DNA from: Syntrophomonas sp.
GTDB taxonomy: Bacteria; Bacillota; Syntrophomonadia; Syntrophomonadales; Syntrophomonadaceae
Assembly (NCBI GenBank): GCA_016841245.1
Contig: JAENZN010000010.1
Coordinates: forward strand, 1 to 64,000
Reading direction: 5' to 3'
Length of the DNA: 64,000 bases
In this document: piece after piece, positions 1-64,000 of the stretch
How positions within the stretch are numbered: position 1 is the stretch's first letter
Layout of the letters: each line of letters begins with the position of its first letter
Position numbers and translations under genes: made by a program
Notes under the pieces: generated by a model
What the model was told of the DNA's origin: nothing
Databases searched by the model: none
The model's input: only the letters and a program-made list of their open reading frames with translations

Positions 1-23
1 CAGGCTTTGACTGCTAACAAGGT

Positions 24-257
24 TTATTTGGTTTCTTTTTTATGCTGGTCTGCCATCATACGATCCCACATAACTTTGATAGCCGTGGCCATCCCCAGAA
101 GCACACCAATTACAGTAAACTTCGGGCCGGTACCATATTTTTGATCCAGCCACCATCCGCCGTATCCACACAATCCAACAGCAGCCGCAATAGTTGTGAC
201 CAGGTTTATCGCCTCACTAAAGGCTTTGGCCCAGTTTTTTTCTTTTTTCTCAGCCAT
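24..257 (-). CDS. AtpI/AtpZ-family small membrane protein
   Basis: A 77-residue protein with a charged N-terminus (MAEKKEKNWAKAF), a first membrane segment at about residues 16-34, a GYGGWWLDQKYG turn and a second membrane segment at about 45-62. This two-helix hairpin with a glycine-rich, WLD-containing loop is typical of the AtpI/AtpZ family encoded at the head of F1Fo-ATP synthase operons. Family members are thought to help assemble the c-ring or move Mg2+. The gene points out of the left edge of the window, where the remaining atp genes would be expected; that context is inferred. An AAAGGTG ribosome site precedes the ATG. Nothing between this start and position 440 looks coding. Confidence 0.8.
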   Translation of the reverse strand: MAEKKEKNWAKAFSEAINLVTTIAAAVGLCGYGGWWLDQKYGTGPKFTVIGVLLGMATAIKVMWDRMMADQHKKETK

Positions 258-439
258 TAATTCACACCTTTAACTGGTCTTCTACTATCCCTCTTCTCTA
301 TTCGGCATAAAGATCCAAATTCCTTTTAGCCTTAAGCTATACACTCTTACTCAAGTACAATAACATTCGAGGGCGAAGACGCAAAATCCTTTCGTGAATT
401 TTACATTTTATTGACATTTATTGTCGAATAATTCTTCCG

Positions 440-751
440 TTACCGTGATAAGTAGCCTTTTCGTTCTAATTTGGTCACATGAGCCTGCACAGCACTGTCT
501 ATATTAATGCCAAACTCTTCTTCCATTACAAACATCATAGTAACTGCTGTCTGAGCTACATCCAGCAGTTCCCTGGCTATTTCCCAGATGATAGTGTCAT
601 TATCCATGTTCACTTTTTCCCCGCTAAGACCTCGAAATTTTCCTATCACCTGGGCCAGTTCACCGGTTTCTTCCATCAGTTTTAGCGCAGTTGATTCAAG
701 GGTAGGTGAGAGCTGATTCAATTTTGGTAATGAGAGAGTTTTGGTATCCAT
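440..751 (-). CDS. MazG-like nucleotide pyrophosphohydrolase family protein
   Basis: A 103-residue all-alpha protein. It carries EETGE near residues 28-32 and a downstream ELLDVAQ, which match the ExxE...ExxD Mg2+-binding pattern of the MazG/all-alpha NTP pyrophosphatase fold. Family members hydrolyse non-canonical or excess (d)NTPs to monophosphates, acting as dimers. The length fits single-domain MazG-like proteins rather than two-domain MazG. It stands alone between the atp leader and the rpiB-glyA region in the same direction. The specific substrate cannot be told from the sequence. Confidence 0.75.
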   Translation of the reverse strand: MDTKTLSLPKLNQLSPTLESTALKLMEETGELAQVIGKFRGLSGEKVNMDNDTIIWEIARELLDVAQTAVTMMFVMEEEFGINIDSAVQAHVTKLERKGYLSR

Positions 752-850
752 ATAAAAAGACTCCTATCTTTTGATTAATAAAATTAGCTGCCAAGAATAT
801 CCGTGGTTTCCTGCTGCCTTTTTATAGAAAGCCAGGAATATCTTAGCTTT

Positions 851-2095
851 TTAGTATAATGGATATTTCCTGCATAATTCCTGAACGATATTTTTTGCTT
901 CAGCAAGATTGCCTTCACTATCAGGGTTACCCAGGGCTATAGCAATAGCAGTTCCCACCCGCTTCATATCATCTGCGTTCATGCCCCGGCTGGTAAGAGC
1001 CGGCGTTCCCAGTCTAATCCCACTAGTTACAAAAGGTGTTGCGGGATCAAATGGTATAGTATTTTTATTAACGGTAATATTTACCGATTCCAGAATTGCT
1101 TCAGCTTCTTTACCGGTAAGATTCTTGGGACGAACATCTACCAGCATGAGATGATTGTCGGTTCCTCCCGAAACTAATCTTAATCCATTGTCCATAAGTG
1201 CTGCTGCCAGTGCTGTGGCATTGGCGATAATATTTTGCTGATATAACTGAAATTCTTCTGATAGGGCTTCTTTAAAACATACCGCCTTAGCTGCAATAAC
1301 ATGCATAAGCGGACCGCCTTGAATACCCGGAAAAACAGCACTGTCAATTTTTCTAGCCCATTCCTGGCCGCAGAGAATAATTCCCCCTCTGGGCCCACAC
1401 AGGGTCTTATGCGTGGTTGAACTGACAAAATCTGCATATTCAACCGGATTGGGATGAAGACCAGCTGCCACCAATCCCGCAATATGAGCCATATCCACAA
1501 ACAAATAGGCCCCTACTTCATCAGCAATTTCTCTAAATTTCTTAAAATCAATAATACGCGGATAGGCACTTGCTCCAGCCACTATCATACGTGGTTGGGC
1601 TTTGATGGCAGTAGCTCTGAGCTGATCATAATCTATGGTTTCTGTTTCAGCATTTACCCCATAATCAATAAAATTGTAGTTTTTACCGGAAAAGTTTACC
1701 GGACTCCCATGAGTAAGGTGGCCTCCATGGCTCAAATTCATACCCATAACCGTGTCACCAGGACTCAACGCTGCAAAATACACTGCTGTATTAGCCTGAG
1801 CTCCTGAGTGGGGTTGGACATTGGCATGTTCGGCATTGAACAGTTTTTTGACCCTTTCCCGAGCCAGTTCCTCTGCTACATCGACGTACTCACAACCTCC
1901 ATAATACCGCTTTCCCGGATATCCTTCAGCATATTTATTGGTCATCACGCACCCCTGCGCGGCCATAACTGCACTAGACACAAAGTTTTCTGAGGCTATG
2001 AGTTCCAGTTTATTGTTTTGTCTAATTTCTTCCTGCTTGATGACCTCAGCTATCTCTGGATCAACAGGCCGAACATACTTTTCAACATAATCCAC
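851..2095 (-). CDS. glyA: Serine hydroxymethyltransferase
   Basis: PLP enzyme interconverting serine and glycine with tetrahydrofolate, supplying one-carbon units. Visible family motifs are [39 protein letters not shown] and the PLP-lysine segment [14 protein letters not shown]. This part alone is about 414 residues, the usual length. It is in frame with rpiB upstream with no stop between them, giving one 566-codon reading frame (851-2551). I place the glyA start at GTG 2095 because AAGGGAG (2104-2110) lies 8 nt upstream and the protein then begins [15 protein letters not shown], as is usual for the family. A translational fusion is the alternative. Confidence 0.93.
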
Positions 2096-2551
2096 TTGTC
2101 CTACTCCCTTCATGACATTTTTTTCGATACTATCTATCTTTTCTACTCTTCTCTGGTGTCTCCCTTCTTGAAATTTGCTATTAATAAAAGATTTTAACAT
2201 TTCCAGCGCAATTCCCATTCCGCTTATTCTTGAGCCGATTGCAATCACATTGGCGTCATTATGCTCTCGAGCCAAGGCCGCTGAATAAGGATCATGACAT
2301 AAAGCCGCTCTTATTCCCGGAATTTTATTAGCCGCTATTGAAATTCCTATCCCCGTTCCACAGATCAACACTCCAAAAATATTATCCTCCAGAACCTTTT
2401 TTGCAACCGCTTCGGCAATATCCGGATAATCAACTGACTCGCTGCTGTAGGTCCCGCAATCAATAATTTGATGACCTTCTGCTTTTAGCTCATTTATTAT
2501 ATCCTGTTTCATCAAGAAACCGGCGTGATCACTGCCAATAGCTATTTTCAT
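2096..2551 (-). CDS. rpiB: Ribose-5-phosphate isomerase B, in frame with glyA
   Basis: RpiB interconverts ribose 5-phosphate and ribulose 5-phosphate in the pentose phosphate pathway. The first ~147 residues of the joint reading frame match a full Rpi[12 protein letters not shown] start, SVDYPD, catalytic-cysteine region CGTGIGIS (about 64-71), CHDPYSA and the C-terminal [11 protein letters not shown]. No stop codon separates it from glyA. The junction holds a run of seven A residues (minus strand, near 2117-2123). With one A fewer, the frame would end at a TGA a few codons later. The natural product may therefore be a separate RpiB, a fusion, or both. The end given here is the base before the proposed glyA start. 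Confidence 0.88.
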
Positions 2552-2569
2552 AGGTTAAATCACTCCTAA

Positions 2570-3031
2570 TTAGGATAAGTTTTCCATGATTTTTTCCAAC
2601 ATCTTTTTTATCTGCAGGGCACTCTGTTTATATGATTCTATCCCCAACCCATATGGATCAAGAATTTCTTGGCCATCATAACCAGCGAAATCACTTAGTA
2701 AGAAGATCTTCCCTTTACTTTCTGCAAACATTTCCATCATATACAGGCAGTGCTCTCTGGTCATAACCAGAACTACATCGGCATTATTTATCATATCCTG
2801 GTCTATTTTTCTGGATCTGTGTCCGGATAAGTCTACTTCATACTGCAGCATGGTATCCACTGCCGCCTGGGCAGCTGGCATGCCATCTGCCGCAAATAAT
2901 CCAGCCGACCAGACTTCATACTCATCGGCCAGGTCGTCTCCTTGATAATGAGCTATCATATGGGCGAAGATCCCCTGAGCCATTGGACTTCTACAGGTAT
3001 TTCCACTACACACAAAAAGTACCCTTTTCAC
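2570..3031 (-). CDS. Low-molecular-weight protein phosphatase (YwlE/Wzb-like)
   Basis: A 153-residue LMW-PTP. The N-terminal P-loop CSGNTCRSP (residues 8-16) is the CX5R nucleophile motif, and DPYG near residue 125 carries the general acid. The Thr in CxGNTCRSP is the feature associated with protein-arginine phosphatase activity in Bacillus YwlE, so arginine rather than tyrosine phosphate is a possible substrate (inference). The start is GTG behind a GGGGGAG ribosome site. Its neighbours are an MntP-like pump and tsaC; a ywlC-ywlE-rpiB-glyA grouping is common in Firmicutes. Confidence 0.85.
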   Translation of the reverse strand: MKRVLFVCSGNTCRSPMAQGIFAHMIAHYQGDDLADEYEVWSAGLFAADGMPAAQAAVDTMLQYEVDLSGHRSRKIDQDMINNADVVLVMTREHCLYMMEMFAESKGKIFLLSDFAGYDGQEILDPYGLGIESYKQSALQIKKMLEKIMENLS

Positions 3032-3046
3032 CTTGCTCCCCCCTGC

Positions 3047-3634
3047 TTATAACAGTATTTTTATAGCTAGTACAATTAATATTACTCCACCTGCCATTTG
3101 AGCATAGCGTCCAATTAGACTGCCTAGTATTTTTCCACTTCTAAAACCTATCATTGTCATAAGCCCGGCAGTTATTCCCATAATAATTACTGTCAGCAGT
3201 ACCGGCACTCTAGTAGTGCCTAAAGTAAAACCCGTTGCCAGTGCGTCCATACTAACCGATGCGGTCAAAAGCAGAAGGTTCTTTTCCCCATATTCCAACC
3301 CTGCTTCACGGCCTGTCAGCAGCTTGCGGGCCTGATCAAACGTGGCCGAACAACTTTTAATTTCCCGGTAACCTTCCCTAATAAGAGTTACCCCAACATA
3401 TGCAAGTACTGCTGCTCCCAGCCAACTTGCCCACAAACCCAGCATTTTCCCAGCTGTATACCCCAAACTTAAGCCTATTAATGGCATTAATATATGAAAT
3501 ATCGCTACTGTGACAGAAAACTTGTATTCATAAGACTTAGATGTTCCCCTTAAACCCATGACCAGAGCCAGGGAAAAAGCATCTATGCCTAATACCACCG
3601 CTACCAGCAATATGGTTACCAGGTGCCCCGACAT
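3047..3634 (-). CDS. MntP/YtaF-family membrane pump (putative Mn2+ efflux)
   Basis: About 195 residues with six predicted membrane segments in two similar halves. Each half begins with an acidic motif in a helix: GIDAFSLALVMG (helix 1) and SVSMDALATGFTLG (helix 4). These paired DAxS/MDAxA motifs characterise the MntP family, which exports Mn2+. I prefer the second ATG (3634) because GGAGAG then sits 6 nt upstream; the ATG at 3640 touches the ribosome site. It lies between tsaC and the LMW phosphatase, as is frequent in Firmicutes. Substrate assignment rests on family only. Confidence 0.75.
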   Translation of the reverse strand: MSGHLVTILLVAVVLGIDAFSLALVMGLRGTSKSYEYKFSVTVAIFHILMPLIGLSLGYTAGKMLGLWASWLGAAVLAYVGVTLIREGYREIKSCSATFDQARKLLTGREAGLEYGEKNLLLLTASVSMDALATGFTLGTTRVPVLLTVIIMGITAGLMTMIGFRSGKILGSLIGRYAQMAGGVILIVLAIKILL

Positions 3635-3693
3635 ATGCATCTCTCCAAATTCAGGAAACAGTGAGACAGTCCTCCTGCTACCTGATTATCTAT

Positions 3694-4686
3694 TTAATGT
3701 TCTGGTCTAGCTGATAATGCCCTTTGTATCCGATCAACAAACGATGCTGCTATACCGGTCAAATCAGATGGTAAGGGGGCAAATACTAGTACATCAACAT
3801 CACTCGACTCACACTCTCTAATTATGGAATAAAGCTGAGCTCCTCCACTTATCAAATCCAACTCGTACTCCTGGTTTAAACCAGTGTAGTTTCTTTTTAG
3901 CCCCTTTTGATAACTATTATTCACCAGTACGGTTTTCTTCTTCCGCTTAAAACAATCCTCTAATATTAAATCCAGCTGCTGTGAATCTTCTGCCAGCAAT
4001 ACCACCAGGTCTGTCAAATATTGAAGAGTACTGCCTCCGTCAGGTGCTTCTATTTTCCTGTCCAATACTTCTTGAATAGACTCCAGGGGAACACCGCCCC
4101 GTCTGAGAACCTTATAATCATTTTGCAGGTCGATCAAGGTAGATTCCACCCCCACTCCGGTTGGTCCCGCATCTAATACCGCTGCAATTTGGTCATGCAA
4201 ATCGGTTCTAACATGGTCAGCAGTAACCGGACTGGGACGCCCATACCTATTCGCGCTCGGCGCTGCCAGTGGTCCAGCCCTATCAATTAGCTTAAGAGCT
4301 GCTGGATGGTCGGGCATACGCAGCCCTACTCCTGATTTTCCCCCCCGAACTATATCCGGTACGCTGCTTGAGGCTGGTAAGACTATAGATAGAGGACCTG
4401 GCCAGAACTGCTTAATGAGCATCTGGGCGTCTTCAGATAGATAACTAACCAGCTGGTGGACCTGTTCCATACTGCTTACATGAACCAAAAGTGGTTTCTC
4501 CGGGGGTCTCCCTTTCACCTCAAATATTTTTTCCACCGCCTCCACACAAAATGCATCTGCTCCCAGACCGTAGACGGTTTCAGTTGGAAACGCCACCAGT
4601 TCTTTTTCCTTTATCAATCTGGCAGCCTCATCTATCAAATCTTCTTCCGGGTCGACCGGGTGAATCTTTATGTATCGAGTCTTCAT
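3694..4686 (-). CDS. tsaC: L-threonylcarbamoyladenylate synthase (Sua5/YwlC type)
   Basis: Makes threonylcarbamoyl-AMP from threonine, bicarbonate and ATP, the first step of tRNA t6A37 formation. Residues ~12-200 form the YrdC/TsaC domain: PTETVYGLGADA, KGRPPEKPLLVH, GPLSIVL, VGLRMPDHP, PLAAPSANRYGRPSPV and GVESTLIDL. The remaining ~130 residues are the extra C-terminal Sua5 domain, so this is the longer Sua5/YwlC form (330 aa). It starts five bases after the prmC stop, in the same direction, within a translation-related operon (prfA, prmC, tsaC). Confidence 0.93.
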   Translation of the reverse strand: MKTRYIKIHPVDPEEDLIDEAARLIKEKELVAFPTETVYGLGADAFCVEAVEKIFEVKGRPPEKPLLVHVSSMEQVHQLVSYLSEDAQMLIKQFWPGPLSIVLPASSSVPDIVRGGKSGVGLRMPDHPAALKLIDRAGPLAAPSANRYGRPSPVTADHVRTDLHDQIAAVLDAGPTGVGVESTLIDLQNDYKVLRRGGVPLESIQEVLDRKIEAPDGGSTLQYLTDLVVLLAEDSQQLDLILEDCFKRKKKTVLVNNSYQKGLKRNYTGLNQEYELDLISGGAQLYSIIRECESSDVDVLVFAPLPSDLTGIAASFVDRIQRALSARPEH

Positions 4687-4691
4687 CGGCC

Positions 4692-5537
4692 CTATCCCTT
4701 CCTGGCTTTAAGTATTCGGTCCCTGCCAGCCATATCTTTAATAATTTCCACATCGATGAATGCTTTGGCCATCTCCAACGCTTTTTCTCCCTGGTTATTT
4801 GCTATCTCTATAAACAGGTAGCCCCCCGGCTTCAACTTTTCTAAAGCCTGGGGCAGCAAACGCCGATATATATCGAGTCCATCTCCAGTCGCCAGAAGCG
4901 CTTGAACCGGTTCAAATTCTTTAACTTCCTGATCAAGTATAATATACTCATTTTTTGGTATGTAAGGCAAGTTAGCAGCAATCAGGTCAAAAGGAGGGTG
5001 GTTTACCAGGGGGGCGAGCAGATCTCCCTGCCAAAAATCGATTACCACTCCATTTTCGGCTGCATTTATTCTGGCTGTTGCCAGAGCTTTTTCAGATATA
5101 TCCGTAGCTGTCACTCGAGCCCCGGGCAGATAATAAGCCAGACTGACCGCTATGGCACCTGACCCGGTCCCCACATCACATAAGTCAGTTACCTGCCCTT
5201 TAGGAAGTTCCAAGATTTTTTCTACCATCATTTCCGTGTCCGGGCGGGGAATTAGTACGGCCGGGTTGACATTAAATTTCAAGGACATAAATTCCTTATA
5301 ACCAATTATATACGCTGCCGGTTCTCCCCCTACCCTTCTTTGGATAAGATCTCGAAATTGCTTTCTTTCCAATTTATTAACCGGTGCATCATAATTAGCA
5401 TATAAATACACTCGCTCCTGCTTCAGCACATGTGCCAACAGCACCTCAGCCTCCAGCCGGGGGCTATCTATTCCTTTGCTGGAAAAATACTGATTGGTCC
5501 ATCCCAGGAGTTCCTTAACATTCCAGTCTTCTTTCAA
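4692..5537 (-). CDS. prmC: Release factor glutamine N5-methyltransferase
   Basis: Methylates the GGQ glutamine of release factors; its substrate gene prfA is directly upstream. An N-terminal helical domain (about 1-90) is followed by a Rossmann SAM-binding fold with LIPRPDTE (96-103) and DVGTGSGAIA (121-130). The substrate-clamping NPPY motif reads NLPY (189-192) here, the second position being Leu from a TTG codon at 4968-4970. The 281-residue length is normal. The TTG start at 5537 directly follows the prfA stop, with GGTGGA inside the prfA end as ribosome site, so translational coupling is likely. Confidence 0.9.
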   Translation of the reverse strand: MKEDWNVKELLGWTNQYFSSKGIDSPRLEAEVLLAHVLKQERVYLYANYDAPVNKLERKQFRDLIQRRVGGEPAAYIIGYKEFMSLKFNVNPAVLIPRPDTEMMVEKILELPKGQVTDLCDVGTGSGAIAVSLAYYLPGARVTATDISEKALATARINAAENGVVIDFWQGDLLAPLVNHPPFDLIAANLPYIPKNEYIILDQEVKEFEPVQALLATGDGLDIYRRLLPQALEKLKPGGYLFIEIANNQGEKALEMAKAFIDVEIIKDMAGRDRILKARKG

Positions 5538-6605
5538 TTATTCCACCTGTTTCATGCGCTCAGCATGATCATGTGCTATAAGCGCCCCAATAATTTCCTG
5601 CAGGTCCCCTTCCAATATCGTATCCAGTTTATGCAGGGTAAGATTTATCCGATGATCACTAACCCTTCCCTGGGGGAAGTTATAAGTGCGAATACGCTCG
5701 CTGCGATCACCACTTCCGACCTGACTTCGGCGTGCTCCAGCCATTTCTGCATTTTTTTCTTCTTCCATGACTTCCTTCAAGCGGGCTCTCAATACCCTTA
5801 AAGCCTTAGCTTTATTTTTATGCTGTGATTTTTCGTCCTGACAGGTGACTACCAGTCCAGTGGGCAGGTGAGTAATCCTAACCGCCGACTGGGTAGTATT
5901 TACGGATTGACCCCCGGGTCCACTGGAGCAATACACGTCTACCCGCAGTTCATTAGGGTCTATGTCCACTTCCACCTCTTCGGCTTCTGGAAGTACCGCT
6001 ACGGTAGCGGCAGAGGTATGAATCCTTCCTCCGGATTCAGTAGTTGGCACACGCTGCACCCGATGGACACCAGATTCATATTTGAGCTTACTGTAAACGC
6101 CTGTCCCATCTACCACAATGATTAATTCTTTAATACCACCAATATCAGTAAAATGAGAATCCATGATATCTATCTTCCAACCCTGCGATTCAGCATAGCG
6201 GGAATACATACGAAACAGGTCGCTGGCAAAAAGAGCCGCTTCATCCCCTCCAGTACCGGCACGAATTTCCATGATTACACTTTTATCATCATCAGGATCT
6301 TTAGGCAGTAAAAGAACTTTCAGATTCTCTTCCAGCTCTTCTTCTTGGCCCTGGAGTAACTTCAGCTCCTCTTCCAGCATCTGCCGAAATTCTTCTTCCT
6401 GCTCCTCCGCCATCATTTCTCTGGTATCTGCAATTTGCTTGGTTACAGATTTGTAGTCCCGGTATTTCTGAACCAGATCCTGCAATTCAGAATGGGCCCG
6501 GGCATATTTTTGGAACTGACTCTGGTCAGATATGATCTCCGGTTTGCTCATCAGTTCTGTTAGTTCATCATATTTATCTTCAATACTATCCAGCTTTTGC
6601 AGCAT
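5538..6605 (-). CDS. prfA: Peptide chain release factor 1
   Basis: Recognises UAA/UAG and releases the nascent chain. The 355 residues include an N-terminal coiled-coil domain (1-100), the stop-codon PxT tripeptide as PTT (187-189, in [13 protein letters not shown]) and the catalytic GGQ (231-233, in [12 protein letters not shown]). PxT rather than SPF identifies RF1, not RF2. It starts at ATG with GGGAGG upstream and abuts prmC. The usual Firmicute order rpmE-yqhQ-prfA-prmC-tsaC is kept, although yqhQ is reduced. Confidence 0.97.
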
Positions 6606-6638
6606 AGTGTTACCTCCCAGTAATATTTGCTTAAATCC

Positions 6639-6839
6639 TTAGCTGCTAGCGATTAATCCCTCTGTATCCTGACCACCATTGTTTTCCTTATCCTGCAGTA
6701 CCGCCTTCAAAGCCGTGATAGCAACCTCCAGGTGAATAGTACCATCGCTTTTTCTGACTGCTAGAGCTGTCTGCACAGGACCACGCATCATTATTCCTTC
6801 CAGAACTGCCATTCCCCCGTATTGGAATTTGTTATTCAT
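6639..6839 (-). pseudogene. Internally deleted YqhQ/DUF1385 gene
   Basis: A 66-codon frame whose first ~36 residues (MNNKFQYGGMAVLEGIMMRG and on to VRKSDGTI) match the start of YqhQ/DUF1385 membrane proteins. The next residues (LEVAITALKAVLQ) match their extreme C-terminus. Full-length relatives are roughly 300 residues, so the whole membrane core is missing and the two ends are joined in frame. The ribosome site, start and stop are intact and the position between prfA and rpmE is the usual one for yqhQ. This looks like a deletion remnant. A functional micro-protein or an assembly collapse cannot be excluded. Confidence 0.75.
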
Positions 6840-7011
6840 TACAAACCACCTTTATATAAGCAGAATTCCAGCTTCATGCCCAGCACTACCTCACTCTAAC
6901 TCCAATAGAAGGAAGACATTCTCCCGCTCAGAAATTGGCTGCTGTCGGGTTTCATTTTCACGAGCACCTTCCAGTTAGGGAACTTCACTTGGCAGGTCCC
7001 CTTTCATTATA

Positions 7012-7043
7012 GCAAAATAGCAGGAACTTCCGCCCCTGCTATT
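7012..7043 (-). terminator. Rho-independent terminator after rpmE
   Basis: On the minus strand, AATAGCAGG (7035-7043 read in reverse) pairs with CCTGCTATT over 9 bp with an 11-nt loop, followed by a short TTTTG tract, three bases past the rpmE stop. The U-tract is weak, so partial read-through into the prfA operon is possible. Confidence 0.6.
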
Positions 7044-7045
7044 GA

Positions 7046-7249
7046 TTACTCTAAACCATACTTTCTCTTGAACCGCTCTACTCTTCCTGTGGTATCTACT
7101 ACTCTGCCTCTATTACCTGTATAAAAGGGGTGGCATTTGGAGCAAATTTCTACTCGAATGCTGTCTTTAGTTGACCCAACCTCGAATTCATTACCACATG
7201 CGCATCGAGCTGTCGCTTTAAAATATTCGGGATGTATTTTTTCCTTCAC
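7046..7249 (-). CDS. rpmE: 50S ribosomal protein L31
   Basis: A 67-residue L31 beginning [16 protein letters not shown], with CACG and CSKC pairs forming the zinc site of the C+ (zinc-containing) L31 type, and a C-terminal [12 protein letters not shown] choose GTG 7249 because GAGGTG lies just upstream and the family starts here; the open frame extends 22 codons further without homology. The zinc form is the one that C-minus paralogues replace under zinc starvation in some bacteria. No paralogue is visible in this window. Confidence 0.95.
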
Positions 7250-7375
7250 TATTTCACCTCTTTTCAGGCTACCTTTATATAATTTAATATCTTTTTCAGC
7301 TAAACAGCCAAACAAACTGCAAAGAAGATTATATCAATAATAATTACAAAATACAAGGATATATTAAACTCCAGC

Positions 7376-7416
7376 TTGACATTGCGCCTTTAGTGTACTA
7401 ATATTATTAATACAAT
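7376..7416 (+). promoter_or_regulatory. Promoter and operator of the GntR-ABC operon
   Basis: A perfect -35 TTGACA (7376-7381), a 17-bp spacer and a -10 TAATAT (7399-7404). A near-perfect palindrome GTACTAATATTATTAATAC (7395-7413; only one mismatched pair besides the central base) overlaps the -10. Outer bases extend the symmetry to 7392-7416 (AGTGTA...TACAAT). YtrA-type GntR regulators bind AGTGTA/TACACT-like inverted repeats, so this is probably the autoregulatory operator of the gene starting near 7443. Confidence 0.75.
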
Positions 7417-7430
7417 TAAGACATTGCAGG

Positions 7431-7838
7431 GTGGTGTACTATTTGCTTTGGTTTAAAATAGACTATCATTCCGGCCAACCTGTTTACCAGCAAATTTTAG
7501 ATAATTTTAAGAGCGCAATTATCAGCGGAAAACTCAAAGCCAATAACCCGATTCCATCCATCCGTGAGTTAGCCGGTATGCTGAATGTTAATCCTAATAC
7601 CGTAGCCCGAGCTTATCGGGAATTGGAAAATGAGGGGTTGATTTATTCGCGAACCGGAATAGGAAGTTTTATTGCTGCTGAAAACCAGTATACTTTGGAA
7701 GAAAAAGCCTTGGAAGCTGTATATCCAGATTTAAAGAAAGTAGTGCAATTATCTCGGACTTTTAAGCTCCCTAGAATTATGCTGGCAAAATTGTTTGCTG
7801 AGACCGTGGAAGAAATATATGGAGGTGATGGGCAATGA
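7431..7838 (+). CDS. GntR-family (YtrA subfamily) regulator
   Basis: About 131-135 residues. An N-terminal winged HTH (KIDYHSGQPVYQQILDNFKSAIISG, IPSIRELAGMLNVNPNTVARAYRELENEGLI) is followed by a short helical tail of ~50 residues. This is the layout of YtrA regulators, which control ABC operons responding to cell-envelope antibiotics. The window's earliest start is GTG 7431, but TTG 7443 is better placed behind AGGGTGG and would give MLWFKIDYHSG. The stop overlaps the next ATG (ATGA), so translation is coupled to the ATPase. The operator sits directly upstream. Confidence 0.88.
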   Translation: MVYYLLWFKIDYHSGQPVYQQILDNFKSAIISGKLKANNPIPSIRELAGMLNVNPNTVARAYRELENEGLIYSRTGIGSFIAAENQYTLEEKALEAVYPDLKKVVQLSRTFKLPRIMLAKLFAETVEEIYGGDGQ

Positions 7839-8701
7839 CCGCTTTAAGTATAGATAATTTGGTCAAAAGCTACCCCAAAAGCAGTTTTAAGCTTCATATT
7901 GAACACCTCACTCTGGAAGAAGGCAGCATAATGGGCCTGCTGGGAATCAATGGAGCCGGGAAGACCTCTTTATTGAAACTGCTGCTTAATATTACTTTCC
8001 CAGATTCCGGGACTATTACCTGGACCAAAAACAGCAGTGCGGCCCCGAACTTTATTGTCCATAACGTCAGTTATATGCCGGAATATAAAAATTTATATAA
8101 TAAAATGAGCTGCGGCAGTATGCTGAAGTTCTCTTCCCAAACTATTCCCGGTTGGAACGACAGTAAGGCAGAACAACTGCTCGCGGTTTTTCCTCTGGAC
8201 CTGAATAAAAAAATCAGCACTCTTTCTCATGGGGAAAAAACTCTTTTATATGCAGTAATTACTTTCTCCAAAGATGTACCTTATATTATTATTGACGAAC
8301 CCTCCCGGGGTTTAGACCCGGTAATGCAGGAAAGAATGCTGGAACAATTGAAACTTGCCAGTCAGGCAGGTAAAACAGTTATTTTTTCCTCCCATCAGCT
8401 CCTCGAAGTCGAAGAAACTGCTGATACTGCAGCAATAATAAAGAATGGAGAAGTAATTTTAAATGATTATCTGGATGATCTAAAATCATCTCTATTTTTA
8501 CTGGCTGCCCCTGAGGGTATTGTAATTGCCCCCCGGGAAGATTTTAGGATCCTGGCCCAGAGAAAGCAAACGGGACACAAAATATTATTATGTCGGAGTA
8601 CAGAATCAGCCCGCGCTTCTCTCAAAGAGCCACTGAAAGTCTATGATGTTAATCTAAGGGACATTTTTCTTACTATTAATGAAAGCGAGGTATATCAATA
8701 A
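7835..8701 (+). CDS. ABC transporter ATP-binding protein (YtrB-like)
   Basis: A 288-residue ATPase with Walker A GINGAGKTS, signature LSHGE (a change from LSGGQ), Walker B YIIIDEP with SRGLDP, and the switch His in FSSHQL. About 80 residues follow the NBD. Such ATPases pair with ABC-2-type permeases in GntR-controlled operons that export or sense lipophilic compounds. It overlaps the regulator gene by 4 nt and the permease start by 1 nt (TAATG), so the three form one transcript. Confidence 0.87.
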   Translation: MTALSIDNLVKSYPKSSFKLHIEHLTLEEGSIMGLLGINGAGKTSLLKLLLNITFPDSGTITWTKNSSAAPNFIVHNVSYMPEYKNLYNKMSCGSMLKFSSQTIPGWNDSKAEQLLAVFPLDLNKKISTLSHGEKTLLYAVITFSKDVPYIIIDEPSRGLDPVMQERMLEQLKLASQAGKTVIFSSHQLLEVEETADTAAIIKNGEVILNDYLDDLKSSLFLLAAPEGIVIAPREDFRILAQRKQTGHKILLCRSTESARASLKEPLKVYDVNLRDIFLTINESEVYQ

Positions 8702-9489
8702 TGAATCTGTTTATTAAAGAAGTTAATGATCTAAAAACCCGCTTTCTGGCCTTGTTCTTGCTGATTGGAATATCCGGTTATTTTATAATAGTCTATTATG
8801 ACTTTTTTATTTCCCTTATGAATATAAATACTATCAAAGATGCTCTGGAAATTTCTCCCTTGAGCAGGTATATGGATACCGGGGCTATAATGCAGCAGTT
8901 GGCCTTGCTCCTTAATAATATTGATTTTTACGTGTGGTCTCAGTGGTTTGGAAAAAACCTGTATCAAATGATAATCCTGAGCACCATCCTGCTCGCCTTT
9001 TCTTCATTTGCTCGTGAAGCAGAACAAAATACTATGAGTTTTCTGCTCAGCAACTTTACCCGCAGGCAGATCTTCACCAGCAAAATCCTGGCTGGCGGTA
9101 TTCTGCTGATGCTTTTGGTGACAGAAGGATGCTTCCTGCCACTTATGCTGGCCCCTGGATCAGGTTATTCGTTTACGGTGGTCAAAGCCTGCTCTTATCT
9201 GCTCCAAATGGTTTCGGCAGCTATGTTTTTGTATGCGGCAGTTATATTATTTTCGGTTTTATCAAAAGATGTTATTAAACCAATAATAGCAGCGATAATA
9301 CTATTGATGGTTCTGGCTCTACCCAGGCTGATAAAGTTTCTAAGTTCGCTGTACGTTTATCGGTATTTGTCGGGGTATGATATATTTGTCGGTAATGGCG
9401 TTCATTATATCTCAGTGCTGTTATTCATTTTAATCACTGCAGCTCTTTTCACGCTGAGCTGGCAGATATACAAGAAAAAAGATTTTTAA
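8701..9489 (+). CDS. ABC-2-type transporter permease
   Basis: A 262-residue membrane protein with about six hydrophobic segments: near residues 15-35, 90-105, 135-155, 170-195, 198-215 and 235-255. A cytoplasmic stretch EAEQNTMSFLLSNFTRRQIFTSKI precedes the third segment, matching the coupling-helix region of ABC-2 permeases. It is translationally coupled to the ATPase and is the last gene of the operon. Its substrate is unknown. With a single permease gene, the working unit would be a homodimer, or it needs a partner from elsewhere. Confidence 0.8.
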   Translation: MNLFIKEVNDLKTRFLALFLLIGISGYFIIVYYDFFISLMNINTIKDALEISPLSRYMDTGAIMQQLALLLNNIDFYVWSQWFGKNLYQMIILSTILLAFSSFAREAEQNTMSFLLSNFTRRQIFTSKILAGGILLMLLVTEGCFLPLMLAPGSGYSFTVVKACSYLLQMVSAAMFLYAAVILFSVLSKDVIKPIIAAIILLMVLALPRLIKFLSSLYVYRYLSGYDIFVGNGVHYISVLLFILITAALFTLSWQIYKKKDF

Positions 9490-9638
9490 ACTTTCACATC
9501 CAATATTCTTCTGATATTAACCCGGGCTTGTTATTAACTAGCCTTAGGTTGGTGCTAGGGATATAAAGTAAGGGCGTTTTACTGGTCTGTTATGTTAGTT
9601 AGAAGATCATTTTTTGAATTTTAAGGAGGGAAAAGTTC

Positions 9639-9959
9639 ATGATTATTACTACATGTGAAAGCGTACCCGGTTATAGAATTCTTGAAATCACAGGATTAAC
9701 CAGGGGCAGCTGTATTCGAGCCAAACATTTGGGCAAGGATATCGGAGCTGGTCTAAAATCTCTGGTGGGAGGCGAGCTAAAAGGTTACAGCGAACTTCTG
9801 GAAGAATCAAGAGAAGAAGCAATAGGACGAATGATCGAGCAGGCTGATAAATTGGGTGCCGATGCAGTAATAGGTATGCGTTTCGTAAGTTCCCAGGTTA
9901 TGAGCGGTGCGGCAGAGTTTTTGGCCTATGGTACAGCAGTTAAACTAGCAAAAGACTAA
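9639..9959 (+). CDS. YbjQ/DUF74 family protein
   Basis: A 106-residue soluble protein beginning MIITTCESVPGYRILEITG, with GADAVIGMRFVSSQV and a terminal YGTAVKL. This is the full-length YbjQ/UPF0145 (DUF74) family, which forms pentamers of beta-rich subunits and is annotated as putative heavy-metal binding. No metal-binding Cys/His cluster is evident, so a metal role is unproven. A strong AAGGAGGG site precedes the ATG, and it appears monocistronic. Confidence 0.8.
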   Translation: MIITTCESVPGYRILEITGLTRGSCIRAKHLGKDIGAGLKSLVGGELKGYSELLEESREEAIGRMIEQADKLGADAVIGMRFVSSQVMSGAAEFLAYGTAVKLAKD

Positions 9960-10052
9960 TATTCTTTATAAACGTCCGTTAATTCAGGCAAATATCATGC
10001 AATGCATATGCATTAAGATGGAATGTATTTATGCTTATGAGGAGGGTTGTTT

Positions 10053-10838
10053 ATGGTTTCAACATCTGCCCTTATAGCTATGCTTTTTACCCTGACTCTT
10101 TCCATCATCTTGCCTCTAGGACTGGTGTTTTATTACTATAAAAAAGAACGAATATCAATGAAAGCCGTACTAGTAGGAGCAGCGGTATTTATTATATTTC
10201 AAATCTTAACCCGTATACCCTTATTACAATACCTGTCTGCCCAGGCGTGGTATTCAGAACTGATGTCCAATATGATTTTTGCCAGCCTGTTCCTCTCTCT
10301 GACGACAGGGTTATTTGAGGAGACCGGTAGGTATATCGGTTTTAAATATTTTCTTAAGGACCATTTAGAATGGAAAAATGGCGTAGCTTATGGCTTAGGA
10401 CACGGTGGGATTGAAGCAATTGGTCTGGTGGGACTTAGTTATGTAAATAATCTTGTTTTAAGTATTATGATTAATGCCGGTACATTTGAACAGACTCTTA
10501 ATGCCTCACTGGGCAGTGCCGCCGCCGTAGCAATAAAAGCACAGCTTATCAATACCGCTCCACTGCTTTTTGCCGTGGGCGGAATAGAGAGAGTTTTCAC
10601 TCTGCTGATTCAGATTGCCCTTTCCCTGATTGTATTATATGGAGTGATGAAACAAAAACCTGTTTACCTCATATATGCTATACTTTTGCACGCATTGATA
10701 GATATTCCTGCAGTCATCTTTTCAGCCTATTACAATAATCTGCTGGTAGCAGAGTTAATTATCATGGGTTTTGCTGTATTAAGCTATATATTTATCAAAC
10801 AAATGAAAGTCCCCCTGGAAAATAATAGCCTGGATTAA
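10053..10838 (+). CDS. YhfC-family intramembrane protein (CPBP-like)
   Basis: About 261 residues with seven or eight membrane segments. It holds EETGRY (near residue 91), GHGGIEA (about 112) and HALIDIP (about 213). These acidic/histidine motifs inside helices resemble the EExxxR / H / HxxxD motifs of the CPBP (Abi) intramembrane peptidase superfamily, to which YhfC is distantly related. Peptidase activity is not shown. I choose ATG 10053, which is 6-7 nt after AGGAGGG, over the upstream TTG 10047. A convergent gene follows. Confidence 0.72.
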   Translation: MVSTSALIAMLFTLTLSIILPLGLVFYYYKKERISMKAVLVGAAVFIIFQILTRIPLLQYLSAQAWYSELMSNMIFASLFLSLTTGLFEETGRYIGFKYFLKDHLEWKNGVAYGLGHGGIEAIGLVGLSYVNNLVLSIMINAGTFEQTLNASLGSAAAVAIKAQLINTAPLLFAVGGIERVFTLLIQIALSLIVLYGVMKQKPVYLIYAILLHALIDIPAVIFSAYYNNLLVAELIIMGFAVLSYIFIKQMKVPLENNSLD

Positions 10839-11018
10839 TAATAATTTTTTCTATTATCTTACCTGGCTGACGGTGTAACAAAGCATCTTTCTACTGCACT
10901 GCCGTGATTACATTAAGGCATTATTTAATGTTGCCCGGGTGGATTTCTGAGGGCGGCAATTTCACTCTCCCGGGTAATAATAATGGCCGGTGAAATTTCC
11001 GCCCGGTAATAAGAAAAT

Positions 11019-12008
11019 TTACTCCTCTTCATTATTATCATGTAGATAACGCAATGTGTAGAACTGCTGTTCATGAAAGGTATCGTAAGGGGTGAAAGGA
11101 TTTTCATCTGCTTCATACTCTGCAATTTTATTGAAAAAGACATACATTTTGGCATCCAGGTCATCCATAACATGAAGCATCAGAGCTTCTGGAGATAATG
11201 GCAGGACCGGCGAACCAAATTCAAGACTGCCATGATGTCCTAATATCATATTTTTTAATAGCTTTTCCAGCAGTTCCGGGAAATCAAGTCCCTCGTCTCT
11301 CATGGCGGTTATTTCCCGGGAGATAAATTCATACCCCAGAACGATATGTCCAACTAGCTTACCAATTTCTGTATAATCTGGCAGTACCTCGATCTGGAAT
11401 TCTTTGATCTTTCCAATATCATGCAATATGGCCCCGGTAATCATAAGATCCCGGTTGATATCCGGATATAATTCGGCTGCTTTATCGCATAACTCACTTA
11501 CTATAAGGGTATGTTCGATTAAGCCTCCGTTATAATTGTGATGAATTACTTTGGCCGCCGGAGCAGCTAAAAATTGCTGCCAGATTTGAGGGCTAAATAT
11601 TCTATAGAGCAAATTCTTCATATGCGGATCGCTAATGCTGTCCATCTTGGCTTCCAGTTCCTGTTTAAGCTCTTTTATCTCCCGGCCTGGACTTTTCATA
11701 TAGAACTGAGGTTCCTCATCCAGTACTTTTATCCGCTTGGCTGTAATCTGCTGCTGTTGGTTGTAAACACCTATGTCACCCAACATACCAATAACGGCCC
11801 CGGTTTCCAGTATGCCTGCCAGCTGACAGCTATCCCATACCACGGCTTTTATTTCTCCGCTTCTATCACTCATTCTAAGATTAGTGATATTTTTCCCTTC
11901 CCGAGTCTTCCGGGTGGTTTTATCCTGCACCAGGAACTTACCCCAAAACTGGGTTCCTGCAGGAAGATTTTTCAGTTCTTTAACTGTGAACGGTCCTTTA
12001 TTGTTCAC
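11019..12008 (-). CDS. 3'-5' exoribonuclease YhaM family
   Basis: An N-terminal OB-fold (about residues 15-100: GTQFWGKFLVQDKTTR, ITNLRMSDRSGEIKAVVWD) joined to an HD domain with IEHTL, ILHDIGK, the second-shell GHIVLGYE and GHHGS. This order defines YhaM, a Mn2+-dependent exonuclease acting on RNA and single-stranded DNA ends. I prefer GTG 12008 (GAGGGGAG upstream); GTG 12038 would add ten residues without family support. It lies downstream of a radical SAM gene in the same direction. Confidence 0.88.
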   Translation of the reverse strand: MNNKGPFTVKELKNLPAGTQFWGKFLVQDKTTRKTREGKNITNLRMSDRSGEIKAVVWDSCQLAGILETGAVIGMLGDIGVYNQQQQITAKRIKVLDEEPQFYMKSPGREIKELKQELEAKMDSISDPHMKNLLYRIFSPQIWQQFLAAPAAKVIHHNYNGGLIEHTLIVSELCDKAAELYPDINRDLMITGAILHDIGKIKEFQIEVLPDYTEIGKLVGHIVLGYEFISREITAMRDEGLDFPELLEKLLKNMILGHHGSLEFGSPVLPLSPEALMLHVMDDLDAKMYVFFNKIAEYEADENPFTPYDTFHEQQFYTLRYLHDNNEEE

Positions 12009-12044
12009 TGCTCCCCTCACTCCTTTAAGAATTATCACGCCAAC

Positions 12045-13307
12045 TTATTCAGCACCTGGTTTCGGATGGGAATAAGATCCCAATTTTATATGAGGGACCT
12101 CTTCTTCTAAAACTTTTATAAAATTTCCTATTCCTATACCCGAGCTGTCTCCTCCTATGTGTTCTATTAAAAAATCAGGATCAATATTCAGATTTCGTAA
12201 TTGTATCATTTCTATCGGATTCTCCTGCACGAATTTCAACAGGGCTTCTATCTCCTCCTCCCGGTCAGAAATACCAGGAAAAACCAGCAGGTTTAACGAT
12301 ATACTCAACCCTTTATCCTTGGCATATTGCATGGAATTTATGACATCTGATAGCGAATAGTCTTTGGGGCGGTGATACCGCAGGTAATTATCTTCCCGGC
12401 AGGAAAATATAGTCACCCGCATGGAATCCAGTCCGGCATCACACATCTGTTTTATCCCCCGAGTATAACCGGCATTGGTATTCATATTAATGGTACCCCG
12501 ACTTGTCTCCCCCCTTATTATTTTAATCGATCGGGCCAGTTTAACCGCATTGAGACTCGGTTCTCCTTCACAGCCCTGTCCAAAACTTATAATGGCATCC
12601 CGAGCATTTTCTAAATGTTCTATACCTAGCTGGGCAATTTCATCCACTTCCGGTACGAATGTTAACCTGTTCTGCGGCGAATCAAAGGGCCCGTGATTTT
12701 CGGAAATACATCCCAGACAGTCCGCATTGCATGAAATCATAGTAGGTATCCCGCCCTCCCAGCGCTGGTAAAAAATATTCTGAGCCGTATAACATCCATA
12801 TTCCAGTGAACACCGGGATAATTGGCTCAATATCCGATTCTCCGGATACTTTGTGGTCAGGCGTTTGATTTTAAGCATTAAATTACTGGTATTATAGTTT
12901 TTCGGATGCCACTTTCTATGTTCATCTGATTTTATGGCGGCAACATATACTTTTTCATCACGAAATCCTACTGCCGCATATCCAAATACTGGGAGTCTAC
13001 TACCAGCCTGCTGACTAACCCCGGCTGGTAGCAGGGTGCGAGTAAACCCCTGGGGCAGTAAAACAGCTACTGCGTTTACACCTTGGGCTGGCATACCCGG
13101 TATCTTCTCGATTAGGAACATCTCCCCGTTTTCATCCAGACCTACCGGCAAATAACCTGGTAAGGTCACCAGGGAGGCTCCCTGGGGGAGGGGAATCATT
13201 TCCTGCTTTTCCGGTTCTACCCATTGGGAACCACTGCGACCCAGCATTGACACCGTTGGGCAGTCCATTAACCTTCCCTCATTATCTGCATATAACGTAA
13301 AAAACAT
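12045..13307 (-). CDS. Radical SAM protein of unknown function
   Basis: A 420-residue protein. The first ~170 residues form a beta-rich region with no motif I can name. Then comes the [4Fe-4S] signature CNADCLGC (C-x3-C-x2-C), followed by a radical-SAM barrel: FGQGCEGEPSL, GTINMNTNAGY, LDSMRVTIFS, ISLNLLVFPG and MIQLRNLNIDP. Homologous uncharacterised proteins occur in many anaerobic Firmicutes. Nothing nearby fixes a substrate; the closest neighbours are an exonuclease and a wall peptidase. The ribosome site (TTGGGG) is modest. Confidence 0.8.
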   Translation of the reverse strand: MFFTLYADNEGRLMDCPTVSMLGRSGSQWVEPEKQEMIPLPQGASLVTLPGYLPVGLDENGEMFLIEKIPGMPAQGVNAVAVLLPQGFTRTLLPAGVSQQAGSRLPVFGYAAVGFRDEKVYVAAIKSDEHRKWHPKNYNTSNLMLKIKRLTTKYPENRILSQLSRCSLEYGCYTAQNIFYQRWEGGIPTMISCNADCLGCISENHGPFDSPQNRLTFVPEVDEIAQLGIEHLENARDAIISFGQGCEGEPSLNAVKLARSIKIIRGETSRGTINMNTNAGYTRGIKQMCDAGLDSMRVTIFSCREDNYLRYHRPKDYSLSDVINSMQYAKDKGLSISLNLLVFPGISDREEEIEALLKFVQENPIEMIQLRNLNIDPDFLIEHIGGDSSGIGIGNFIKVLEEEVPHIKLGSYSHPKPGAE

Positions 13308-13370
13308 ATTATTACCCCAATCGTTTGTTTAATTAGGCTCTACCTAATAGGTTATATTATGACGGGGCAT

Positions 13371-13394
13371 AAAAAAAGCCCCTTTTCAGGGGCC
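13371..13394 (-). terminator. Rho-independent terminator after the LysM-M23 gene
   Basis: On the minus strand GGCCCCTGAAAAGGGGCTTTTTTT: a GC-rich stem, a short A-rich loop and seven T, starting just past the stop at 13402. It separates this gene from the radical SAM gene. Confidence 0.9.
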
Positions 13395-13401
13395 TTGCCA
13401 A

Positions 13402-14262
13402 TTAATACCGGAGATACTTCAGAGGATTATCTGTTTCGCCGTCAATTTTTACTTCAAAATGAACGTGCGGTCCAGTAGTCCTACCTGTCATACCTATAGT
13501 AGCTATTGTCTGTCCCTTAACTACATATTCATCATTGTTGACCATAATTTTTTGACAATGGGCATACACGGTTTCTTTCCCATCCGGGTGTTCAATCACT
13601 ACCGTTTTTCCATAAACTGCCTGGCTGCCGACAAAAGAAACTTTCCCTGCCGCTGCTGCTTTAATGGAATCGCCTATATTTCCGGCAATATCAACTCCAT
13701 GATGAAATCCTGATGCACGCCATCCGTAAGCCGAAGTGATACTTCCCGCTACCGGCCAGGCCATCATCAGGGAACTGTACCCAATATAACTACGAGACGG
13801 CTGTACCGCTGCTACGCTTACGCTGGTACTATCAGGAACAGCTACTTTTTCCCCTATCTTCAGGTTTTTAGGATTAATACCCGGATTAATCCTGGACAGC
13901 TCGTTGATAGAAACATCATATTTGTAAGCAATGTCCCAAAGTGTATCTCCTGCACATATTATGTGCACCCGAGATCTATTGTAGGGTATTTCCAGGATTT
14001 GTCCAACTGTTAGTATGCAATTTTGGTCTAAATTATTGATCATCCGCAGGGTATCCAAATTAACCTTAAACTTTCGGGATATGTCCCACAGAGTGTCCCC
14101 TTTATTAACACTATAATCCTTCATCTTGCTGTCGGTTGGCACGCTCTGTATACCACCACAGGGGATAAAATTACCCTGATTCAAGGCTGCCATAGCCGGG
14201 CCAACACAGCTCGCTAATAATAAGGCACATGTCACCAGTGAACTTATCCACCTCTTATTCAC
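13402..14262 (-). CDS. LysM-M23 peptidoglycan endopeptidase
   Basis: A 286-residue secreted wall hydrolase. It has a signal peptide (about 1-25), LysM 1 (YSVNKGDTLWDISRKF..., about 49-92), LysM 2 (HIICAGDTLWDIAYKY..., about 98-142) and a C-terminal M23 (LytM-type) domain with HHGVDIAG, the VYAHC strand and the HxH metal motif HVHFEV. LysM binds glycan strands and M23 cuts peptide crossbridges. The GTG start at 14262 follows AGAGGTG. It is separated from rho by its own terminator, so it is probably transcribed independently. Position in sporulation or growth is not determinable. Confidence 0.9.
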   Translation of the reverse strand: MNKRWISSLVTCALLLASCVGPAMAALNQGNFIPCGGIQSVPTDSKMKDYSVNKGDTLWDISRKFKVNLDTLRMINNLDQNCILTVGQILEIPYNRSRVHIICAGDTLWDIAYKYDVSINELSRINPGINPKNLKIGEKVAVPDSTSVSVAAVQPSRSYIGYSSLMMAWPVAGSITSAYGWRASGFHHGVDIAGNIGDSIKAAAAGKVSFVGSQAVYGKTVVIEHPDGKETVYAHCQKIMVNNDEYVVKGQTIATIGMTGRTTGPHVHFEVKIDGETDNPLKYLRY

Positions 14263-14290
14263 CTAATTTCACCTCTCATTCTGCAGGCAC

Positions 14291-14312
14291 AAAAAAAGGG
14301 CCTACTGACCCT
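14291..14312 (-). terminator. Rho-independent terminator after rho
   Basis: On the minus strand AGGGTC-AGTA-GGCCCT followed by seven T: a 6-bp stem with one G-T pair and a 4-nt loop. It lies between the rho stop (14354) and the LysM-M23 start. Confidence 0.8.
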
Positions 14313-14353
14313 AATTTTTCACATAAATGGAGGTGTTTATTCATCAATGGCAA

Positions 14354-15631
14354 TTAATAAGCTTTATGGGCATAATCTTTCTTGCCAAACACTATCGGTG
14401 CTGCTCTGATCAGATCTTTATTAGAATTAGTTTTCCTAATAGTATCAAGTATTATCTGCATAGTTTCCACTTGATTGTAGTCATTAAACATGTTTCTAAG
14501 GTTCCAGGTTAAATCCATTTCTTCTGGAGTAAAGAGAAGTTCTTCCTTCCTGGTTCCAGAACGCTTCAAGTCAATAGCCGGAAATATTCTTCTCTCAGCC
14601 AGTTTTCTATCCAGGTACAGATCCATATTACCCCGGCCTTTAAATTCTTCAAATATTACATCATCCATCCTGGATCCTGTTTCAACCAGAACGGTACCAA
14701 TAATAGTGAGACTGCCACCTTCTTCAATGTTCCTGGCCGCACCAAAAAACCGCTTGGGTTTGTCCAGCGAGGCGGGATCAATTCCTCCAGATAAGGTTCG
14801 CCCGCTGGGTGGCACCACCAGATTGTGGGCACGAGCCAAACGCGTTACGCTGTCCATTAGAATAACCACATCTTTTTTATGTTCCACCAGTCTTTTGGCT
14901 CTTTCCAGGACCATTTCCGTAACCTTGACATGATTTTCCGGTGGCTCGTCAAATGTAGATGCTACCACCTCGGCTTTGGTGGATCGCTGCATATCGGTAA
15001 CCTCTTCGGGTCTCTCATCTACCAGCAGTATAAATAAATCTATGTCCGGATGATTGGCGCTGATACCCTGTGCTATCTTCTGCAGCAGCATAGTCTTACC
15101 TGCTTTAGGAGGAGCTACAATCAAACCTCTCTGTCCTTTGCCTATAGGGGATACCAGATCTATAACTCGGGTGGATATTTCTTTACTGGTAGTTTCAAGG
15201 GTTATTCTTTCGGTAGGATAAAGGGGAGTAAGGGCATCAAAATGTACCCTTTTAATTGAATCCTCCGGTGGAAATCCATTGACTTCCTCCACTCGCAAGA
15301 GGGCAAAAAACTTTTCATTATCCTTGGGCGGTCTTACTTGTCCGCCAACTCTATCTCCGGTTTTAAGCTCGAATTTCCTTATCTGAGATGGAGAAACATA
15401 TATATCCTCATGACTGGGAAGATATCCAAAGGGCCTTAAAAAACCATACCCATCCTGCATGATCTCCAGTACTCCCTGGGCCTGCAGCAGCTGGTCGGAA
15501 TTCGTTAATGCCTTGGTGATTTCAAATATCAATTCCTTCTTTCTAAGTTTTGAATAGCCAGTAAGATTCTTGTCTCTTGCTATCTGATACAATTCAAGAA
15601 TAGTCTTGTGTTCCAATTCGGATATATTCAT
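14354..15631 (-). CDS. rho: Transcription termination factor Rho
   Basis: A hexameric RNA helicase ending untranslated transcripts. The 425 residues contain the N-terminal helical Rho_N region (1-45), the cold-shock-like RNA-binding domain ([15 protein letters not shown], about 53-120), and the ATPase core with Walker A APPKAGKT, Walker [31 protein letters not shown] and the R/Q-loop region GRTLSGGID. It is the usual compact form without an N-terminal insertion. GGAGGATAAA precedes the ATG. The leader is ~110 nt or more, and Rho genes commonly autoregulate there. Confidence 0.96.
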
Positions 15632-15740
15632 TTTATCCTCCTTCCACGCTAATCACTGGCTATTGAAGTGCTCATCCCCACTATAAATTCTTGAGCATTA
15701 ACGCACCATTTGCTTAGCGCTATCATACCCTTTTAATTTC

Positions 15741-15769
15741 CTTATACAATATCGGTATAAACTTGTCTA
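15741..15769 (-). promoter_or_regulatory. Likely rho promoter
   Basis: Reading on the minus strand: TAGACA (15764-15769), a 17-nt spacer and TATAAG (15741-15746). This predicts a rho leader of roughly 100 nt. The assignment is from consensus only. The rest of 15632-15910 shows no coding potential. Confidence 0.45.
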
Positions 15770-15910
15770 ATTTTTAGTTGAATATTTTCCCAAGACATGA
15801 ATTTGATGATACATCAGCGGCAGGCATGCTCACTGATACGAACAACCATGTTGTGTGCTCAATATAAAGTATACCATTATTTCAAGAAAATAATCTTATT
15901 AAATTAATAT

Positions 15911-16906
15911 TCAATCTAATCTTAACTTTATTCGGTTATCTTTGAAAAGCGGTTTCTTATCCAGATGATGATTGGCAGTAATATGCCGTATGGTACCGGA
16001 AGCACTTCTCATAACCAGCGTTTCTGTTACTGCCCGGCGTTTATGGTACCTGACCCCCTTGAGCAAAAAGGAATCCGTGATGCCCGTAGCAACAAATATG
16101 ACGTCATCGGATGTTATCAGTTCATCAATGGTAAAAAGTCGATCTACATTGCCTATCCCCATCTCATGACATCGTCGAATCTCTTCTGGGGCTTCTTTCC
16201 CCTCTGGGTAAAGGCGAGCCTGAAAATCTCCTCCCATACATTTCAAGGCGGCAGCTGTTATCACACCCTCAGGAGCACCTCCAATTCCCATTAATATGTC
16301 TACCCCAGAATCCTCATAAGCCGCTGCTACCCCCGGGGATACGTCACCATCATTTATCAACTTGATTCTAGCCCCTGCTCTCCTGACTTCTTCAATAACA
16401 TACTCATGCCGGGGCCGGTCCAGTATAACAACGGTTATTTCACTGATCAACTTATGTAAGGCTTTGGCCGCCTGCTGTAAATTTTCTTTAACCGTAGCAT
16501 CCAGAAAGACCCTCCCTTTACATTCTGGCCCCACGGCAATTTTATCCATGTACATATCCGGAGCGTGCAAGACCGTTCCTTTTGGCGCCGCTGCCAACAC
16601 CGCTATAGCGCCTGTGCCTCCTTTGGCTACAATGTTGGTACCTTCTAATGGATCTACCGCAATATCAACTTCAGGAGGTACTCCCATACCTACTCTTTCA
16701 CCAATAAATAACATAGGAGCTTCATCCATTTCTCCTTCGCCTATTACCACCACCCCGTCAATCGAGACTGTATCAAACATTACCCTCATAGCCGTTACTG
16801 CTGCATCATCAGCAGCTTCTTTATCGCCTTTGCCAACCCAACGGGCAGAAGCCAGAGCAGCAGCTTCAGTTACTCTCGCAAACTCAAGCGCTAATTCTCT
16901 CTCCAA
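15911..16906 (-). CDS. glpX: Fructose-1,6-bisphosphatase class II (GlpX)
   Basis: Removes the C1 phosphate of fructose 1,6-bisphosphate in gluconeogenesis. Recognised by ERELALEFARVTEAAALAS, GKGDKEAADDAA, VVIGEGEMDEAPML, the metal/phosphate site DPLEGTN, GIGGAPEGV and ATGITDS. I choose TTG 16906 (GGAGGG 7 nt upstream), giving 331 residues; the ATG at 16945 would overlap the transaldolase gene by 19 nt and adds residues outside the family. It follows fba and the transaldolase-like gene in one operon, a logical sugar-phosphate group. Confidence 0.94.
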   Translation of the reverse strand: MERELALEFARVTEAAALASARWVGKGDKEAADDAAVTAMRVMFDTVSIDGVVVIGEGEMDEAPMLFIGERVGMGVPPEVDIAVDPLEGTNIVAKGGTGAIAVLAAAPKGTVLHAPDMYMDKIAVGPECKGRVFLDATVKENLQQAAKALHKLISEITVVILDRPRHEYVIEEVRRAGARIKLINDGDVSPGVAAAYEDSGVDILMGIGGAPEGVITAAALKCMGGDFQARLYPEGKEAPEEIRRCHEMGIGNVDRLFTIDELITSDDVIFVATGITDSFLLKGVRYHKRRAVTETLVMRSASGTIRHITANHHLDKKPLFKDNRIKLRLD

Positions 16907-16926
16907 AACCAAACCCTCCGTTCTAA

Positions 16927-17568
16927 TTAAAAAACCTGTTTCCAATCGTTTATAAATTTTTCAATACCTGCATCGGTTAGCGGATGTTTTATCATCTGTT
17001 TGATAACCGCATACGGAATAGTTGCAATATGGGAGCCTCGTTTAGCACATTCAACCACATGCATAGGATGCCTTATACTGGCAGATATGACTTCTGTGGG
17101 GAAGGAATACTGATCGAACACAGTGATAATATCTTCTAAAAGCATTATGCCGCTATTGCTAATATCATCAACTCTCCCTAAAAAGGGGCTGACGAAACTG
17201 GCTCCCGACCTTGCTGCCAGCAAGGCCTGATTAGCAGAGAAAACCAGGGTAGCATTAGTAGTAATGCCCATCTGCTTAAATGAATGAATAGCCCTTAATC
17301 CCGTTTCCGAAAGGGGGACCTTAATGACCACATTGGGGTGGATTGCTGCCAGTTCCCGTCCCTCATCAATCATGGCATCATAATCCATACCAATAACTTC
17401 CGCACTTATCGGCCCATTAACAATAGCACATATTTCCTTTATTACTTCACGGTAATTTCTTCCTTCTCTGGCAATCAGAGTCGGGTTGGTCGTTACTCCA
17501 TCCAGAAATCCCATAGCGTTAATTTCCTTTATTTCTTCGATATTGGCGGTATCAATAAATATTCGCAA
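16927..17568 (-). CDS. Transaldolase / fructose-6-phosphate aldolase family
   Basis: A 213-residue short-form TalC/Fsa protein: [35 protein letters not shown], the Schiff-base lysine in [27 protein letters not shown] and [11 protein letters not shown]. Small members act as transaldolase or as fructose-6-phosphate aldolase, and sequence reading alone does not separate the two. TTG 17568 is preferred because AGGAGG lies 6 nt upstream and the family begins MRIFID; the ATG at 17574 touches the ribosome site. It sits between fba and glpX. Confidence 0.9.
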
Positions 17569-17607
17569 AATCATCCTCCTTTGCCATCTAGTCTAGTTGT
17601 ATTTTGT

Positions 17608-18465
17608 TTACCAGGATCTTCCCGCACTTCCGAAAACCCTAATTTTTTGGCGAATAATTTCTATGGCAGCCTCCCGGGCCGGACCCAGTATCTGGCGGGG
17701 ATCAATTTCATCCGGTTTTTCCTCCATGACCCTGCGCATAGCTCCCACAAAAGCTTCCCTTATATTAGTATCAATATTGACCTTGCACACTCCCAGCTTA
17801 ATAGCCTTTTGCACCGCTTCATCAGGTACCCCGGATGATCCATGCAGTACAATGGGGATACGTACCAGGCTCTTTATCTGGGCCAGACGATCGAAATCAA
17901 GCCTGGGTTCTCCTTTATATTGACCATGGGCAGTTCCTATAGCGATAGCCAGGCTCTTAATTCCAGTCTGTTCCACAAAATACCGGGCTTCCTCCAGATC
18001 AGTATACATAGCTTCTTTTGCACTGACATGAACCTCATCCTCAGTACCCCCTATTTTGCCCAGTTCAGCTTCAACTGAAACCCCTATCGGATTAGCAATT
18101 TCCAGTACTTTTTTGGTCACGGCAATATTTTGCTCTAACGGTAGCTTGGATCCATCATACATAACCGAGGAAAAACCGCTGCGGATGCATCTTACTACCT
18201 GATCAAAATCGGTTCCATGATCCAGATGCAGTGCTATGGGGACTTTACTCGATCTAGCGGCCAGCTTAACCATACCAGTCAGAAAATCTAGTCCAGCATA
18301 TTTTATTGCTCCCTGACTGGCCTGCATAATAACCGGAGCATTTTCCTTTTCCGCTGCCATCATGATAGCCTGCACGATTTCCATGTTGTTTGCATTAAAA
18401 GCTCCAACCGCATAACCATCTTGTTCCGCCCTGAGCAGCAGCTCATCTACAGGTACGAGTCCCAT
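17608..18465 (-). CDS. fba: Class II fructose-bisphosphate aldolase
   Basis: Zn2+-dependent cleavage of fructose 1,6-bisphosphate to DHAP and glyceraldehyde 3-phosphate. About 285 residues with FNANNMEIVQA, the zinc/active-site HLDHGTD, YDGSKLP, VEAELGKIGG, AIGTAHG, VLHGSSG and VNIDTNIRE. ATG 18465 follows AAAGAGGTG at good distance; GTG 18474 lies inside the ribosome site. The response regulator gene lies immediately upstream, the spo0F-fba order known from Bacillus. Confidence 0.95.
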   Translation of the reverse strand: MGLVPVDELLLRAEQDGYAVGAFNANNMEIVQAIMMAAEKENAPVIMQASQGAIKYAGLDFLTGMVKLAARSSKVPIALHLDHGTDFDQVVRCIRSGFSSVMYDGSKLPLEQNIAVTKKVLEIANPIGVSVEAELGKIGGTEDEVHVSAKEAMYTDLEEARYFVEQTGIKSLAIAIGTAHGQYKGEPRLDFDRLAQIKSLVRIPIVLHGSSGVPDEAVQKAIKLGVCKVNIDTNIREAFVGAMRRVMEEKPDEIDPRQILGPAREAAIEIIRQKIRVFGSAGRSW

Positions 18466-18495
18466 AAAAATCACCTCTTTTTATATTAAATATAT

Positions 18496-18858
18496 TTATT
18501 CACCCGCGAGTTTATTAACAATATCTTTCAAGTTCATAATATCAAAAGGTTTAGTAACGCACTTTCTAACTCCTGCTTCCAGTGCATTTTTGATAACATC
18601 CATTTCTCCATAAGCGGTCATCATAATAATAGACATATCTTGATGCACGGCAAGAATCTGCTTGGAGGCTTCTAGTCCATTAATATTAGGCATTTTCATA
18701 TCCATCAAAATGATATCTGGCTGAAATTCACTTACTTTAGATACTGCTTCTCTTCCATCAGCAGCGGTATTTACTATCCAGTCATCTTTCTTAAACAGTT
18801 CTTCCAGCAGTCTTCTGACTCCTTTCTGGTCATCAACAATTAATATCTTTTTTTGCAT
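18496..18858 (-). CDS. spo0F: Spo0F-like single-domain response regulator
   Basis: A 120-residue receiver domain without an output domain. It has the acidic pair D9-D10 (VDDQ), the phosphoacceptor D53 (LMDMKMP), the switch T81 (MTAYGE) and K103 (TKPFD). ILIVDDQ, MTAYGE and KPFD match Bacillus Spo0F closely, and so does its position before fba. Spo0F relays phosphate from sensor kinases to Spo0B/Spo0A at sporulation entry. Many Clostridia lack a full phosphorelay, so its partner is uncertain. GGGGGG precedes the ATG. Confidence 0.82.
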   Translation of the reverse strand: MQKKILIVDDQKGVRRLLEELFKKDDWIVNTAADGREAVSKVSEFQPDIILMDMKMPNINGLEASKQILAVHQDMSIIMMTAYGEMDVIKNALEAGVRKCVTKPFDIMNLKDIVNKLAGE

Positions 18859-18931
18859 ATACTTCCCCCCTCAGTTTGTGCAACAGACAAATTAAATACG
18901 CAGCTTATCCGGGAATTAAGGACACATTAGA

Positions 18932-19507
18932 TCATATTATTCCAGGTACCATCATACCCACTAGCATTACCAGTGCCACTATGAGTAGCACAAATATTAA
19001 CCAAGGTAAAACAAATAAAAGTAGGGCCTGACTGGTTTGAATTACCAAAGCCTCCCGAATCCCTACAATTTGCAGTGTCATCACCCATAAAAAAGCCATA
19101 ATGGAAATACTAATGTTTAAGTAGTTAAAATTAAGCAGCGTCAGGGCATACTGCAGTGGGGGTTCAAGTATCCCCGGGACAAAACCAAATGCCAAACAGG
19201 TAAGAATACCCCTGCCATTAGCCTGCTTATATATTAATTCACCCAACAGATTATAAATTGCCGCCGAGCCAGCCAGTACAGCCAGAGAAATTAATAACCC
19301 TATGAACAAATATACTCCTATATATCCTTCAGGTAAAGAAGCAGTAAACCCTCTAGCATTATTCAGACCCATATTAATAATCATATTCCATAACGCAGTA
19401 AACAAAAACGCGATAACTGCTAGAACCAGTGGTTTGCTGCCGCTGAGATATTTTAAAGTAGATGCTGGTTGAAATATGATTCCGTATATGATTTCGATAA
19501 ACGTCAC
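18932..19507 (-). CDS. Yip1-domain membrane protein
   Basis: A 191-residue protein with five hydrophobic segments. A cytoplasmic N-terminus (FIEIIYGIIFQPASTLKYLSGSKPL) is typical of bacterial Yip1/YIP1-family proteins, whose function is unknown. The GTG start has GGAGGG upstream. It lies 15 bp downstream of sppA in the same direction and probably shares its transcript. A membrane neighbour next to a membrane-protein peptidase is suggestive but not evidence of function. Confidence 0.7.
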   Translation of the reverse strand: MTFIEIIYGIIFQPASTLKYLSGSKPLVLAVIAFLFTALWNMIINMGLNNARGFTASLPEGYIGVYLFIGLLISLAVLAGSAAIYNLLGELIYKQANGRGILTCLAFGFVPGILEPPLQYALTLLNFNYLNISISIMAFLWVMTLQIVGIREALVIQTSQALLLFVLPWLIFVLLIVALVMLVGMMVPGII

Positions 19508-19522
19508 CCTTCCAGCCCTCCT

Positions 19523-20443
19523 TTAATAGATGTATTCCAGCACCGAATATCCTGTATCAGGCCATCCGGCATTGAACTGCAAGCTGGTGGAACCAAGTTG
19601 TTTAAAAAACAGATCCCAGTACCCCTGACCATTTAATATTTCTACACTGCTGTTTTCATCCAAGCCGACAGTCTGTCTGGCCATATCGATAGCATCATAA
19701 TAATTACCCAGGCTGTCCACTAAACCCATTTCTAAAGCCATACGGCCTGAAAATACTCGCCCATCAGCAATTTCCAACAATCTATCCTCTTCTATTTTAC
19801 CTCGCCGTCCACGTCGAACCTGGTCTAAAAATTGCTCATAGGAATCATCAACAATTTCCTGTAAAATTTTTCTTTCATTATCAGTCATGTCTCGATAAGA
19901 CGATCCAATGTCTTTGTGTTCAGCGCTTTTTATAACCTCCTGGCGAAGTCCAACTTTTTCATATAAGTCTTCCAGGTTAGTCATTTCCATGATCACCCCG
20001 ATACTTCCGGTAAGAGTTCCTCCGTTGGCTACAATGTGATCGCTGCTGCAGGCAATCCAGTAACCTCCTGAAGCACATACCTCTCCCATAGAAACCACCA
20101 CCTTCTTACCATTGGTGCGGATTTTATCCAGCTCTATCCCAATCTCCTGTGAAGCTACTGAAGTTCCTCCTGGACTATTTATCCTCAGCAGCAGCACTTT
20201 AATGTCTTCTCGTTCATCGGCTGTTCTTATGGCTTCCATAATGTCCCCTGAATCAGCATTAATAGCAGTAGTTAACCCGGATGCTAACTCCCCGCCGATC
20301 ACCCCATTAATCTCTATTACCCCGATGGTCTCACCGTTGGTATGGTTTGCCTGGACACCGTCCTGCATCACCTGCCATACCGACAAACCGGCCATGGTTA
20401 CCAGAAATATGGCCAACAAAACTACCACCAGTTTTTTATGCAT
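19523..20443 (-). CDS. sppA: Signal peptide peptidase SppA
   Basis: A 306-residue membrane-anchored serine protease of peptidase family S49. It has an N-terminal anchor (about 5-25), then GVIEINGVIGG, LLLRINSPGGTS, SMGEVCASGGYWIACSSD, the catalytic serine in LTGSIGVIMEM and the catalytic lysine in VIKSAEHKDIG. This is the short Bacillus-type half-length enzyme. It degrades residual signal peptides and resists some membrane-active peptides in Bacillus. Its start overlaps the end of alr by 8 bp. Confidence 0.92.
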   Translation of the reverse strand: MHKKLVVVLLAIFLVTMAGLSVWQVMQDGVQANHTNGETIGVIEINGVIGGELASGLTTAINADSGDIMEAIRTADEREDIKVLLLRINSPGGTSVASQEIGIELDKIRTNGKKVVVSMGEVCASGGYWIACSSDHIVANGGTLTGSIGVIMEMTNLEDLYEKVGLRQEVIKSAEHKDIGSSYRDMTDNERKILQEIVDDSYEQFLDQVRRGRRGKIEEDRLLEIADGRVFSGRMALEMGLVDSLGNYYDAIDMARQTVGLDENSSVEILNGQGYWDLFFKQLGSTSLQFNAGWPDTGYSVLEYIY

Positions 20444-21638
20444 ATTCTCTCCCCCCTGTAATAAGTGCTGCTGTCTCTGGATCTAATTCCTCCTCACTTA
20501 TTATCCGGTCATCATAATAATAAAGACGTGGGATTGCTTTTGCCACCAAAGTTTTCCGGACCGGGACTTCTATCTCATCCCCAATCGCCATGGTTTCACT
20601 TTCTGGAATCTCCACCAAAGCCATCTGCATGAAGACCTTGCCCCGGATCGGATAGGTTTTTCCTTTTATAAGCACGGTTTTTCCGAATCTACGGATACCT
20701 ATATAAGCTAGTATAATCTTCAGTATAGTTTTTAACAAATCAACCAGCCCGGCTGGCTGGTTGCCAACCTCCAGTGCCAATCCATCAATATAACCTGCTG
20801 GGATAACTGCAATTTGAGCATCCCTCTTTAATCGATAGGTTTGGTAATACCCTAGATTAATCCCTTTTTTAAGGTTTTTTAAGGATATCACCCGGCACTT
20901 AAATTTAAATGGATCTCTTAACTTCATTTCTCCATAGACCCCGGTTGGATACTGCCCGGACAACAAAGTACCTGAGCGAACCGCATCCATCTGCATATGA
21001 GGGTAAAGAACACCCACCGCACTATTGGCACAATGCTTCAGGGCGAAGGTGTAGCCGTTGGCTGCCAATTGATCTATGGTGGCAGAGAATAACTCGAACT
21101 GCTCCTGGCTGCAGCGTACAGACACTGCTTCTGCCATATGCGTATATATACCCTCCATTATAATAAATGAATTCTGGGCCAGCATTTGGCATACCTCCAG
21201 CGCTTCCTGCAAATTCATACCAAACCGCCCCAGACCAGTTTCAATTTTAATATGTACTTTTACTTCTCGTCCACATTCTGAGGATACCCGGTTAACTATT
21301 TGGGCATCGTATGTTGATGACAGGGTAAGGGTTATATCATGATTGGCTGCTTCAGCAACTTGTTCTTCCCGGCTTAATGGGCTTAAGAGCATGATCTCCG
21401 ATCTAATTCCCGTCTTTCTCAACTTCAGTGCTTCTTGCAGATAGGTAACGGCAAAAAAGTCAACCCCCTGGCTTTCCAGAATACTGGCGGTACCAGCTGC
21501 TCCATGCCCGTATGCATTAGCCTTAACGACCGCAATCAGCCTCACCTGCTCCTTCAATATAGATTTAACTTCCCGCAGGTTCTGAATTATAGCTTCTACA
21601 TCTATTTCTACCCACTGGTCTGCTCCCTTATAATACAC
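20436..21638 (-). CDS. alr: Alanine racemase
   Basis: PLP enzyme making D-alanine for peptidoglycan. The N-terminal TIM barrel starts WVEIDVEAIIQNLREVK and holds the PLP lysine K39 in VVKANAYGHGA; HIKIETGLGRFGM and the tyrosine-containing C-terminal beta-domain follow. The 400-residue length is slightly longer than typical, with an insert of polar and hydrophobic residues (LVDLLKTILKIILAYIGIRRFG) before the KTYPIRGKVFMQM segment. Start GTG with AGGAGG upstream. It lies 3 bp from the FemAB-type gene and overlaps sppA. Confidence 0.93.
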   Translation of the reverse strand: MYYKGADQWVEIDVEAIIQNLREVKSILKEQVRLIAVVKANAYGHGAAGTASILESQGVDFFAVTYLQEALKLRKTGIRSEIMLLSPLSREEQVAEAANHDITLTLSSTYDAQIVNRVSSECGREVKVHIKIETGLGRFGMNLQEALEVCQMLAQNSFIIMEGIYTHMAEAVSVRCSQEQFELFSATIDQLAANGYTFALKHCANSAVGVLYPHMQMDAVRSGTLLSGQYPTGVYGEMKLRDPFKFKCRVISLKNLKKGINLGYYQTYRLKRDAQIAVIPAGYIDGLALEVGNQPAGLVDLLKTILKIILAYIGIRRFGKTVLIKGKTYPIRGKVFMQMALVEIPESETMAIGDEIEVPVRKTLVAKAIPRLYYYDDRIISEEELDPETAALITGGREYA

Positions 21639-21641
21639 TTT

Positions 21642-22727
21642 TTATTCCTCCTGGCCCTGGGCAGCTTTTTTCCCCGACCCGCTTATGGTCTGGTAAAGAG
21701 GCAAAAATTTATTCCAGAACCAATAAAAAAAAGGCGAATAGATTTGATCCCATTCTCCCATAAACTCCGTCAATTCGCCTCCAAAGCCTTTTTTAAAGCG
21801 GTATAAACCATACAGGGGATTGCTTTCATCCAGATCCCCGGAAACTCCTCTGAAATCGTATAAAGAACATCCCATATCTTTCGCCCATTGGATCATAGCC
21901 CATTGGATAAGATAATTAGGCATGAAATTTCTTTTATTATTGCTGGAGGCCCCATAAAGATACCACACCTTGTTATCGGTAATCATAGCCAGGGTGGCCG
22001 AAATAATTTCTCCTTCATGCTCAGCTATAAAAATCCGGGCAAAATTATTTTCCACCATATAATCCCAGATCCATTCAAAATATTCATAACCCCGGATTAG
22101 AAACTTGTCCCGCTGGGCCGTTTCGCGCAAAATTTCATAAAAAGCCGGTAATTCTCCTTTGTCCTGGGCCGTTCGTACAATTACCCCCTTTTTACCAGCC
22201 AAGCGTATATTATATCTCCATTTGGAGTGCATCTTCTCCAGCAGTTTAATTTCCGATGGCGTGATATCCAGCCGGAAAACAAAGCGAGGTTGGACTCCTT
22301 CAAAATTAACTCCGGTTTTATTTTCTCTAAAACCACAATTCTTTAAAATATTTTTATAATGCTTATCATCATTAATGATATCGGGATCTATTTTTAGGAA
22401 AATTGCTCCATGTTCCCGGGCTGCTTTTTCTGCCCCGGCAAAAAGATGGCGGTTCAATTCTGCGCTGTCAATATCGACTACCGGACCTCGGGGTGCATAA
22501 AATATGCTCTTTTTCAACCCCGGAAGGGGTAACTTCCTTTTTAGTATGAGCAGAGCACCTTTAATCTCCCCATCTTGTTCCAGCACCATAGGCAATTTAT
22601 CCCAACCCATTCCTTCTTTGACCTGTCCCCATTCCCACAGCTGCAGAAAATGTCCCCGGGGGTGATGGGCTACAAATTCATCAAATCTGCCTTTCTCTTT
22701 CTCATCGATAACCCTGGTGGTAAACAT
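21642..22727 (-). CDS. FemAB/FemX-family peptidoglycan bridge aminoacyltransferase
   Basis: About 361 residues with tandem GNAT-like folds. Family motifs include FLQLWEWGQVKEGMGW, FYAPRGPVVD, MHSKWRYNIRLAGKKGV, VWYLYGASSNNKRNFMPNYLIQW and YDFRGVSGDLDESNPLYGLYRFKKGFGGE. Such enzymes add amino acids from tRNA to the lipid II stem peptide. The ATG at 22727 has AAAGGGAG at good distance; the 22769 start is unsupported. Location directly upstream of alr supports a wall role. The amino acid added cannot be read from sequence. Confidence 0.88.
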   Translation of the reverse strand: MFTTRVIDEKEKGRFDEFVAHHPRGHFLQLWEWGQVKEGMGWDKLPMVLEQDGEIKGALLILKRKLPLPGLKKSIFYAPRGPVVDIDSAELNRHLFAGAEKAAREHGAIFLKIDPDIINDDKHYKNILKNCGFRENKTGVNFEGVQPRFVFRLDITPSEIKLLEKMHSKWRYNIRLAGKKGVIVRTAQDKGELPAFYEILRETAQRDKFLIRGYEYFEWIWDYMVENNFARIFIAEHEGEIISATLAMITDNKVWYLYGASSNNKRNFMPNYLIQWAMIQWAKDMGCSLYDFRGVSGDLDESNPLYGLYRFKKGFGGELTEFMGEWDQIYSPFFYWFWNKFLPLYQTISGSGKKAAQGQEE

Positions 22728-22826
22728 TGTGTCGCTCCCTTTGTTTATATTACCGCTTAGTTTCACCATAATAATCTACGGGTATCCGCTGTGCTCACAG
22801 GCCGTTTATGCCACAAATAAACTAGG

Positions 22827-25181
<2,355 letters not shown>

Positions 25182-25197
25182 GATCTATTTAATCCTT

Positions 25198-25422
25198 TCA
25201 TTTTATCCTTTTAGTGTCAAAATACCATAAACCATCCCCCTGGTAAACCAGCCGATGGTCCATATTTAAACGTGAAAATATAGCTACCAGAGTCGGTATT
25301 TCATCGTCCCTACCCATTCGGGCAGCAATTTCTTTTAAAAGAACCTCATAATATATAGGCTCATGTCCTTCTAAGAGGATCTCAACAGCTAGATCAGCTT
25401 CAGTCTTCTTTTTGTTAACCAT
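25198..25422 (-). CDS. rpoE: RNA polymerase delta subunit-like protein (HARE-HTH only)
   Basis: A 74-residue winged-helix HARE-HTH domain: TEADLAVEILLEGHEPIYYEVLLKEIA, with LNMDHRLVYQGDGLWYFDTKR at the end. Bacillus RpoE (delta) has this fold followed by a long acidic tail that displaces RNA from polymerase. The tail is absent here, so the protein is a core-only form. Position just downstream of argS and upstream of pyrG agrees with a delta assignment. A generic HARE-HTH protein remains possible. Confidence 0.75.
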   Translation of the reverse strand: MVNKKKTEADLAVEILLEGHEPIYYEVLLKEIAARMGRDDEIPTLVAIFSRLNMDHRLVYQGDGLWYFDTKRIK

Positions 25423-25432
25423 GGTTTACCTC

Positions 25433-27115
25433 CTACATATATTCGGGTGCACTGACACCCAGGATCGAAAGTGCATTTTTTATCGTAATACGCGTAACCT
25501 TCATCAGCAGCAGCCGGGCATCTTGCAGCTCGGCCTCTACGTTAATAACCCGATGGCGATTATAAAAACTGTGGAATAAGCCAGCCAGATCCAATACATA
25601 CCTGGCTATACGATGGGGAGCTAAAGTTTGAGCAGATACCCTGATTTCTTCAGGGAAGTCAGCGATTTTTCTCAATAATGCTAACTCCTCGGGTTCCTTT
25701 AACAAACTGGTATCAATGCTGCTAACGGCAGGCATCTTGATCCCAGCCGCCCCGGCCTGCCTGAAAATACTGCAAATTCGAGCATGAGCATACTGAATAT
25801 AATAAACTGGATTATCCTGACTTTGTTCGGCAGCCAATCGAAGATCAAAATCCAGTTGACTGTCCGGACTCCGCATAACAAAGAAAAATCGTGCCGCATC
25901 TTTTCCCAGTTCTTCTATCAATTCATCCAGGGCAATAGTAGTCCCGGTGCGTTTAGACATTCGCACCAGGTCTTTACCCCGATACAACCTGACTAGCTGC
26001 ATTAATAAAACATCCAGCATATCCCGTTTATATCCCAGAGCTTCAATGGCATCCTTCATACGATTCACATGTCCATGATGGTCTGCTCCCCAGACATTAA
26101 TTACCCAATCAAAACCGCGCTGGAACTTATCCTGGTGATAAGCAATATCAGCTGCAAAGTAAGTAGGCAGGCCATTAGCGCGCATTACCACGTTATCTTT
26201 ATCTTCCTCGGAACTGCTGGTTTTAAACCATAAAGCACCTTCCTGCTCGTATATATATCCCTTCTCCTGCAGGGTATCTATAACCTGCTGGACAACCCCG
26301 GACTCATGAAGAGTTTTTTCACTGTACCAGACATCATATTCAATACCGAAATCCAACAGGGTTTTCTTGATATATGCTACTTTTTCCTCCAGGGCATGTT
26401 CTATGATAAGGTTTCTTCTCTTCTCTTTTGGCAACTCGCATAAAGTATCCCCATACTGCTTGATAATATTTTTTACCGTCTGTATCAAATCTTGGCCTGC
26501 ATATCCGTTCTCCGGAAATTCCACATCATGTCCAGTCAACTGCAGATATCGTGCTTCCAGAGAATCTCCAAATATTTCAATCTGGTTACCGGCATCATTT
26601 ATATAAAACTCTCTTTCCACTTCATAACCAGCATACTTCAATATATTAGCCAGGGTATCGCCTATAGCCCCACCTCTAGCATTCCCCATATGCAGGTTGC
26701 CGGTAGGATTGGCACTGACGAATTCCACCTGCACTTTACAGCCGCGGGCTTCATTATAACCAAAGCTATCTCCTATTTGCTCAACGATAAAAGGAATTTT
26801 ATGAAGCCATTTATTATTAAGGAAAATATTTATAAAGCCCGGTCCTGCAATTTCGACCTTTTCCAGCTGCTCCAATTCATTTATATCCATACCTTTTATT
26901 ATTATCTCCGCTATTTGCCGGGGTGCCATTTTCGCCTCCCGGGCCATTATCATAGCGGCGTTGCAGGCAAAGTCCCCATGGCCCTTTTCCCGGGGCACTT
27001 CTATCACAAAGTCCGGTACTGAATTATACTTTATCAGCCCTTCTTTCCTGGCCAGTTCCAGTGCTTCGGTTATCTTACTGCTTATTAAACCCTTTGTATG
27101 TTGAATGGGATTCAT
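25433..27115 (-). CDS. argS: Arginyl-tRNA synthetase
   Basis: Class I synthetase charging tRNA-Arg. About 560 residues: N-terminal additional domain (about 1-110), the HIGH-type motif in [22 protein letters not shown], the KMSK-type motif in VRMSKRTGT, and the DALR anticodon-binding domain near the end ([16 protein letters not shown] ... [14 protein letters not shown]). ATG 27115 is preferred: GAGGAGG lies just upstream, and the frame open to 27145 adds only SAANSRRKK-like residues. Confidence 0.96.
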
Positions 27116-27232
27116 TTTTTTCCTCCTCGAATTTGCTGCTGACATCTATCATATATATTTTATCCCATTGTGGGAAAAACTTATAAAAAAGAACTGGATT
27201 TCCCTTAAAATTTTTTATATTGGAGGTACTAA

Positions 27233-27610
27233 ATGCAACTTGAATCAGACGAAAGATCTATCCTGGCCTATTTCTCAGACCTGCAGCAGGCTCAGGAAGC
27301 TGCTCGGGTACTAAAAGAAAGGGGCTATGCGGATCTGCAAATTGATAGTATTTCTCGCTATCCCAGCCGTCCGGTTTATAACTCCTATCCCATGAATTTA
27401 TCAAGTATGGTACTGGGCAGCCGGGAATATGGCAGTCAGGACTACAGTCTTGTCCAGAGTCCGCTTATGGCTGCAGATCCATCAGTCAGTGGCATGTCTT
27501 CCCCAGCGGAAACAGCGCAGGGATATTCCTACCTGCTTACCCTGGTAACCGGGCAGGATAAAATTGAAACTGCTCTACAAATACTGACACAGCACGGAGC
27601 CAGAATATGA
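27233..27610 (+). CDS. Hypothetical protein with an N-terminal YflT-like fold
   Basis: A 125-residue soluble protein. The start (ILAYFSDLQQAQEAARVLKERGYADLQIDSISRYP) has the beta-alpha-beta pattern of the general-stress YflT/ferredoxin-like domain. The middle is low-complexity and Ser/Tyr/Met-rich, and the end (YLLTLVTGQDKIETALQILTQHGARI) repeats a beta-alpha-beta element. I do not recognise a family with confidence. A strong TTGGAGGT site precedes the ATG. It is divergent from argS and ends 15 bp from the convergent M1 peptidase gene. Confidence 0.65.
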   Translation: MQLESDERSILAYFSDLQQAQEAARVLKERGYADLQIDSISRYPSRPVYNSYPMNLSSMVLGSREYGSQDYSLVQSPLMAADPSVSGMSSPAETAQGYSYLLTLVTGQDKIETALQILTQHGARI

Positions 27611-27625
27611 GGTAGATTTCTATCA

Positions 27626-29116
27626 TTAGAACCACTTCTTAAGAAAGGAGTCCATCTCCTGGTGGGCTTCTTTTTCAATTACTTCCAGCAGCCCCGAGGT
27701 AGTAGCAATATCATATTTATAATCCTCCAGATAGAGTCGGAGGACTCTATCTGTAGTATCCTGGCCCAGTTCCCCTTCCAGGGCTGCCCAGAATTCCTCC
27801 CCACCATTATAGATAGTCTGATAATACTCGCTGCTGGAATCCATTTCATTTAGCTGCCGGTCCAGTTTGCTGGTGACAGCGGTTGGTTTACATATCACCG
27901 TAAGTCCCTGGCAATCCTCCTGATATTGATAGGCCGAATAGTTGGCAAGTGCCTCATCCAGCCATGGTTCAGCCACCTGGTCATTCCCTACCATAGCATA
28001 CCACCACTGGTGAGCAACTTCATGAGCCAGAATAAAGCTGCCCCGGTTACTATCAAATCCAGGGGAAAATAATTCTTCTTTCAAAAATATTAAACCTGAA
28101 TATTCCATGCCATGGAATCCCTGCATAGGAACAAAAGCGATCTTGAAGTCCGGGTAGGGGTAAGAACCCCAGCGGCAGGAATAATAATACAGTATATCTC
28201 CGCATTGCTCTGCTATTTTCTGTGCCTCATCCGTCCCGCTCCTGCCAGGCACGTAGCACTTAACCGTGATATTATGTGCTTCGCTTATAATTTCCTGATA
28301 ATCATATAGTATCAGCAGGCAAAAGTCACGTGCTTTACTGGCCTCTATTAGGTAAATCTCCCGGCCATTATCTTCCGCGAATATATGGCTGGTGCTCCCG
28401 GTGGAAACCAGTTCGTAAGCTTCTGGTATGTTGACCTGGACTTCATAATCAGCGCAATGGAAGCAAAAGGGATCTCCGAATTTGGAATTATAGGCCAAAT
28501 GCCAGCCTTCTTGATCATACACATTAAGAACCGGATAGAAATTACCCAACATAAAAACCCCGTCTTTACTGCCAAAACGGTAAGCAATTTCTGGTATCCG
28601 ACTTTTCCAGTTCATGTCTATAATTATATCCTTGTCTGGCATAATATCAAACGGCATTATAATATGCATCAATATTCCATTCAGACAGTATTCAACTTCC
28701 TGCCCATTTACCAGCACCTTATCCAACTCCAGCCAGCCGGGATTAAAGCCTCTATAATATGCCTGGGCCGGGGCGGGAGTGGAAGTAGGAGTTTGAAAAG
28801 CATTGGGATAAATGGTAAACCACAATTCATTTATTTCGCTGCCGGTAGTATTGAGGGAATAAATACTGCTGTGACCGTACAGCAGGTTGGAGACAATATC
28901 CAGATAAAGTTCCATTTTATAACTAGTTTCATCAGGGTCGGGGAATGGCCGGGCCGATGCCGCATCCTCATTCGGAGACTCTAGCGTTAAATCCTCATCA
29001 ATAGACGATAGGTCCAGATTGTCTTTTCCCAGGGAATCATGAAATGGAATAGCTAAACAGATGACTGATATTAAGGCCACTATGGTGGCGGCATAATAAA
29101 ATTTGTTCTTTTTCAT
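27626..29116 (-). CDS. M1-family zinc aminopeptidase-like protein, membrane anchored
   Basis: A 496-residue protein with an N-terminal hydrophobic segment (about 8-25), so it is probably exported and anchored. The gluzincin signature is complete: HEVAHQWW, 18 residues, then E in WLDEALANY. The substrate-amine motif reads GMEYSG instead of GAMEN. The C-terminal helical domain of large aminopeptidases is mostly missing, as in other short bacterial M1 proteins of Firmicutes. The substrate is unknown. Confidence 0.82.
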   Translation of the reverse strand: MKKNKFYYAATIVALISVICLAIPFHDSLGKDNLDLSSIDEDLTLESPNEDAASARPFPDPDETSYKMELYLDIVSNLLYGHSSIYSLNTTGSEINELWFTIYPNAFQTPTSTPAPAQAYYRGFNPGWLELDKVLVNGQEVEYCLNGILMHIIMPFDIMPDKDIIIDMNWKSRIPEIAYRFGSKDGVFMLGNFYPVLNVYDQEGWHLAYNSKFGDPFCFHCADYEVQVNIPEAYELVSTGSTSHIFAEDNGREIYLIEASKARDFCLLILYDYQEIISEAHNITVKCYVPGRSGTDEAQKIAEQCGDILYYYSCRWGSYPYPDFKIAFVPMQGFHGMEYSGLIFLKEELFSPGFDSNRGSFILAHEVAHQWWYAMVGNDQVAEPWLDEALANYSAYQYQEDCQGLTVICKPTAVTSKLDRQLNEMDSSSEYYQTIYNGGEEFWAALEGELGQDTTDRVLRLYLEDYKYDIATTSGLLEVIEKEAHQEMDSFLKKWF

Positions 29117-29252
29117 ATTTTCACATCCAACTTACAAACATATACTGTCCCGCAGGAGTTAGCTGCAAGATTTTTTGCGTTTATAAGTTGAGTATCGAGG
29201 TCATAATAGAAAATCTTTATTATTAAGTAACAAAATGAGGATCTTGCCATTG

Positions 29253-29365
29253 GGGACGGTTCTTTTTGACAACCTTTGAAGTGACAAGGGGACGGGGTTA
29301 TTGACAACACCCTCAACCAGATTACACTGTTGAGGGTGTTGTCAATAACCCCGTCCCCTTGTCAC
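29253..29365. repeat. GGGGACGG-type repeat with a perfect 37-bp inverted repeat
   Basis: Left arm 29281-29317 and right arm 29329-29365 are perfect reverse complements (37 bp) around an 11-nt loop; they begin GTGACAAGGGGACGGGG. A partial related unit (GGGGACGGTTCTTTTTGACA) lies at 29254-29273. The same core occurs at 35404-35470. Such GTGAC/GGGGACGG palindromes resemble REP-like, non-autonomous elements moved by Y1 (RAYT-like) transposases; no transposase is present in the window. The right arm contains the stop codon of the HD-domain gene. Confidence 0.85.
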
Positions 29366-30526
29366 GCACTGGTCCCAGCCAGCTATTATATCTTCAACTT
29401 CTTCCAGAGCCACAACTACCAAGGGATCCAGAATTGATCCAGAACACTTTTTAATCGCCCGAAGGGATTCCTTATGCGACAGTCGTTCCTCTTCAGCACA
29501 TAATCTAGTCAAGGCATCATATATATCAGCTACCGCTATGATCCTGGCAGCAAAGGGGATATCTGTAGCCGCTAAGCCCTGTGGTCCGCCCTTCCCATCA
29601 TAGCGCTCATGGTGGTACAATATACCCTCCCTAACTCTTTCAATACCCGGGACTTCCTGCAGTATATAAGCACCCTGGCTGGCGTGACCTTCAAGATTTA
29701 ACCCATTTGCTTCAGAATTATCATTGCAATCCAACCTTAGCTTTCCAATATCATGCAGCAGGGCGCTATAATATAAATCCTGCATTTCGGCTGCATCCAA
29801 ACCAAGTTTTCCCCCCAGCAAGCGTGTAATTTCGGCCACCCTTTCACTATGACCGGCAAAACCCATTTCTCTTTCTTCAATGGCCTTGACCATAGCTTTT
29901 AGCAAATCCAACTGGTAAGCCTGCTGTTTTTTATAATCCAAGAGCTGGGAGATTATCTCTGCAGTCTCTGCGGCCAAATGCTGCAACATTTCCCTTTGTC
30001 GGGCTGTGAAAGAACCCGGATCTTTTTTGTTCAGCAGCAATATAATACCGTAAATATCCGACCTGCTCAGTATAGGAATGGCCAGCAGAGACTGAATATG
30101 TGCGGGCACGCTTAAATCAGGAGGACAGGAGTTATGATCAACAATAAGCAGCTCGGCCTTCTTTTCCTCTACCCATTTTTTTATACTATTCACATCGAAC
30201 CCATCTTCTATGGTGCTGACATCACCCGCTCCTAATATCATTGTTTTTTCACAGGATACTATCCGGCTGGCATATTTATTGGTTATTAGTTCTACTTCTG
30301 ACCGCTCTTGGATACCGCTTAAATGCTTATTAAATTCCAACAGCAGACGTTGTTCCCCAATATATTCAATACGATTCCGGCTGAGCCCGGCATAATAAGT
30401 AAAACCCAGGCCAGCCAGCAGAATAATAAAAGCTATTACCAGTACGGGTAAAACGTCTACCAGTACCACTGCGGTAACCAGAGCAGTTACTATGAAACCT
30501 GTCAGCACAATATGTTTGGTATCCAT
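29342..30526 (-). CDS. GAF and HD-GYP-like membrane protein
   Basis: About 394 residues: two adjacent membrane segments (about 8-45), a GAF domain (about 70-190) and an HD phosphohydrolase domain with GHSERVAEI, LLHDIGK, HHERYDGKGGPQGL and ADIYDAL. HD-GYP proteins hydrolyse cyclic di-GMP, but the GYP triplet reads GGP here, so activity may differ. ATG 30526 follows GAGTGAGG and is preferred over the frame-extending GTG at 30535. The last residues (VTRGRGY) and the stop codon are encoded by the inverted repeat, indicating that the repeat replaced the native 3' end. Confidence 0.82.
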   Translation of the reverse strand: MDTKHIVLTGFIVTALVTAVVLVDVLPVLVIAFIILLAGLGFTYYAGLSRNRIEYIGEQRLLLEFNKHLSGIQERSEVELITNKYASRIVSCEKTMILGAGDVSTIEDGFDVNSIKKWVEEKKAELLIVDHNSCPPDLSVPAHIQSLLAIPILSRSDIYGIILLLNKKDPGSFTARQREMLQHLAAETAEIISQLLDYKKQQAYQLDLLKAMVKAIEEREMGFAGHSERVAEITRLLGGKLGLDAAEMQDLYYSALLHDIGKLRLDCNDNSEANGLNLEGHASQGAYILQEVPGIERVREGILYHHERYDGKGGPQGLAATDIPFAARIIAVADIYDALTRLCAEEERLSHKESLRAIKKCSGSILDPLVVVALEEVEDIIAGWDQCVTRGRGY

Positions 30527-30739
30527 TATCCTCACTCACAGTCTATCTTTTCTTTCTTTAAACATTCGCTATTGGCAGCGTTTCTCCTACCTGTGTCCCT
30601 TCTTTCAGCCGGTTTTCTACCATAATTATGACCATCGGAAGTACCTGCCCTCTGAAAAGCAGCTCTGCTTAGTGCTTGGACAGCCCTGCTGCCTGCTGTA
30701 TATGATCCCCGAATTGTTGGCATAAATTCCTTTCACTTC

Positions 30740-30748
30740 TGGTATAAT
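30740..30748 (+). promoter_or_regulatory. Extended -10 promoter of the cyclophilin gene
   Basis: TGGTATAAT gives a TGn-extended perfect -10 (TATAAT at 30743-30748), predicting a start near 30755 and a ~28-nt leader ending in GAAAGGAAG before ATG 30784. No good -35 is seen at the standard spacing, as is common for extended -10 promoters. Confidence 0.6.
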
Positions 30749-30783
30749 GTATCTAAAAATTAAGATCTAGAAAGGAAGATTAG

Positions 30784-31305
30784 ATGAGCACAAATCCACT
30801 GGTGACAATCGAATTGGAAAATGGAGGTATGATTAAAGCCGAATTATATCCAGAGATTGCCCCCAATACAGTAAATAATTTTATCTCTCTGGTCAATAAA
30901 GGCTATTACGATGGGATTATTTTTCACCGGGTAATACCTGGTTTTATGATTCAGGGGGGCTGCCCGGAAGGTTCAGGCATGGGTGGACCTGGTTATTCTA
31001 TTAAAGGCGAATTCTCTGGCAACGGTTTTAAAAATGATCTTAAACATGACCGGGGAGTTCTCTCAATGGCCAGAACCGCCGCACCAAATTCGGCAGGATC
31101 ACAGTTTTTTATCATGGTAGCTCCTTCCCCTCATCTGGATGGACAATACGCATCCTTTGGTAAGGTTGTAGCCGGGATGGACCAGGTAGATGCCATAGTA
31201 AATACCCAAAGAAATCGCATGGACAAGCCTCTGGAAGATAAAAAGATGCTTAAAGTAAGTGTTGATACCTTTGGTGTTGATTATCCGGAAGCAGAAAAAT
31301 CATAA
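30784..31305 (+). CDS. Peptidyl-prolyl cis-trans isomerase (cyclophilin type)
   Basis: A 173-residue cytosolic cyclophilin with no signal peptide. Active-site segments visible are FHRVIPGFMIQGG, SMARTAAPNSAGSQFFI, LDGQYASFGKV and the closing MLKVSVDTFG. The catalytic Arg/Phe/Gln set of the family is present; the usual tryptophan of the drug-binding pocket is replaced (LDGQYASF), as in many bacterial forms. It catalyses proline isomerisation in protein folding. Monocistronic with its own promoter. Confidence 0.94.
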   Translation: MSTNPLVTIELENGGMIKAELYPEIAPNTVNNFISLVNKGYYDGIIFHRVIPGFMIQGGCPEGSGMGGPGYSIKGEFSGNGFKNDLKHDRGVLSMARTAAPNSAGSQFFIMVAPSPHLDGQYASFGKVVAGMDQVDAIVNTQRNRMDKPLEDKKMLKVSVDTFGVDYPEAEKS

Positions 31306-31356
31306 TCAATAATTTAGTTAGCAAACATGCCCGTAAATACTGGTTAAATAGAGAGC

Positions 31357-31498
31357 TCAATAGCTGCGTTAATACAGAAGGCTCACTCAATCGACGTACT
31401 CTATACAGGGACATTCCTACCCGAAGGAAAGGTGGGTCCCCATACATTGATCCGCCTCAATCAGGGGCCTTCTTATTGCCTTGCTATTGACCTTTTTT
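31357..31498 (+). ncRNA. Candidate rod-shaped structured RNA (possibly 6S-like)
   Basis: TCAATAGC (31357-31364) pairs with GCTATTGA (31483-31490); AATA and AGAAGGC (31371-31382) pair with GCCTTCT and TATT (31467-31477). An inner arm GGGAC...GTCCC (31408-31412 / 31436-31440) encloses TTCCT/AGGAA. A small ATTGA/TCAAT hairpin sits in the 3' side of the open central region. A six-T tract (31493-31498) closes the unit. The long rod with a central bubble recalls 6S RNA, but I cannot confirm the family, and no clear promoter was identified. Orientation follows the T-tract. Confidence 0.4.
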
Positions 31499-31509
31499 GC
31501 TCGCCCTGG

Positions 31510-31563
31510 CAGGGTGTCGACTTTTACGACACCCTGAGGCCATCCCCAATGGGATGGCCTTTT
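31510..31563 (+). terminator. Tandem hairpins ending in a T-tract
   Basis: Two perfect 10-bp stems back to back: CAGGGTGTCG / CGACACCCTG (31510-31536) and AGGCCATCCC / GGGATGGCCT (31537-31560), followed by TTTT. The second is a standard terminator. The first could be a terminator-associated or regulatory hairpin, or part of the preceding transcript. Confidence 0.7.
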
Positions 31564-31785
31564 GTCGATGCTCGGCCCTAGTCCTGCCGTACGATTCTTG
31601 AATATATATGATATGCCAGTACATATTTCCTATTTCATAGAATTATGATTACTAATTATACCTGGACAATTAACTCCAGTTACGCCATTTTATAATATTG
31701 GATTGTTAAAGGCCGCCTATTTACATTTTTTTCACTCGATCATCATATTCGGGCAGGGAAAGCCTTATGTTTTGTAGAATTCTAT

Positions 31786-31812
31786 TATAATTATTTCCAT
31801 GAAAATGGAAAT
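31786..31812 (+). promoter_or_regulatory. -10 element and 5' leader hairpin of the SLH gene
   Basis: TATAAT (31786-31791) is followed by ATTTCCAT-GAAA-ATGGAAAT (31793-31812), an 8-bp stem closed by a GAAA (GNRA) tetraloop. It would lie at or next to the 5' end of the mRNA and may protect it. The -35 region is weak. The rest of 31564-31785 shows nothing I can name. Confidence 0.5.
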
Positions 31813-31852
31813 AAAATATAAGCCGAAAAAATAAATTAAAGGAGCGGGTAGC

Positions 31853-34522
31853 GTGTTAAATAAGATTCCTGTAAGAAGGGTTGCACGATTTTTTGTTTTT
31901 ATATTTGTGCTTTCAATATTCCATTTAAGCATCAGCCTTCCCTGCAGCACAGCTGCGGTATCACCCAATCCCTTCACAGATGTAAGCAACAGCCACTGGG
32001 CTGTTAAATATATTACTAAACTTAATATTAGAGAAGTAATAACCGGTTACAAGGATGGTTCATTCAACCCGGATAAACAGGTAACCCAACTGGAAGCCTT
32101 ATTGATGGCCGTAAGGAATATGGATGCAGCAGACGAGATTGCTGCTGTCGATACTAATCAAACCCTGACCTTCTCAGTTCCAAATTGGGCTGAAACTCAA
32201 TATAAAAACGAACTTTTATACGCAGTACAACAGAGACTTATTATTCCATCCGATTCCAACTTTAGTGCCAATTCAGATGCCAGTAGGGCCTGGATGAGCC
32301 AGTTAATAGTCCGTATGATGGGCAAAGAATCAGAAGCCTCTCTTTTAGCCAAAGAAACCAGCAATTTTTCTGATTATTCCGACGTACCGCTATGGGCTCT
32401 TGGCTATGTAAATACTGCGGTCAAATATGGTATTTTAACCGGGTTTCCAGATAATTCTTTTAAACCCCTGCAGGCAGTAACCAGGGCTCAAGCAGCTAGT
32501 ATGCTTAGTAAAAGCGAAGCTTATCTGAATTTGGACTCTATAACGGAAGGAATTATTCTAAACATTTCTGATTCTGTATTAACGGTCTCCATTAATGGAG
32601 CAGCACGCAACTTATATTTCCAGAACAATACCGCTATTTTTGGAAAAGATTCTTCTTTTTGTACCTCATCTGATTTAAATATTAATGATAAGGTTAACCT
32701 TATCAGCAGTAATTCACAGCTGCAATACCTGGCCGTTTTGGATGAAGGCTCCTTCAGCGATAATTTAACCGGTACTGTAGTGTATCTTATAAGTGACCAA
32801 AACCTGATTGTTATTAAAGATAATCTGGATGCAGTCTATTCAAAAACTTGGGATAATTCAACCATTTGTTTAGATCTGTCTGGTCAAAGCTGTGATATTG
32901 CCAGCATCATCCCTGGTACCGAGGTAGAATTAACCCTTGATACCCAGGGTATAATCTCGACTATTATATTATGTGAAACGGGCGGCATTACTGGTGATAC
33001 CGGCATTTTATATGATATTGTTCCCGATCAACAGCTAATTGTCCTTAAGAATTCTTCCGGCAATTTTAAATCCTACCTTTATGATTCTGCTTTAGCAGTC
33101 ATTATTGACGGAGTAAGATTCCCTAGTATAGATGACCTGCAGATAGGCGATCAGGTTCAGGTTACTGCATCAGGATCATATATAAGTGAAATTGCTCTGG
33201 TATCAGCTCAACAGGAGTTAGATATTTCTGGTACCATAGAAGTTATATCCGCCTCCAAGCGCCTGCTGATTATTGATTCAGACGGTACTCTCACTACTTA
33301 CCAGGTAGCTGATGATGCAGTTATTTCTACTGAAAATGGCAGCGGCATTCTTCTCTCCGAACTAAACTTGGATGATGAAGTTGATCTTACAATTAAAAGC
33401 GGGATTATCACCGCCATAAGCGTTTCAGGCAGTTATGTCCGAGGAAGCCACAGCGGTACCATCGTAGCAGTTGATGAAGATGATGATATGATTATATTCG
33501 ATACCAGCAAGAACCAGGATCAAAGTAGTTTAGAAACCTTTGAAATAAACGCGGCAGCAGAAATAGTAATAGATGATGATGATGACTGTGATTTATCTGA
33601 CCTGGACAAAGAGATGCAGGCCAGCTTTGAGTTGTTGAATGGTGAAATTATATACCTTCTGGTCGATAGCCGAGTAAGCGGTAATATATTAACATTGAAT
33701 GAATCCCGTGGAATTTTATCCATCGAAACTGCCGATGGCGATGCGGAATCTTATTTAATATCCGACAATGTAGATGTAAACATCAAAGGCAGCAGCAGGC
33801 CCGACCTGGAGGATATTAATAAGGGAGATAAAGTCAAATTAGCTCTTGATAAGAATGATGTGGTGACAGATATCGATGTTGCCATATCATGTTTTTATAC
33901 AGTATATAGTGTTTCCCAAAGTAGCTCTCGACTTAAAGTCGAAGATGAAGACGGAGACTTGATCAATCTTTATCTTACCGATTCAGTCAATTTAGTTGTT
34001 CCGGGTGTTTCATCGCCTGATATCGAGGACTTTGAAGAAGGGGATACCATAAAATCAACTTATATGGGTAATACCCTATGTGAAGTTGAACTAACGGAGA
34101 TAGTAATCGGTTATATTGCAGCTATCAGTACCTATAATAATACAGTCAGCATATCTGCTTTTGATGGCCAGTATTATAACTACAAGTTTGATACTGGATG
34201 TTCGGTAATTGATGGGAGCAAAACTTATACTGCAATCAGCGCCATGAGTGCCGATGACCGGGTGAAAATCCAGGAAGACTCGGATGGAGATACTGTCTTC
34301 TATCTTATGAATAAAGTATCTGCCTCTTTTGAGAATACCAACTTAAATGAGGATAAAGTTTATATAACTCAATATTCAACCAGCTATACTTATTATAAAC
34401 TGGCCTCATCGTGCTATATACATGATGGGACATTAGAAATAGGCATAAGCTCTTTAAGAATGGGTGATAAAATTGACTTATATATGCTTAATGATTTGGT
34501 CTATGAAATCAAGCTCCATTAG
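31853..34522 (+). CDS. Large S-layer-homology protein with beta-repeat region
   Basis: An 889-residue exported surface protein. It has a signal peptide (about 1-35) and an N-terminal SLH region (about 40-225; clear units start FTDVSNSHWAVKYITKL and FSDYSDVPLWALGYVNTAVKYGI, with a degenerate unit between). About 660 residues follow of recurring ~75-90-residue beta-rich modules. Each module has a hydrophobic-strand/Asp-rich turn and a closing GDKVxLxxxxxxVxxI motif; examples are GDKVKLALDKNDVVTDI, GDRVKIQEDSDG and GDKIDLYMLNDLVYEI. SLH binds pyruvylated wall polymer. The repeat region's role is unknown. GTG start with AAAGGAGCGGG. Confidence 0.88.
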   Translation: MLNKIPVRRVARFFVFIFVLSIFHLSISLPCSTAAVSPNPFTDVSNSHWAVKYITKLNIREVITGYKDGSFNPDKQVTQLEALLMAVRNMDAADEIAAVDTNQTLTFSVPNWAETQYKNELLYAVQQRLIIPSDSNFSANSDASRAWMSQLIVRMMGKESEASLLAKETSNFSDYSDVPLWALGYVNTAVKYGILTGFPDNSFKPLQAVTRAQAASMLSKSEAYLNLDSITEGIILNISDSVLTVSINGAARNLYFQNNTAIFGKDSSFCTSSDLNINDKVNLISSNSQLQYLAVLDEGSFSDNLTGTVVYLISDQNLIVIKDNLDAVYSKTWDNSTICLDLSGQSCDIASIIPGTEVELTLDTQGIISTIILCETGGITGDTGILYDIVPDQQLIVLKNSSGNFKSYLYDSALAVIIDGVRFPSIDDLQIGDQVQVTASGSYISEIALVSAQQELDISGTIEVISASKRLLIIDSDGTLTTYQVADDAVISTENGSGILLSELNLDDEVDLTIKSGIITAISVSGSYVRGSHSGTIVAVDEDDDMIIFDTSKNQDQSSLETFEINAAAEIVIDDDDDCDLSDLDKEMQASFELLNGEIIYLLVDSRVSGNILTLNESRGILSIETADGDAESYLISDNVDVNIKGSSRPDLEDINKGDKVKLALDKNDVVTDIDVAISCFYTVYSVSQSSSRLKVEDEDGDLINLYLTDSVNLVVPGVSSPDIEDFEEGDTIKSTYMGNTLCEVELTEIVIGYIAAISTYNNTVSISAFDGQYYNYKFDTGCSVIDGSKTYTAISAMSADDRVKIQEDSDGDTVFYLMNKVSASFENTNLNEDKVYITQYSTSYTYYKLASSCYIHDGTLEIGISSLRMGDKIDLYMLNDLVYEIKLH

Positions 34523-34532
34523 CAGCAGTTAG

Positions 34533-34577
34533 AAAAAAATCCCGATTGATATCTCAATATACCAATCGGGATTTTTT
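34533..34577. terminator. Bidirectional terminator between convergent genes
   Basis: ATCCCGATTG and CAATCGGGAT form a 10-bp stem flanked by A7 on one side and T6 on the other, so it can stop both the SLH gene and the WalJ-like gene approaching from the right. Confidence 0.92.
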
Positions 34578-34594
34578 AGTGTCTTAACTTATAA

Positions 34595-35371
34595 TCATAG
34601 AACCAGACTCGTTCTATGGTCAGGAGCCGTACGGTGCAGTATTATATCTTTTCCTACTTCGTGTCCACTATCGATTAGATAGCCTCGCACTGTCCTTTCA
34701 GCCAAGTCGGGGTGATTATTGTGCTGGCTGAGGTGAGCCAGGAAAACTCTCATTCCTTCCCGGCAGTTGATCCGAGACAGCAATCTTCCTGCATTAATAT
34801 TGGACAGATGACCGCTGCTGCTTTTAATTCTCTGTTTCAGGAAACGGGGATAAGGTCCATTTTCCAGCATATCCAGATCATGGTTGGCTTCCAGGACTAC
34901 AGCATCGGCATATTCCAGGGCTTTTTCCACACCAGCTGTTACTACACCGAGGTCGGTGGCCATTACCGCCTTTTTGCCTCCATAAATGAAACTGAATCCT
35001 ATCGGGTCCGCCGCGTCGTGGGAAATATCAAATGCGGCTATGCCAACGTTCCTTACACTGAACTCCTGCTCTATTTCCAGACAGCATTCTGAAGGAAATC
35101 CATGTCTGCAGGACAGCTTTTCCCATGTTCCGGGCCGGGTATACACCGGGATATGGTGCCGGCGGACAAACACATCCAATCCTTTGATATGATCATTATG
35201 CTCATGGGTTAGCAAGACCCCATCCAGGTCCCCTGCTCTCATCCCGACTTCTGCCAGCCCCCGTTCAATCCTGCGAGCACTGATACCTGCATCCAACAAT
35301 ATCGCAGTATCTCCAAATTTAAAAACAGCCGCATTCCCAGTGCTGCCGCTGGCCAAGATATGTATTTCCAC
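34595..35371 (-). CDS. MBL-fold hydrolase, WalJ/YycJ-like
   Basis: About 258 residues: MEIHILASGSTGNAAVF, LLDAGISARRIERGL, the metal motif LLTHEHNDHIKG, FDISHDAADPIGF, AVMATDLG and LEANHDLDML. This is the YycJ/WalJ subgroup, thought to coordinate cell division with DNA replication or wall metabolism, with possible nuclease activity. GTG 35371 has GGAGGT 5 nt upstream and gives the family start. The frame stays open to 35440, but those extra codons lie in the neighbouring repeat and are not credible. Confidence 0.87.
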   Translation of the reverse strand: MEIHILASGSTGNAAVFKFGDTAILLDAGISARRIERGLAEVGMRAGDLDGVLLTHEHNDHIKGLDVFVRRHHIPVYTRPGTWEKLSCRHGFPSECCLEIEQEFSVRNVGIAAFDISHDAADPIGFSFIYGGKKAVMATDLGVVTAGVEKALEYADAVVLEANHDLDMLENGPYPRFLKQRIKSSSGHLSNINAGRLLSRINCREGMRVFLAHLSQHNNHPDLAERTVRGYLIDSGHEVGKDIILHRTAPDHRTSLVL

Positions 35372-35403
35372 CCTTACCTCCAGCTCCTTTACTTTGTGTC
35401 CGG

Positions 35404-35470
35404 TATCACGGGGACGGTTCTTCTGACACATCTCTAGCACTCTTGTGTCGTGTCAGAACCCCGTGACACC
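35404..35470. repeat. GGGGACGG-type imperfect inverted repeat
   Basis: Left arm 35404-35429 (ATCACGGGGACGGTTCTTCTGACAC-like) and right arm 35449-35470 (GTGTCAGAACCCCGTGACAC-like) are imperfect reverse complements; the left arm carries a few extra bases. The core matches the element at 29253-29365. It lies just upstream of the WalJ-like start. Confidence 0.75.
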
Positions 35471-35598
35471 AAGTATCTCCACCTGTATAATTAGATTTAG
35501 AACTTTTATTAGCATTAAATCATGATAAATCTGTTTTATATTATACAGAATTAACGGTTAAAATTGGTATAAAAGAACTACATTATAGGAGGAGCATT

Positions 35599-35811
35599 GT
35601 GTTTAAGTGGGGTAGAAATAAGAAAACGATTAGAGAATTGCGGCGCAATCAGGGTTTTACTGCCCGTGAGCTAGCGGCTATGGTAAAGGTGGATACCGTG
35701 GTCATACTTAACGTAGATGACAAGAAATTAAAAGATATACCCGAGCCTTTAAGGTCTAAAATAACACCTTATCTGGATGGATCGCACACCGACAAGATCC
35801 CCTGGTTATAA
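35599..35811 (+). CDS. Small HTH-like protein of unknown function
   Basis: A 70-residue basic protein: KTIRELRRNQGFTARELAAMVKVDTVVILNVDD resembles an XRE-type helix-turn-helix start, followed by a short tail (PEPLRSKITPYLDGSHTDKIPWL). The domain is too short for a complete XRE fold. GTG start behind AGGAGGAG, with TATAAA-type sequence upstream. Its neighbours do not inform function. Confidence 0.6.
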   Translation: MFKWGRNKKTIRELRRNQGFTARELAAMVKVDTVVILNVDDKKLKDIPEPLRSKITPYLDGSHTDKIPWL

Positions 35812-36141
35812 TAATTTTCTTTGGCTAACTAACATCTTGGACTTAAAGGCGGTATCAGCTCAGTAACCCCTGCTGTTACATGTATTTCACCGGGACTGTA
35901 AGCTGTCGTATCCAAATCCCAACCCTGGCTTGGATTCCAACTGCCCGGCTGCAAAGTCTTATTTACATTTTTCGCTGTTTCCTGTACCTAATATAACCAG
36001 GCTGAAATGATCCGGCCATCTATTGCTGAGCATCCGATGGGGGAAGCATTACAGAACAGGGTATATATAATGGTTGAGTTTATGTAATAAATAAAGCGAG
36101 TCCTTACTAAGAGTATATAACTTTAAAATTCCAGCCTCTAC
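35812..36141. other. Intergenic stretch with a possible gene remnant
   Basis: No intact gene is seen. On the minus strand, 35829-35997 is open for about 55 codons ending PGEIHVTAGVTELIPPLSPRC then TAG. It is protein-like in composition but lacks a start codon and ribosome site, so it may be the tail of a lost gene. The remainder is AT-rich and featureless. Confidence 0.3.
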
Positions 36142-36189
36142 TTGTCTTTATATTAATACGAGTGTATCATAAACGTATACTATGTATAC
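36142..36189 (+). promoter_or_regulatory. Promoter and palindromic operator of the exporter operon
   Basis: A -35 TTGTCT (36142-36147), a 17-bp spacer and a -10 TATCAT (36165-36170). GTATACTATGTATAC (36175-36189), a 15-bp palindrome, covers the start region. The TetR protein encoded at the end of this operon is the likely ligand-responsive repressor (inference). Confidence 0.6.
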
Positions 36190-36249
36190 TAAAATGGTGT
36201 CTATAGTTTACTTATTTAAGAGATTATACTCATCCGGGGAGGTTTGTTC

Positions 36250-37251
36250 ATGCACGAAAAAAAACCTATTATCATCCTGATAGTGCTTATTTTTTTAGGC
36301 TGCATATCATATTTCACTTACCATCATTATTTTTTTAGCGATAGTTCTTTTATTGAAGCCGGCGGCACCATAGAGGCCCAGAACGTTTCACTTAGTGCGC
36401 GAATTAGCGGTACTTTAATGAATATCACAGCAGAAGAAGGGGACCTGGTAGAGAAAGGTGAGCTGATCGCCGAGCTTTCCCGCAATGACTTGCTGGCTCA
36501 GAGGGAACAATATGCATTTAGCGTGGTAGCCCAGGAAGCAAACCTGGATAACCTGATTTCTGGAGCAAGAACCGAAGAAATCAAGGTGGCTTCATCTGCT
36601 GTTAGTATAGCGGCAGCAAATTTGCAGCAGAGTGAATCAGAACTTGAGAGAGCCACCAAGCTTTTTGGAGCAGGCGCCCTGACTGCAGCTGGTCTGGAAA
36701 AGCTACAGTTAGCAAGAGATAATATGGAACAGCAGCTTGAAGCTGCTCAAGCTAACTTAAATCTGCTTCAAGCAGGAAGCAGACCCGGTGTTATAGCAGC
36801 AGCTTCTGCAGATTTGGAGCGGAGTAAGGCCGCTTTAAAAAGCGTTGATGCTCAACTGGCAGATCTTCAAATATACTCCCCTATAAATGGAATCATCAGC
36901 AGCAGCAACTACGAGGCAGGTGAATATATCCAGGCAGGATCATCTTTAGCTCAGGTAACTAATTTACAAAATATGTGGATAAAAGTGTATATTCCAACTG
37001 ATGACCTGCCCCTGATAACCATCGGTCAAAAAGCTTCCATTACCGTAAGCGGGAGTGACCAGGTTTTTACCGGTACGGTAGAATATATTGCTTCTCAGGG
37101 CGAATTCACCCCCAAAACTATACAGACCAAAAAGGAACGTACCAATGTGGTTTATGCAGTTAAGCTGGCCGTAGATAATGAATCTGGCCTGTTGAAACCT
37201 GGTATGCCAGCTGATGTAACATTCGATGGGGGCACGGATAATGGTCAATAG
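36250..37251 (+). CDS. HlyD-family membrane fusion protein
   Basis: About 333 residues: an N-terminal anchor (about 7-23), a lipoyl-type half motif (GGTIEAQNVSLSARISGTL ... EEGDLVEKGELIAEL), a long coiled-coil hairpin (about 90-205, including ERATKLFGAGALTAAGLEK), the second lipoyl half (YSPINGIISSSNYEAGEYIQAG) and a beta-barrel domain. It resembles the YbhG/YhiI adaptor of ABC drug exporters. ATG 36250 follows GGGGAGG; TTG 36244 is too close. First gene of a five-gene operon. In a single-membrane cell it may work as an external docking subunit. Confidence 0.88.
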   Translation: MHEKKPIIILIVLIFLGCISYFTYHHYFFSDSSFIEAGGTIEAQNVSLSARISGTLMNITAEEGDLVEKGELIAELSRNDLLAQREQYAFSVVAQEANLDNLISGARTEEIKVASSAVSIAAANLQQSESELERATKLFGAGALTAAGLEKLQLARDNMEQQLEAAQANLNLLQAGSRPGVIAAASADLERSKAALKSVDAQLADLQIYSPINGIISSSNYEAGEYIQAGSSLAQVTNLQNMWIKVYIPTDDLPLITIGQKASITVSGSDQVFTGTVEYIASQGEFTPKTIQTKKERTNVVYAVKLAVDNESGLLKPGMPADVTFDGGTDNGQ

Positions 37252-38161
37252 CAACCGGGTAAGCAAACGTTTTGGGGAAAATACCGCGGTAGATGAACTC
37301 TCCTTACAGATTAAGCAAGGTGAGATTTTTGGTCTGGTTGGCCCGGACGGTGCAGGCAAAACAACATTTATGCGGATGGTGTGTGATTTGCTGGATGCAG
37401 ATGCCGGAAATATCACCCTTGACGATTTACCTGCAAATAAATTCCCCCGGGAGAGAATTGGTTATATGCCCCAAAAATTTTGCCTGTATGGAGATTTGAC
37501 CATATCTGAAAATATTAGTTTCTTTGCTTCCCTATACAGTCTGGATAAAAAAGTGACCGCTGAACGTTCCCAGGAAATCCTCAGAGTCACTGGGTTAGAA
37601 GGTTTTGAAAACCGTCTGGCAAATAAGCTTTCCGGCGGCATGAAACAGAAACTATCGCTCACCTGTGCACTTATGACTCGCCCTGAACTTATGGTACTGG
37701 ATGAACCAACTTACGGAGTGGACCCTGAATCACGCAAAGAGTTCTGGCAAATTCTTTACCGTTTGAATGGAACCGGTATCACTATATTGATATCTACTCC
37801 TTATATGGATGAAGCTGAACTATGTCATCGGGTAGCACTCATCAATTCTGGTAAACTGGTAGCCTGTGACACACCAGTTGGTTTAAAAAATATTTTTTCG
37901 AACCGGGTATTAGCAGTCAAAGCAAATATACGTGATCCATACTTCTTTGATGACTGTCCAGAAGTTATGGATTCATCTTATTATTCAAATCGATTTCACC
38001 TGCTGATGAATAATGCCCAAACCATGCGTCCTAACCTTTCAAATTATATACTGGAGAAGGGTGTACAAGATTTTGAAATAGTCGATATTTATCCCAGTAT
38101 GGAAGACGTCTTTGCCTTCCTGGCAGAGCCTCGTTTGCATACTCCTTCTGCTGGTGATTAG
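37241..38161 (+). CDS. ABC transporter ATP-binding protein 1
   Basis: About 306 residues: Walker A GPDGAGKTT, Q-loop YMPQKF, signature LSGGMKQ, Walker B LMVLDEP, TYGVDPESR. It matches one half of the YbhF-type double ATPase. The switch region reads ISTPYMDEAE, with Thr-Pro where the usual switch histidine would be (compare ISTHFMDEAE in ATPase 2). It overlaps the HlyD gene; ATG 37241 or 37226 are both possible. All main ATP-binding motifs except the switch His are intact. Confidence 0.88.
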   Translation: MVNSNRVSKRFGENTAVDELSLQIKQGEIFGLVGPDGAGKTTFMRMVCDLLDADAGNITLDDLPANKFPRERIGYMPQKFCLYGDLTISENISFFASLYSLDKKVTAERSQEILRVTGLEGFENRLANKLSGGMKQKLSLTCALMTRPELMVLDEPTYGVDPESRKEFWQILYRLNGTGITILISTPYMDEAELCHRVALINSGKLVACDTPVGLKNIFSNRVLAVKANIRDPYFFDDCPEVMDSSYYSNRFHLLMNNAQTMRPNLSNYILEKGVQDFEIVDIYPSMEDVFAFLAEPRLHTPSAGD

Positions 38162-38194
38162 TGACCATTGATCAATCCGGGGAGGTACCGTTTC

Positions 38195-39112
38195 ATGGAA
38201 TATACTATTACTACCTGTAATTTGACCAAGAAATTCGGTGATTTTACCGCTGTTGACCATGTAAATCTTAATATAAAACCCGGTGAAATCTGCGCTTTTC
38301 TAGGGCCCAACGGGGCTGGGAAAACCACGGCCATTCGTATGCTCTGCGGAATATTAGAGCCCAGTTGCGGTTCGGGAAGTGTTCTAGGCTATGATCTGTA
38401 TAAAGATACTGAATCAATAAAACAAAACCTTGGTTATATGTCACAGAAATTCAGCCTCTACCAGGATTTAAATGTGATAGAAAATCTAGATTTTTATGCC
38501 GGCATATATAGTATAGATAAAAATATTAGAAAAATTAGAATTGAAGAAATGATCTGCCTGGCTGATCTGCAGGGAAGTGAACTTGAATTGGTCGTTAATT
38601 TGAGTCAGGGTTTTAAACAACGTCTGGCTCTAGCCTGCGCTATAATTTCTGATCCAGAGATTATCTTTCTTGATGAGCCCACCAGCGGGGTAAGCCCTGC
38701 CGTTCGCCGATCATTTTTTAATATCATCCAAGAACAGGCTGGAAAAGGTAAAACTATTATTATAAGCACTCATTTTATGGATGAAGCTGAACGTTGCGGT
38801 CAAATTGCTTTTTTTAATGAAGGCAAACTCCTGGCCCTGGATAACCCGGATAACCTCAAAAAAGAGTTTATAAGAGGCAGTCTATTTAGGATCGAAGTAG
38901 ATAATCCTGTGCTGCTGTTAGATAAAATATCGAAACTGCCAGGGGTAAAGGATACCAGCATGCACGGTCGGACTCTGCATGTAACTCTAGAGGAGAAAGC
39001 TAATGTGGATATTATTACCGGGTATTCCCGTACCATCCCAGAAGCAATAGATCCTTCCCTGGAAGATGTTTTCCTGGTTCTGGCCAGAAGGAGAGGAGAC
39101 CAGACATCATGA
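38195..39112 (+). CDS. ABC transporter ATP-binding protein 2
   Basis: About 305 residues: Walker A GPNGAGKTT, YMSQKF Q-loop, signature LSQGFKQ (a variant of LSGGQ), Walker B IIFLDEP, TSGVSPAVR (Ser in place of the D-loop Asp) and switch ISTHFMDEAE. ATPases 1 and 2 have complementary defects (missing switch His versus variant signature and D-loop), as expected for an asymmetric heterodimer. ATG 38195 follows GGGGAGGT. It overlaps the permease gene by 4 nt. Confidence 0.88.
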   Translation: MEYTITTCNLTKKFGDFTAVDHVNLNIKPGEICAFLGPNGAGKTTAIRMLCGILEPSCGSGSVLGYDLYKDTESIKQNLGYMSQKFSLYQDLNVIENLDFYAGIYSIDKNIRKIRIEEMICLADLQGSELELVVNLSQGFKQRLALACAIISDPEIIFLDEPTSGVSPAVRRSFFNIIQEQAGKGKTIIISTHFMDEAERCGQIAFFNEGKLLALDNPDNLKKEFIRGSLFRIEVDNPVLLLDKISKLPGVKDTSMHGRTLHVTLEEKANVDIITGYSRTIPEAIDPSLEDVFLVLARRRGDQTS

Positions 39113-40218
39113 GCCGGATACTGTCAGTTATTAAGAAAGAGTACATTCAGATGCGCCGCGACAGAATTACTCTGGCATTGATTTTTATGTTGCCGCTGGT
39201 ACAGATGTTGTTATTTGGTTATGCCATACAGACTGAGGTAAAGCACATCCCTACAGTAGTAATGGACCAGTCGCTGTCCAGCGAAAGCCGTGATATGATT
39301 GAATCTTTTTCGGCTTCCGGATATTTTGATGTAGCATATACAGTGGATAGTTATGATGCGGTAACTGCTAGCATAGACAGTGGAAAAGCACAGGTAGGAA
39401 TAATTATCCCCCCGGATTTCACAAGAAAACTGCAAAGAAACGAATCGGCTTCTATACAGGTGCTGGTGGATGCCAGCGACAACATGGTCGCCAACCAGGC
39501 CATCGCTACCGCTAATTCTATCGGCCTACTTAAATCTCAGGAAATAATGGTGAAAAACATGCCTTCCAGTACACTTCCATATGATGTACGGGTACGCCCC
39601 TGGTACAATCCCGATGGTATAACTGCCTATTATATGGTGCCTGCTATTCTAGGGATTATTTTAACTATGACCATGGTCATCATAACGGCTCTGGCAATCG
39701 TAAGGGAGAGAGAACTCGGTACTCTGGAACAGTTAATCGTCACTCCCCTGAAGCCTTATGAACTGATGCTGGGTAAGATAATCCCTTATATAGTTCTGGG
39801 GTATCTTCAGATAACTGTAGCCCTGCTGGTGGCCAGCTTCTTTTTCCATGTTCCTATTCGCGGCAGCCTGCTGGAATTATATTTTCTGACCCTGTTTTTT
39901 ATTACGGCTTCTCTGGGACTGGGTTTGACTATTTCCAATGTAGCCCAGAACCAAACTCAGGCTTTTCAAATGGCATTTTTCGTTATGCTCCCCAGTATAC
40001 TGCTGTCCGGTTTTATGTTCCCGCGGCAGGCCATGCCAAAAATAATATATTATCTTAGCTTTTTTATTCCCCTGACTTATTACCTGGATATTATTCGGGG
40101 AATTATGCTTAAAGGGATAGGCTTTTCCTATCTGATTGGACAGGTAACTGCCCTACTGGTATTTTCATTGCTTATGCTGGGAGTAAGTACGGCTAAATTT
40201 AAGAAAAAATTGGGTTAA
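39109..40218 (+). CDS. ABC-2-type permease (YbhS/YbhR/NatB-like)
   Basis: A 369-residue protein: a first membrane helix (about 20-40), a large external domain (about 42-165, VVMDQSLSSESRDMIESF ...) and five C-terminal membrane helices (about 175-365) with ALAIVRERELGTLEQLIVTPLKPYELMLGK, the hallmark coupling region of the ABC-2 export family. Known YbhFSR systems have two such permeases; only one is encoded here. ATGA overlap with the ATPase gene. Confidence 0.88.
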   Translation: MSRILSVIKKEYIQMRRDRITLALIFMLPLVQMLLFGYAIQTEVKHIPTVVMDQSLSSESRDMIESFSASGYFDVAYTVDSYDAVTASIDSGKAQVGIIIPPDFTRKLQRNESASIQVLVDASDNMVANQAIATANSIGLLKSQEIMVKNMPSSTLPYDVRVRPWYNPDGITAYYMVPAILGIILTMTMVIITALAIVRERELGTLEQLIVTPLKPYELMLGKIIPYIVLGYLQITVALLVASFFFHVPIRGSLLELYFLTLFFITASLGLGLTISNVAQNQTQAFQMAFFVMLPSILLSGFMFPRQAMPKIIYYLSFFIPLTYYLDIIRGIMLKGIGFSYLIGQVTALLVFSLLMLGVSTAKFKKKLG

Positions 40219-40237
40219 CCTTGGGGAGGTTGATATT

Positions 40238-40825
40238 TTGGAGATCAGACAACGAATAATAAGTGCCTGCCGGGAACTGGCAAAAATCCGCGGTTTTCGC
40301 AACATTACTGTAGATGAAATCGCCCAATATGCTGGTGTGAGCAAGAGAACCGTTTACCGTCGTTTCAATAGTAAAAACGAAATTCTTGAAGCCACCGTGG
40401 AGGACTTCTTAAATGATATTGGACAGGAAGTTGACCTGCTTTTGACCAGCGGAAAAGATATCCAACTAATTATCCAGGAAATAATAAATCACTTAGTAAA
40501 CGGCAGCAAATCTTTGATAACCCATCGGGTTATGGAAGATTTGAGTAAATATTATCCTTACCTCTGGCAGAAAATCAACCATTTTAGAATGGAACGGATT
40601 AAGTCAATGATTAAAGTAGCCGAAACCCAACGAGCATTTGACTCTAATATTGATCCATTAATTTTAAGTACTATGATATCTGTTTCCATTCAAACTGTAA
40701 TCAATCCGGACTTCATTATAGAAAACAACTTGAACTTTGAAGAGGTAGTGCGCCAGGTGATCACTTTCTTCATGTCCGCCTTTAATTCTGCACCATCAAT
40801 GCCTGATTTAAACAAATCGATCTAA
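40238..40825 (+). CDS. TetR-family regulator
   Basis: A 195-residue protein with the TetR N-terminal HTH: RIISACRELAKIRGFRNITVDEIAQYAGVSKRTVYRRFNSKNEIL, then an all-helical ligand/dimer domain. TTG start with GGGGAGGTT upstream, 19 bp after the permease stop. It is the last gene of the exporter operon and probably represses it through the palindrome at 36175-36189. Confidence 0.9.
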   Translation: MEIRQRIISACRELAKIRGFRNITVDEIAQYAGVSKRTVYRRFNSKNEILEATVEDFLNDIGQEVDLLLTSGKDIQLIIQEIINHLVNGSKSLITHRVMEDLSKYYPYLWQKINHFRMERIKSMIKVAETQRAFDSNIDPLILSTMISVSIQTVINPDFIIENNLNFEEVVRQVITFFMSAFNSAPSMPDLNKSI

Positions 40826-40900
40826 TTTTTATTTCGGAAAAACTTGCCTGGTATGGTAAGCTTATCATATGATTCTTAATCAATAAGAGGTTAGTCAGCT

Positions 40901-42583
40901 ATGAAACGATTTTTTATTTTGGTTCTTACCGCTATATTTTTGCTAAACTCCTGGTATCTGTTCTATCCCGAGGAGACCCAGGGGGCCTTCTACATCGAGC
41001 ATCAAGCTGAAGCGGAAGCCTTATACTGCCTGGGGATATTTAATGGTTCCGAAAAAGGTTTCGAACTGGAGCGTATTCCCACCCGGGCTGAAGGAGCCGT
41101 GATGTTAGTACGCCTGCTGGGCCAGGAAGATTATGCCCTACAGGCCGAACTTACCTGTCCTTTCCAAGATGTACCTGATTGGGCCAATCCATATGTGGCA
41201 TATCTGTACCAGGAGGGGTTGACCATCGGAACCAGTTCTAATACTTTCTCACCCAATGATTCGCTATCTGTAGAACAGTATATGAGTTTCCTGTTGAGAG
41301 CGCTGGCTTATAGTGAGACTGGAGGAGATTTCACCTGGAATGAATCCATTAAAACGGCCTTGCAGTTAGGCATCCTGGATACCACCGCTTATACCCAGCT
41401 TAATTCAAACCAATTCCGCCGGGACCACATGGTTTGGGTCTCTTATCTGGCCCTGCAGAGCAAATTAAAGAATCAGGATTATACTCTGCTGGAAAAGCTG
41501 GTCGAAAAGGATCAGGCCATTTCCACCACGGCTGCAGCAGCCAGCGGTCTTTATACCGGGGGAACCGCCAGCCTTCCTCCCCAGTTGATAAGCTCCCCAG
41601 GGGTTTATGCTGCCAGGAACGCGCTGCAACTGCAGTGGGTTCTTGAAACAGTCCTGCTCAATATGGAACCCCAATTTAGAGTTTATGTTAATAATTACAC
41701 CGTCGGCGATCCTCTAGATGACTTTGAAACGGCCCTGATAGCAGCGCAGAAATCTGTTAGTGCTAAAACAGGAATTGCACAAGTATATACGAAGTGGCAC
41801 TGCCTGTATGACGGATATGAACTAGAAGTGACCATTGATTATCTATATAGTGATAAACAATACCTGACCTTAAAGAAAAAAGTAAAAGCTATTGTGAATG
41901 AGCTTATATCTGCAGACATGAACGATTATGAAAAAGAAAAAGCGTTTCACGATTATATAATTAATAATGCAGAATATGATTATTACAACTTTCTACAGGG
42001 CTCCATACCAGCTTCTTCTTATACTGCTTATGGAGTGTTGATTCTGGGCCGCGGGGTATGCCAGGGCTATGCTGAAGCAATGCATATGCTGTGCTGCGAA
42101 GCAGGCCTTAAATCACTAGTAGTTCAGGGCACCTCGGTTTTTGGAGGAAAATGGTATAAGCATGCCTGGAATATCGTACGCCTGGAGAGCCATTATTATC
42201 AGCTCGACGTATGCTGGGATGACGTGATAGCACCAAATGGTGATGGGGCTTTAAGTTATACTTATTTCAATTTGAATGACCAGGATATGGCTAAAGACCA
42301 CCGTTGGGATGAACAACAGTACCCCGATTGCACAGCAACTCAATATAATTACTATGCATATAACCAGCAGCAGGTTAAGGATTACCAGGGTTTTAAAACC
42401 TATTTGGACAAGGCCCTGGCTCGCCGGGCAGTAGAACTTACCGTTAGAGTGACATATTTCAACCGGAGCGATTATGGAGATCTCAGTTCGCTAATGTTCC
42501 GCAGCGGGAAAGTTCATCGCTATAACTACAGTATAGATGAAGACCTGGGTATTGTATCTATATACAATATTGTTTATTATTGA
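40901..42583 (+). CDS. SLH-domain protein with a transglutaminase-like core
   Basis: A 560-residue exported protein: signal peptide (about 1-28), a degenerate SLH region (about 30-200, with FQDVPDWANPYVAYLYQEGLTIG) and a transglutaminase-like domain near 340-470. The domain holds the catalytic Cys in GRGVCQGYAEAMHML, the His in KHAWNIV and the Asp in YQLDVCWDD, so the Cys-His-Asp triad is complete. Such domains act as wall-associated peptidases or crosslinkers. Anchoring to the wall by SLH is inferred. It lies just after the exporter operon but has its own ribosome site. Confidence 0.86.
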   Translation: MKRFFILVLTAIFLLNSWYLFYPEETQGAFYIEHQAEAEALYCLGIFNGSEKGFELERIPTRAEGAVMLVRLLGQEDYALQAELTCPFQDVPDWANPYVAYLYQEGLTIGTSSNTFSPNDSLSVEQYMSFLLRALAYSETGGDFTWNESIKTALQLGILDTTAYTQLNSNQFRRDHMVWVSYLALQSKLKNQDYTLLEKLVEKDQAISTTAAAASGLYTGGTASLPPQLISSPGVYAARNALQLQWVLETVLLNMEPQFRVYVNNYTVGDPLDDFETALIAAQKSVSAKTGIAQVYTKWHCLYDGYELEVTIDYLYSDKQYLTLKKKVKAIVNELISADMNDYEKEKAFHDYIINNAEYDYYNFLQGSIPASSYTAYGVLILGRGVCQGYAEAMHMLCCEAGLKSLVVQGTSVFGGKWYKHAWNIVRLESHYYQLDVCWDDVIAPNGDGALSYTYFNLNDQDMAKDHRWDEQQYPDCTATQYNYYAYNQQQVKDYQGFKTYLDKALARRAVELTVRVTYFNRSDYGDLSSLMFRSGKVHRYNYSIDEDLGIVSIYNIVYY

Positions 42584-42623
42584 ACCCCCGATGGTTGAAG
42601 CTCCCAGTAATCAAAGCGATAAG

Positions 42624-42662
42624 AAAAGGACGCCGGTTCATAACCCAACCAACGTCCTTTTT
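42624..42662 (+). terminator. Rho-independent terminator after the SLH-transglutaminase gene
   Basis: AAAAGGACG pairs with CGTCCTTTT over 9 bp; an inner GGTT/AACC pairing closes part of the loop. T-rich tail 42658-42662. The A-run on the opposite side may also serve the convergent zinc-ribbon gene. Confidence 0.75.
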
Positions 42663-42685
42663 ATTGGCCTTTTAACACTTTTCCT

Positions 42686-43657
42686 TTATCCCATTAAATC
42701 CTGTTTCTTTACCACCAGGGTACCGGCGACCATATCGCCCAGCCGCTGATTATCGGCTGAAACCCAGACAAATATGGCTCCCACCAGATAACCGAAAAAC
42801 CCATCCACGATTCTCATCAGGTTTCGAATTACCGATTTACCAATCCCGCACTTTTCACCATTTTTAGTTACTACCCGCAAACCACAGGCCAGTTTACCCA
42901 CTGTTCCCCCGACCAGACCTTCCATTAAAATAAAATAGGCAAATCCAATCAAGCCAGGGACAACATATATGCTATAATCAATAGTCCCGGTATAAGCCAT
43001 CTGGGTGGCCTGGGAGGCCAGCATACCACCCATAAATACTCCTATTACGATAGACATAATTATCCCATCCAGCAGAGTAGCCAGAAAGCGAATTCCAACC
43101 CCGCTTCCTTTAAGTACCTGACCGGGATATGGCCTGGCTCCTGGAGCAGGATAAGGTTGACTTCCATAGGATGCTGCAGCAGCTGCCGGCGCCTGGTAAT
43201 AGGGCGGTTGAATCTGGGCGGCGTATGGCTGTCCTGCACCCGAAACCGGTGGTGCTGCGGTGCCCATGACAGGCATATGCGTACCGCAGTTCATGCAGAA
43301 AGCCTGACCGGCTTTTATTTCTCCGCCGCAGCCGGGACATCTTGCGGCCGGTACTGGCTGCGGCACAGGTGCTGCCCCTCCGGTTGGACGAGGTCCGGCA
43401 GGAACTATCGGCGGCGGGGTCTTCGGTTGGGGCTGAGCCGGGGAAACCGATGGAGGGGCTGTTTGCATCCCCGTGAGGCCAGTACCGCAGTTCATGCAGA
43501 AAGCCTGACCGGCTTTTATTTCTCCACCGCAGCCGGGACATCTAGCTGTCGGTGCCGGCTGCGGTACAGGTGCTGCCGCTCTATTCTGCGGGCTGCCGCA
43601 AAAGGGGCAGAATTTATTGCTCTCTGAGATTTCCCGGGCACAATTCTGACATTTCAT
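42686..43657 (-). CDS. Zinc-ribbon RDD-family membrane protein
   Basis: A 323-residue protein with three N-terminal zinc ribbons (CQNC...CPFCG at 3-21, then two near-identical CPGCGGEIKAGQAFCMNCG units at about 40-58 and 107-125), Pro-rich linkers, and a C-terminal RDD domain with about three membrane segments (LATLLDGIIMSIVIG, YVVPGLIGFAYFILMEGLVGGTVGK, LMRIVDGFFGYLVG). The second and third ribbons plus linker arose by a 201-bp duplication. RDD proteins are linked to Na+/H+ exchange or envelope functions, so the role here is open. Confidence 0.85.
   Translation of the reverse strand: MKCQNCAREISESNKFCPFCGSPQNRAAAPVPQPAPTARCPGCGGEIKAGQAFCMNCGTGLTGMQTAPPSVSPAQPQPKTPPPIVPAGPRPTGGAAPVPQPVPAARCPGCGGEIKAGQAFCMNCGTHMPVMGTAAPPVSGAGQPYAAQIQPPYYQAPAAAAASYGSQPYPAPGARPYPGQVLKGSGVGIRFLATLLDGIIMSIVIGVFMGGMLASQATQMAYTGTIDYSIYVVPGLIGFAYFILMEGLVGGTVGKLACGLRVVTKNGEKCGIGKSVIRNLMRIVDGFFGYLVGAIFVWVSADNQRLGDMVAGTLVVKKQDLMG
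43281..43577. repeat. Intragenic 96-bp direct duplication (period 201 bp)
   Basis: Copies at about 43281-43376 and 43482-43577 are highly similar, including a long identical stretch GTACCGCAGTTCATGCAG... through the zinc-ribbon codons. The copies encode the second and third zinc ribbons of the RDD protein. The period (67 codons) keeps the frame. Confidence 0.8.
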
Positions 43658-43865
43658 GTAAATCCTCTCCCTATCTCAATATTTTAATGTTCATAATGGG
43701 ATTGCTCCATAAATCGAATACCTTTATGAAGTTAGGTCTTCTCTTGGATGCCGGTCAGCATAGATGACCAAGGGCAGCATTCCTGTGGGGTAAGATAATA
43801 TTTCGCCTATTAACTAATATTTTACATAAGCTCGCGGTAGCTGAGAAGATATAAAAGCAGCAAAT

Positions 43866-44867
43866 TTACTCCTCGGGAATTACCGTTATCCCATCATCCG
43901 TACCCAGCCATAAATTGCCCTCCTGGTCTTCCAGCCATACCTTTACTTCGTTGCTGCTCATACCATTTTTTTTATCATATATCTGCATGGATGCTCCATC
44001 CCAGCGGGCCATACCATCATATTCGGATCCAAACCAATATACCCCACTGCGGTCCTGGAATACTGACCTAACTTTATCCCCGGCCAGTCCATCTTTCTTG
44101 GTCCATTTCTCTTTGAACACCGGTTCACCTTTTTCAAAATAAAAGCGAACTGCTCCTCCCCGGGTATAAAAGCCGGTACCCACCCAGATGTCGTTATTGC
44201 TATCCTGGAATATGGAACAGATATTATTATGGGGCAGGACGTTGGCACTGGTAAAGCTGGTAAACTGCTGTCCATCATAGTAGGTAAGGCCGCCTTCTGG
44301 AGCAGCATAGGAACCAAACCACATACCACCATAGCAGTCCTGGTAAAGAACATTTACCGCATCATGGGCCAGTCCGCTGGCCTGATTAAAAACCTGCCAC
44401 TCCTCCCCCGTCCAACAGGCTGCTCCGCCCCAGGTTCCGACCCAGAGCTGGCCTTTATCATCCAGCAGCAAAGCATTGATGTTTTCATCTGGCAAGCCGT
44501 CCTTTTCACCATAATACAGGAATTCTTTGCCATTATAGCAAATCAGGCCTTTTTCATATCCTATCCATAAATCTCCGTTATTGTCTATTAATAAGGCCTT
44601 AATATAAGTAATCTGAGGTTCTATTTCCAATCGGGATAGCATTTTTTTCCCCCGGCGGTCAATCTTAAAAACACCGTCCCGGCCTCCGGCCCAGATTATA
44701 TCCCCATCACCGGCTAACGCCGAAACTTCATGGGGAGGACGAATAGTTATCCATCTCTCTTCCCGACTGGCAGGAATCTGATCTTTAAGACCCCACCAGA
44801 CCAGACCCAAAAGTGCTGATAATAATAGTATGACGGTTGCGATCCTTTTAATTATGTTAAACTGCAT
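43866..44867 (-). CDS. Beta-propeller (two-component regulator propeller) protein
   Basis: A 333-residue protein: one N-terminal membrane anchor (about 7-25), then about seven Reg_prop-type repeats with the recurrent pattern GLxxDxVxxxxxDxxGxxWxGT, for example GLPDENINALLLDDKGQLWVGT, GLAGDKVRSVFQDRSGVYWFGS and GMSSNEVKVWLEDQEGNLWLGT. Such propellers usually form the external sensor part of hybrid kinases; here no kinase is attached. It is 18 bp downstream of the ABC ATPase gene, so probably part of that operon. Confidence 0.82.
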   Translation of the reverse strand: MQFNIIKRIATVILLLSALLGLVWWGLKDQIPASREERWITIRPPHEVSALAGDGDIIWAGGRDGVFKIDRRGKKMLSRLEIEPQITYIKALLIDNNGDLWIGYEKGLICYNGKEFLYYGEKDGLPDENINALLLDDKGQLWVGTWGGAACWTGEEWQVFNQASGLAHDAVNVLYQDCYGGMWFGSYAAPEGGLTYYDGQQFTSFTSANVLPHNNICSIFQDSNNDIWVGTGFYTRGGAVRFYFEKGEPVFKEKWTKKDGLAGDKVRSVFQDRSGVYWFGSEYDGMARWDGASMQIYDKKNGMSSNEVKVWLEDQEGNLWLGTDDGITVIPEE

Positions 44868-44885
44868 AATTAATTTTTCCTTTTC

Positions 44886-45536
44886 TCAATCAGTAAGCAG
44901 ATGCCCCTGCTGCATTTTTATTATTGGTGCCCCCAGTATTTCTGCTTCCTGTCGGTTATGGGTGACATAGAGCATAGCTGCATTGCTGTCCCGGGCTGAC
45001 CCTTTTATCAAGTCTAACAGTTCTGCAGCAGCGCTTTCATCTAAATTAGTTAGCGGTTCATCCAATAATAAATAATCTGGTTGAGCTGCCAGAGCTCTGG
45101 CTAGAGCTACCCGCCGCGCCTGCCCTCCGGAAAGCTGCTGGGGAAATTTACGTCGCAGCTCCGCCACTCCTGTCTTTTCGAGTATTTGCTGCAGAATATC
45201 CAATCGGTCTGCTTTGGATATGCGATGCATACCGAAAGCAATATTTTCTTCTACCCTCATATGAGGCCATAAAGCAGCTTCCTGAAACACCAAGCCTATT
45301 CCTCTCTCCCAGGGCGGCACAGCCCAGCCCGCCCCGCTAACCTCCTGTTCCCCCAGATGAATGCTGCCCTGATCCGGAATTTCCAGTCCGGAAATTAGAC
45401 GTAAGAGTGTAGTTTTCCCACAGCCAGAAGGTCCAAACAGGATGCGCCATTCTCCTGCATCTAACTGCAGCGAAACATTGTCCACGGCTTTAAATATAGC
45501 AAAGGACTTACTTATATTAGTAATTTTGAGCATCAC
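44886..45536 (-). CDS. ABC importer ATPase (FbpC/PotA-like)
   Basis: A 216-residue ATPase: Walker A GPSGCGKTT, Q-loop VFQEAALWP, signature LSGGQARR, Walker B YLLLDEPL with TNLDE, and switch VTHNRQEA. The C-terminal regulatory domain typical of FbpC/PotA is missing, so it is a core NBD. It overlaps the permease gene by 20 bp. It energises uptake with the permease and binding protein upstream. Confidence 0.87.
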   Translation of the reverse strand: MMLKITNISKSFAIFKAVDNVSLQLDAGEWRILFGPSGCGKTTLLRLISGLEIPDQGSIHLGEQEVSGAGWAVPPWERGIGLVFQEAALWPHMRVEENIAFGMHRISKADRLDILQQILEKTGVAELRRKFPQQLSGGQARRVALARALAAQPDYLLLDEPLTNLDESAAAELLDLIKGSARDSNAAMLYVTHNRQEAEILGAPIIKMQQGHLLTD

Positions 45537-47136
45537 TTTTTTCCTCTCTTCCGGTCAAGTTTCTGGACCAAAACTTGTTAAAACATACTATCATCATTAC
45601 CATCAAAAAAGTAATGAGCATCAAAGCTGCACAAAGCCCGGCTACGGTATCGGTTGCTCCATAATGCAAATAATTGTATATTTTCATGGTCAAGGTTGCT
45701 TTTCCTGCCGGAGCTACCAGAAGGGTGGCTCCCAGTTCACCTGCTGCCAGGGCAAAAACCAGCCCTAAAGCTGCCAGCAATCCCGGTAAAATAGAAGGAA
45801 GAAAAATTCTCAATCCATGCAGCTCGTTTTTTTGATAAACATCCGCTGCTTCCAGGCAAATTGGATTGATCCTCTTAATATACACCGCCAGAATCAGTAC
45901 CGTCAGAGGTATAAACCTCATCAGGCAAGCCAGTACCGGCATTATCATGCTTCCATAAATGGCATTGGTAGATGAATGGTTCCAAAGTGCTATCAAAGCT
46001 ATGCCTACCAGTGGAGCCGGCAGGGCCAGCGGCAGGGTGGTGATTATCCACCATAAATTACTGATTTTAGATTTCTTCAGCAGCTGTTTAGCAGCCGATA
46101 GGGACGGAGGCAAAGCAAATAAAGCAGCGAGCAAGGCCACCTTCAGGGAAAATCCTATTTCCTTCCAGGAACCCGACATGGCCATAAGAAAAGAATTTAT
46201 ACTTCCCGTATATTTGACAATCACCAGCAGCGGCACTCCTACCTGCAGCATCAATAGAAATCCAGCTATTATTTTAAGCTCCTGCCATTCCTGAGGCCAG
46301 GCCGGTATATTTTTAAGTACCAAGTTAAATTTCTCCGGCTTCAATATGGTAGTCCGCAGTCCGCTGACCGCAAATATCATAACTGGCACGGTTATCAGCA
46401 GCAACGGCATAGATAAGGCCATTATCCGGTTCGGATTATTGCTGGCACTGAATTCGGCAAATATCTCCATAGCATAAGTACTGACCTGAAATAGAGAAGG
46501 AACACTATAATCGACAATAGTCAATAAAAATAGGATTCCGGTAGAAACCTTTAATATGGGATAGGTAAGCGGCAGGATGATTCGGATCCACACATCTCTA
46601 TCCGGGACAGAAACCCGGGCCGCTTCTATTAATATCGGGTTTAGCGACTGAAAACCCAGCATTATTATACCAGCAGCTACCGGCAGCAGATACATCAACT
46701 GTACCAGTGAAGCGGCCCACCACCCGGAGAAGCTTATACCAGGCAGATTATGGAGCAATAGCCAGAAATCCATTTGATTGAAAGCGGTACTCCAGGCCAG
46801 GCTATGAATATAAGCAGGCACCAGGATCATTAATAAAAAGAGCCATTTAATATAAAAACGCGGTCCCTGCTGCCATCTCCAGCACAGCGCAGCGATGAGA
46901 AAAGCCACGGCGGTACCCAGCATAGAGACTATAACTCCCATAGTGATGCTGTTTATAAGCAGCCCTAATCTCCTTCCCTGTGGAAGCAGCAGGGGCAGCC
47001 ATTCCTTAGACGGACTAACCCCGGTTTTAACCAGCAGGTATATTAATGGCAGCAATATGATAATAATAAATATGATTAGCCCGGCCTGGTGTCCCAGTCG
47101 TCCCGGGCTCATCAAGCCCTTGTGATAATTCATCAT
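45517..47136 (-). CDS. Fused two-domain importer permease (FbpB-like)
   Basis: A 539-residue permease with about twelve membrane helices, in two binding-protein-dependent transport domains. Coupling (EAA-like) segments are ILIEAARVSVPDRDVWIRIILPLTYP in the first half and ICLEAADVYQKNELHGLRIFLPSILPG in the second. Two fused halves in one chain are the usual form of Fe3+ (FbpB/SfuB), putative thiamine and 2-aminoethylphosphonate permeases. It lies 7 bp after the binding-protein stop. Confidence 0.86.
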   Translation of the reverse strand: MMNYHKGLMSPGRLGHQAGLIIFIIIILLPLIYLLVKTGVSPSKEWLPLLLPQGRRLGLLINSITMGVIVSMLGTAVAFLIAALCWRWQQGPRFYIKWLFLLMILVPAYIHSLAWSTAFNQMDFWLLLHNLPGISFSGWWAASLVQLMYLLPVAAGIIMLGFQSLNPILIEAARVSVPDRDVWIRIILPLTYPILKVSTGILFLLTIVDYSVPSLFQVSTYAMEIFAEFSASNNPNRIMALSMPLLLITVPVMIFAVSGLRTTILKPEKFNLVLKNIPAWPQEWQELKIIAGFLLMLQVGVPLLVIVKYTGSINSFLMAMSGSWKEIGFSLKVALLAALFALPPSLSAAKQLLKKSKISNLWWIITTLPLALPAPLVGIALIALWNHSSTNAIYGSMIMPVLACLMRFIPLTVLILAVYIKRINPICLEAADVYQKNELHGLRIFLPSILPGLLAALGLVFALAAGELGATLLVAPAGKATLTMKIYNYLHYGATDTVAGLCAALMLITFLMVMMIVCFNKFWSRNLTGREEKSDAQNY

Positions 47137-47143
47137 AGTACTT

Positions 47144-48175
47144 CTACCTTATAAAAATCTCCCTCAGTTCTTCTGTAACCAGGTCCAGCTGTTCATAAGC
47201 CTGGGTAATATTTATCCCCATACTTTTAACACCCGAGCTGGGCAGGTATTCAACTTCAATTCCCAGCGGTCTCACCGTTACCTGAGAAAAGCCGGCTGTA
47301 TATATTTTTCTTTCCACCTCTGAACTCAGCAGATAGTCAATCAACTGTTGACCTGCATCGGGATTGGGCCCCCCGGCCACCAGGCCGGTAGTATACGGAA
47401 TAATTAGAGTCCCCATTTCATCCTGGTCGGGAAAAATCATTTTAACCGGCTTTCCATTTTCCAGGGCAGCTACTGCATCATCGGTATCTGTGAGCCCCAT
47501 CATTAATCTACCATCAGCTACCATATCTCTCACCACCGAATTTCCATCCACTACCTGTACACCCCGATCCTTAAGCGCAGAGAAAAAACTCTTACCTTCT
47601 TCCGGTCCTAAATATGCATACAGGGCTGCCGCTTGAGTGGCGGTAGTTCCAAACAGGGGATAAGCTATACCCACTTTGTCTGCCGGGTATTTTTCATTTA
47701 AAAAGTCAAAGATGGAATCGGGATAATCCTCCGGTGCCATCAGTTCAGTATTGACCAAAATTATCCGGCACCGTCCTCCGGCACCTGCCCAATATCCTTC
47801 CGGGTCAATTAGACTTTCCGGAATATCCTGGGCCGAGGGAGACTTATATGGAGTCAATACCCCTTCCTGCTTTAATAATATAGTCTGGGCAAACTCGCCA
47901 TTCCAGAATACATCCGCCTGGGGGTTGTTTTTTTCCGCTATCAATCGGTTTACCAGCCCGGTAGTCTTGGCGGCTTCCACATCATATACCGCCTGTACCT
48001 TGATCCCGCTGGCCTCTTCAAATTCATTCAAGATGGGCTCCGCATAAATCTGGTCTACAGAAGTATATACTACTACCGAAGATTCGTTCTTTTTGTCCTG
48101 GCTGCATCCTCCTGCGGCAGAGCACGCAAACAAGAGCAGGCTTAAGATTGTAACAATTATACCTCTTCGTTTCAA
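47144..48175 (-). CDS. Extracellular solute-binding lipoprotein (Fe3+-type, FbpA-like)
   Basis: A 343-residue lipoprotein: signal with candidate lipobox Cys at residue 18 or 24 (LLFACSAAGGC). The mature part has VVVYTSVDQIYAEPILNEFEEASGIKVQAVYD, ADVFWNGEFAQT, GIAYPLFGTTATQAAALYAYLG and VAGGPNPDAGQQLIDYLLS, the fold of class II/cluster-D ferric- and related binding proteins. Iron is the family's commonest substrate, but the Tyr pair that binds Fe3+ cannot be placed with confidence. First gene of the import operon. No convincing Fur box was found upstream. Confidence 0.86.
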   Translation of the reverse strand: MKRRGIIVTILSLLLFACSAAGGCSQDKKNESSVVVYTSVDQIYAEPILNEFEEASGIKVQAVYDVEAAKTTGLVNRLIAEKNNPQADVFWNGEFAQTILLKQEGVLTPYKSPSAQDIPESLIDPEGYWAGAGGRCRIILVNTELMAPEDYPDSIFDFLNEKYPADKVGIAYPLFGTTATQAAALYAYLGPEEGKSFFSALKDRGVQVVDGNSVVRDMVADGRLMMGLTDTDDAVAALENGKPVKMIFPDQDEMGTLIIPYTTGLVAGGPNPDAGQQLIDYLLSSEVERKIYTAGFSQVTVRPLGIEVEYLPSSGVKSMGINITQAYEQLDLVTEELREIFIR

Positions 48176-48350
48176 ATAATCAGCTCCTTATTATCATGTA
48201 TAGTCTTATTAATTTCGACATCAGCCGTTGTGAACCCTTGAAAAACATATTAATTCTTTGCTATAAAAATGGTCCTTATTGGCAATAAATAAATTAAGGG
48301 TTTTTTTATTTCTTAACAGCTCAGCATAAACCAACTATTGCAGGAGGTAG

Positions 48351-48632
48351 ATGAGTTTGACAGTAAAGAATCGGTACCAGAAGCTGAACGACCAGATCGA
48401 TCAATCAACCCAGGAAGCTATTAGGTCCGCGCATCAGGCCCATACCGCCGTTACTCAGGCCCAAAGCAGCCTGCTGCCGCAGGAGATTCAGTATGCGGAA
48501 AGAAAAGTCTCCGAAGCTCTGACCAATGTGCGCCATGTCCAGAACAACCTGGAAACCAGTATTTCACCTGAAGTTCAGCAAAGTCTCCAGCAAGAGGAAG
48601 CCAGACTTCTCCAGGAATATACACTTTTCTAA
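48351..48632 (+). CDS. Small coiled-coil protein of unknown function
   Basis: A 93-residue protein, entirely helical and Gln/Ser/Ala-rich, with long heptad-like stretches (NRYQKLNDQIDQSTQEAIRSAHQAHTAVTQAQSSL, EIQYAERKVSEALTNVRHVQNNLETS). No cysteine and no membrane segment. A strong AGGAGGT site before the ATG supports expression. Its terminator follows. I do not recognise the family. Confidence 0.65.
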   Translation: MSLTVKNRYQKLNDQIDQSTQEAIRSAHQAHTAVTQAQSSLLPQEIQYAERKVSEALTNVRHVQNNLETSISPEVQQSLQQEEARLLQEYTLF

Positions 48633-48664
48633 ACTAATACCACTATATTTCCCCCTCAACCTCA

Positions 48665-48706
48665 GGTGGAGGCAAATCCCAGTCAGGATTTCCCTCCACC
48701 TTCTTT
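48665..48706 (+). terminator. Rho-independent terminator after the coiled-coil gene
   Basis: GGTGGAGG and AAATCC pair with GGATTT and CCTCCACC, giving a stem of about 14 bp with a one-base bulge and a 6-nt loop (CAGTCA), then a TTCTTTG tail. Confidence 0.8.
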
Positions 48707-49072
48707 GTTTAAAGCCCTAACTTTTTTGAAAAATAGTGTATTAAGCCTTAGCCCGGGCAGGGAAATAATGGTCTTACATCGTATTAAAGATATAATAAGC
48801 CCTGGGCACTTATTGGTTTGTGAACGGTATGAGCTTCCTGATAAAGGCCGGGATATTTTATCATTCTGATTTTTATGAAAAGGCTATTTAATATTGAAAG
48901 ACCGCTTCATCCTGTCCGGGGGCGATAACCCCGTTGCCCGGATGGGTTTATACCTTCAGTGATTGCAGTTTTTGTAGGATAGCATCACCTGCATAGAGGA
49001 GACATGGTATAAGCGAGCGAGTTATTATGTCTTTACTGTGGGATAATAAATAAAAGTATAGAGGATGACATT
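48707..49072. other. Gene-poor interval before the YitT gene
   Basis: Holds only a possible 33-codon frame (48769-48869, MVLHRIKDIISPGHLL...DILSF) with a weak AGGGAA site, and a TCCGGG/CCCGGA hairpin at 48915-48942. I cannot support a gene here. Confidence 0.3.
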
Positions 49073-49921
49073 ATGAAGCGATTTTTTAAAGGATTTTTCC
49101 TGCTCACCCTGGGAGCCTTTATGGATGCAGCCGGTTTTTATTTTTTTCTAGCCCCCAACACCATCGCCGCCGGAGGCATCAACGGGCTGGCCCTGGTATT
49201 GAATACCTTTTTACCGCAGTTTCCCCTGGGAAGCCTGGTACTGATCATGAGTATACTCATGCTGCTAACCGGCTTCATATTAGTGGGAGCCGTCTTTGGT
49301 TTTAAAACTATCTATTGCAGTATTTTAATACCCTTGATTATCTGGGGTCTGGAATATTTTTACCCCTTAAGTGCCCCGCTGGGCAGTGATACCATGGTAC
49401 AGCTGATCTTTGGAGTATTGATCTCCGGTACCGGGATTGCACTGCTGTTTAACCAGAATGCTTCCAGTGGAGGAACTGATATAGCAGCCCGTATTCTGTA
49501 TAAATTTTACCATATCGACCTGGGCAAAGGCCTATTTATTATTGATTTCTTTATCACCATTGCCGCCACCTTCACCTTCGGAATTGAAAAAGGTATGTAT
49601 GCCCTGTTAGGGGTGCTTCTATATGGACTGGCAATTGATGCCGTAATAGAAGGTTTTAATGTCAGCAAATATGTAACCATTATCACCCGGGAGAGTGAAC
49701 TGGTTAAACATTTTATTGTAGAAGACCTGGAGCGAGGAGCCACTATTTACGCTGCTCGAGGCGGCTATACCGATGAAGAACGGGAAGTGATCATAACCAT
49801 AGTTACCCGCCGCGAGTTCATCCATCTGCGCAATTTTATTAAAAACCATGACCCCCTTGCCTTTGTCAGTGTCCAGACTACCCATGAGGTATTGGGTGAG
49901 GGATTCAAATCAATAGATTAA
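49073..49921 (+). CDS. YitT-family membrane protein
   Basis: A 282-residue protein: five or six membrane segments in the first ~200 residues (the DUF161 part, with NTIAAGGINGLALVL and NQNASSGGTDIAARIL motifs) and a soluble C-terminal DUF2179 domain (SKYVTIITRESELVKHFIVEDLERGATIYAARGGYTDEEREVIITIVTRRE). This two-part layout is the full YitT family. Function is unproven; transport and signalling have both been suggested. GAGGATG precedes the ATG. Confidence 0.88.
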   Translation: MKRFFKGFFLLTLGAFMDAAGFYFFLAPNTIAAGGINGLALVLNTFLPQFPLGSLVLIMSILMLLTGFILVGAVFGFKTIYCSILIPLIIWGLEYFYPLSAPLGSDTMVQLIFGVLISGTGIALLFNQNASSGGTDIAARILYKFYHIDLGKGLFIIDFFITIAATFTFGIEKGMYALLGVLLYGLAIDAVIEGFNVSKYVTIITRESELVKHFIVEDLERGATIYAARGGYTDEEREVIITIVTRREFIHLRNFIKNHDPLAFVSVQTTHEVLGEGFKSID

Positions 49922-50119
49922 TTAAATATAGTTTCCCCATTATGAAACCGAGCAGGCTATCATTTAGTCCTCTAGTAATACTGTGTGCGTTACTCCAGCT
50001 GTGGTACTCCACCTCACATTATCTAATTGCATTTACCAATTCAAAGTGTTAGTATATTTCAGATAATTATTTTATCATGATAATAATTTCATTGTCATGA
50101 GAGGTTTTGGTGGAAGGAT

Positions 50120-50758
50120 ATGGATGAAAAAAGGTCGCTATTAAATTCCTATATTCCTCTGGTCGAATTCCTGTCCCAGGTATTTGGCAGTTACTGTGAG
50201 GTAGTGCTTCATGACGTATCCGAGGCCCAGGAAAGTATAATTGCTATCAGCGAAAATAATCTTACCGGAAGAAAAAAAGGCGGGACTATGTCTCCCGTAG
50301 CCCAAAAAGTACTGGAACTTAATAAAGACCAGGATTATGTAATAAATAATATGGAAAAGGCCCTGCAGGGAAAAGATATCCGTTCCAACACTTTTTTCAT
50401 TAAGGACTCCAGCGGAAAAATGATCGGCATGCTGTGTGTCAATCTGGATATTTCCGCACCGCTAGCTCTGAGAAGAATACTGGAGGACCTGATTGCCATT
50501 CCGGGAACAACAACAGAACCATCATCGGGCAAATCATTTTCTTCTAATTTGGAGGATTATGTACGGCTGATTATCAATGACGCCCTGAAAAACACTTCTA
50601 TTTCTCCCACCCGGATGACTCCTAATGAGAAAAAGGCGGTCATAAAGCAGCTTAATGAAAAAGGCGTTTTTCGCATTAAAGGTGGGGTCTCTGAAGTGTG
50701 CCTGCATCTGCAAATATCTGAAGCAACCTTGTACCGTTATCTCAAAGACATTAAATAG
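50120..50758 (+). CDS. YheO-like PAS regulator with C-terminal HTH
   Basis: A 212-residue protein: N-terminal YheO-like PAS (PF08348 type; LVEFLSQVFGSYCEVVLHDVSEAQESIIAISENNLTGRKKGGTM, NTFFIKDSSGKMIGMLCVNLDISAPL) and a C-terminal HTH_22 (TPNEKKAVIKQLNEKGVFRIKGGVSEVCLHLQISEATLYRYLKDI). DauR, the characterised relative, controls D-amino-acid catabolism; other members regulate sporadic pathways. Likely regulates a nearby gene such as the DUF554 protein downstream (inference). Confidence 0.85.
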   Translation: MDEKRSLLNSYIPLVEFLSQVFGSYCEVVLHDVSEAQESIIAISENNLTGRKKGGTMSPVAQKVLELNKDQDYVINNMEKALQGKDIRSNTFFIKDSSGKMIGMLCVNLDISAPLALRRILEDLIAIPGTTTEPSSGKSFSSNLEDYVRLIINDALKNTSISPTRMTPNEKKAVIKQLNEKGVFRIKGGVSEVCLHLQISEATLYRYLKDIK

Positions 50759-50888
50759 GAATCCCAGGGACATATCTTTTGATTACTAATAGCTGAATCA
50801 GGAGCCCATCCCCCGTGAGCACAAGTGGTGCCCGCGGCGGTTCTAATGATTAGTAACAAATTTTCATAGGGATAGGAGAGATTATATT

Positions 50889-51593
50889 ATGCTGGGTACT
50901 CTTGTCAATACCGGGGCCATCATTGTTGGGGCCCTGATCGGATTAATGTTTAAGGGAGGAATTCCTGACTCCTATAACCGCACCATCATGAAGGCTATTG
51001 GGCTGGCCGTGGTGTTAATCGGCCTTCTGAATGCCTTCCAGACCACCAATATTCTCCTTCTAATTTTCAGTCTGGCCCTGGGCAGTTTGTTAGGTGAAAT
51101 AATGAAGATAGAAGACGGCCTGGAAAACCTGGGCAACTGGCTGGAATCCAGGTTTGCTTCCTCCGGCAGCAATATTTCTCGCGGCTTTGTAACTTCCAGT
51201 CTCTTATTCTGTGTAGGAGCTATGGCTATTGTAGGTTCACTGGAGAGCGGTTTGTCTGGCAACCATCAGACCTTATTTGCTAAATCGGTATTGGATGGTA
51301 TTACTTCCATAGTATTCGCTTCTACCATGGGCCTGGGGGTTTTATTTTCCGCAGCTTCGGTATTTATCTACCAGGGCTTTATCACCCTTACCGCATCTTT
51401 TCTACAACAGTTTCTAGTCGAGGCAGCTATAACTGAAATGTCGGCGGTGGGAGGTCTGTTAATACTGTCCATCGGGATGAACATCCTGGATCTGCCCCGA
51501 ATAAAAGTGGGCAATATGCTGCCCGCCATATTTTTACCTTTAATCTATTATATACTGCTGCCTTTATGGACTAAACTGCTGGGGTTGTATTAG
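50889..51593 (+). CDS. DUF554 (YdfK/YqgA) membrane protein
   Basis: A 234-residue protein with about seven membrane segments. Family landmarks are GTLVNTGAIIVGALIGL at the start, LALGSLLGEIMKIEDGLENLGNWLESRF, FCVGAMAIVGSLESGLSGNHQTLFAKSVLDGITSIVFASTMGLGV, and LSIGMNILDLPRIKVGNMLPAIF at the end. This covers the whole DUF554 family, a probable transporter of unknown substrate. ATG preceded by GGAGAG. Confidence 0.88.
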   Translation: MLGTLVNTGAIIVGALIGLMFKGGIPDSYNRTIMKAIGLAVVLIGLLNAFQTTNILLLIFSLALGSLLGEIMKIEDGLENLGNWLESRFASSGSNISRGFVTSSLLFCVGAMAIVGSLESGLSGNHQTLFAKSVLDGITSIVFASTMGLGVLFSAASVFIYQGFITLTASFLQQFLVEAAITEMSAVGGLLILSIGMNILDLPRIKVGNMLPAIFLPLIYYILLPLWTKLLGLY

Positions 51594-51701
51594 GTTGGTT
51601 GGGATAGATGGAAATAGGGGGGCAGTCCCCCGGGTTCCATTAAATACTGCGCATATTCATGTTAAGTACAAATCCCAACGTTCTTCGATTAAATTTTCAG
51701 C

Positions 51702-51990
51702 CTAGGTATCATTAGCCTTGGTTTCTGTGAGTGTAAATCCATACCTCTGGTAAAGATAGCATGCAGCATCTAATATACTCACCATCCAGAGCGGAATATG
51801 TTTATACTACTTATCTTTACAGAAATCAATCACTGTTTCCATTAGCTGCTGCCCTAGCCCCCTGCCGCGCATTTCAGGCTCTATCAGAAACCAGCAAAGT
51901 TGAGCTGTGGAATTATTTGCTTTGACTATAAATGAATCATCCATTGTTACATCATCTGCAGTCAGCCGGGTTAGATTACTTTTTCTTGGA
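51702..51990 (-). pseudogene. GNAT acetyltransferase fragment with an internal stop
   Basis: The minus strand encodes LTADDVTMDDSFIV, STAQLCWFLIEPEMRGRGLG (acetyl-CoA loop R-G-R-G-L-G) and QQLMETVIDFCKDK. A TAG follows at 51807-51809, then the frame continues YKHIPLWMVSILDAACYLYQRYGFTLTETK to a second TAG (51702-51704). The continuation matches the end of GNAT proteins fused to MarR-type domains. The N-terminal part is missing, so this is a truncated and nonsense-interrupted remnant. Confidence 0.82.
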
Positions 51991-51993
51991 CAT

Positions 51994-52824
51994 TCACATG
52001 GTTGTCTTCGGAAAGCTTAAACTCTTTACTAGTACATCTACTTTTCTTACCTCAAGCCCGGTTATTTTCTCCACTGTCAGATGAATTTGACGCTGCAGTT
52101 CCGCTGCCGCCTGATGCACAAGAAAACCGTAAGCAATCGTGGTTGAGATATCAATTGAAATAACACCTTCCTGCTCTGCCTTGACTATAATACTCCCGCC
52201 ACTGGTAACCCCTGCCACAGACTGGGCTACGTACCCGGCGATACTGCTAATAGCACTTTCCGCAATGGTCAATTTGCCATTCGTGGTAAAAGTTGGACGA
52301 ACCATGGACTGCTCCAGCCATTCTTTTTTTTCCGGAGTTTCCTTTTTCTTCAGGAATATGCGAAGAGGCTGGACTAGCGTACCAGGAAAACTTTTTTTAA
52401 CCTCCAGGGTAGGGACGGGAATAACATGTCGACTGAAGTGAGTACGGATATACCTGGCTTTTCTGATTTCTTTTTCACTGGCAAACTCTTCAATATTCAT
52501 TATTTGTGGCACCGGCAACCCAAGACGGTCTGCAATGCGTTTTACCATGCCAACGGAGGTTCCCAGTATTAATATTCTTGTTGGGCCCAATTTGTCAAGG
52601 GCTTCTATTATCTCCTGGGCTCGGGTTTCATCCATAAAAAGGGCTGCTTTGATGGCGCCAAGTCTGGTAGCCTGGCGCTTGGCTGAAGAGCCGGCAATGA
52701 TCTGGTTTTCCTTGATCAGTAAGCCATCATCGATAATAGCTTGTGCCTCAAGCTGATGAGCCACAACGGCAGCCCGATGACTTTTCCCAGTACCGCTGGG
52801 ACCAACCAGAGCGTAAATTTCCAA
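51994..52824 (-). CDS. P-loop protein with C-terminal Asp23/Gls24 domain
   Basis: About 276 residues: an N-terminal ATPase-like half with Walker A GPSGTGKSH and a regulatory stretch (FMDETRAQEIIEALDKLGPTRILILGTSVGM), and a C-terminal Asp23/Gls24 (DUF322) domain (KLTIAESAISSIAGYVAQSVAGV ... ISIDISTTIAYGFLVHQAAAELQRQIHLTVEKITGLEVRKVDVLVKSL). Asp23 proteins are envelope-stress or surface-associated. Fusion to a P-loop occurs in Clostridia but its function is unknown. TTG 52824 has AAAGTAGGTG at good distance; GTG 52833 is inside it. Confidence 0.82.
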   Translation of the reverse strand: MEIYALVGPSGTGKSHRAAVVAHQLEAQAIIDDGLLIKENQIIAGSSAKRQATRLGAIKAALFMDETRAQEIIEALDKLGPTRILILGTSVGMVKRIADRLGLPVPQIMNIEEFASEKEIRKARYIRTHFSRHVIPVPTLEVKKSFPGTLVQPLRIFLKKKETPEKKEWLEQSMVRPTFTTNGKLTIAESAISSIAGYVAQSVAGVTSGGSIIVKAEQEGVISIDISTTIAYGFLVHQAAAELQRQIHLTVEKITGLEVRKVDVLVKSLSFPKTTM

Positions 52825-52867
52825 ATAAGACACCTACTTTAAGATTGATATGATTGTAAAAATTTTA

Positions 52868-53778
52868 TTAACATTTAAACCGAATAAAGAATGCAGTGCC
52901 TCTTGAGCTGGTATCGATATTAATCACTGCTTTATAGCGATTTGCAATATTATAGCAACTGGCAAGCCCTAGTCCAGTTCCGTTATCTTTGGGGCTAAAG
53001 AATGGTTTCCCAAGCTTATCTAATTTTTCAATGGGAATTCCAGCACCCTCGTCTTTAACACTTAGAACTACCTCCTGCCCATCTTTAAATGTCCTCAGCG
53101 TTAGACATCCGCCTGAATAAGTGGAAATATTTTTGTGATTATGTCATTTAAATTACACATTTTGGTTTCAGCTGGCTGAGTTTTAGTCAAAGATAAAAAA
53201 TCAGATATAATAGAAATTGCCCTGTCTATTTCATCAATCATTAATTCAAATTGGCTTTTGAATGCTTGAAGTTCTTCCCTATTTTGAAGCAATTGGAGAT
53301 AACCCCCCAATTCCTGCAGCCATTTGACCAATAGTGTTCAGCTGATCCAAGCGGTATATTTCCTTTTGATATATCTCTGCATCTTTACGTTCGGAGATAT
53401 CATAAGAATTAATGATAATCCCATTCACGACATCATTTTCCAGGAGGTTACTGCAAGCAGCTTCAAAACAACGCCTAATAACGTTGCAGCAGTATGTGCC
53501 CCTTTGGGTAACCCTTCTTAAGGGTATCGAATCCCTGAAAGTTATTATCAACAAAAGGTTGCCGTGTCCTTATTGACTCAACCCATATGCCGGCAGTCTT
53601 TAAAGGAAATTTTACGGGTTTATTGTCTATAGCACAGCTTTTCATCGCCTGTTCGGACCACAAATGTGCCTTCATTTCTGTTTCGGCGTCATCGACGAAT
53701 CCAAAAAAGCCCAGTTCGCTCTCACTGATTTTTATACATTCCTCAATAACAAAGGATGTGAATCCTACGATTGTCTAT
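52868..53778 (-). pseudogene. Decayed sensor histidine kinase (GAF/PAS, HisKA, HATPase)
   Basis: Fragments in several frames. GAF: ELGFFGFVDDAETEMKAHLWSEQ ... GIWVESIRTRQPF. PAS/linker: DISERKDAEIYQKEIYRLDQLNTIGQMAAGI. HisKA: GGYLQLLQN ... DFLSLTKTQPAETK. HATPase: VVLSVKDEGAGIP ... PFFSPKDNGTGLGLASCYNIANRY ... GTAFFIRF. The phosphoacceptor segment (AHEIRNPLTTVR in relatives) and the N-box are absent, each at a frameshift or deletion. The N-terminus is also cut near 53778. Not functional as a kinase. Confidence 0.88.
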
Positions 53779-53789
53779 ACAATCAAATC

Positions 53790-54269
53790 TCATTTATGGT
53801 ATTTTTCTCCTTTTATTATTTTAAAACCCCGGTATAACTGTTCACTTAGGATAAGAACCGCCATCTGGTGGGGAAAGGTCATAGAGGAGAAAGAGATGGA
53901 TTGATCTGCTTGTTTTTTTACCTGGGCAGATAGACCGTGGGAACCGCCGATTACCAGGTTTACCCGGTTTCTAGCGGACATGTTCCAATCGTTAATATAC
54001 TCTGCCAAACGCTCTGAATTCAGACTTTTTCCTGCTATATCAAAGATTACTAAAATCTCATCTTTCCCCACCAGACTCAGTATTTTTTCCCCTTCTTTTT
54101 GCAGGATCTTTTCTATTTCTTTTTCACCTGCCCGGGGGTTAGTCTTTTCTTCCAGCCCGTCTATTAATTCAATATTCGTATAAGAGGTTAGTCTTTTAGT
54201 GTATTCTTTAATTCCATCCTGATAGAATGGTTCCCGTATTTTACCCACCGATATTATTCTGTATTTCAT
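53790..54269 (-). CDS. rlmH: 23S rRNA m3Psi1915 methyltransferase RlmH
   Basis: A 159-residue SPOUT methyltransferase: MKYRIISVGKIREPFYQDGIKEYTKRLTSY, LDxxGK-type core seen as VIFDIAGKSLNSE, the SAM loop VIGGSHGLS, and the C-terminal knot SFSSMTFPHQMAVLILSEQLYRGFKIIKGEKYHK. Length and ends are as in the family. It methylates pseudouridine 1915 of 23S rRNA on assembled ribosomes. Confidence 0.95.
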   Translation of the reverse strand: MKYRIISVGKIREPFYQDGIKEYTKRLTSYTNIELIDGLEEKTNPRAGEKEIEKILQKEGEKILSLVGKDEILVIFDIAGKSLNSERLAEYINDWNMSARNRVNLVIGGSHGLSAQVKKQADQSISFSSMTFPHQMAVLILSEQLYRGFKIIKGEKYHK

Positions 54270-54316
54270 AATCTACTCCATTAGTAATTTTTCACAGTCT
54301 AACCCAGTATGACAGA

Positions 54317-54348
54317 AAAATAAAGGGGCGATCTGGCCAATCGCTCCA
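54317..54348 (-). terminator. Terminator after htrA
   Basis: On the minus strand GGAGCGAT-TGGCCAG-ATCGCCCC, an 8-bp stem with one mismatch, followed by TTTATTTTT. It lies between the htrA stop and the rlmH start region. Confidence 0.75.
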
Positions 54349-54432
54349 TAGACAGTATATATTCTGAAAGCTATAGGGTTGCAGAAAGTAATTCCGTTCA
54401 TAAGGGATGAGAAATGGGTGGCCTTTTGGTCA

Positions 54433-55509
54433 TCAGGTTAACGTGACCTTTATCGTGAGTTTCTCTACCTGGGCCTGCTCTGCGTTTATGATCCTAATTA
54501 CTGTCACCTGGACTGAATCTCCTACCTGTTTCTCTAAAATATAACCCTGTAGATCCAGTCCGGTAGTTATTTCGTTTCCGTCTATTTCACATATGACATC
54601 AAAGGCCTTTAATCCAACTTTATCAGCTGCACTTCCGGTTTGCGGTTCGATTATTACCCCTCCATTAATGGGAAGTTCAAAATACCTGGCTTTTTCTTTA
54701 CTTATCTCGCCGATAACTCTTATGCCCATCATAGGCCGGGTTACTTGGCCATTATTTTTCAATTCTTCTATTACTGTTTTAACTTGATTGGAAGGGATGG
54801 AAAAACCCATTCCTTCAAAACCGCTTTCAGCAATTTTTATGGTATTGATCCCAATTAATTCGCCATCCAGATTCACCAGGGCTCCCCCGGAATTACCGGG
54901 ATTGATCGCTGCATCGGTTTGTATCAATCTAAATAAAAATCCTTCTTCCGTTGTTAACAACCGATTTAAGCCGCTGACTATTCCTGATGTTACTGATCTC
55001 GCAAACCTGAGGCCCAGCGGATTGCCGATGGCTATAACTTCCTGGCCTACTACTAAGTGTTCCGAATCTCCAAATTTGATGGGGGTAACATGATTATCAA
55101 CTTTTACTTTGATAACCGCCAAATCAGTCTGGGGATCGGTACCAATCACTTCCGCCTGTTCTTCGTTGCCATCGGCCAGGGTCACGGTTAAAGTGTCGGC
55201 CCCCTTAACCACATGATTATTAGTTACTATATGGCCTTCATTATCCAGGATAACTCCTGACCCGGTAGACTCTACTGTATTCTGAGCGAACATATCTCCA
55301 TCCCGGCTCAGGTTACTGATTCCCACTATCGAAGGACTGACCTGGGTGGCAACGTCACTTATTCGCCCCCTATAAACCTGGTCTTCGTTATTCAAAATGC
55401 TCTGGCTTTTTTCGGTCAGGTTATAACTTTGACTTGCATACCAGAACGTACCTAGCCCTATGCTGAAGAAGGTAAAAAATGCTATTATTAGTCGCGTGTT
55501 TCTGCCCAT
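54433..55509 (-). CDS. HtrA/DegP-type serine protease with PDZ domain
   Basis: A 358-residue S1C protease: N-terminal anchor (about 7-27), then the triad His in VTNNHVVKG, Asp in TDLAVIKV and Ser in INPGNSGGALVNLDG, followed by one PDZ domain (GGVIIEPQTGSAADKVGLKAFDVICEIDG ... GDSVQVTVIR). It has one PDZ, like Bacillus HtrA/YkdA. The protease degrades misfolded envelope proteins. Its upstream region (55510-55700) is very AT-rich; no regulator box was identified. Confidence 0.93.
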   Translation of the reverse strand: MGRNTRLIIAFFTFFSIGLGTFWYASQSYNLTEKSQSILNNEDQVYRGRISDVATQVSPSIVGISNLSRDGDMFAQNTVESTGSGVILDNEGHIVTNNHVVKGADTLTVTLADGNEEQAEVIGTDPQTDLAVIKVKVDNHVTPIKFGDSEHLVVGQEVIAIGNPLGLRFARSVTSGIVSGLNRLLTTEEGFLFRLIQTDAAINPGNSGGALVNLDGELIGINTIKIAESGFEGMGFSIPSNQVKTVIEELKNNGQVTRPMMGIRVIGEISKEKARYFELPINGGVIIEPQTGSAADKVGLKAFDVICEIDGNEITTGLDLQGYILEKQVGDSVQVTVIRIINAEQAQVEKLTIKVTLT

Positions 55510-56016
55510 TGGGTTCCCTCCTGAAGAAAACTTGTTTTTTCATTTGCTTAGCTGGCTAATCATTAAAAATAGCTTTATCCTCAGAAAATAAATTATACGG
55601 TATAATATATTCCATCCCAACCAATTAGTAAATAAAATTTATTTGTTGGCAATATATACATAAATATTTAGGTCTAATTGGGATTTTCGATTCTAATAAT
55701 TGTCATATATCAAATTATTTTTATATCTTAAAAATTACTATATTACACGTTTTACAAACAGTATCTAATTAATTAAGAGATTCGATCGATACTGACTTAA
55801 TGGTTCAGGGAACAATTGCTTTTACAATTCGGTTGGAAATGATTATGGGTCGGCCGCAGGGGTTGCTGCATATAACACAAGCAGGGGCGAACAGCTGTAT
55901 CGTCTATCGTCCCTGCTTGATTTCAATTGTTTTTTCCCGGTTTTTTAGTCCGAAGGCCAAAAGCTGCCTGGCTCCGATGAATATCGGTTTTGATGGTTGG
56001 TTCTGCTGTTTGGGTC
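55510..56016. other. AT-rich interval between htrA and murA
   Basis: No gene can be supported. A 9-bp perfect stem CAAGCAGGG / CCCTGCTTG spans 55878-55919; on the plus strand it precedes a T-rich stretch. A short CCGAT/ATCGG hairpin lies near 55975-55990. On the minus strand, neither is followed by a clear T-tract that would mark the murA terminator. Confidence 0.5.
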
Positions 56017-57267
56017 CTACTTTACTTCTGCCCCCAGGGAGATCAATTTATCAGTAAGGTTTTCGTAGCCTCTGAATATATGGATGGCATTATCAATTTC
56101 AGTTTCTCCGTCCGCTACTAGTGCTCCCAGAACCAGAGCCGCTCCAGCTCTCAAATCAGTAGCTTTAACCCTGGCTCCACACAGTTTACTTACTCCCTCA
56201 ACAACAGCAGTATGGCCTTCAACCTTAATTTTAGCTCCCATACGTTTTAATTCATCAACTATCTGAAAGCGGTTTTCAAATACGTTTTCTACTATTATGC
56301 TGGAACCCTGGCTGATGCATAATAATGCCATCATCTGCGATTGCATGTCCGTTGGAAACCCAGGATACGGCAAAGTTTTAATATCAACTGGACGAATATA
56401 GGGTCCAGCTTTAACCACTATACCCTGATCGTTTTCTTCCACCCGGGCTCCTGTTTCCTGCAGCTTGGCAATGATCGGATGCAGGTGAGTAGGAATGACA
56501 TTTTCCACCAGGACTTCTCCTCCGGTAATAGCTGCAGATATCATATAGGTTCCCGCTTCAATGCGATCAGGAATTATGGCGTAACGCCCGGCGGTTAATT
56601 TCTGGGCCCCCTCTACCTTTATTACGTCGGTGCCGGCCCCGCGGATACGAGCTCCCATGGAGTTCAGGTAATTAGCCAGATCAACGATCTCCGGTTCCTT
56701 AGCGGCGTTTTCAATTATACTGGTGCCTGGCGTTCTAGCCGCCATCATGATAATATTTTCAGTAGCACCTACGCTGGGAAAATCAAGATACACCCTAGCT
56801 CCACCCGGAGTATTAGCACAGGCATATATATAACCATGCTCGATTTGAGTCTGAGCCCCTAGTGCTTGAAGACCTTTAATATGGAGATCCATTGGCCGAG
56901 AACCGATATCACATCCACCCGGCATGGAAATTACCGCTTCGCCGCTGCATCCCAGCATAGCCCCCAGAAATAAATTGGAAGCTCTCAATCGTTTGGCCAA
57001 CTCATAGGAAGTCCTGGTCTTGATCTTACTGGGATCTACAATTATTGATAAGCTGTTATCTTCATTCCATCTAGTTTGAGCCCCTATCTCATTTAGTATC
57101 TGTATCATTACTTCTACATCTCTTATGCGAGGCAGGTTATCCAGTATAGTTTCTCCCTCGGCCATTATGCTGGCCGCCATGATTACCAACCCGGCATTCT
57201 TGGCACCACTGACACGGACTTTACCGTTTAATGGTTTTCCCCCTTTGATAAAGAGAGTATCTTTCAC
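56017..57267 (-). CDS. murA: UDP-N-acetylglucosamine 1-carboxyvinyltransferase
   Basis: First committed step of peptidoglycan synthesis (enolpyruvate transfer from PEP to UDP-GlcNAc). The 416 residues show GAKNAGL (K23/N24), the fosfomycin-binding catalytic Cys (C119) in MPGGCDIGSRPMDLH, FPSVGATENI, IPDRIEAGTYM, YPGFPTDMQSQ and LRAGAALVLG. Cysteine rather than aspartate at 119 predicts fosfomycin sensitivity of this target. It lies downstream of the gluzincin-type gene in the same direction. Confidence 0.95.
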   Translation of the reverse strand: MKDTLFIKGGKPLNGKVRVSGAKNAGLVIMAASIMAEGETILDNLPRIRDVEVMIQILNEIGAQTRWNEDNSLSIIVDPSKIKTRTSYELAKRLRASNLFLGAMLGCSGEAVISMPGGCDIGSRPMDLHIKGLQALGAQTQIEHGYIYACANTPGGARVYLDFPSVGATENIIMMAARTPGTSIIENAAKEPEIVDLANYLNSMGARIRGAGTDVIKVEGAQKLTAGRYAIIPDRIEAGTYMISAAITGGEVLVENVIPTHLHPIIAKLQETGARVEENDQGIVVKAGPYIRPVDIKTLPYPGFPTDMQSQMMALLCISQGSSIIVENVFENRFQIVDELKRMGAKIKVEGHTAVVEGVSKLCGARVKATDLRAGAALVLGALVADGETEIDNAIHIFRGYENLTDKLISLGAEVK

Positions 57268-57292
57268 TGATTACACCTCTCAACTCTAAATA

Positions 57293-58120
57293 TTATAAAC
57301 TCTGCAAAAAATTGCTTTCAAATGTCTTATAATCAATTCCCAGCGATTTAAATACAGCATCTTCCATGCTGTTACCCTCACCCAGACAGTTTAATATATC
57401 CAGCAGACTCTCTTCTCCATAATTGTCAACCATGTATTCAACTACCTGCAGTGATTCCCAGTAAGCTATCTGCTGATCTAATTCATCAAAATTTTTATTC
57501 AGTTCGGCAAATTTATAATAAGCTGAGGCTTGCTCGGAAGATGGTTCTACAAATTCAAACCCCGTTAACTTCTTCTCCACATGTTGGGCAATTCCTTCTG
57601 TAAACCAGCGTGAATAATTTCCTTTTGTAATATCATCTACCAGCAAATGTGCAAACTCATGATACATCGGTCCTTCACCGGCAAATATTTTATGCCAGTC
57701 GCTTCCATTAATCCATTGCTGGGGAGATAGCAGCCTGATGGTACCTGCCCAGTAAACTCCCATGGCCTTTTCGTCCTTGTCCCACCCAAAGCTTTTAGCC
57801 AGACTGGAACTGTCAGGATATATGATAATAGTGGTTTTATAATCAGGTTTACGGCCCATAAGATCTGAAACCTGGACATAGGCATCTTCCGCAGTTTGGC
57901 CTATCACTTCAACATAATCACCATCTACCTGGAGATATTTAATTTGAAAATGTTCTGTCTCTGTTTGTACAAAATTAGCTGTTTTCCAGGTTGTTTCCTG
58001 GGCCACGAAAGCCCTAACCACAGATTGGCTGTTCCTGGCGATTAATAGAGCCAGTAATAAAATTACTAGCAACAGCAAAAAACCATTTTTATATGGAGTA
58101 AGTACTTTAAGTGCGTTCAT
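57293..58120 (-). CDS. Membrane-anchored gluzincin-like (peptidase MA) protein
   Basis: A 275-residue protein: N-terminal membrane segment (about 12-30), then a peptidase-MA-like domain with the HExxH motif in MYHEFAHLLVDD and, about 20 residues later, WFTEGIAQHVEKK (third zinc ligand Glu). It is probably an exported zinc peptidase of unknown substrate. The leader contains an inverted repeat that covers the GGAGGGGAGGG ribosome site. Confidence 0.78.
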   Translation of the reverse strand: MNALKVLTPYKNGFLLLLVILLLALLIARNSQSVVRAFVAQETTWKTANFVQTETEHFQIKYLQVDGDYVEVIGQTAEDAYVQVSDLMGRKPDYKTTIIIYPDSSSLAKSFGWDKDEKAMGVYWAGTIRLLSPQQWINGSDWHKIFAGEGPMYHEFAHLLVDDITKGNYSRWFTEGIAQHVEKKLTGFEFVEPSSEQASAYYKFAELNKNFDELDQQIAYWESLQVVEYMVDNYGEESLLDILNCLGEGNSMEDAVFKSLGIDYKTFESNFLQSL

Positions 58121-58192
58121 AGTACTGACCCTCCCCTCCGATGACCATTATACTACGGGGAGAGGGGTCAAAGGGACGGCCAAATTATGGAA
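58121..58192 (-). promoter_or_regulatory. Leader hairpin sequestering a ribosome-binding site
   Basis: GACCCCTCTCCCC pairs with GGAGGGGAGGGTC (about 11 of 13 positions) around an 18-nt loop. The 3' arm contains the Shine-Dalgarno of the peptidase gene. This could repress translation until the structure opens, or be a weak trxB terminator. Confidence 0.45.
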
Positions 58193-59101
58193 CTATTCTT
58201 TTAGAAACTCGGTTACTGCAGCCGCAGCCATGGCTCCATCGCCAACTGCAGTTGATACCTGCCTCAACTTCTTGAAACGTACATCTCCCGCGGCAAAAAT
58301 ACCGGGGATGGAAGTCATCATGTTTTCATCGGTGACAATATATCCATTGGAAAGATCTAATAGGTCAGTAAAAAATTCACTGGCAGGTATCATTCCAATG
58401 CTTACAAAAACACCTTCTACTTCCAAATTCTCTTCTTGTCCAGTTTTCACATCATATAAAACCAGATTTTTCATCATGGTGTTATCACCTTGAATACGTT
58501 TTACAATCTTATTAAGCTTCAATTCGATTCTGGCATCTTTAAGCATTTTGTCCAGAGAAGTTTCATTGGCCCTGAATCCTTCGCGCCGGTGAACCAGATA
58601 TACTTTAGAAGCTATATCCGATAAATAGAGGGCTTCTTTTATCGCCGAATCACCGCCGCCGATTACCGCTACCGGGCTTTTTTGAAAGAATAGTCCGTCA
58701 CAGGTAGCGCAGTAGGAAACACCCTTGCCGGTATATTCCTTTTCCCCTGCCACTTCCAGTTCCCTCCTGCGCGCCCCGGCCGCAATAATAAGAGCCCGTC
58801 CCTGGTACTGGCCTTGTGAGGTTATTACGGTCTGGATCCCATCGCTGGAGGTTATACCACGCACTTCGTCATAGACTAATTCTGCTCCAAAGTTCTCGGC
58901 CTGCTCTAGGAACAGGGCCATTAATTCTCCTCCGTTAATACCCTGGGGAAAACCAGGATAGTTTTCTATCATATCTGTGATCCCAGCATTGCCCCCGGGT
59001 ATATTGGATTCCAGTATTAGAGTTTTTAGTTTGGCCCTGCCAGTATAAATAGCCGCGGTTAACCCGGCTGGGCCAGCACCAATAATTATTACATCGTACA
59101 T
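58193..59101 (-). CDS. trxB: Thioredoxin reductase
   Basis: Low-molecular-weight NADPH-type flavoenzyme reducing thioredoxin. The 302 residues have FAD motif IIGAGPAGLTAA, the redox pair C131/C134 in YCATCDG, NAD(P)-binding GGGDSAIKEA with HRREGFRA, and the C-terminal FAD motif GIFAAGDVRFKKLRQVSTAVGDGA. HRRxxFR favours NADPH. AAAGGAG precedes the ATG. A group II intron sits directly upstream. Confidence 0.95.
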   Translation of the reverse strand: MYDVIIIGAGPAGLTAAIYTGRAKLKTLILESNIPGGNAGITDMIENYPGFPQGINGGELMALFLEQAENFGAELVYDEVRGITSSDGIQTVITSQGQYQGRALIIAAGARRRELEVAGEKEYTGKGVSYCATCDGLFFQKSPVAVIGGGDSAIKEALYLSDIASKVYLVHRREGFRANETSLDKMLKDARIELKLNKIVKRIQGDNTMMKNLVLYDVKTGQEENLEVEGVFVSIGMIPASEFFTDLLDLSNGYIVTDENMMTSIPGIFAAGDVRFKKLRQVSTAVGDGAMAAAAVTEFLKE

Positions 59102-59125
59102 GTTTTTCTCCTTTCATGAAATCAA

Positions 59126-60177
59126 GTAGGAGGGGGCGACTAACCTCCGTCCTCTCACACCACACGTAAGTACCGTTCGGTATACGGCTGTTCATGTGGA
59201 TTAACGAAGTATCTGATACGTTTCAAATAAGCTGACTAGCCCTTGGTCTCGACAGTAAGCGAGTCCGAGGGCTTTATTCGCCTGGGGAGTATTTGATAGC
59301 CTCCAATAGGCCTTCCTTGAACGGCTTATCAAACTAGCCCATTCTTGTGGAATTCCCAAAGCCACCAGGTTCCTGCGTTTGGTTTTAGGTTTCTTCCATT
59401 GTTTTAACAGACACATCCTGAGTCTTCTTCTAATCCATTCATCCAGAGATTTTAAAACGCTGGAAGTGTCTATTAATTGGAAGTCCCCTATCCAGTCTCG
59501 CAGATACTGCCTTAACCTTTCTATTCGGTCATCCATGCTGATTCCCCATCTGCGGCTGGTTATCTTTCGCATTTTATCTTTGAGCCGTCTTACGGTCTGG
59601 GGGGCCAGTCTGACCTTCGCTTCCTTCTGTGAAGTAAACGAAAATCCCAGGTATTTTCTCTTCCAGGGGCGATCTACCGCGCTCTTCTGCTGGTTGACTT
59701 TCAGCTTCAATTGTCCTTCTACAAATTTCCTTACACTTTCCATTGCTCTTTGCTCGGCTCTTTTTGCTCTTTACATAGATGTTTCCATCGTCCGCATAGC
59801 GGGTAAATTTATGGCCTTGTTTCTCCTGTTCTTTGTCCAGGTCATCCAGCATAATGTTTGCCAGTAGCGGACTTAATGGGCCTCCTTGGGGAGTTCCTTC
59901 TTCGCTTGCTACTTTGCAGCCATTTACCATAATTCCTGCTTCCAGATACCGGCGGATTTAGCTTGAGTACTCGTTTGTTTTTTACCTTAGCTTTGATTTG
60001 CAAGCTCATCCAACTGCTCTTAGCCTGATGTGGTTCCTGTTCGTCAGACCGGAGATTTGCCGCTGACTTCCTTCAGATTCTGCGTTACCGCAGACACCCT
60101 TGTCTTAAGCTAACGGCTACTGCTACCTTCGCCGTTCGGGACTTTCACCCTAGAGCCAGCGCCCATACCGGGCGCAC
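59126..60177 (-). mobile_element. Degenerate group II intron
   Basis: On the minus strand the element begins GTGCGCCCGG (60177). It contains domain I-type sequence (GGTGAAAGTCCCGAACGGCGAAGG, GCGGTAACGC, AATCTGAAGGAAG in separate stretches), the remains of an intron-encoded RT, a domain V-like hairpin near 59161-59194 with the AGC triad, domain VI, and the 3' end CCTAC (59126). Its length is ~1.05 kb versus about 2 kb for complete relatives. It is inserted immediately after the terminator of the M23 gene and 25 bp before trxB. Loss of RT domains makes autonomous movement impossible. Confidence 0.9.
59201..59968 (-). pseudogene. Truncated, frameshifted group II intron reverse transcriptase
   Basis: Frame 1 (about 59574-59968) keeps RT motifs RRYLEAGIMVNG, EEGTPQGGPLSPLLANIMLDDLD and HKFTRYADDGNIYVKS. 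After a frameshift near 59740 the other frame continues MESVRKFVEGQLKLKVNQQKSAVDRPWKRKYLGFSF, the maturase domain X and the end GYLxx-like RKAYWRLSN ... GLAYCRDQGLVSLFETYQILR. The first ~170 residues (RT0-RT4) are missing, and no endonuclease domain follows. Confidence 0.88.
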
Positions 60178-60178
60178 A

Positions 60179-60213
60179 AATAAAAAGCCCTGACCCATAC
60201 GGATCAGGGTTTT
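60179..60213 (-). terminator. Terminator of the LysM-G5-M23 gene (intron insertion site)
   Basis: On the minus strand CCCTGATCCGTATGGGTCAGGG with stem CCCTGA/TCAGGG, followed by CTTTTTATTT. The group II intron starts at the next base or two (60177). Confidence 0.92.
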
Positions 60214-60222
60214 CGAATTAAC

Positions 60223-61563
60223 CTACCTTAAATAGTTTAAGGGATTTTGAAAACTGCCGTACACTTGAACCTCAAAATGCAAATGCGGTCCGGTACTTCT
60301 ACCTGTATTTCCAAGTGTTGCTATAGTCTGCCCTTTTTCCACCTTCTGGCCTACAGAAGCGGTAAAACCATCACAATGCGCATAGCGGGTTTCAATCCCA
60401 TTGCCATGATTAACAATCATGAAGTTACCGTATCCGCCCTGCCATCCAGCGTATGTTACATAGCCGCTGTCCGCTGCTTTGATAGGGGTTCCTCTTGTGG
60501 TAGCGATGTCAATCCCGGTGTGTCCACTCCTATAATACTGGGTGATAGAACCATATACCGGCCAATCCAGGGTACCGGTTCCTCCGCCAGATCGGGATGC
60601 CACCTGCACCACCTGGGTACCTTTAATTATAACTTTGGTAATTGGTTCTTTAATAATATCTTCTTCCAATATCTCTCTATCTTGCACCACTCCGTTTACC
60701 AGGGTAGCTGTATAGGCTATGTGCTTCTGACCATCCAAGCCGGCCTGTTTGACTTTAATACTGGAAGAAGCTTTGTCCGCTATTACCTCGGTCTCATAGG
60801 GGATGGCTTCCGTTTTCTCTCCTTCTACTTTAGTTAAAACACTTATGTAAGGTTTACTTTTCTCTAAAATAAGTTCCTGCCCTAGGTGGAGGTCTTCTGT
60901 CTTCAAGTTGTTGGCATTAATGATATCATCCACATACATATCGTTCTTGCGAGCAATCAGCCACAGACAGTCGCCTTCTTCAACAATGTATTTTTGGGGG
61001 GCAGATGTCCCGGTAGTTATAAGATTATTAGCCTCTTCCATGGATAAAACGTCTTCTGGGTCAGCCAGCCCGTCTTTGATTTCAACGTCTTCTGCGAAAG
61101 ATACTTCCAGCAGTTTTTCATTCTGATCCACCTGGGTATATTCATCTTTCAGGTCCTCTAGCAGCTGTTTAGCCTGTTCGTCCTTTCCCATATAGGCTAT
61201 TATTTCCCCATCGACACTAATCGCTGCCACCGGAGCCTTGATATCCAATTCTTTTAAAAGAACCTCTTTTATTTCATCTTCCGGGGTAATCGCACCTGGG
61301 AGTGCCCAGGTTTTTTTATACTCAAATACATTGCATATCTTCATTTCGCCATCATATTGATCATTAATTTCTGCTTCAATCTGGGTTCTTATATGATCTA
61401 CTTGATCACAGGATTTAACCAATATTTTTTTGTTATCATCTATATATACTGCATAAGCTGACGTCTGTGACCCTATCAAACCCACTACCAACAACGTAAC
61501 GATTACAAGAGATACAGATACCATTGGTAATCTATCCCTGTACTTACTAAAATTTGTTATCAT
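60223..61563 (-). CDS. LysM, G5 and M23 domain wall peptidase
   Basis: A 446-residue protein: N-terminal membrane/signal segment (about 15-37), an extended region (40-190), one LysM (YIVEEGDCLWLIARKNDMYVDDIINANNL..., about 193-237), a G5 domain (EGEKTEAIPYETEVIADKASSSIKVKQAG ..., about 245-320) and an M23 peptidase (HTGIDIATTRGTPIKAADSGYVTYAGWQGGYGNFMIVNHGNG ... YAHC ... HLHFEV). The zinc ligands H, D and HxH are present. This domain order occurs in Clostridia wall hydrolases. It cleaves peptidoglycan peptide bonds. Confidence 0.92.
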   Translation of the reverse strand: MITNFSKYRDRLPMVSVSLVIVTLLVVGLIGSQTSAYAVYIDDNKKILVKSCDQVDHIRTQIEAEINDQYDGEMKICNVFEYKKTWALPGAITPEDEIKEVLLKELDIKAPVAAISVDGEIIAYMGKDEQAKQLLEDLKDEYTQVDQNEKLLEVSFAEDVEIKDGLADPEDVLSMEEANNLITTGTSAPQKYIVEEGDCLWLIARKNDMYVDDIINANNLKTEDLHLGQELILEKSKPYISVLTKVEGEKTEAIPYETEVIADKASSSIKVKQAGLDGQKHIAYTATLVNGVVQDREILEEDIIKEPITKVIIKGTQVVQVASRSGGGTGTLDWPVYGSITQYYRSGHTGIDIATTRGTPIKAADSGYVTYAGWQGGYGNFMIVNHGNGIETRYAHCDGFTASVGQKVEKGQTIATLGNTGRSTGPHLHFEVQVYGSFQNPLNYLR

Positions 61564-61641
61564 AAAAAAATTCTCCCTGTATTTAATGCCCTTTCAGAAT
61601 TCGATTTTAACCTCTAAATTTCCTTCTTTCTGAATCATTTT

Positions 61642-63024
61642 TTACATTTTGCCCGCCATTTGTTTTCTTAAATCCAGATAAATCGCACCTTCTATTCGCT
61701 TCTTATGCATCTCACAGCTCACCTGGTGAGGCTTCTTTAAGTCCATGCTCTGATAATAAGTATTGGCATGGCAGCCACCACCACAAAAATACCTGGCCCA
61801 GCACTCCTTGCATTCTTTGTCCTGGAGCTGATTGTTAGCAAAATCTTGTCTGATTTGATGGTTCTTGATCCCATGGAAGATATCCCCCATATAAAAAGCA
61901 AGGTCTCCCACAAATTGGTGACAGGGATAAATATCTCCCTCAGGAGTCACTACCAGATATTCAATCCCTGCCCCGCACCCGGTTACCCGTTTAGCCAGGC
62001 AGGCTCCTCTTTGCAAGTTAAGATTATAATGGAAGAACTCAATTTCTTTTCCCTGTATATAATTTTCTAGCAAGACCTCCGTAAGTCTTTCGTATTCGTC
62101 TAGAACACGCGGTAAATCCTGTTCCTGAATGGAGTAACCATTATCCGGTCCAACTGCTGGTTCCAGGGATATACAATCAAAGCCCAGCTCGATTAGATGT
62201 TCCAGATCTTTGGAAAAATCGATGTTTTTCTGGGTGAAGGTCCCCCGGGTAAAATAGCTGATGGGATGACGAGCCACCATCTTCTGAATACGAGGCACAA
62301 TCAGATCGTAGGTCCCTTCTCCGTTATTTAAAATACGGCAGCAGTCATTGGTGGATTTTCTTCCATCCAGAGATAAAATAACGCTAATATCATTTTCTAT
62401 GACCCAATCAATAATATTGTCTTCTAAAAGAACCGCATTGGTAGTGAGGGTGAAATTAAACCGCTTACCGGTTTCCTTTTCCCGCTCCCGGCAGAAGATA
62501 ACCAGGTCTTTCAGCATATCTGCCACCAGCAGAGGTTCGCCACCAAAAAAGTCTACCTCTAAGTTTTTTATCTGACCGCTATTTTCCAATAAAAAATCCA
62601 TAGCTTGCTTGGCTGTTTCCAGGGTCATTAAAGCTGGTTTCATTCCAAAATCACCCTGGGCAGCAAAACAGTATTCACATTTCATATTACAGGCATGCGC
62701 TACATTGAGGCATATAGCTTTAACTTTCATCGATAACAAATCAACCTTAGGAATTTCAGTTTCCGAGAACAAAGCCCCATGTTTTTGCAAGCGGCTCAAT
62801 TCCTCCAGCGCATCTGAGATATCATCGTACGAAAAAGACTTTTCGGTTTCGGCAACAGCCCTGTCAATGTATCCCTTATGTTCTATAATATTCTTAAAAA
62901 GTAAATTTGATAATCCATCCAGTAGATGAATAGCTCCGCTGTTAACATCCAGCAGAATATTCAAATCATCCCACGAGTATAAGTGTATATGGGCACTAAA
63001 ATCATAGTTCTTTAATGATTTCAT
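61642..63024 (-). CDS. SCIFF radical SAM maturase
   Basis: A 460-residue radical SAM/SPASM protein that forms Cys-to-alpha-carbon (Thr in the CteB case) thioether bonds on the SCIFF precursor. An N-terminal RiPP-recognition-like domain (1-95) leads to the [4Fe-4S] motif C112/C116/C119 (ACNMKCEYCF), FFGGEPLL, LTTNAVLL, and a SPASM region binding further clusters (GACLAKRVTGCGAG, YPCHQFVG, CKECWARYFCGGGCHAN, CEMHKKR). ATG 63024 with GGGAGGAAC is chosen; the open frame further upstream overlaps the precursor gene. An intervening terminator lies before it. Confidence 0.95.
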   Translation of the reverse strand: MKSLKNYDFSAHIHLYSWDDLNILLDVNSGAIHLLDGLSNLLFKNIIEHKGYIDRAVAETEKSFSYDDISDALEELSRLQKHGALFSETEIPKVDLLSMKVKAICLNVAHACNMKCEYCFAAQGDFGMKPALMTLETAKQAMDFLLENSGQIKNLEVDFFGGEPLLVADMLKDLVIFCREREKETGKRFNFTLTTNAVLLEDNIIDWVIENDISVILSLDGRKSTNDCCRILNNGEGTYDLIVPRIQKMVARHPISYFTRGTFTQKNIDFSKDLEHLIELGFDCISLEPAVGPDNGYSIQEQDLPRVLDEYERLTEVLLENYIQGKEIEFFHYNLNLQRGACLAKRVTGCGAGIEYLVVTPEGDIYPCHQFVGDLAFYMGDIFHGIKNHQIRQDFANNQLQDKECKECWARYFCGGGCHANTYYQSMDLKKPHQVSCEMHKKRIEGAIYLDLRKQMAGKM

Positions 63025-63058
63025 AAGGTTCCTCCCGGATAATATAGAAATTTCCACT

Positions 63059-63081
63059 AAAAAAAGGGGCACTAGCCCCTT
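63059..63081 (-). terminator. Attenuating terminator between SCIFF and its maturase
   Basis: On the minus strand GGGGC-TAGT-GCCCC followed by seven T, located 17 bp past the precursor stop and about 34 bp before the maturase ATG. It would make the peptide transcript more abundant than that of the enzyme. Confidence 0.88.
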
Positions 63082-63097
63082 ATCTCTTTTCTTAAAC

Positions 63098-63244
63098 TTA
63101 ATCCCGGTTTTTACACGATTGATTTCCAACCGTACAGGATGTCTTACAAGCAGATTGACATGATGTTGCACATTCCCGGCAATTAATATCCTGAACTGCC
63201 CTTTTCAGGTTAGGTTTTATCATAGTAATAATATGTTTACTCAT
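63098..63244 (-). CDS. scfA: SCIFF (ranthipeptide) precursor peptide
   Basis: A 48-residue peptide. The N-terminal leader-like part (MSKHIITMIKPNLKRAVQDIN) precedes six cysteines at 22, 25, 29, 33, 37 and 44 (CRECATSC, QSACKTSC, TVGNQSC), the defining pattern of Six Cysteines In Forty-Five residues. It ends KNRD. ATG 63244 has GAGGAGAAAG at good distance. Peptides of this kind are thioether-crosslinked by the downstream maturase and are nearly universal in Clostridia. Their role has been linked to quorum-type control in some species. Confidence 0.96.
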   Translation of the reverse strand: MSKHIITMIKPNLKRAVQDINCRECATSCQSACKTSCTVGNQSCKNRD

Positions 63245-63438
63245 TATTTCTTTCTCCTCTCATAACTCTCTGGATATATACCTTCCAGGACTACCCCGTT
63301 CCGGGGCAACTAATGTGCCTTCATTTTATTACGGCACAATTAATGACGCAATACCTTATTCGCGTTCGCTCACCTTTTTAGTTTGGAGCCCTTTAGAGCA
63401 CTACTGATTCCACATTCGCTGCGCTCACAAGTAAACAA
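63245..63438. other. Leader region of the SCIFF operon
   Basis: No coding feature. A CCCCG-TT-CGGGG-like hairpin (63294-63307) and GTGCC/GGCAC arms (63316-63338) could form a leader structure on the minus strand. No consensus promoter is certain. Confidence 0.35.
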
Positions 63439-63513
63439 TGGAGCGGGAAAAGGGGTTCGAACCCTCGACACCCGGCTTGGGAAGCCGGTGCTCTACCACT
63501 GAGCTACTCCCGC
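63439..63513 (-). tRNA. tRNA-Gly (CCC)
   Basis: A complete cloverleaf with encoded CCA: acceptor GCGGGAG/TTCCCGC-like, D-arm, anticodon stem CCGGC/GCCGG with loop TTCCCAA (anticodon CCC), and T-arm GGTTCGAACC. Last of three tRNA genes on this strand. Confidence 0.95.
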
Positions 63514-63535
63514 CAATAAACTTGTAAAAATATAA

Positions 63536-63611
63536 TGGCGAAGCCGATGGGATTTGAACCCACGGCCTCCGGCTTGACAGGCCGGCATGGTAACCGCTCC
63601 ACCACGGCTCC
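63536..63611 (-). tRNA. tRNA-Asp (GTC)
   Basis: A complete cloverleaf with encoded CCA. Anticodon stem CCGGC/GCCGG, loop CTGTCAA (anticodon GTC); T-arm GGGTTCAAATCCC; acceptor GGAGCCG/CGGCTTC with discriminator G. Confidence 0.95.
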
Positions 63612-63674
63612 GCAAATCTTCGCAAATCATATATTAACAAATATACTGCTGATACGCAAGTAATAGAATATATA

Positions 63675-63749
63675 TGGTGGGCGCAGCAGGTTTCGAACCT
63701 GCGACTTCCACCGTGTGAAGGTGGCACTCTCCCGCTGAGTTATGCGCCC
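63675..63749 (-). tRNA. tRNA-Val (CAC)
   Basis: A complete cloverleaf with encoded CCA. Acceptor GGGCGCA/TGCGCCC; anticodon stem CCACC/GGTGG, loop TTCACAC (anticodon CAC); T-arm CAGGTTCGAAACCTG. First of the three tRNAs, lying directly after purA. Confidence 0.95.
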
Positions 63750-63761
63750 ATATTAGTATGA

Positions 63762-64000
63762 TTATGCAAACAGGTCGCAGTTCACTATGGTCTGGCTTCT
63801 CTTGGCTCCCACAGCAATCAGGCACTGTTTTACTCCCGTAATCTCTTCAATTTTATTAAGATAAGCCCTGGCATTGGCTGGCAGATCATCGAATCTGGTG
63901 ATGCTGCTTATATCCTCCTGCCAGCCCGGCATCTCAATGTACTCAGGTACGCATTGTTCAAGTACACTTAATGTCTCAGGGAATTCATATAGTAATTTAT
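63762..64000 (-). CDS. purA: Adenylosuccinate synthetase, C-terminal part (cut by the window edge)
   Basis: Open on the minus strand from the window edge to a TAA at 63762-63764. The 79 residues read ...EYIEMPGWQEDISSITRFDDLPANARAYLNKIEEITGVKQCLIAVGAKRSQTIVNCDLFA. PGWxxDI, a DLPxNAxxYLxxIEExTG segment and VGxxRxQTI are the C-terminal motifs of PurA, which joins IMP and aspartate. The rest lies outside the window. Confidence 0.92.
   Translation of the reverse strand, partial: KLLYEFPETLSVLEQCVPEYIEMPGWQEDISSITRFDDLPANARAYLNKIEEITGVKQCLIAVGAKRSQTIVNCDLFA

Follow-up and report, generated by a model that had tools for sequence, protein, structure and literature searches.

The scfA-scfB locus

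Near one end of the window (the whole 64,000-nucleotide stretch of Syntrophomonas sp. DNA that was analysed), a gene for a SCIFF precursor peptide, scfA, lies behind three tRNA genes and ahead of its predicted maturase gene, scfB. The minus-strand order is tRNA-Val, tRNA-Asp, tRNA-Gly(CCC), scfA, a hairpin followed by seven T, and scfB, which lies 73 nt downstream of the scfA stop. The features are as follows.

63762-64000, minus strand: 3' end of purA (TIGR00184 match on the fragment), putative head of the transcription unit
63675-63749, minus strand: tRNA-Val(CAC) (tRNA scan), 12 nt past the purA stop
63536-63611, minus strand: tRNA-Asp(GTC) (tRNA scan)
63439-63513, minus strand: tRNA-Gly(CCC) (tRNA scan and Rfam tRNA), 194 nt before scfA
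63245-63438, minus strand: spacer of 194 nt from tRNA-Gly to scfA, containing a dispersed repeat at 63281-63352
63254-63259, minus strand: ribosome-binding site of scfA, GAGGAG, read from the sequence
63098-63244, minus strand: scfA, SCIFF precursor of 48 aa (TIGR03973 and PF13165 profile matches)
63059-63079, minus strand: predicted intrinsic terminator in the scfA-scfB gap (sequence, folding and comparison)
63030-63036, minus strand: ribosome-binding site of scfB, GGGAGGA, before the ATG at 63024
61642-63024, minus strand: scfB, radical SAM/SPASM maturase of 460 aa (TIGR03974 and CteB 5wgg matches)

The full purA gene is represented by ORF 863-2143 in locus L242. Elsewhere on the minus strand, window positions 59201-60094 hold a remnant group II intron (Rfam group-II-D1D4-3 at 59926-60094). 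Pieces of its reverse transcriptase/maturase are split over two overlapping frames, 59574-59930 and 59201-59743, and the intron therefore looks broken or truncated.

Identity of the precursor and the maturase

ScfA (MSKHIITMIKPNLKRAVQDINCRECATSCQSACKTSCTVGNQSCKNRD, 48 aa) scored 69.7 bits against NCBIfam TIGR03973 (cut-off 50) and 72.4 bits against Pfam PF13165 (cut-off 27). Its six cysteines, at positions 22, 25, 29, 33, 37 and 44 and thus all among the last 45 residues, follow the SCIFF spacing C-x2-C-x3-C-x3-C-x3-C-x6-C, which is found in 222 of 225 compared loci, and the SCIFF core CQSACKTSCTVGNQ is exact in 201 of the 225. ScfA had no match among solved structure chains at E 1. ScfB scored 535.7 bits against the SCIFF maturase model TIGR03974 (cut-off 425) and 25.0 bits against the SPASM family PF13186 (cut-off 21.5), and its translation contains the CxxxCxxC motif as CNMKCEYC. 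It aligns over residues 11-452, nearly its full length, with the solved maturase CteB (5wgg; 437.5 bits), and this full-length alignment is the one hint that ScfB may have an N-terminal leader-binding RRE. A genome-wide search returned one scfA and one scfB above cut-off in the source genome.

The original prediction of a complete pair, consisting of a 48-residue precursor with six cysteines and a radical SAM maturase, is thus borne out by scores above the cut-offs of TIGR03973, PF13165 and TIGR03974. Its remark that the gene is easily missed by automated annotation finds no support, since both peptide and enzyme exceed curated NCBIfam cut-offs. Judged by sequence, scfA and scfB are an ordinary SCIFF (ranthipeptide) pair, of a known kind for which NCBIfam and Pfam have models. 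Some of the natural SCIFF peptides encountered deviate from the six-cysteine pattern: L224 and L231 (family f21) read KTSLTVGNQ, with leucine in place of the fifth cysteine, and L229 reads CQSASKTSC.

Distribution and sample

SCIFF is widespread in the phylum, with a match in 316 of 398 sampled genomes. The closest named relatives of the window belong to Syntrophomonadaceae. For the comparison, 235 loci were gathered and 10 duplicates over the scfA region were removed, leaving 225; loci L001, L020 and L033-L036 had been dropped before. The phylum sample comprises loci from part of the 316 matching genomes, mostly one or two per family. As a consequence of dropped and duplicate rows, G016, G019, G425 and G430, which belong to the family of the window, are counted among the named contigs.

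Within the order, scfA was found in 53 of 63 genomes and scfB likewise in 53 of 63; eight genomes had neither gene and four were discordant. Apparent cases of one gene without the other were rejected. The contigs of G437 and G439 (scfA without scfB) end 58 and 52 nt past scfA, the scfB match in G028 starts at contig base 67 and lacks the N-terminus, and that in G420 starts at base 3. Two genomes from the genus of the window, G002 and G004, each 99% complete, lack both genes, which indicates that the scfA-scfB pair can be lost together.

Linkage of scfA to tRNA genes

The original prediction had not included the tRNA-Val, tRNA-Asp and tRNA-Gly genes directly upstream of scfA, and their presence changes the likely promoter of scfA. 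In the 400 nt upstream of scfA, 51 of 225 loci have a tRNA-Gly(CCC) gene on the same strand, at distances of 37 to 359 nt, and no locus of the 225 had an opposite-strand tRNA gene within 400 nt. Of 65 sampled families, 10 show the linkage, as do five named-contig loci, including Thermosyntropha lipolytica, Desulfofundulus thermobenzoicus, Desulfotomaculum copahuensis and a Thermincola MAG; it was absent from the compared loci from Lachnospiraceae records. In 17 of the 225 loci, from six sampled families and two contigs, purA precedes the tRNA genes.

A maturase tree of 104 rows, 27 of them linked, spreads the linked rows over several deep clades and requires at least 13 changes. This tree was built by a quick method, leaves out the row of the window and limits its family to 10 rows. 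An old linkage lost many times seems likelier than one in which the same isoacceptor was gained again and again. A terminator is predicted between the tRNA gene and scfA in 11 of the 51 linked loci, so that linkage need not imply co-transcription.

The spacer of the window contains a repeat of about 72 nt (63281-63352), of which the genome has ten other copies at 81-87% identity (E 3e-9 or better). The repeat forms strong predicted hairpins and belongs to no Rfam family. A structured cis-regulatory leader of scfA was considered and rejected: the 96-nt leader folds well (z -3.40), yet it is largely dispersed repeat, and the stretch has no Rfam match and is not shared with the more distant relatives compared. 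Two further matches of the spacer query (C9, query positions 4-84) resemble tRNA-tail repeats. Upstream of scfA in L156, L008 and L038, tRNA-Gly is followed by repeated units whose ends, GCTCCATTA, resemble the tRNA tail itself; GAGCGAAGCGAACG-like palindromes separate these units.

Promoter-like sites upstream of scfA

Promoter and terminator calls are consensus scans. A promoter-like site was defined as a match to a 12-position, sigma-A-like consensus at a threshold of 9 or 10 of 12. In Syntrophomonadaceae the scan extended from scfA to at most 200 nt upstream. A site matching 10-11 of 12, mostly TTTACA-18-TATAAT or TTGACT-18-TAGAAT, was present in every one of the 13 loci without the tRNA link, as compared with 1 of 28 linked loci at 10 or more of 12. 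The single exception, L014, has tRNA-Asp at 76 nt and a spacer without tRNA-Gly. Fisher's test on this contrast gave p 8e-10, a value that is uncorrected for kinship and too small because some unlinked loci share a genus; the relatedness of the loci makes such tests overstate independence. Most linked spacers are shorter than the 200 nt searched, and among linked loci with spacers of at least 150 nt, 0 of 10 reach 10 of 12. Genus g9 is mixed: L031 lacks the tRNA link and has a promoter-like site, and L164, L169, L171, L172 and L173 have the link and no such site. It seems from these scans that scfA exists in two states, either riding on a tRNA unit or standing apart with a promoter of its own.

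The window appears to be in the first state. Its 194-nt spacer contains no promoter-like site and no terminator called by the comparison detector between tRNA-Gly and scfA; a laxer terminator scan returned one weak hairpin (63365-63346) with an A+T tail and no T run. A promoter of a non-sigma-A type may nevertheless lie in this spacer. Further upstream, the minus strand has a single strong site, TTGACA-17-TAATAT, which precedes purA; matches of 9 of 12 inside the tRNA genes occur at chance frequency.

Among the alternatives, the one that survives best supposes a promoter dedicated to scfA within the 194-nt spacer, a terminator behind scfA that alone sets the peptide-to-enzyme ratio, and tRNA genes that are mere neighbours. 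Terminators also follow scfA in unlinked loci (L011, L015, L031), so that the ratio function would be independent of the tRNAs. Moreover, among all 51 linked loci a spacer site of at least 9 of 12 is present in 7 of the 11 with a spacer terminator versus 3 of the 40 without (Fisher p 2.7e-4). Against this, the spacer of the window is devoid of such a site, and the family-wide contrast between linked and unlinked loci runs the other way. We regard this explanation as unlikely, and favor transcription of scfA from the upstream purA-tRNA unit.

A conserved predicted terminator between scfA and scfB

The original prediction placed a terminator between the precursor and maturase genes, and the comparison supports it. 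The hairpin GGGGC-TAGT-GCCCC (63079-63066, minus strand) has a G+C stem of 5 bp, GGGGC/GCCCC, which extends to 7 bp with flanking A-T pairs, and a 4-nt loop; seven T follow at 63065-63059. Only 1 of 200 shuffles of the 61-nt stretch folded equally well (z -2.50), and a longer stretch of 78 nt gave a z of only -1.26. The comparative test of this predicted terminator is stronger than single-sequence folding. The detector called stems of 5 or more base pairs, including 4 G-C pairs, with a loop of 3-8 nt and 5 T in 8; it was applied to scfA-scfB gaps of at least 20 nt, with expectations taken from shuffles. Terminators were called in 37 of 39 Syntrophomonadaceae gaps (1.0 expected), in 44 of 85 gaps of the phylum sample (2.4 expected) and in 34 of 68 gaps of named contigs (1.7 expected). 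For comparison, the window has 14 other gaps of 20-160 nt between co-directional genes, and a terminator was called in 2 of these.

Outside the order, the detector was positive in about half of the loci, and 28 of 52 sampled families had at least one locus with a terminator in the gap. The sister family f2 had none in five loci and f3 had two in three. In the Syntrophomonadaceae alignment the stem is nearly always GGGGC/GCCCC, the loops vary, and 4 to 7 T follow the stem in nearly all rows. Covariation of the stem, sought in 39 loci, did not exceed that of shuffles; what is conserved is its sequence. By eye, a recurrent GCAGCG...CGCTGC hairpin with a weak T run was seen in the gap of Lachnospiraceae named-contig loci (L058, L081, L093, L104), and AACCTGATCCC...GGGATGAGGTT is common to the gap of the Desulfotomaculum-like loci L044, L115 and L198. 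In both sets the stem sequence itself appears conserved clade-wide.

How scfB is reached

In the interval separating the start codons of scfA and scfB, promoter-like sites of at least 10 of 12 were found in 1 of 39 Syntrophomonadaceae loci (1.5 expected), in 0 of 8 loci of f2 and f3, which make up the rest of the order, and in 2 of 85 loci of the phylum sample (3.1 expected). At the lower threshold of 9 of 12, the interval from terminator to scfB held a site in 2 of 37 Syntrophomonadaceae loci. With sites at chance level, read-through is the simplest route to scfB, and we consider that scfB is probably transcribed by polymerases passing the predicted terminator.

These counts bear on a second alternative, namely that the hairpin fully terminates a tRNA-scfA unit and scfB is driven by a promoter of its own. 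The perfect stem with its T7 tail and the distance of 73 nt between the genes would suit such an arrangement. However, sites in this interval are no more frequent than chance, and the stem ends within 50 nt of the scfB start in 23 of 37 family loci, leaving little room for a promoter plus a ribosome-binding site. Two separate units are therefore improbable. A role of the hairpin mainly as a 3' stabilizer or processing site of the scfA mRNA, with one transcript cut in two, is very improbable: in many loci outside the order the G+C hairpin is, by eye, followed by a T run too weak for the detector, but the 4 to 7 T behind the stem in the family are what termination requires.

With read-through as the preferred route, the terminator plausibly yields more scfA than scfB message. 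That it would produce many peptides per enzyme had been proposed originally, and the proposal gains plausibility from the conserved terminator, the lack of a visible promoter behind it and the precedent of seven nisin clusters in which terminators are predicted after the precursor genes (PMC9958725); the ratio itself is a reading of sequence. A conserved terminator without a downstream promoter offers a concrete, regulator-free model for setting the amounts of precursor and enzyme.

Proposed expression and function of the pair

From the gene identities and order, the conserved hairpin and the contrast in promoters, we infer co-transcription, partial termination, an unequal stoichiometry and the chemistry in the following way. 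Transcription of scfA would occur as the tail of a purA-tRNA-Val-tRNA-Asp-tRNA-Gly-scfA unit, without its own promoter, and the scfA mRNA would be released by processing of the tRNAs. The T7 hairpin after scfA would stop most RNA polymerases, and the few that pass it would supply the scfB mRNA, so that precursor would be abundant and enzyme scarce. ScfB would then form one or more Cys-Thr thioether links in the peptide; homology points to Cys33 as donor and Thr35 or Thr38 as partner. We assign this reading as a whole, with scfA as the last cistron of the purA-tRNA unit and a leaky terminator metering scfB, a probability of roughly 0.6.

The apparent tRNA coupling is the unexpected and new part, comprising the tRNA-operon position of the precursor gene and the on-or-off promoter pattern. 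Our search found no report of the scfA terminator or of the scfA-tRNA link, which is weak evidence from open-access literature only. A broader and more tentative proposal, to which we give somewhat less than even odds, is that, in several clostridial lineages of deep origin, the SCIFF precursor gene is the last cistron of a tRNA-Gly(CCC) operon and has been so since ancient times. Supply of the peptide would track tRNA transcription and growth rate, the leaky terminator would meter the maturase, and lineages losing the tRNA link would have gained a strong housekeeping promoter. If so, SCIFF would have a growth-linked housekeeping or signalling role and not an induced, antibiotic-like one. If tRNA transcription drives scfA, with strong sigma-A-like promoters doing so in loci that lack the tRNA, expression of the gene should follow growth, which would be a direct and testable hint at the role of SCIFF.

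Comparison with known systems

The closest known systems are CteA/CteB of Clostridium thermocellum and Tte1186a/Tte1186 of Caldanaerobacter, which have the same six-cysteine precursor and adjacent radical SAM/SPASM maturase. The locus described here differs from them in its host, a member of the Syntrophomonadaceae, and in the position of scfA behind tRNA-Gly(CCC). According to two reviews, Tte1186 and CteB link Cys32 to Thr37 or Thr34 (PMC8326336, PMC8172795). Thr35 and Thr38 of ScfA occupy the positions of CteA Thr34 and Thr37 relative to the donor cysteine, and aligning the CKTSCT core suggests Cys33 with Thr38 or Thr35 as the equivalents. Reviews also cite Chen et al. (2020) for a link of SCIFF to quorum sensing and sporulation in solventogenic clostridia (PMC8326336, PMC8102284). 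The original statement that modification and role are unknown is thus right for this organism and too broad for its homologues, for which Cys-Thr thioethers and the quorum-sensing/sporulation report exist.

In the nisA-nisB lantibiotic operons a terminator is likewise predicted directly after the precursor gene, for nisin A, Z, Q, P, U, E and O (PMC9958725). The peptide and enzymes are unrelated to those described here, however, and upstream transcription in the window seemingly comes from a tRNA unit. Nisin clusters are also much richer in genes, and their promoters are inducible.

The tRNA side of the arrangement also has counterparts. E. coli tyrT-tpr and thrU-tufB are tRNA operons with a protein gene at the 3' end, and a protein cistron behind tRNA genes in one unit is likewise predicted here. 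They differ from the present case in that the cistron here is a RiPP precursor and in that the linkage recurs over several deep families.
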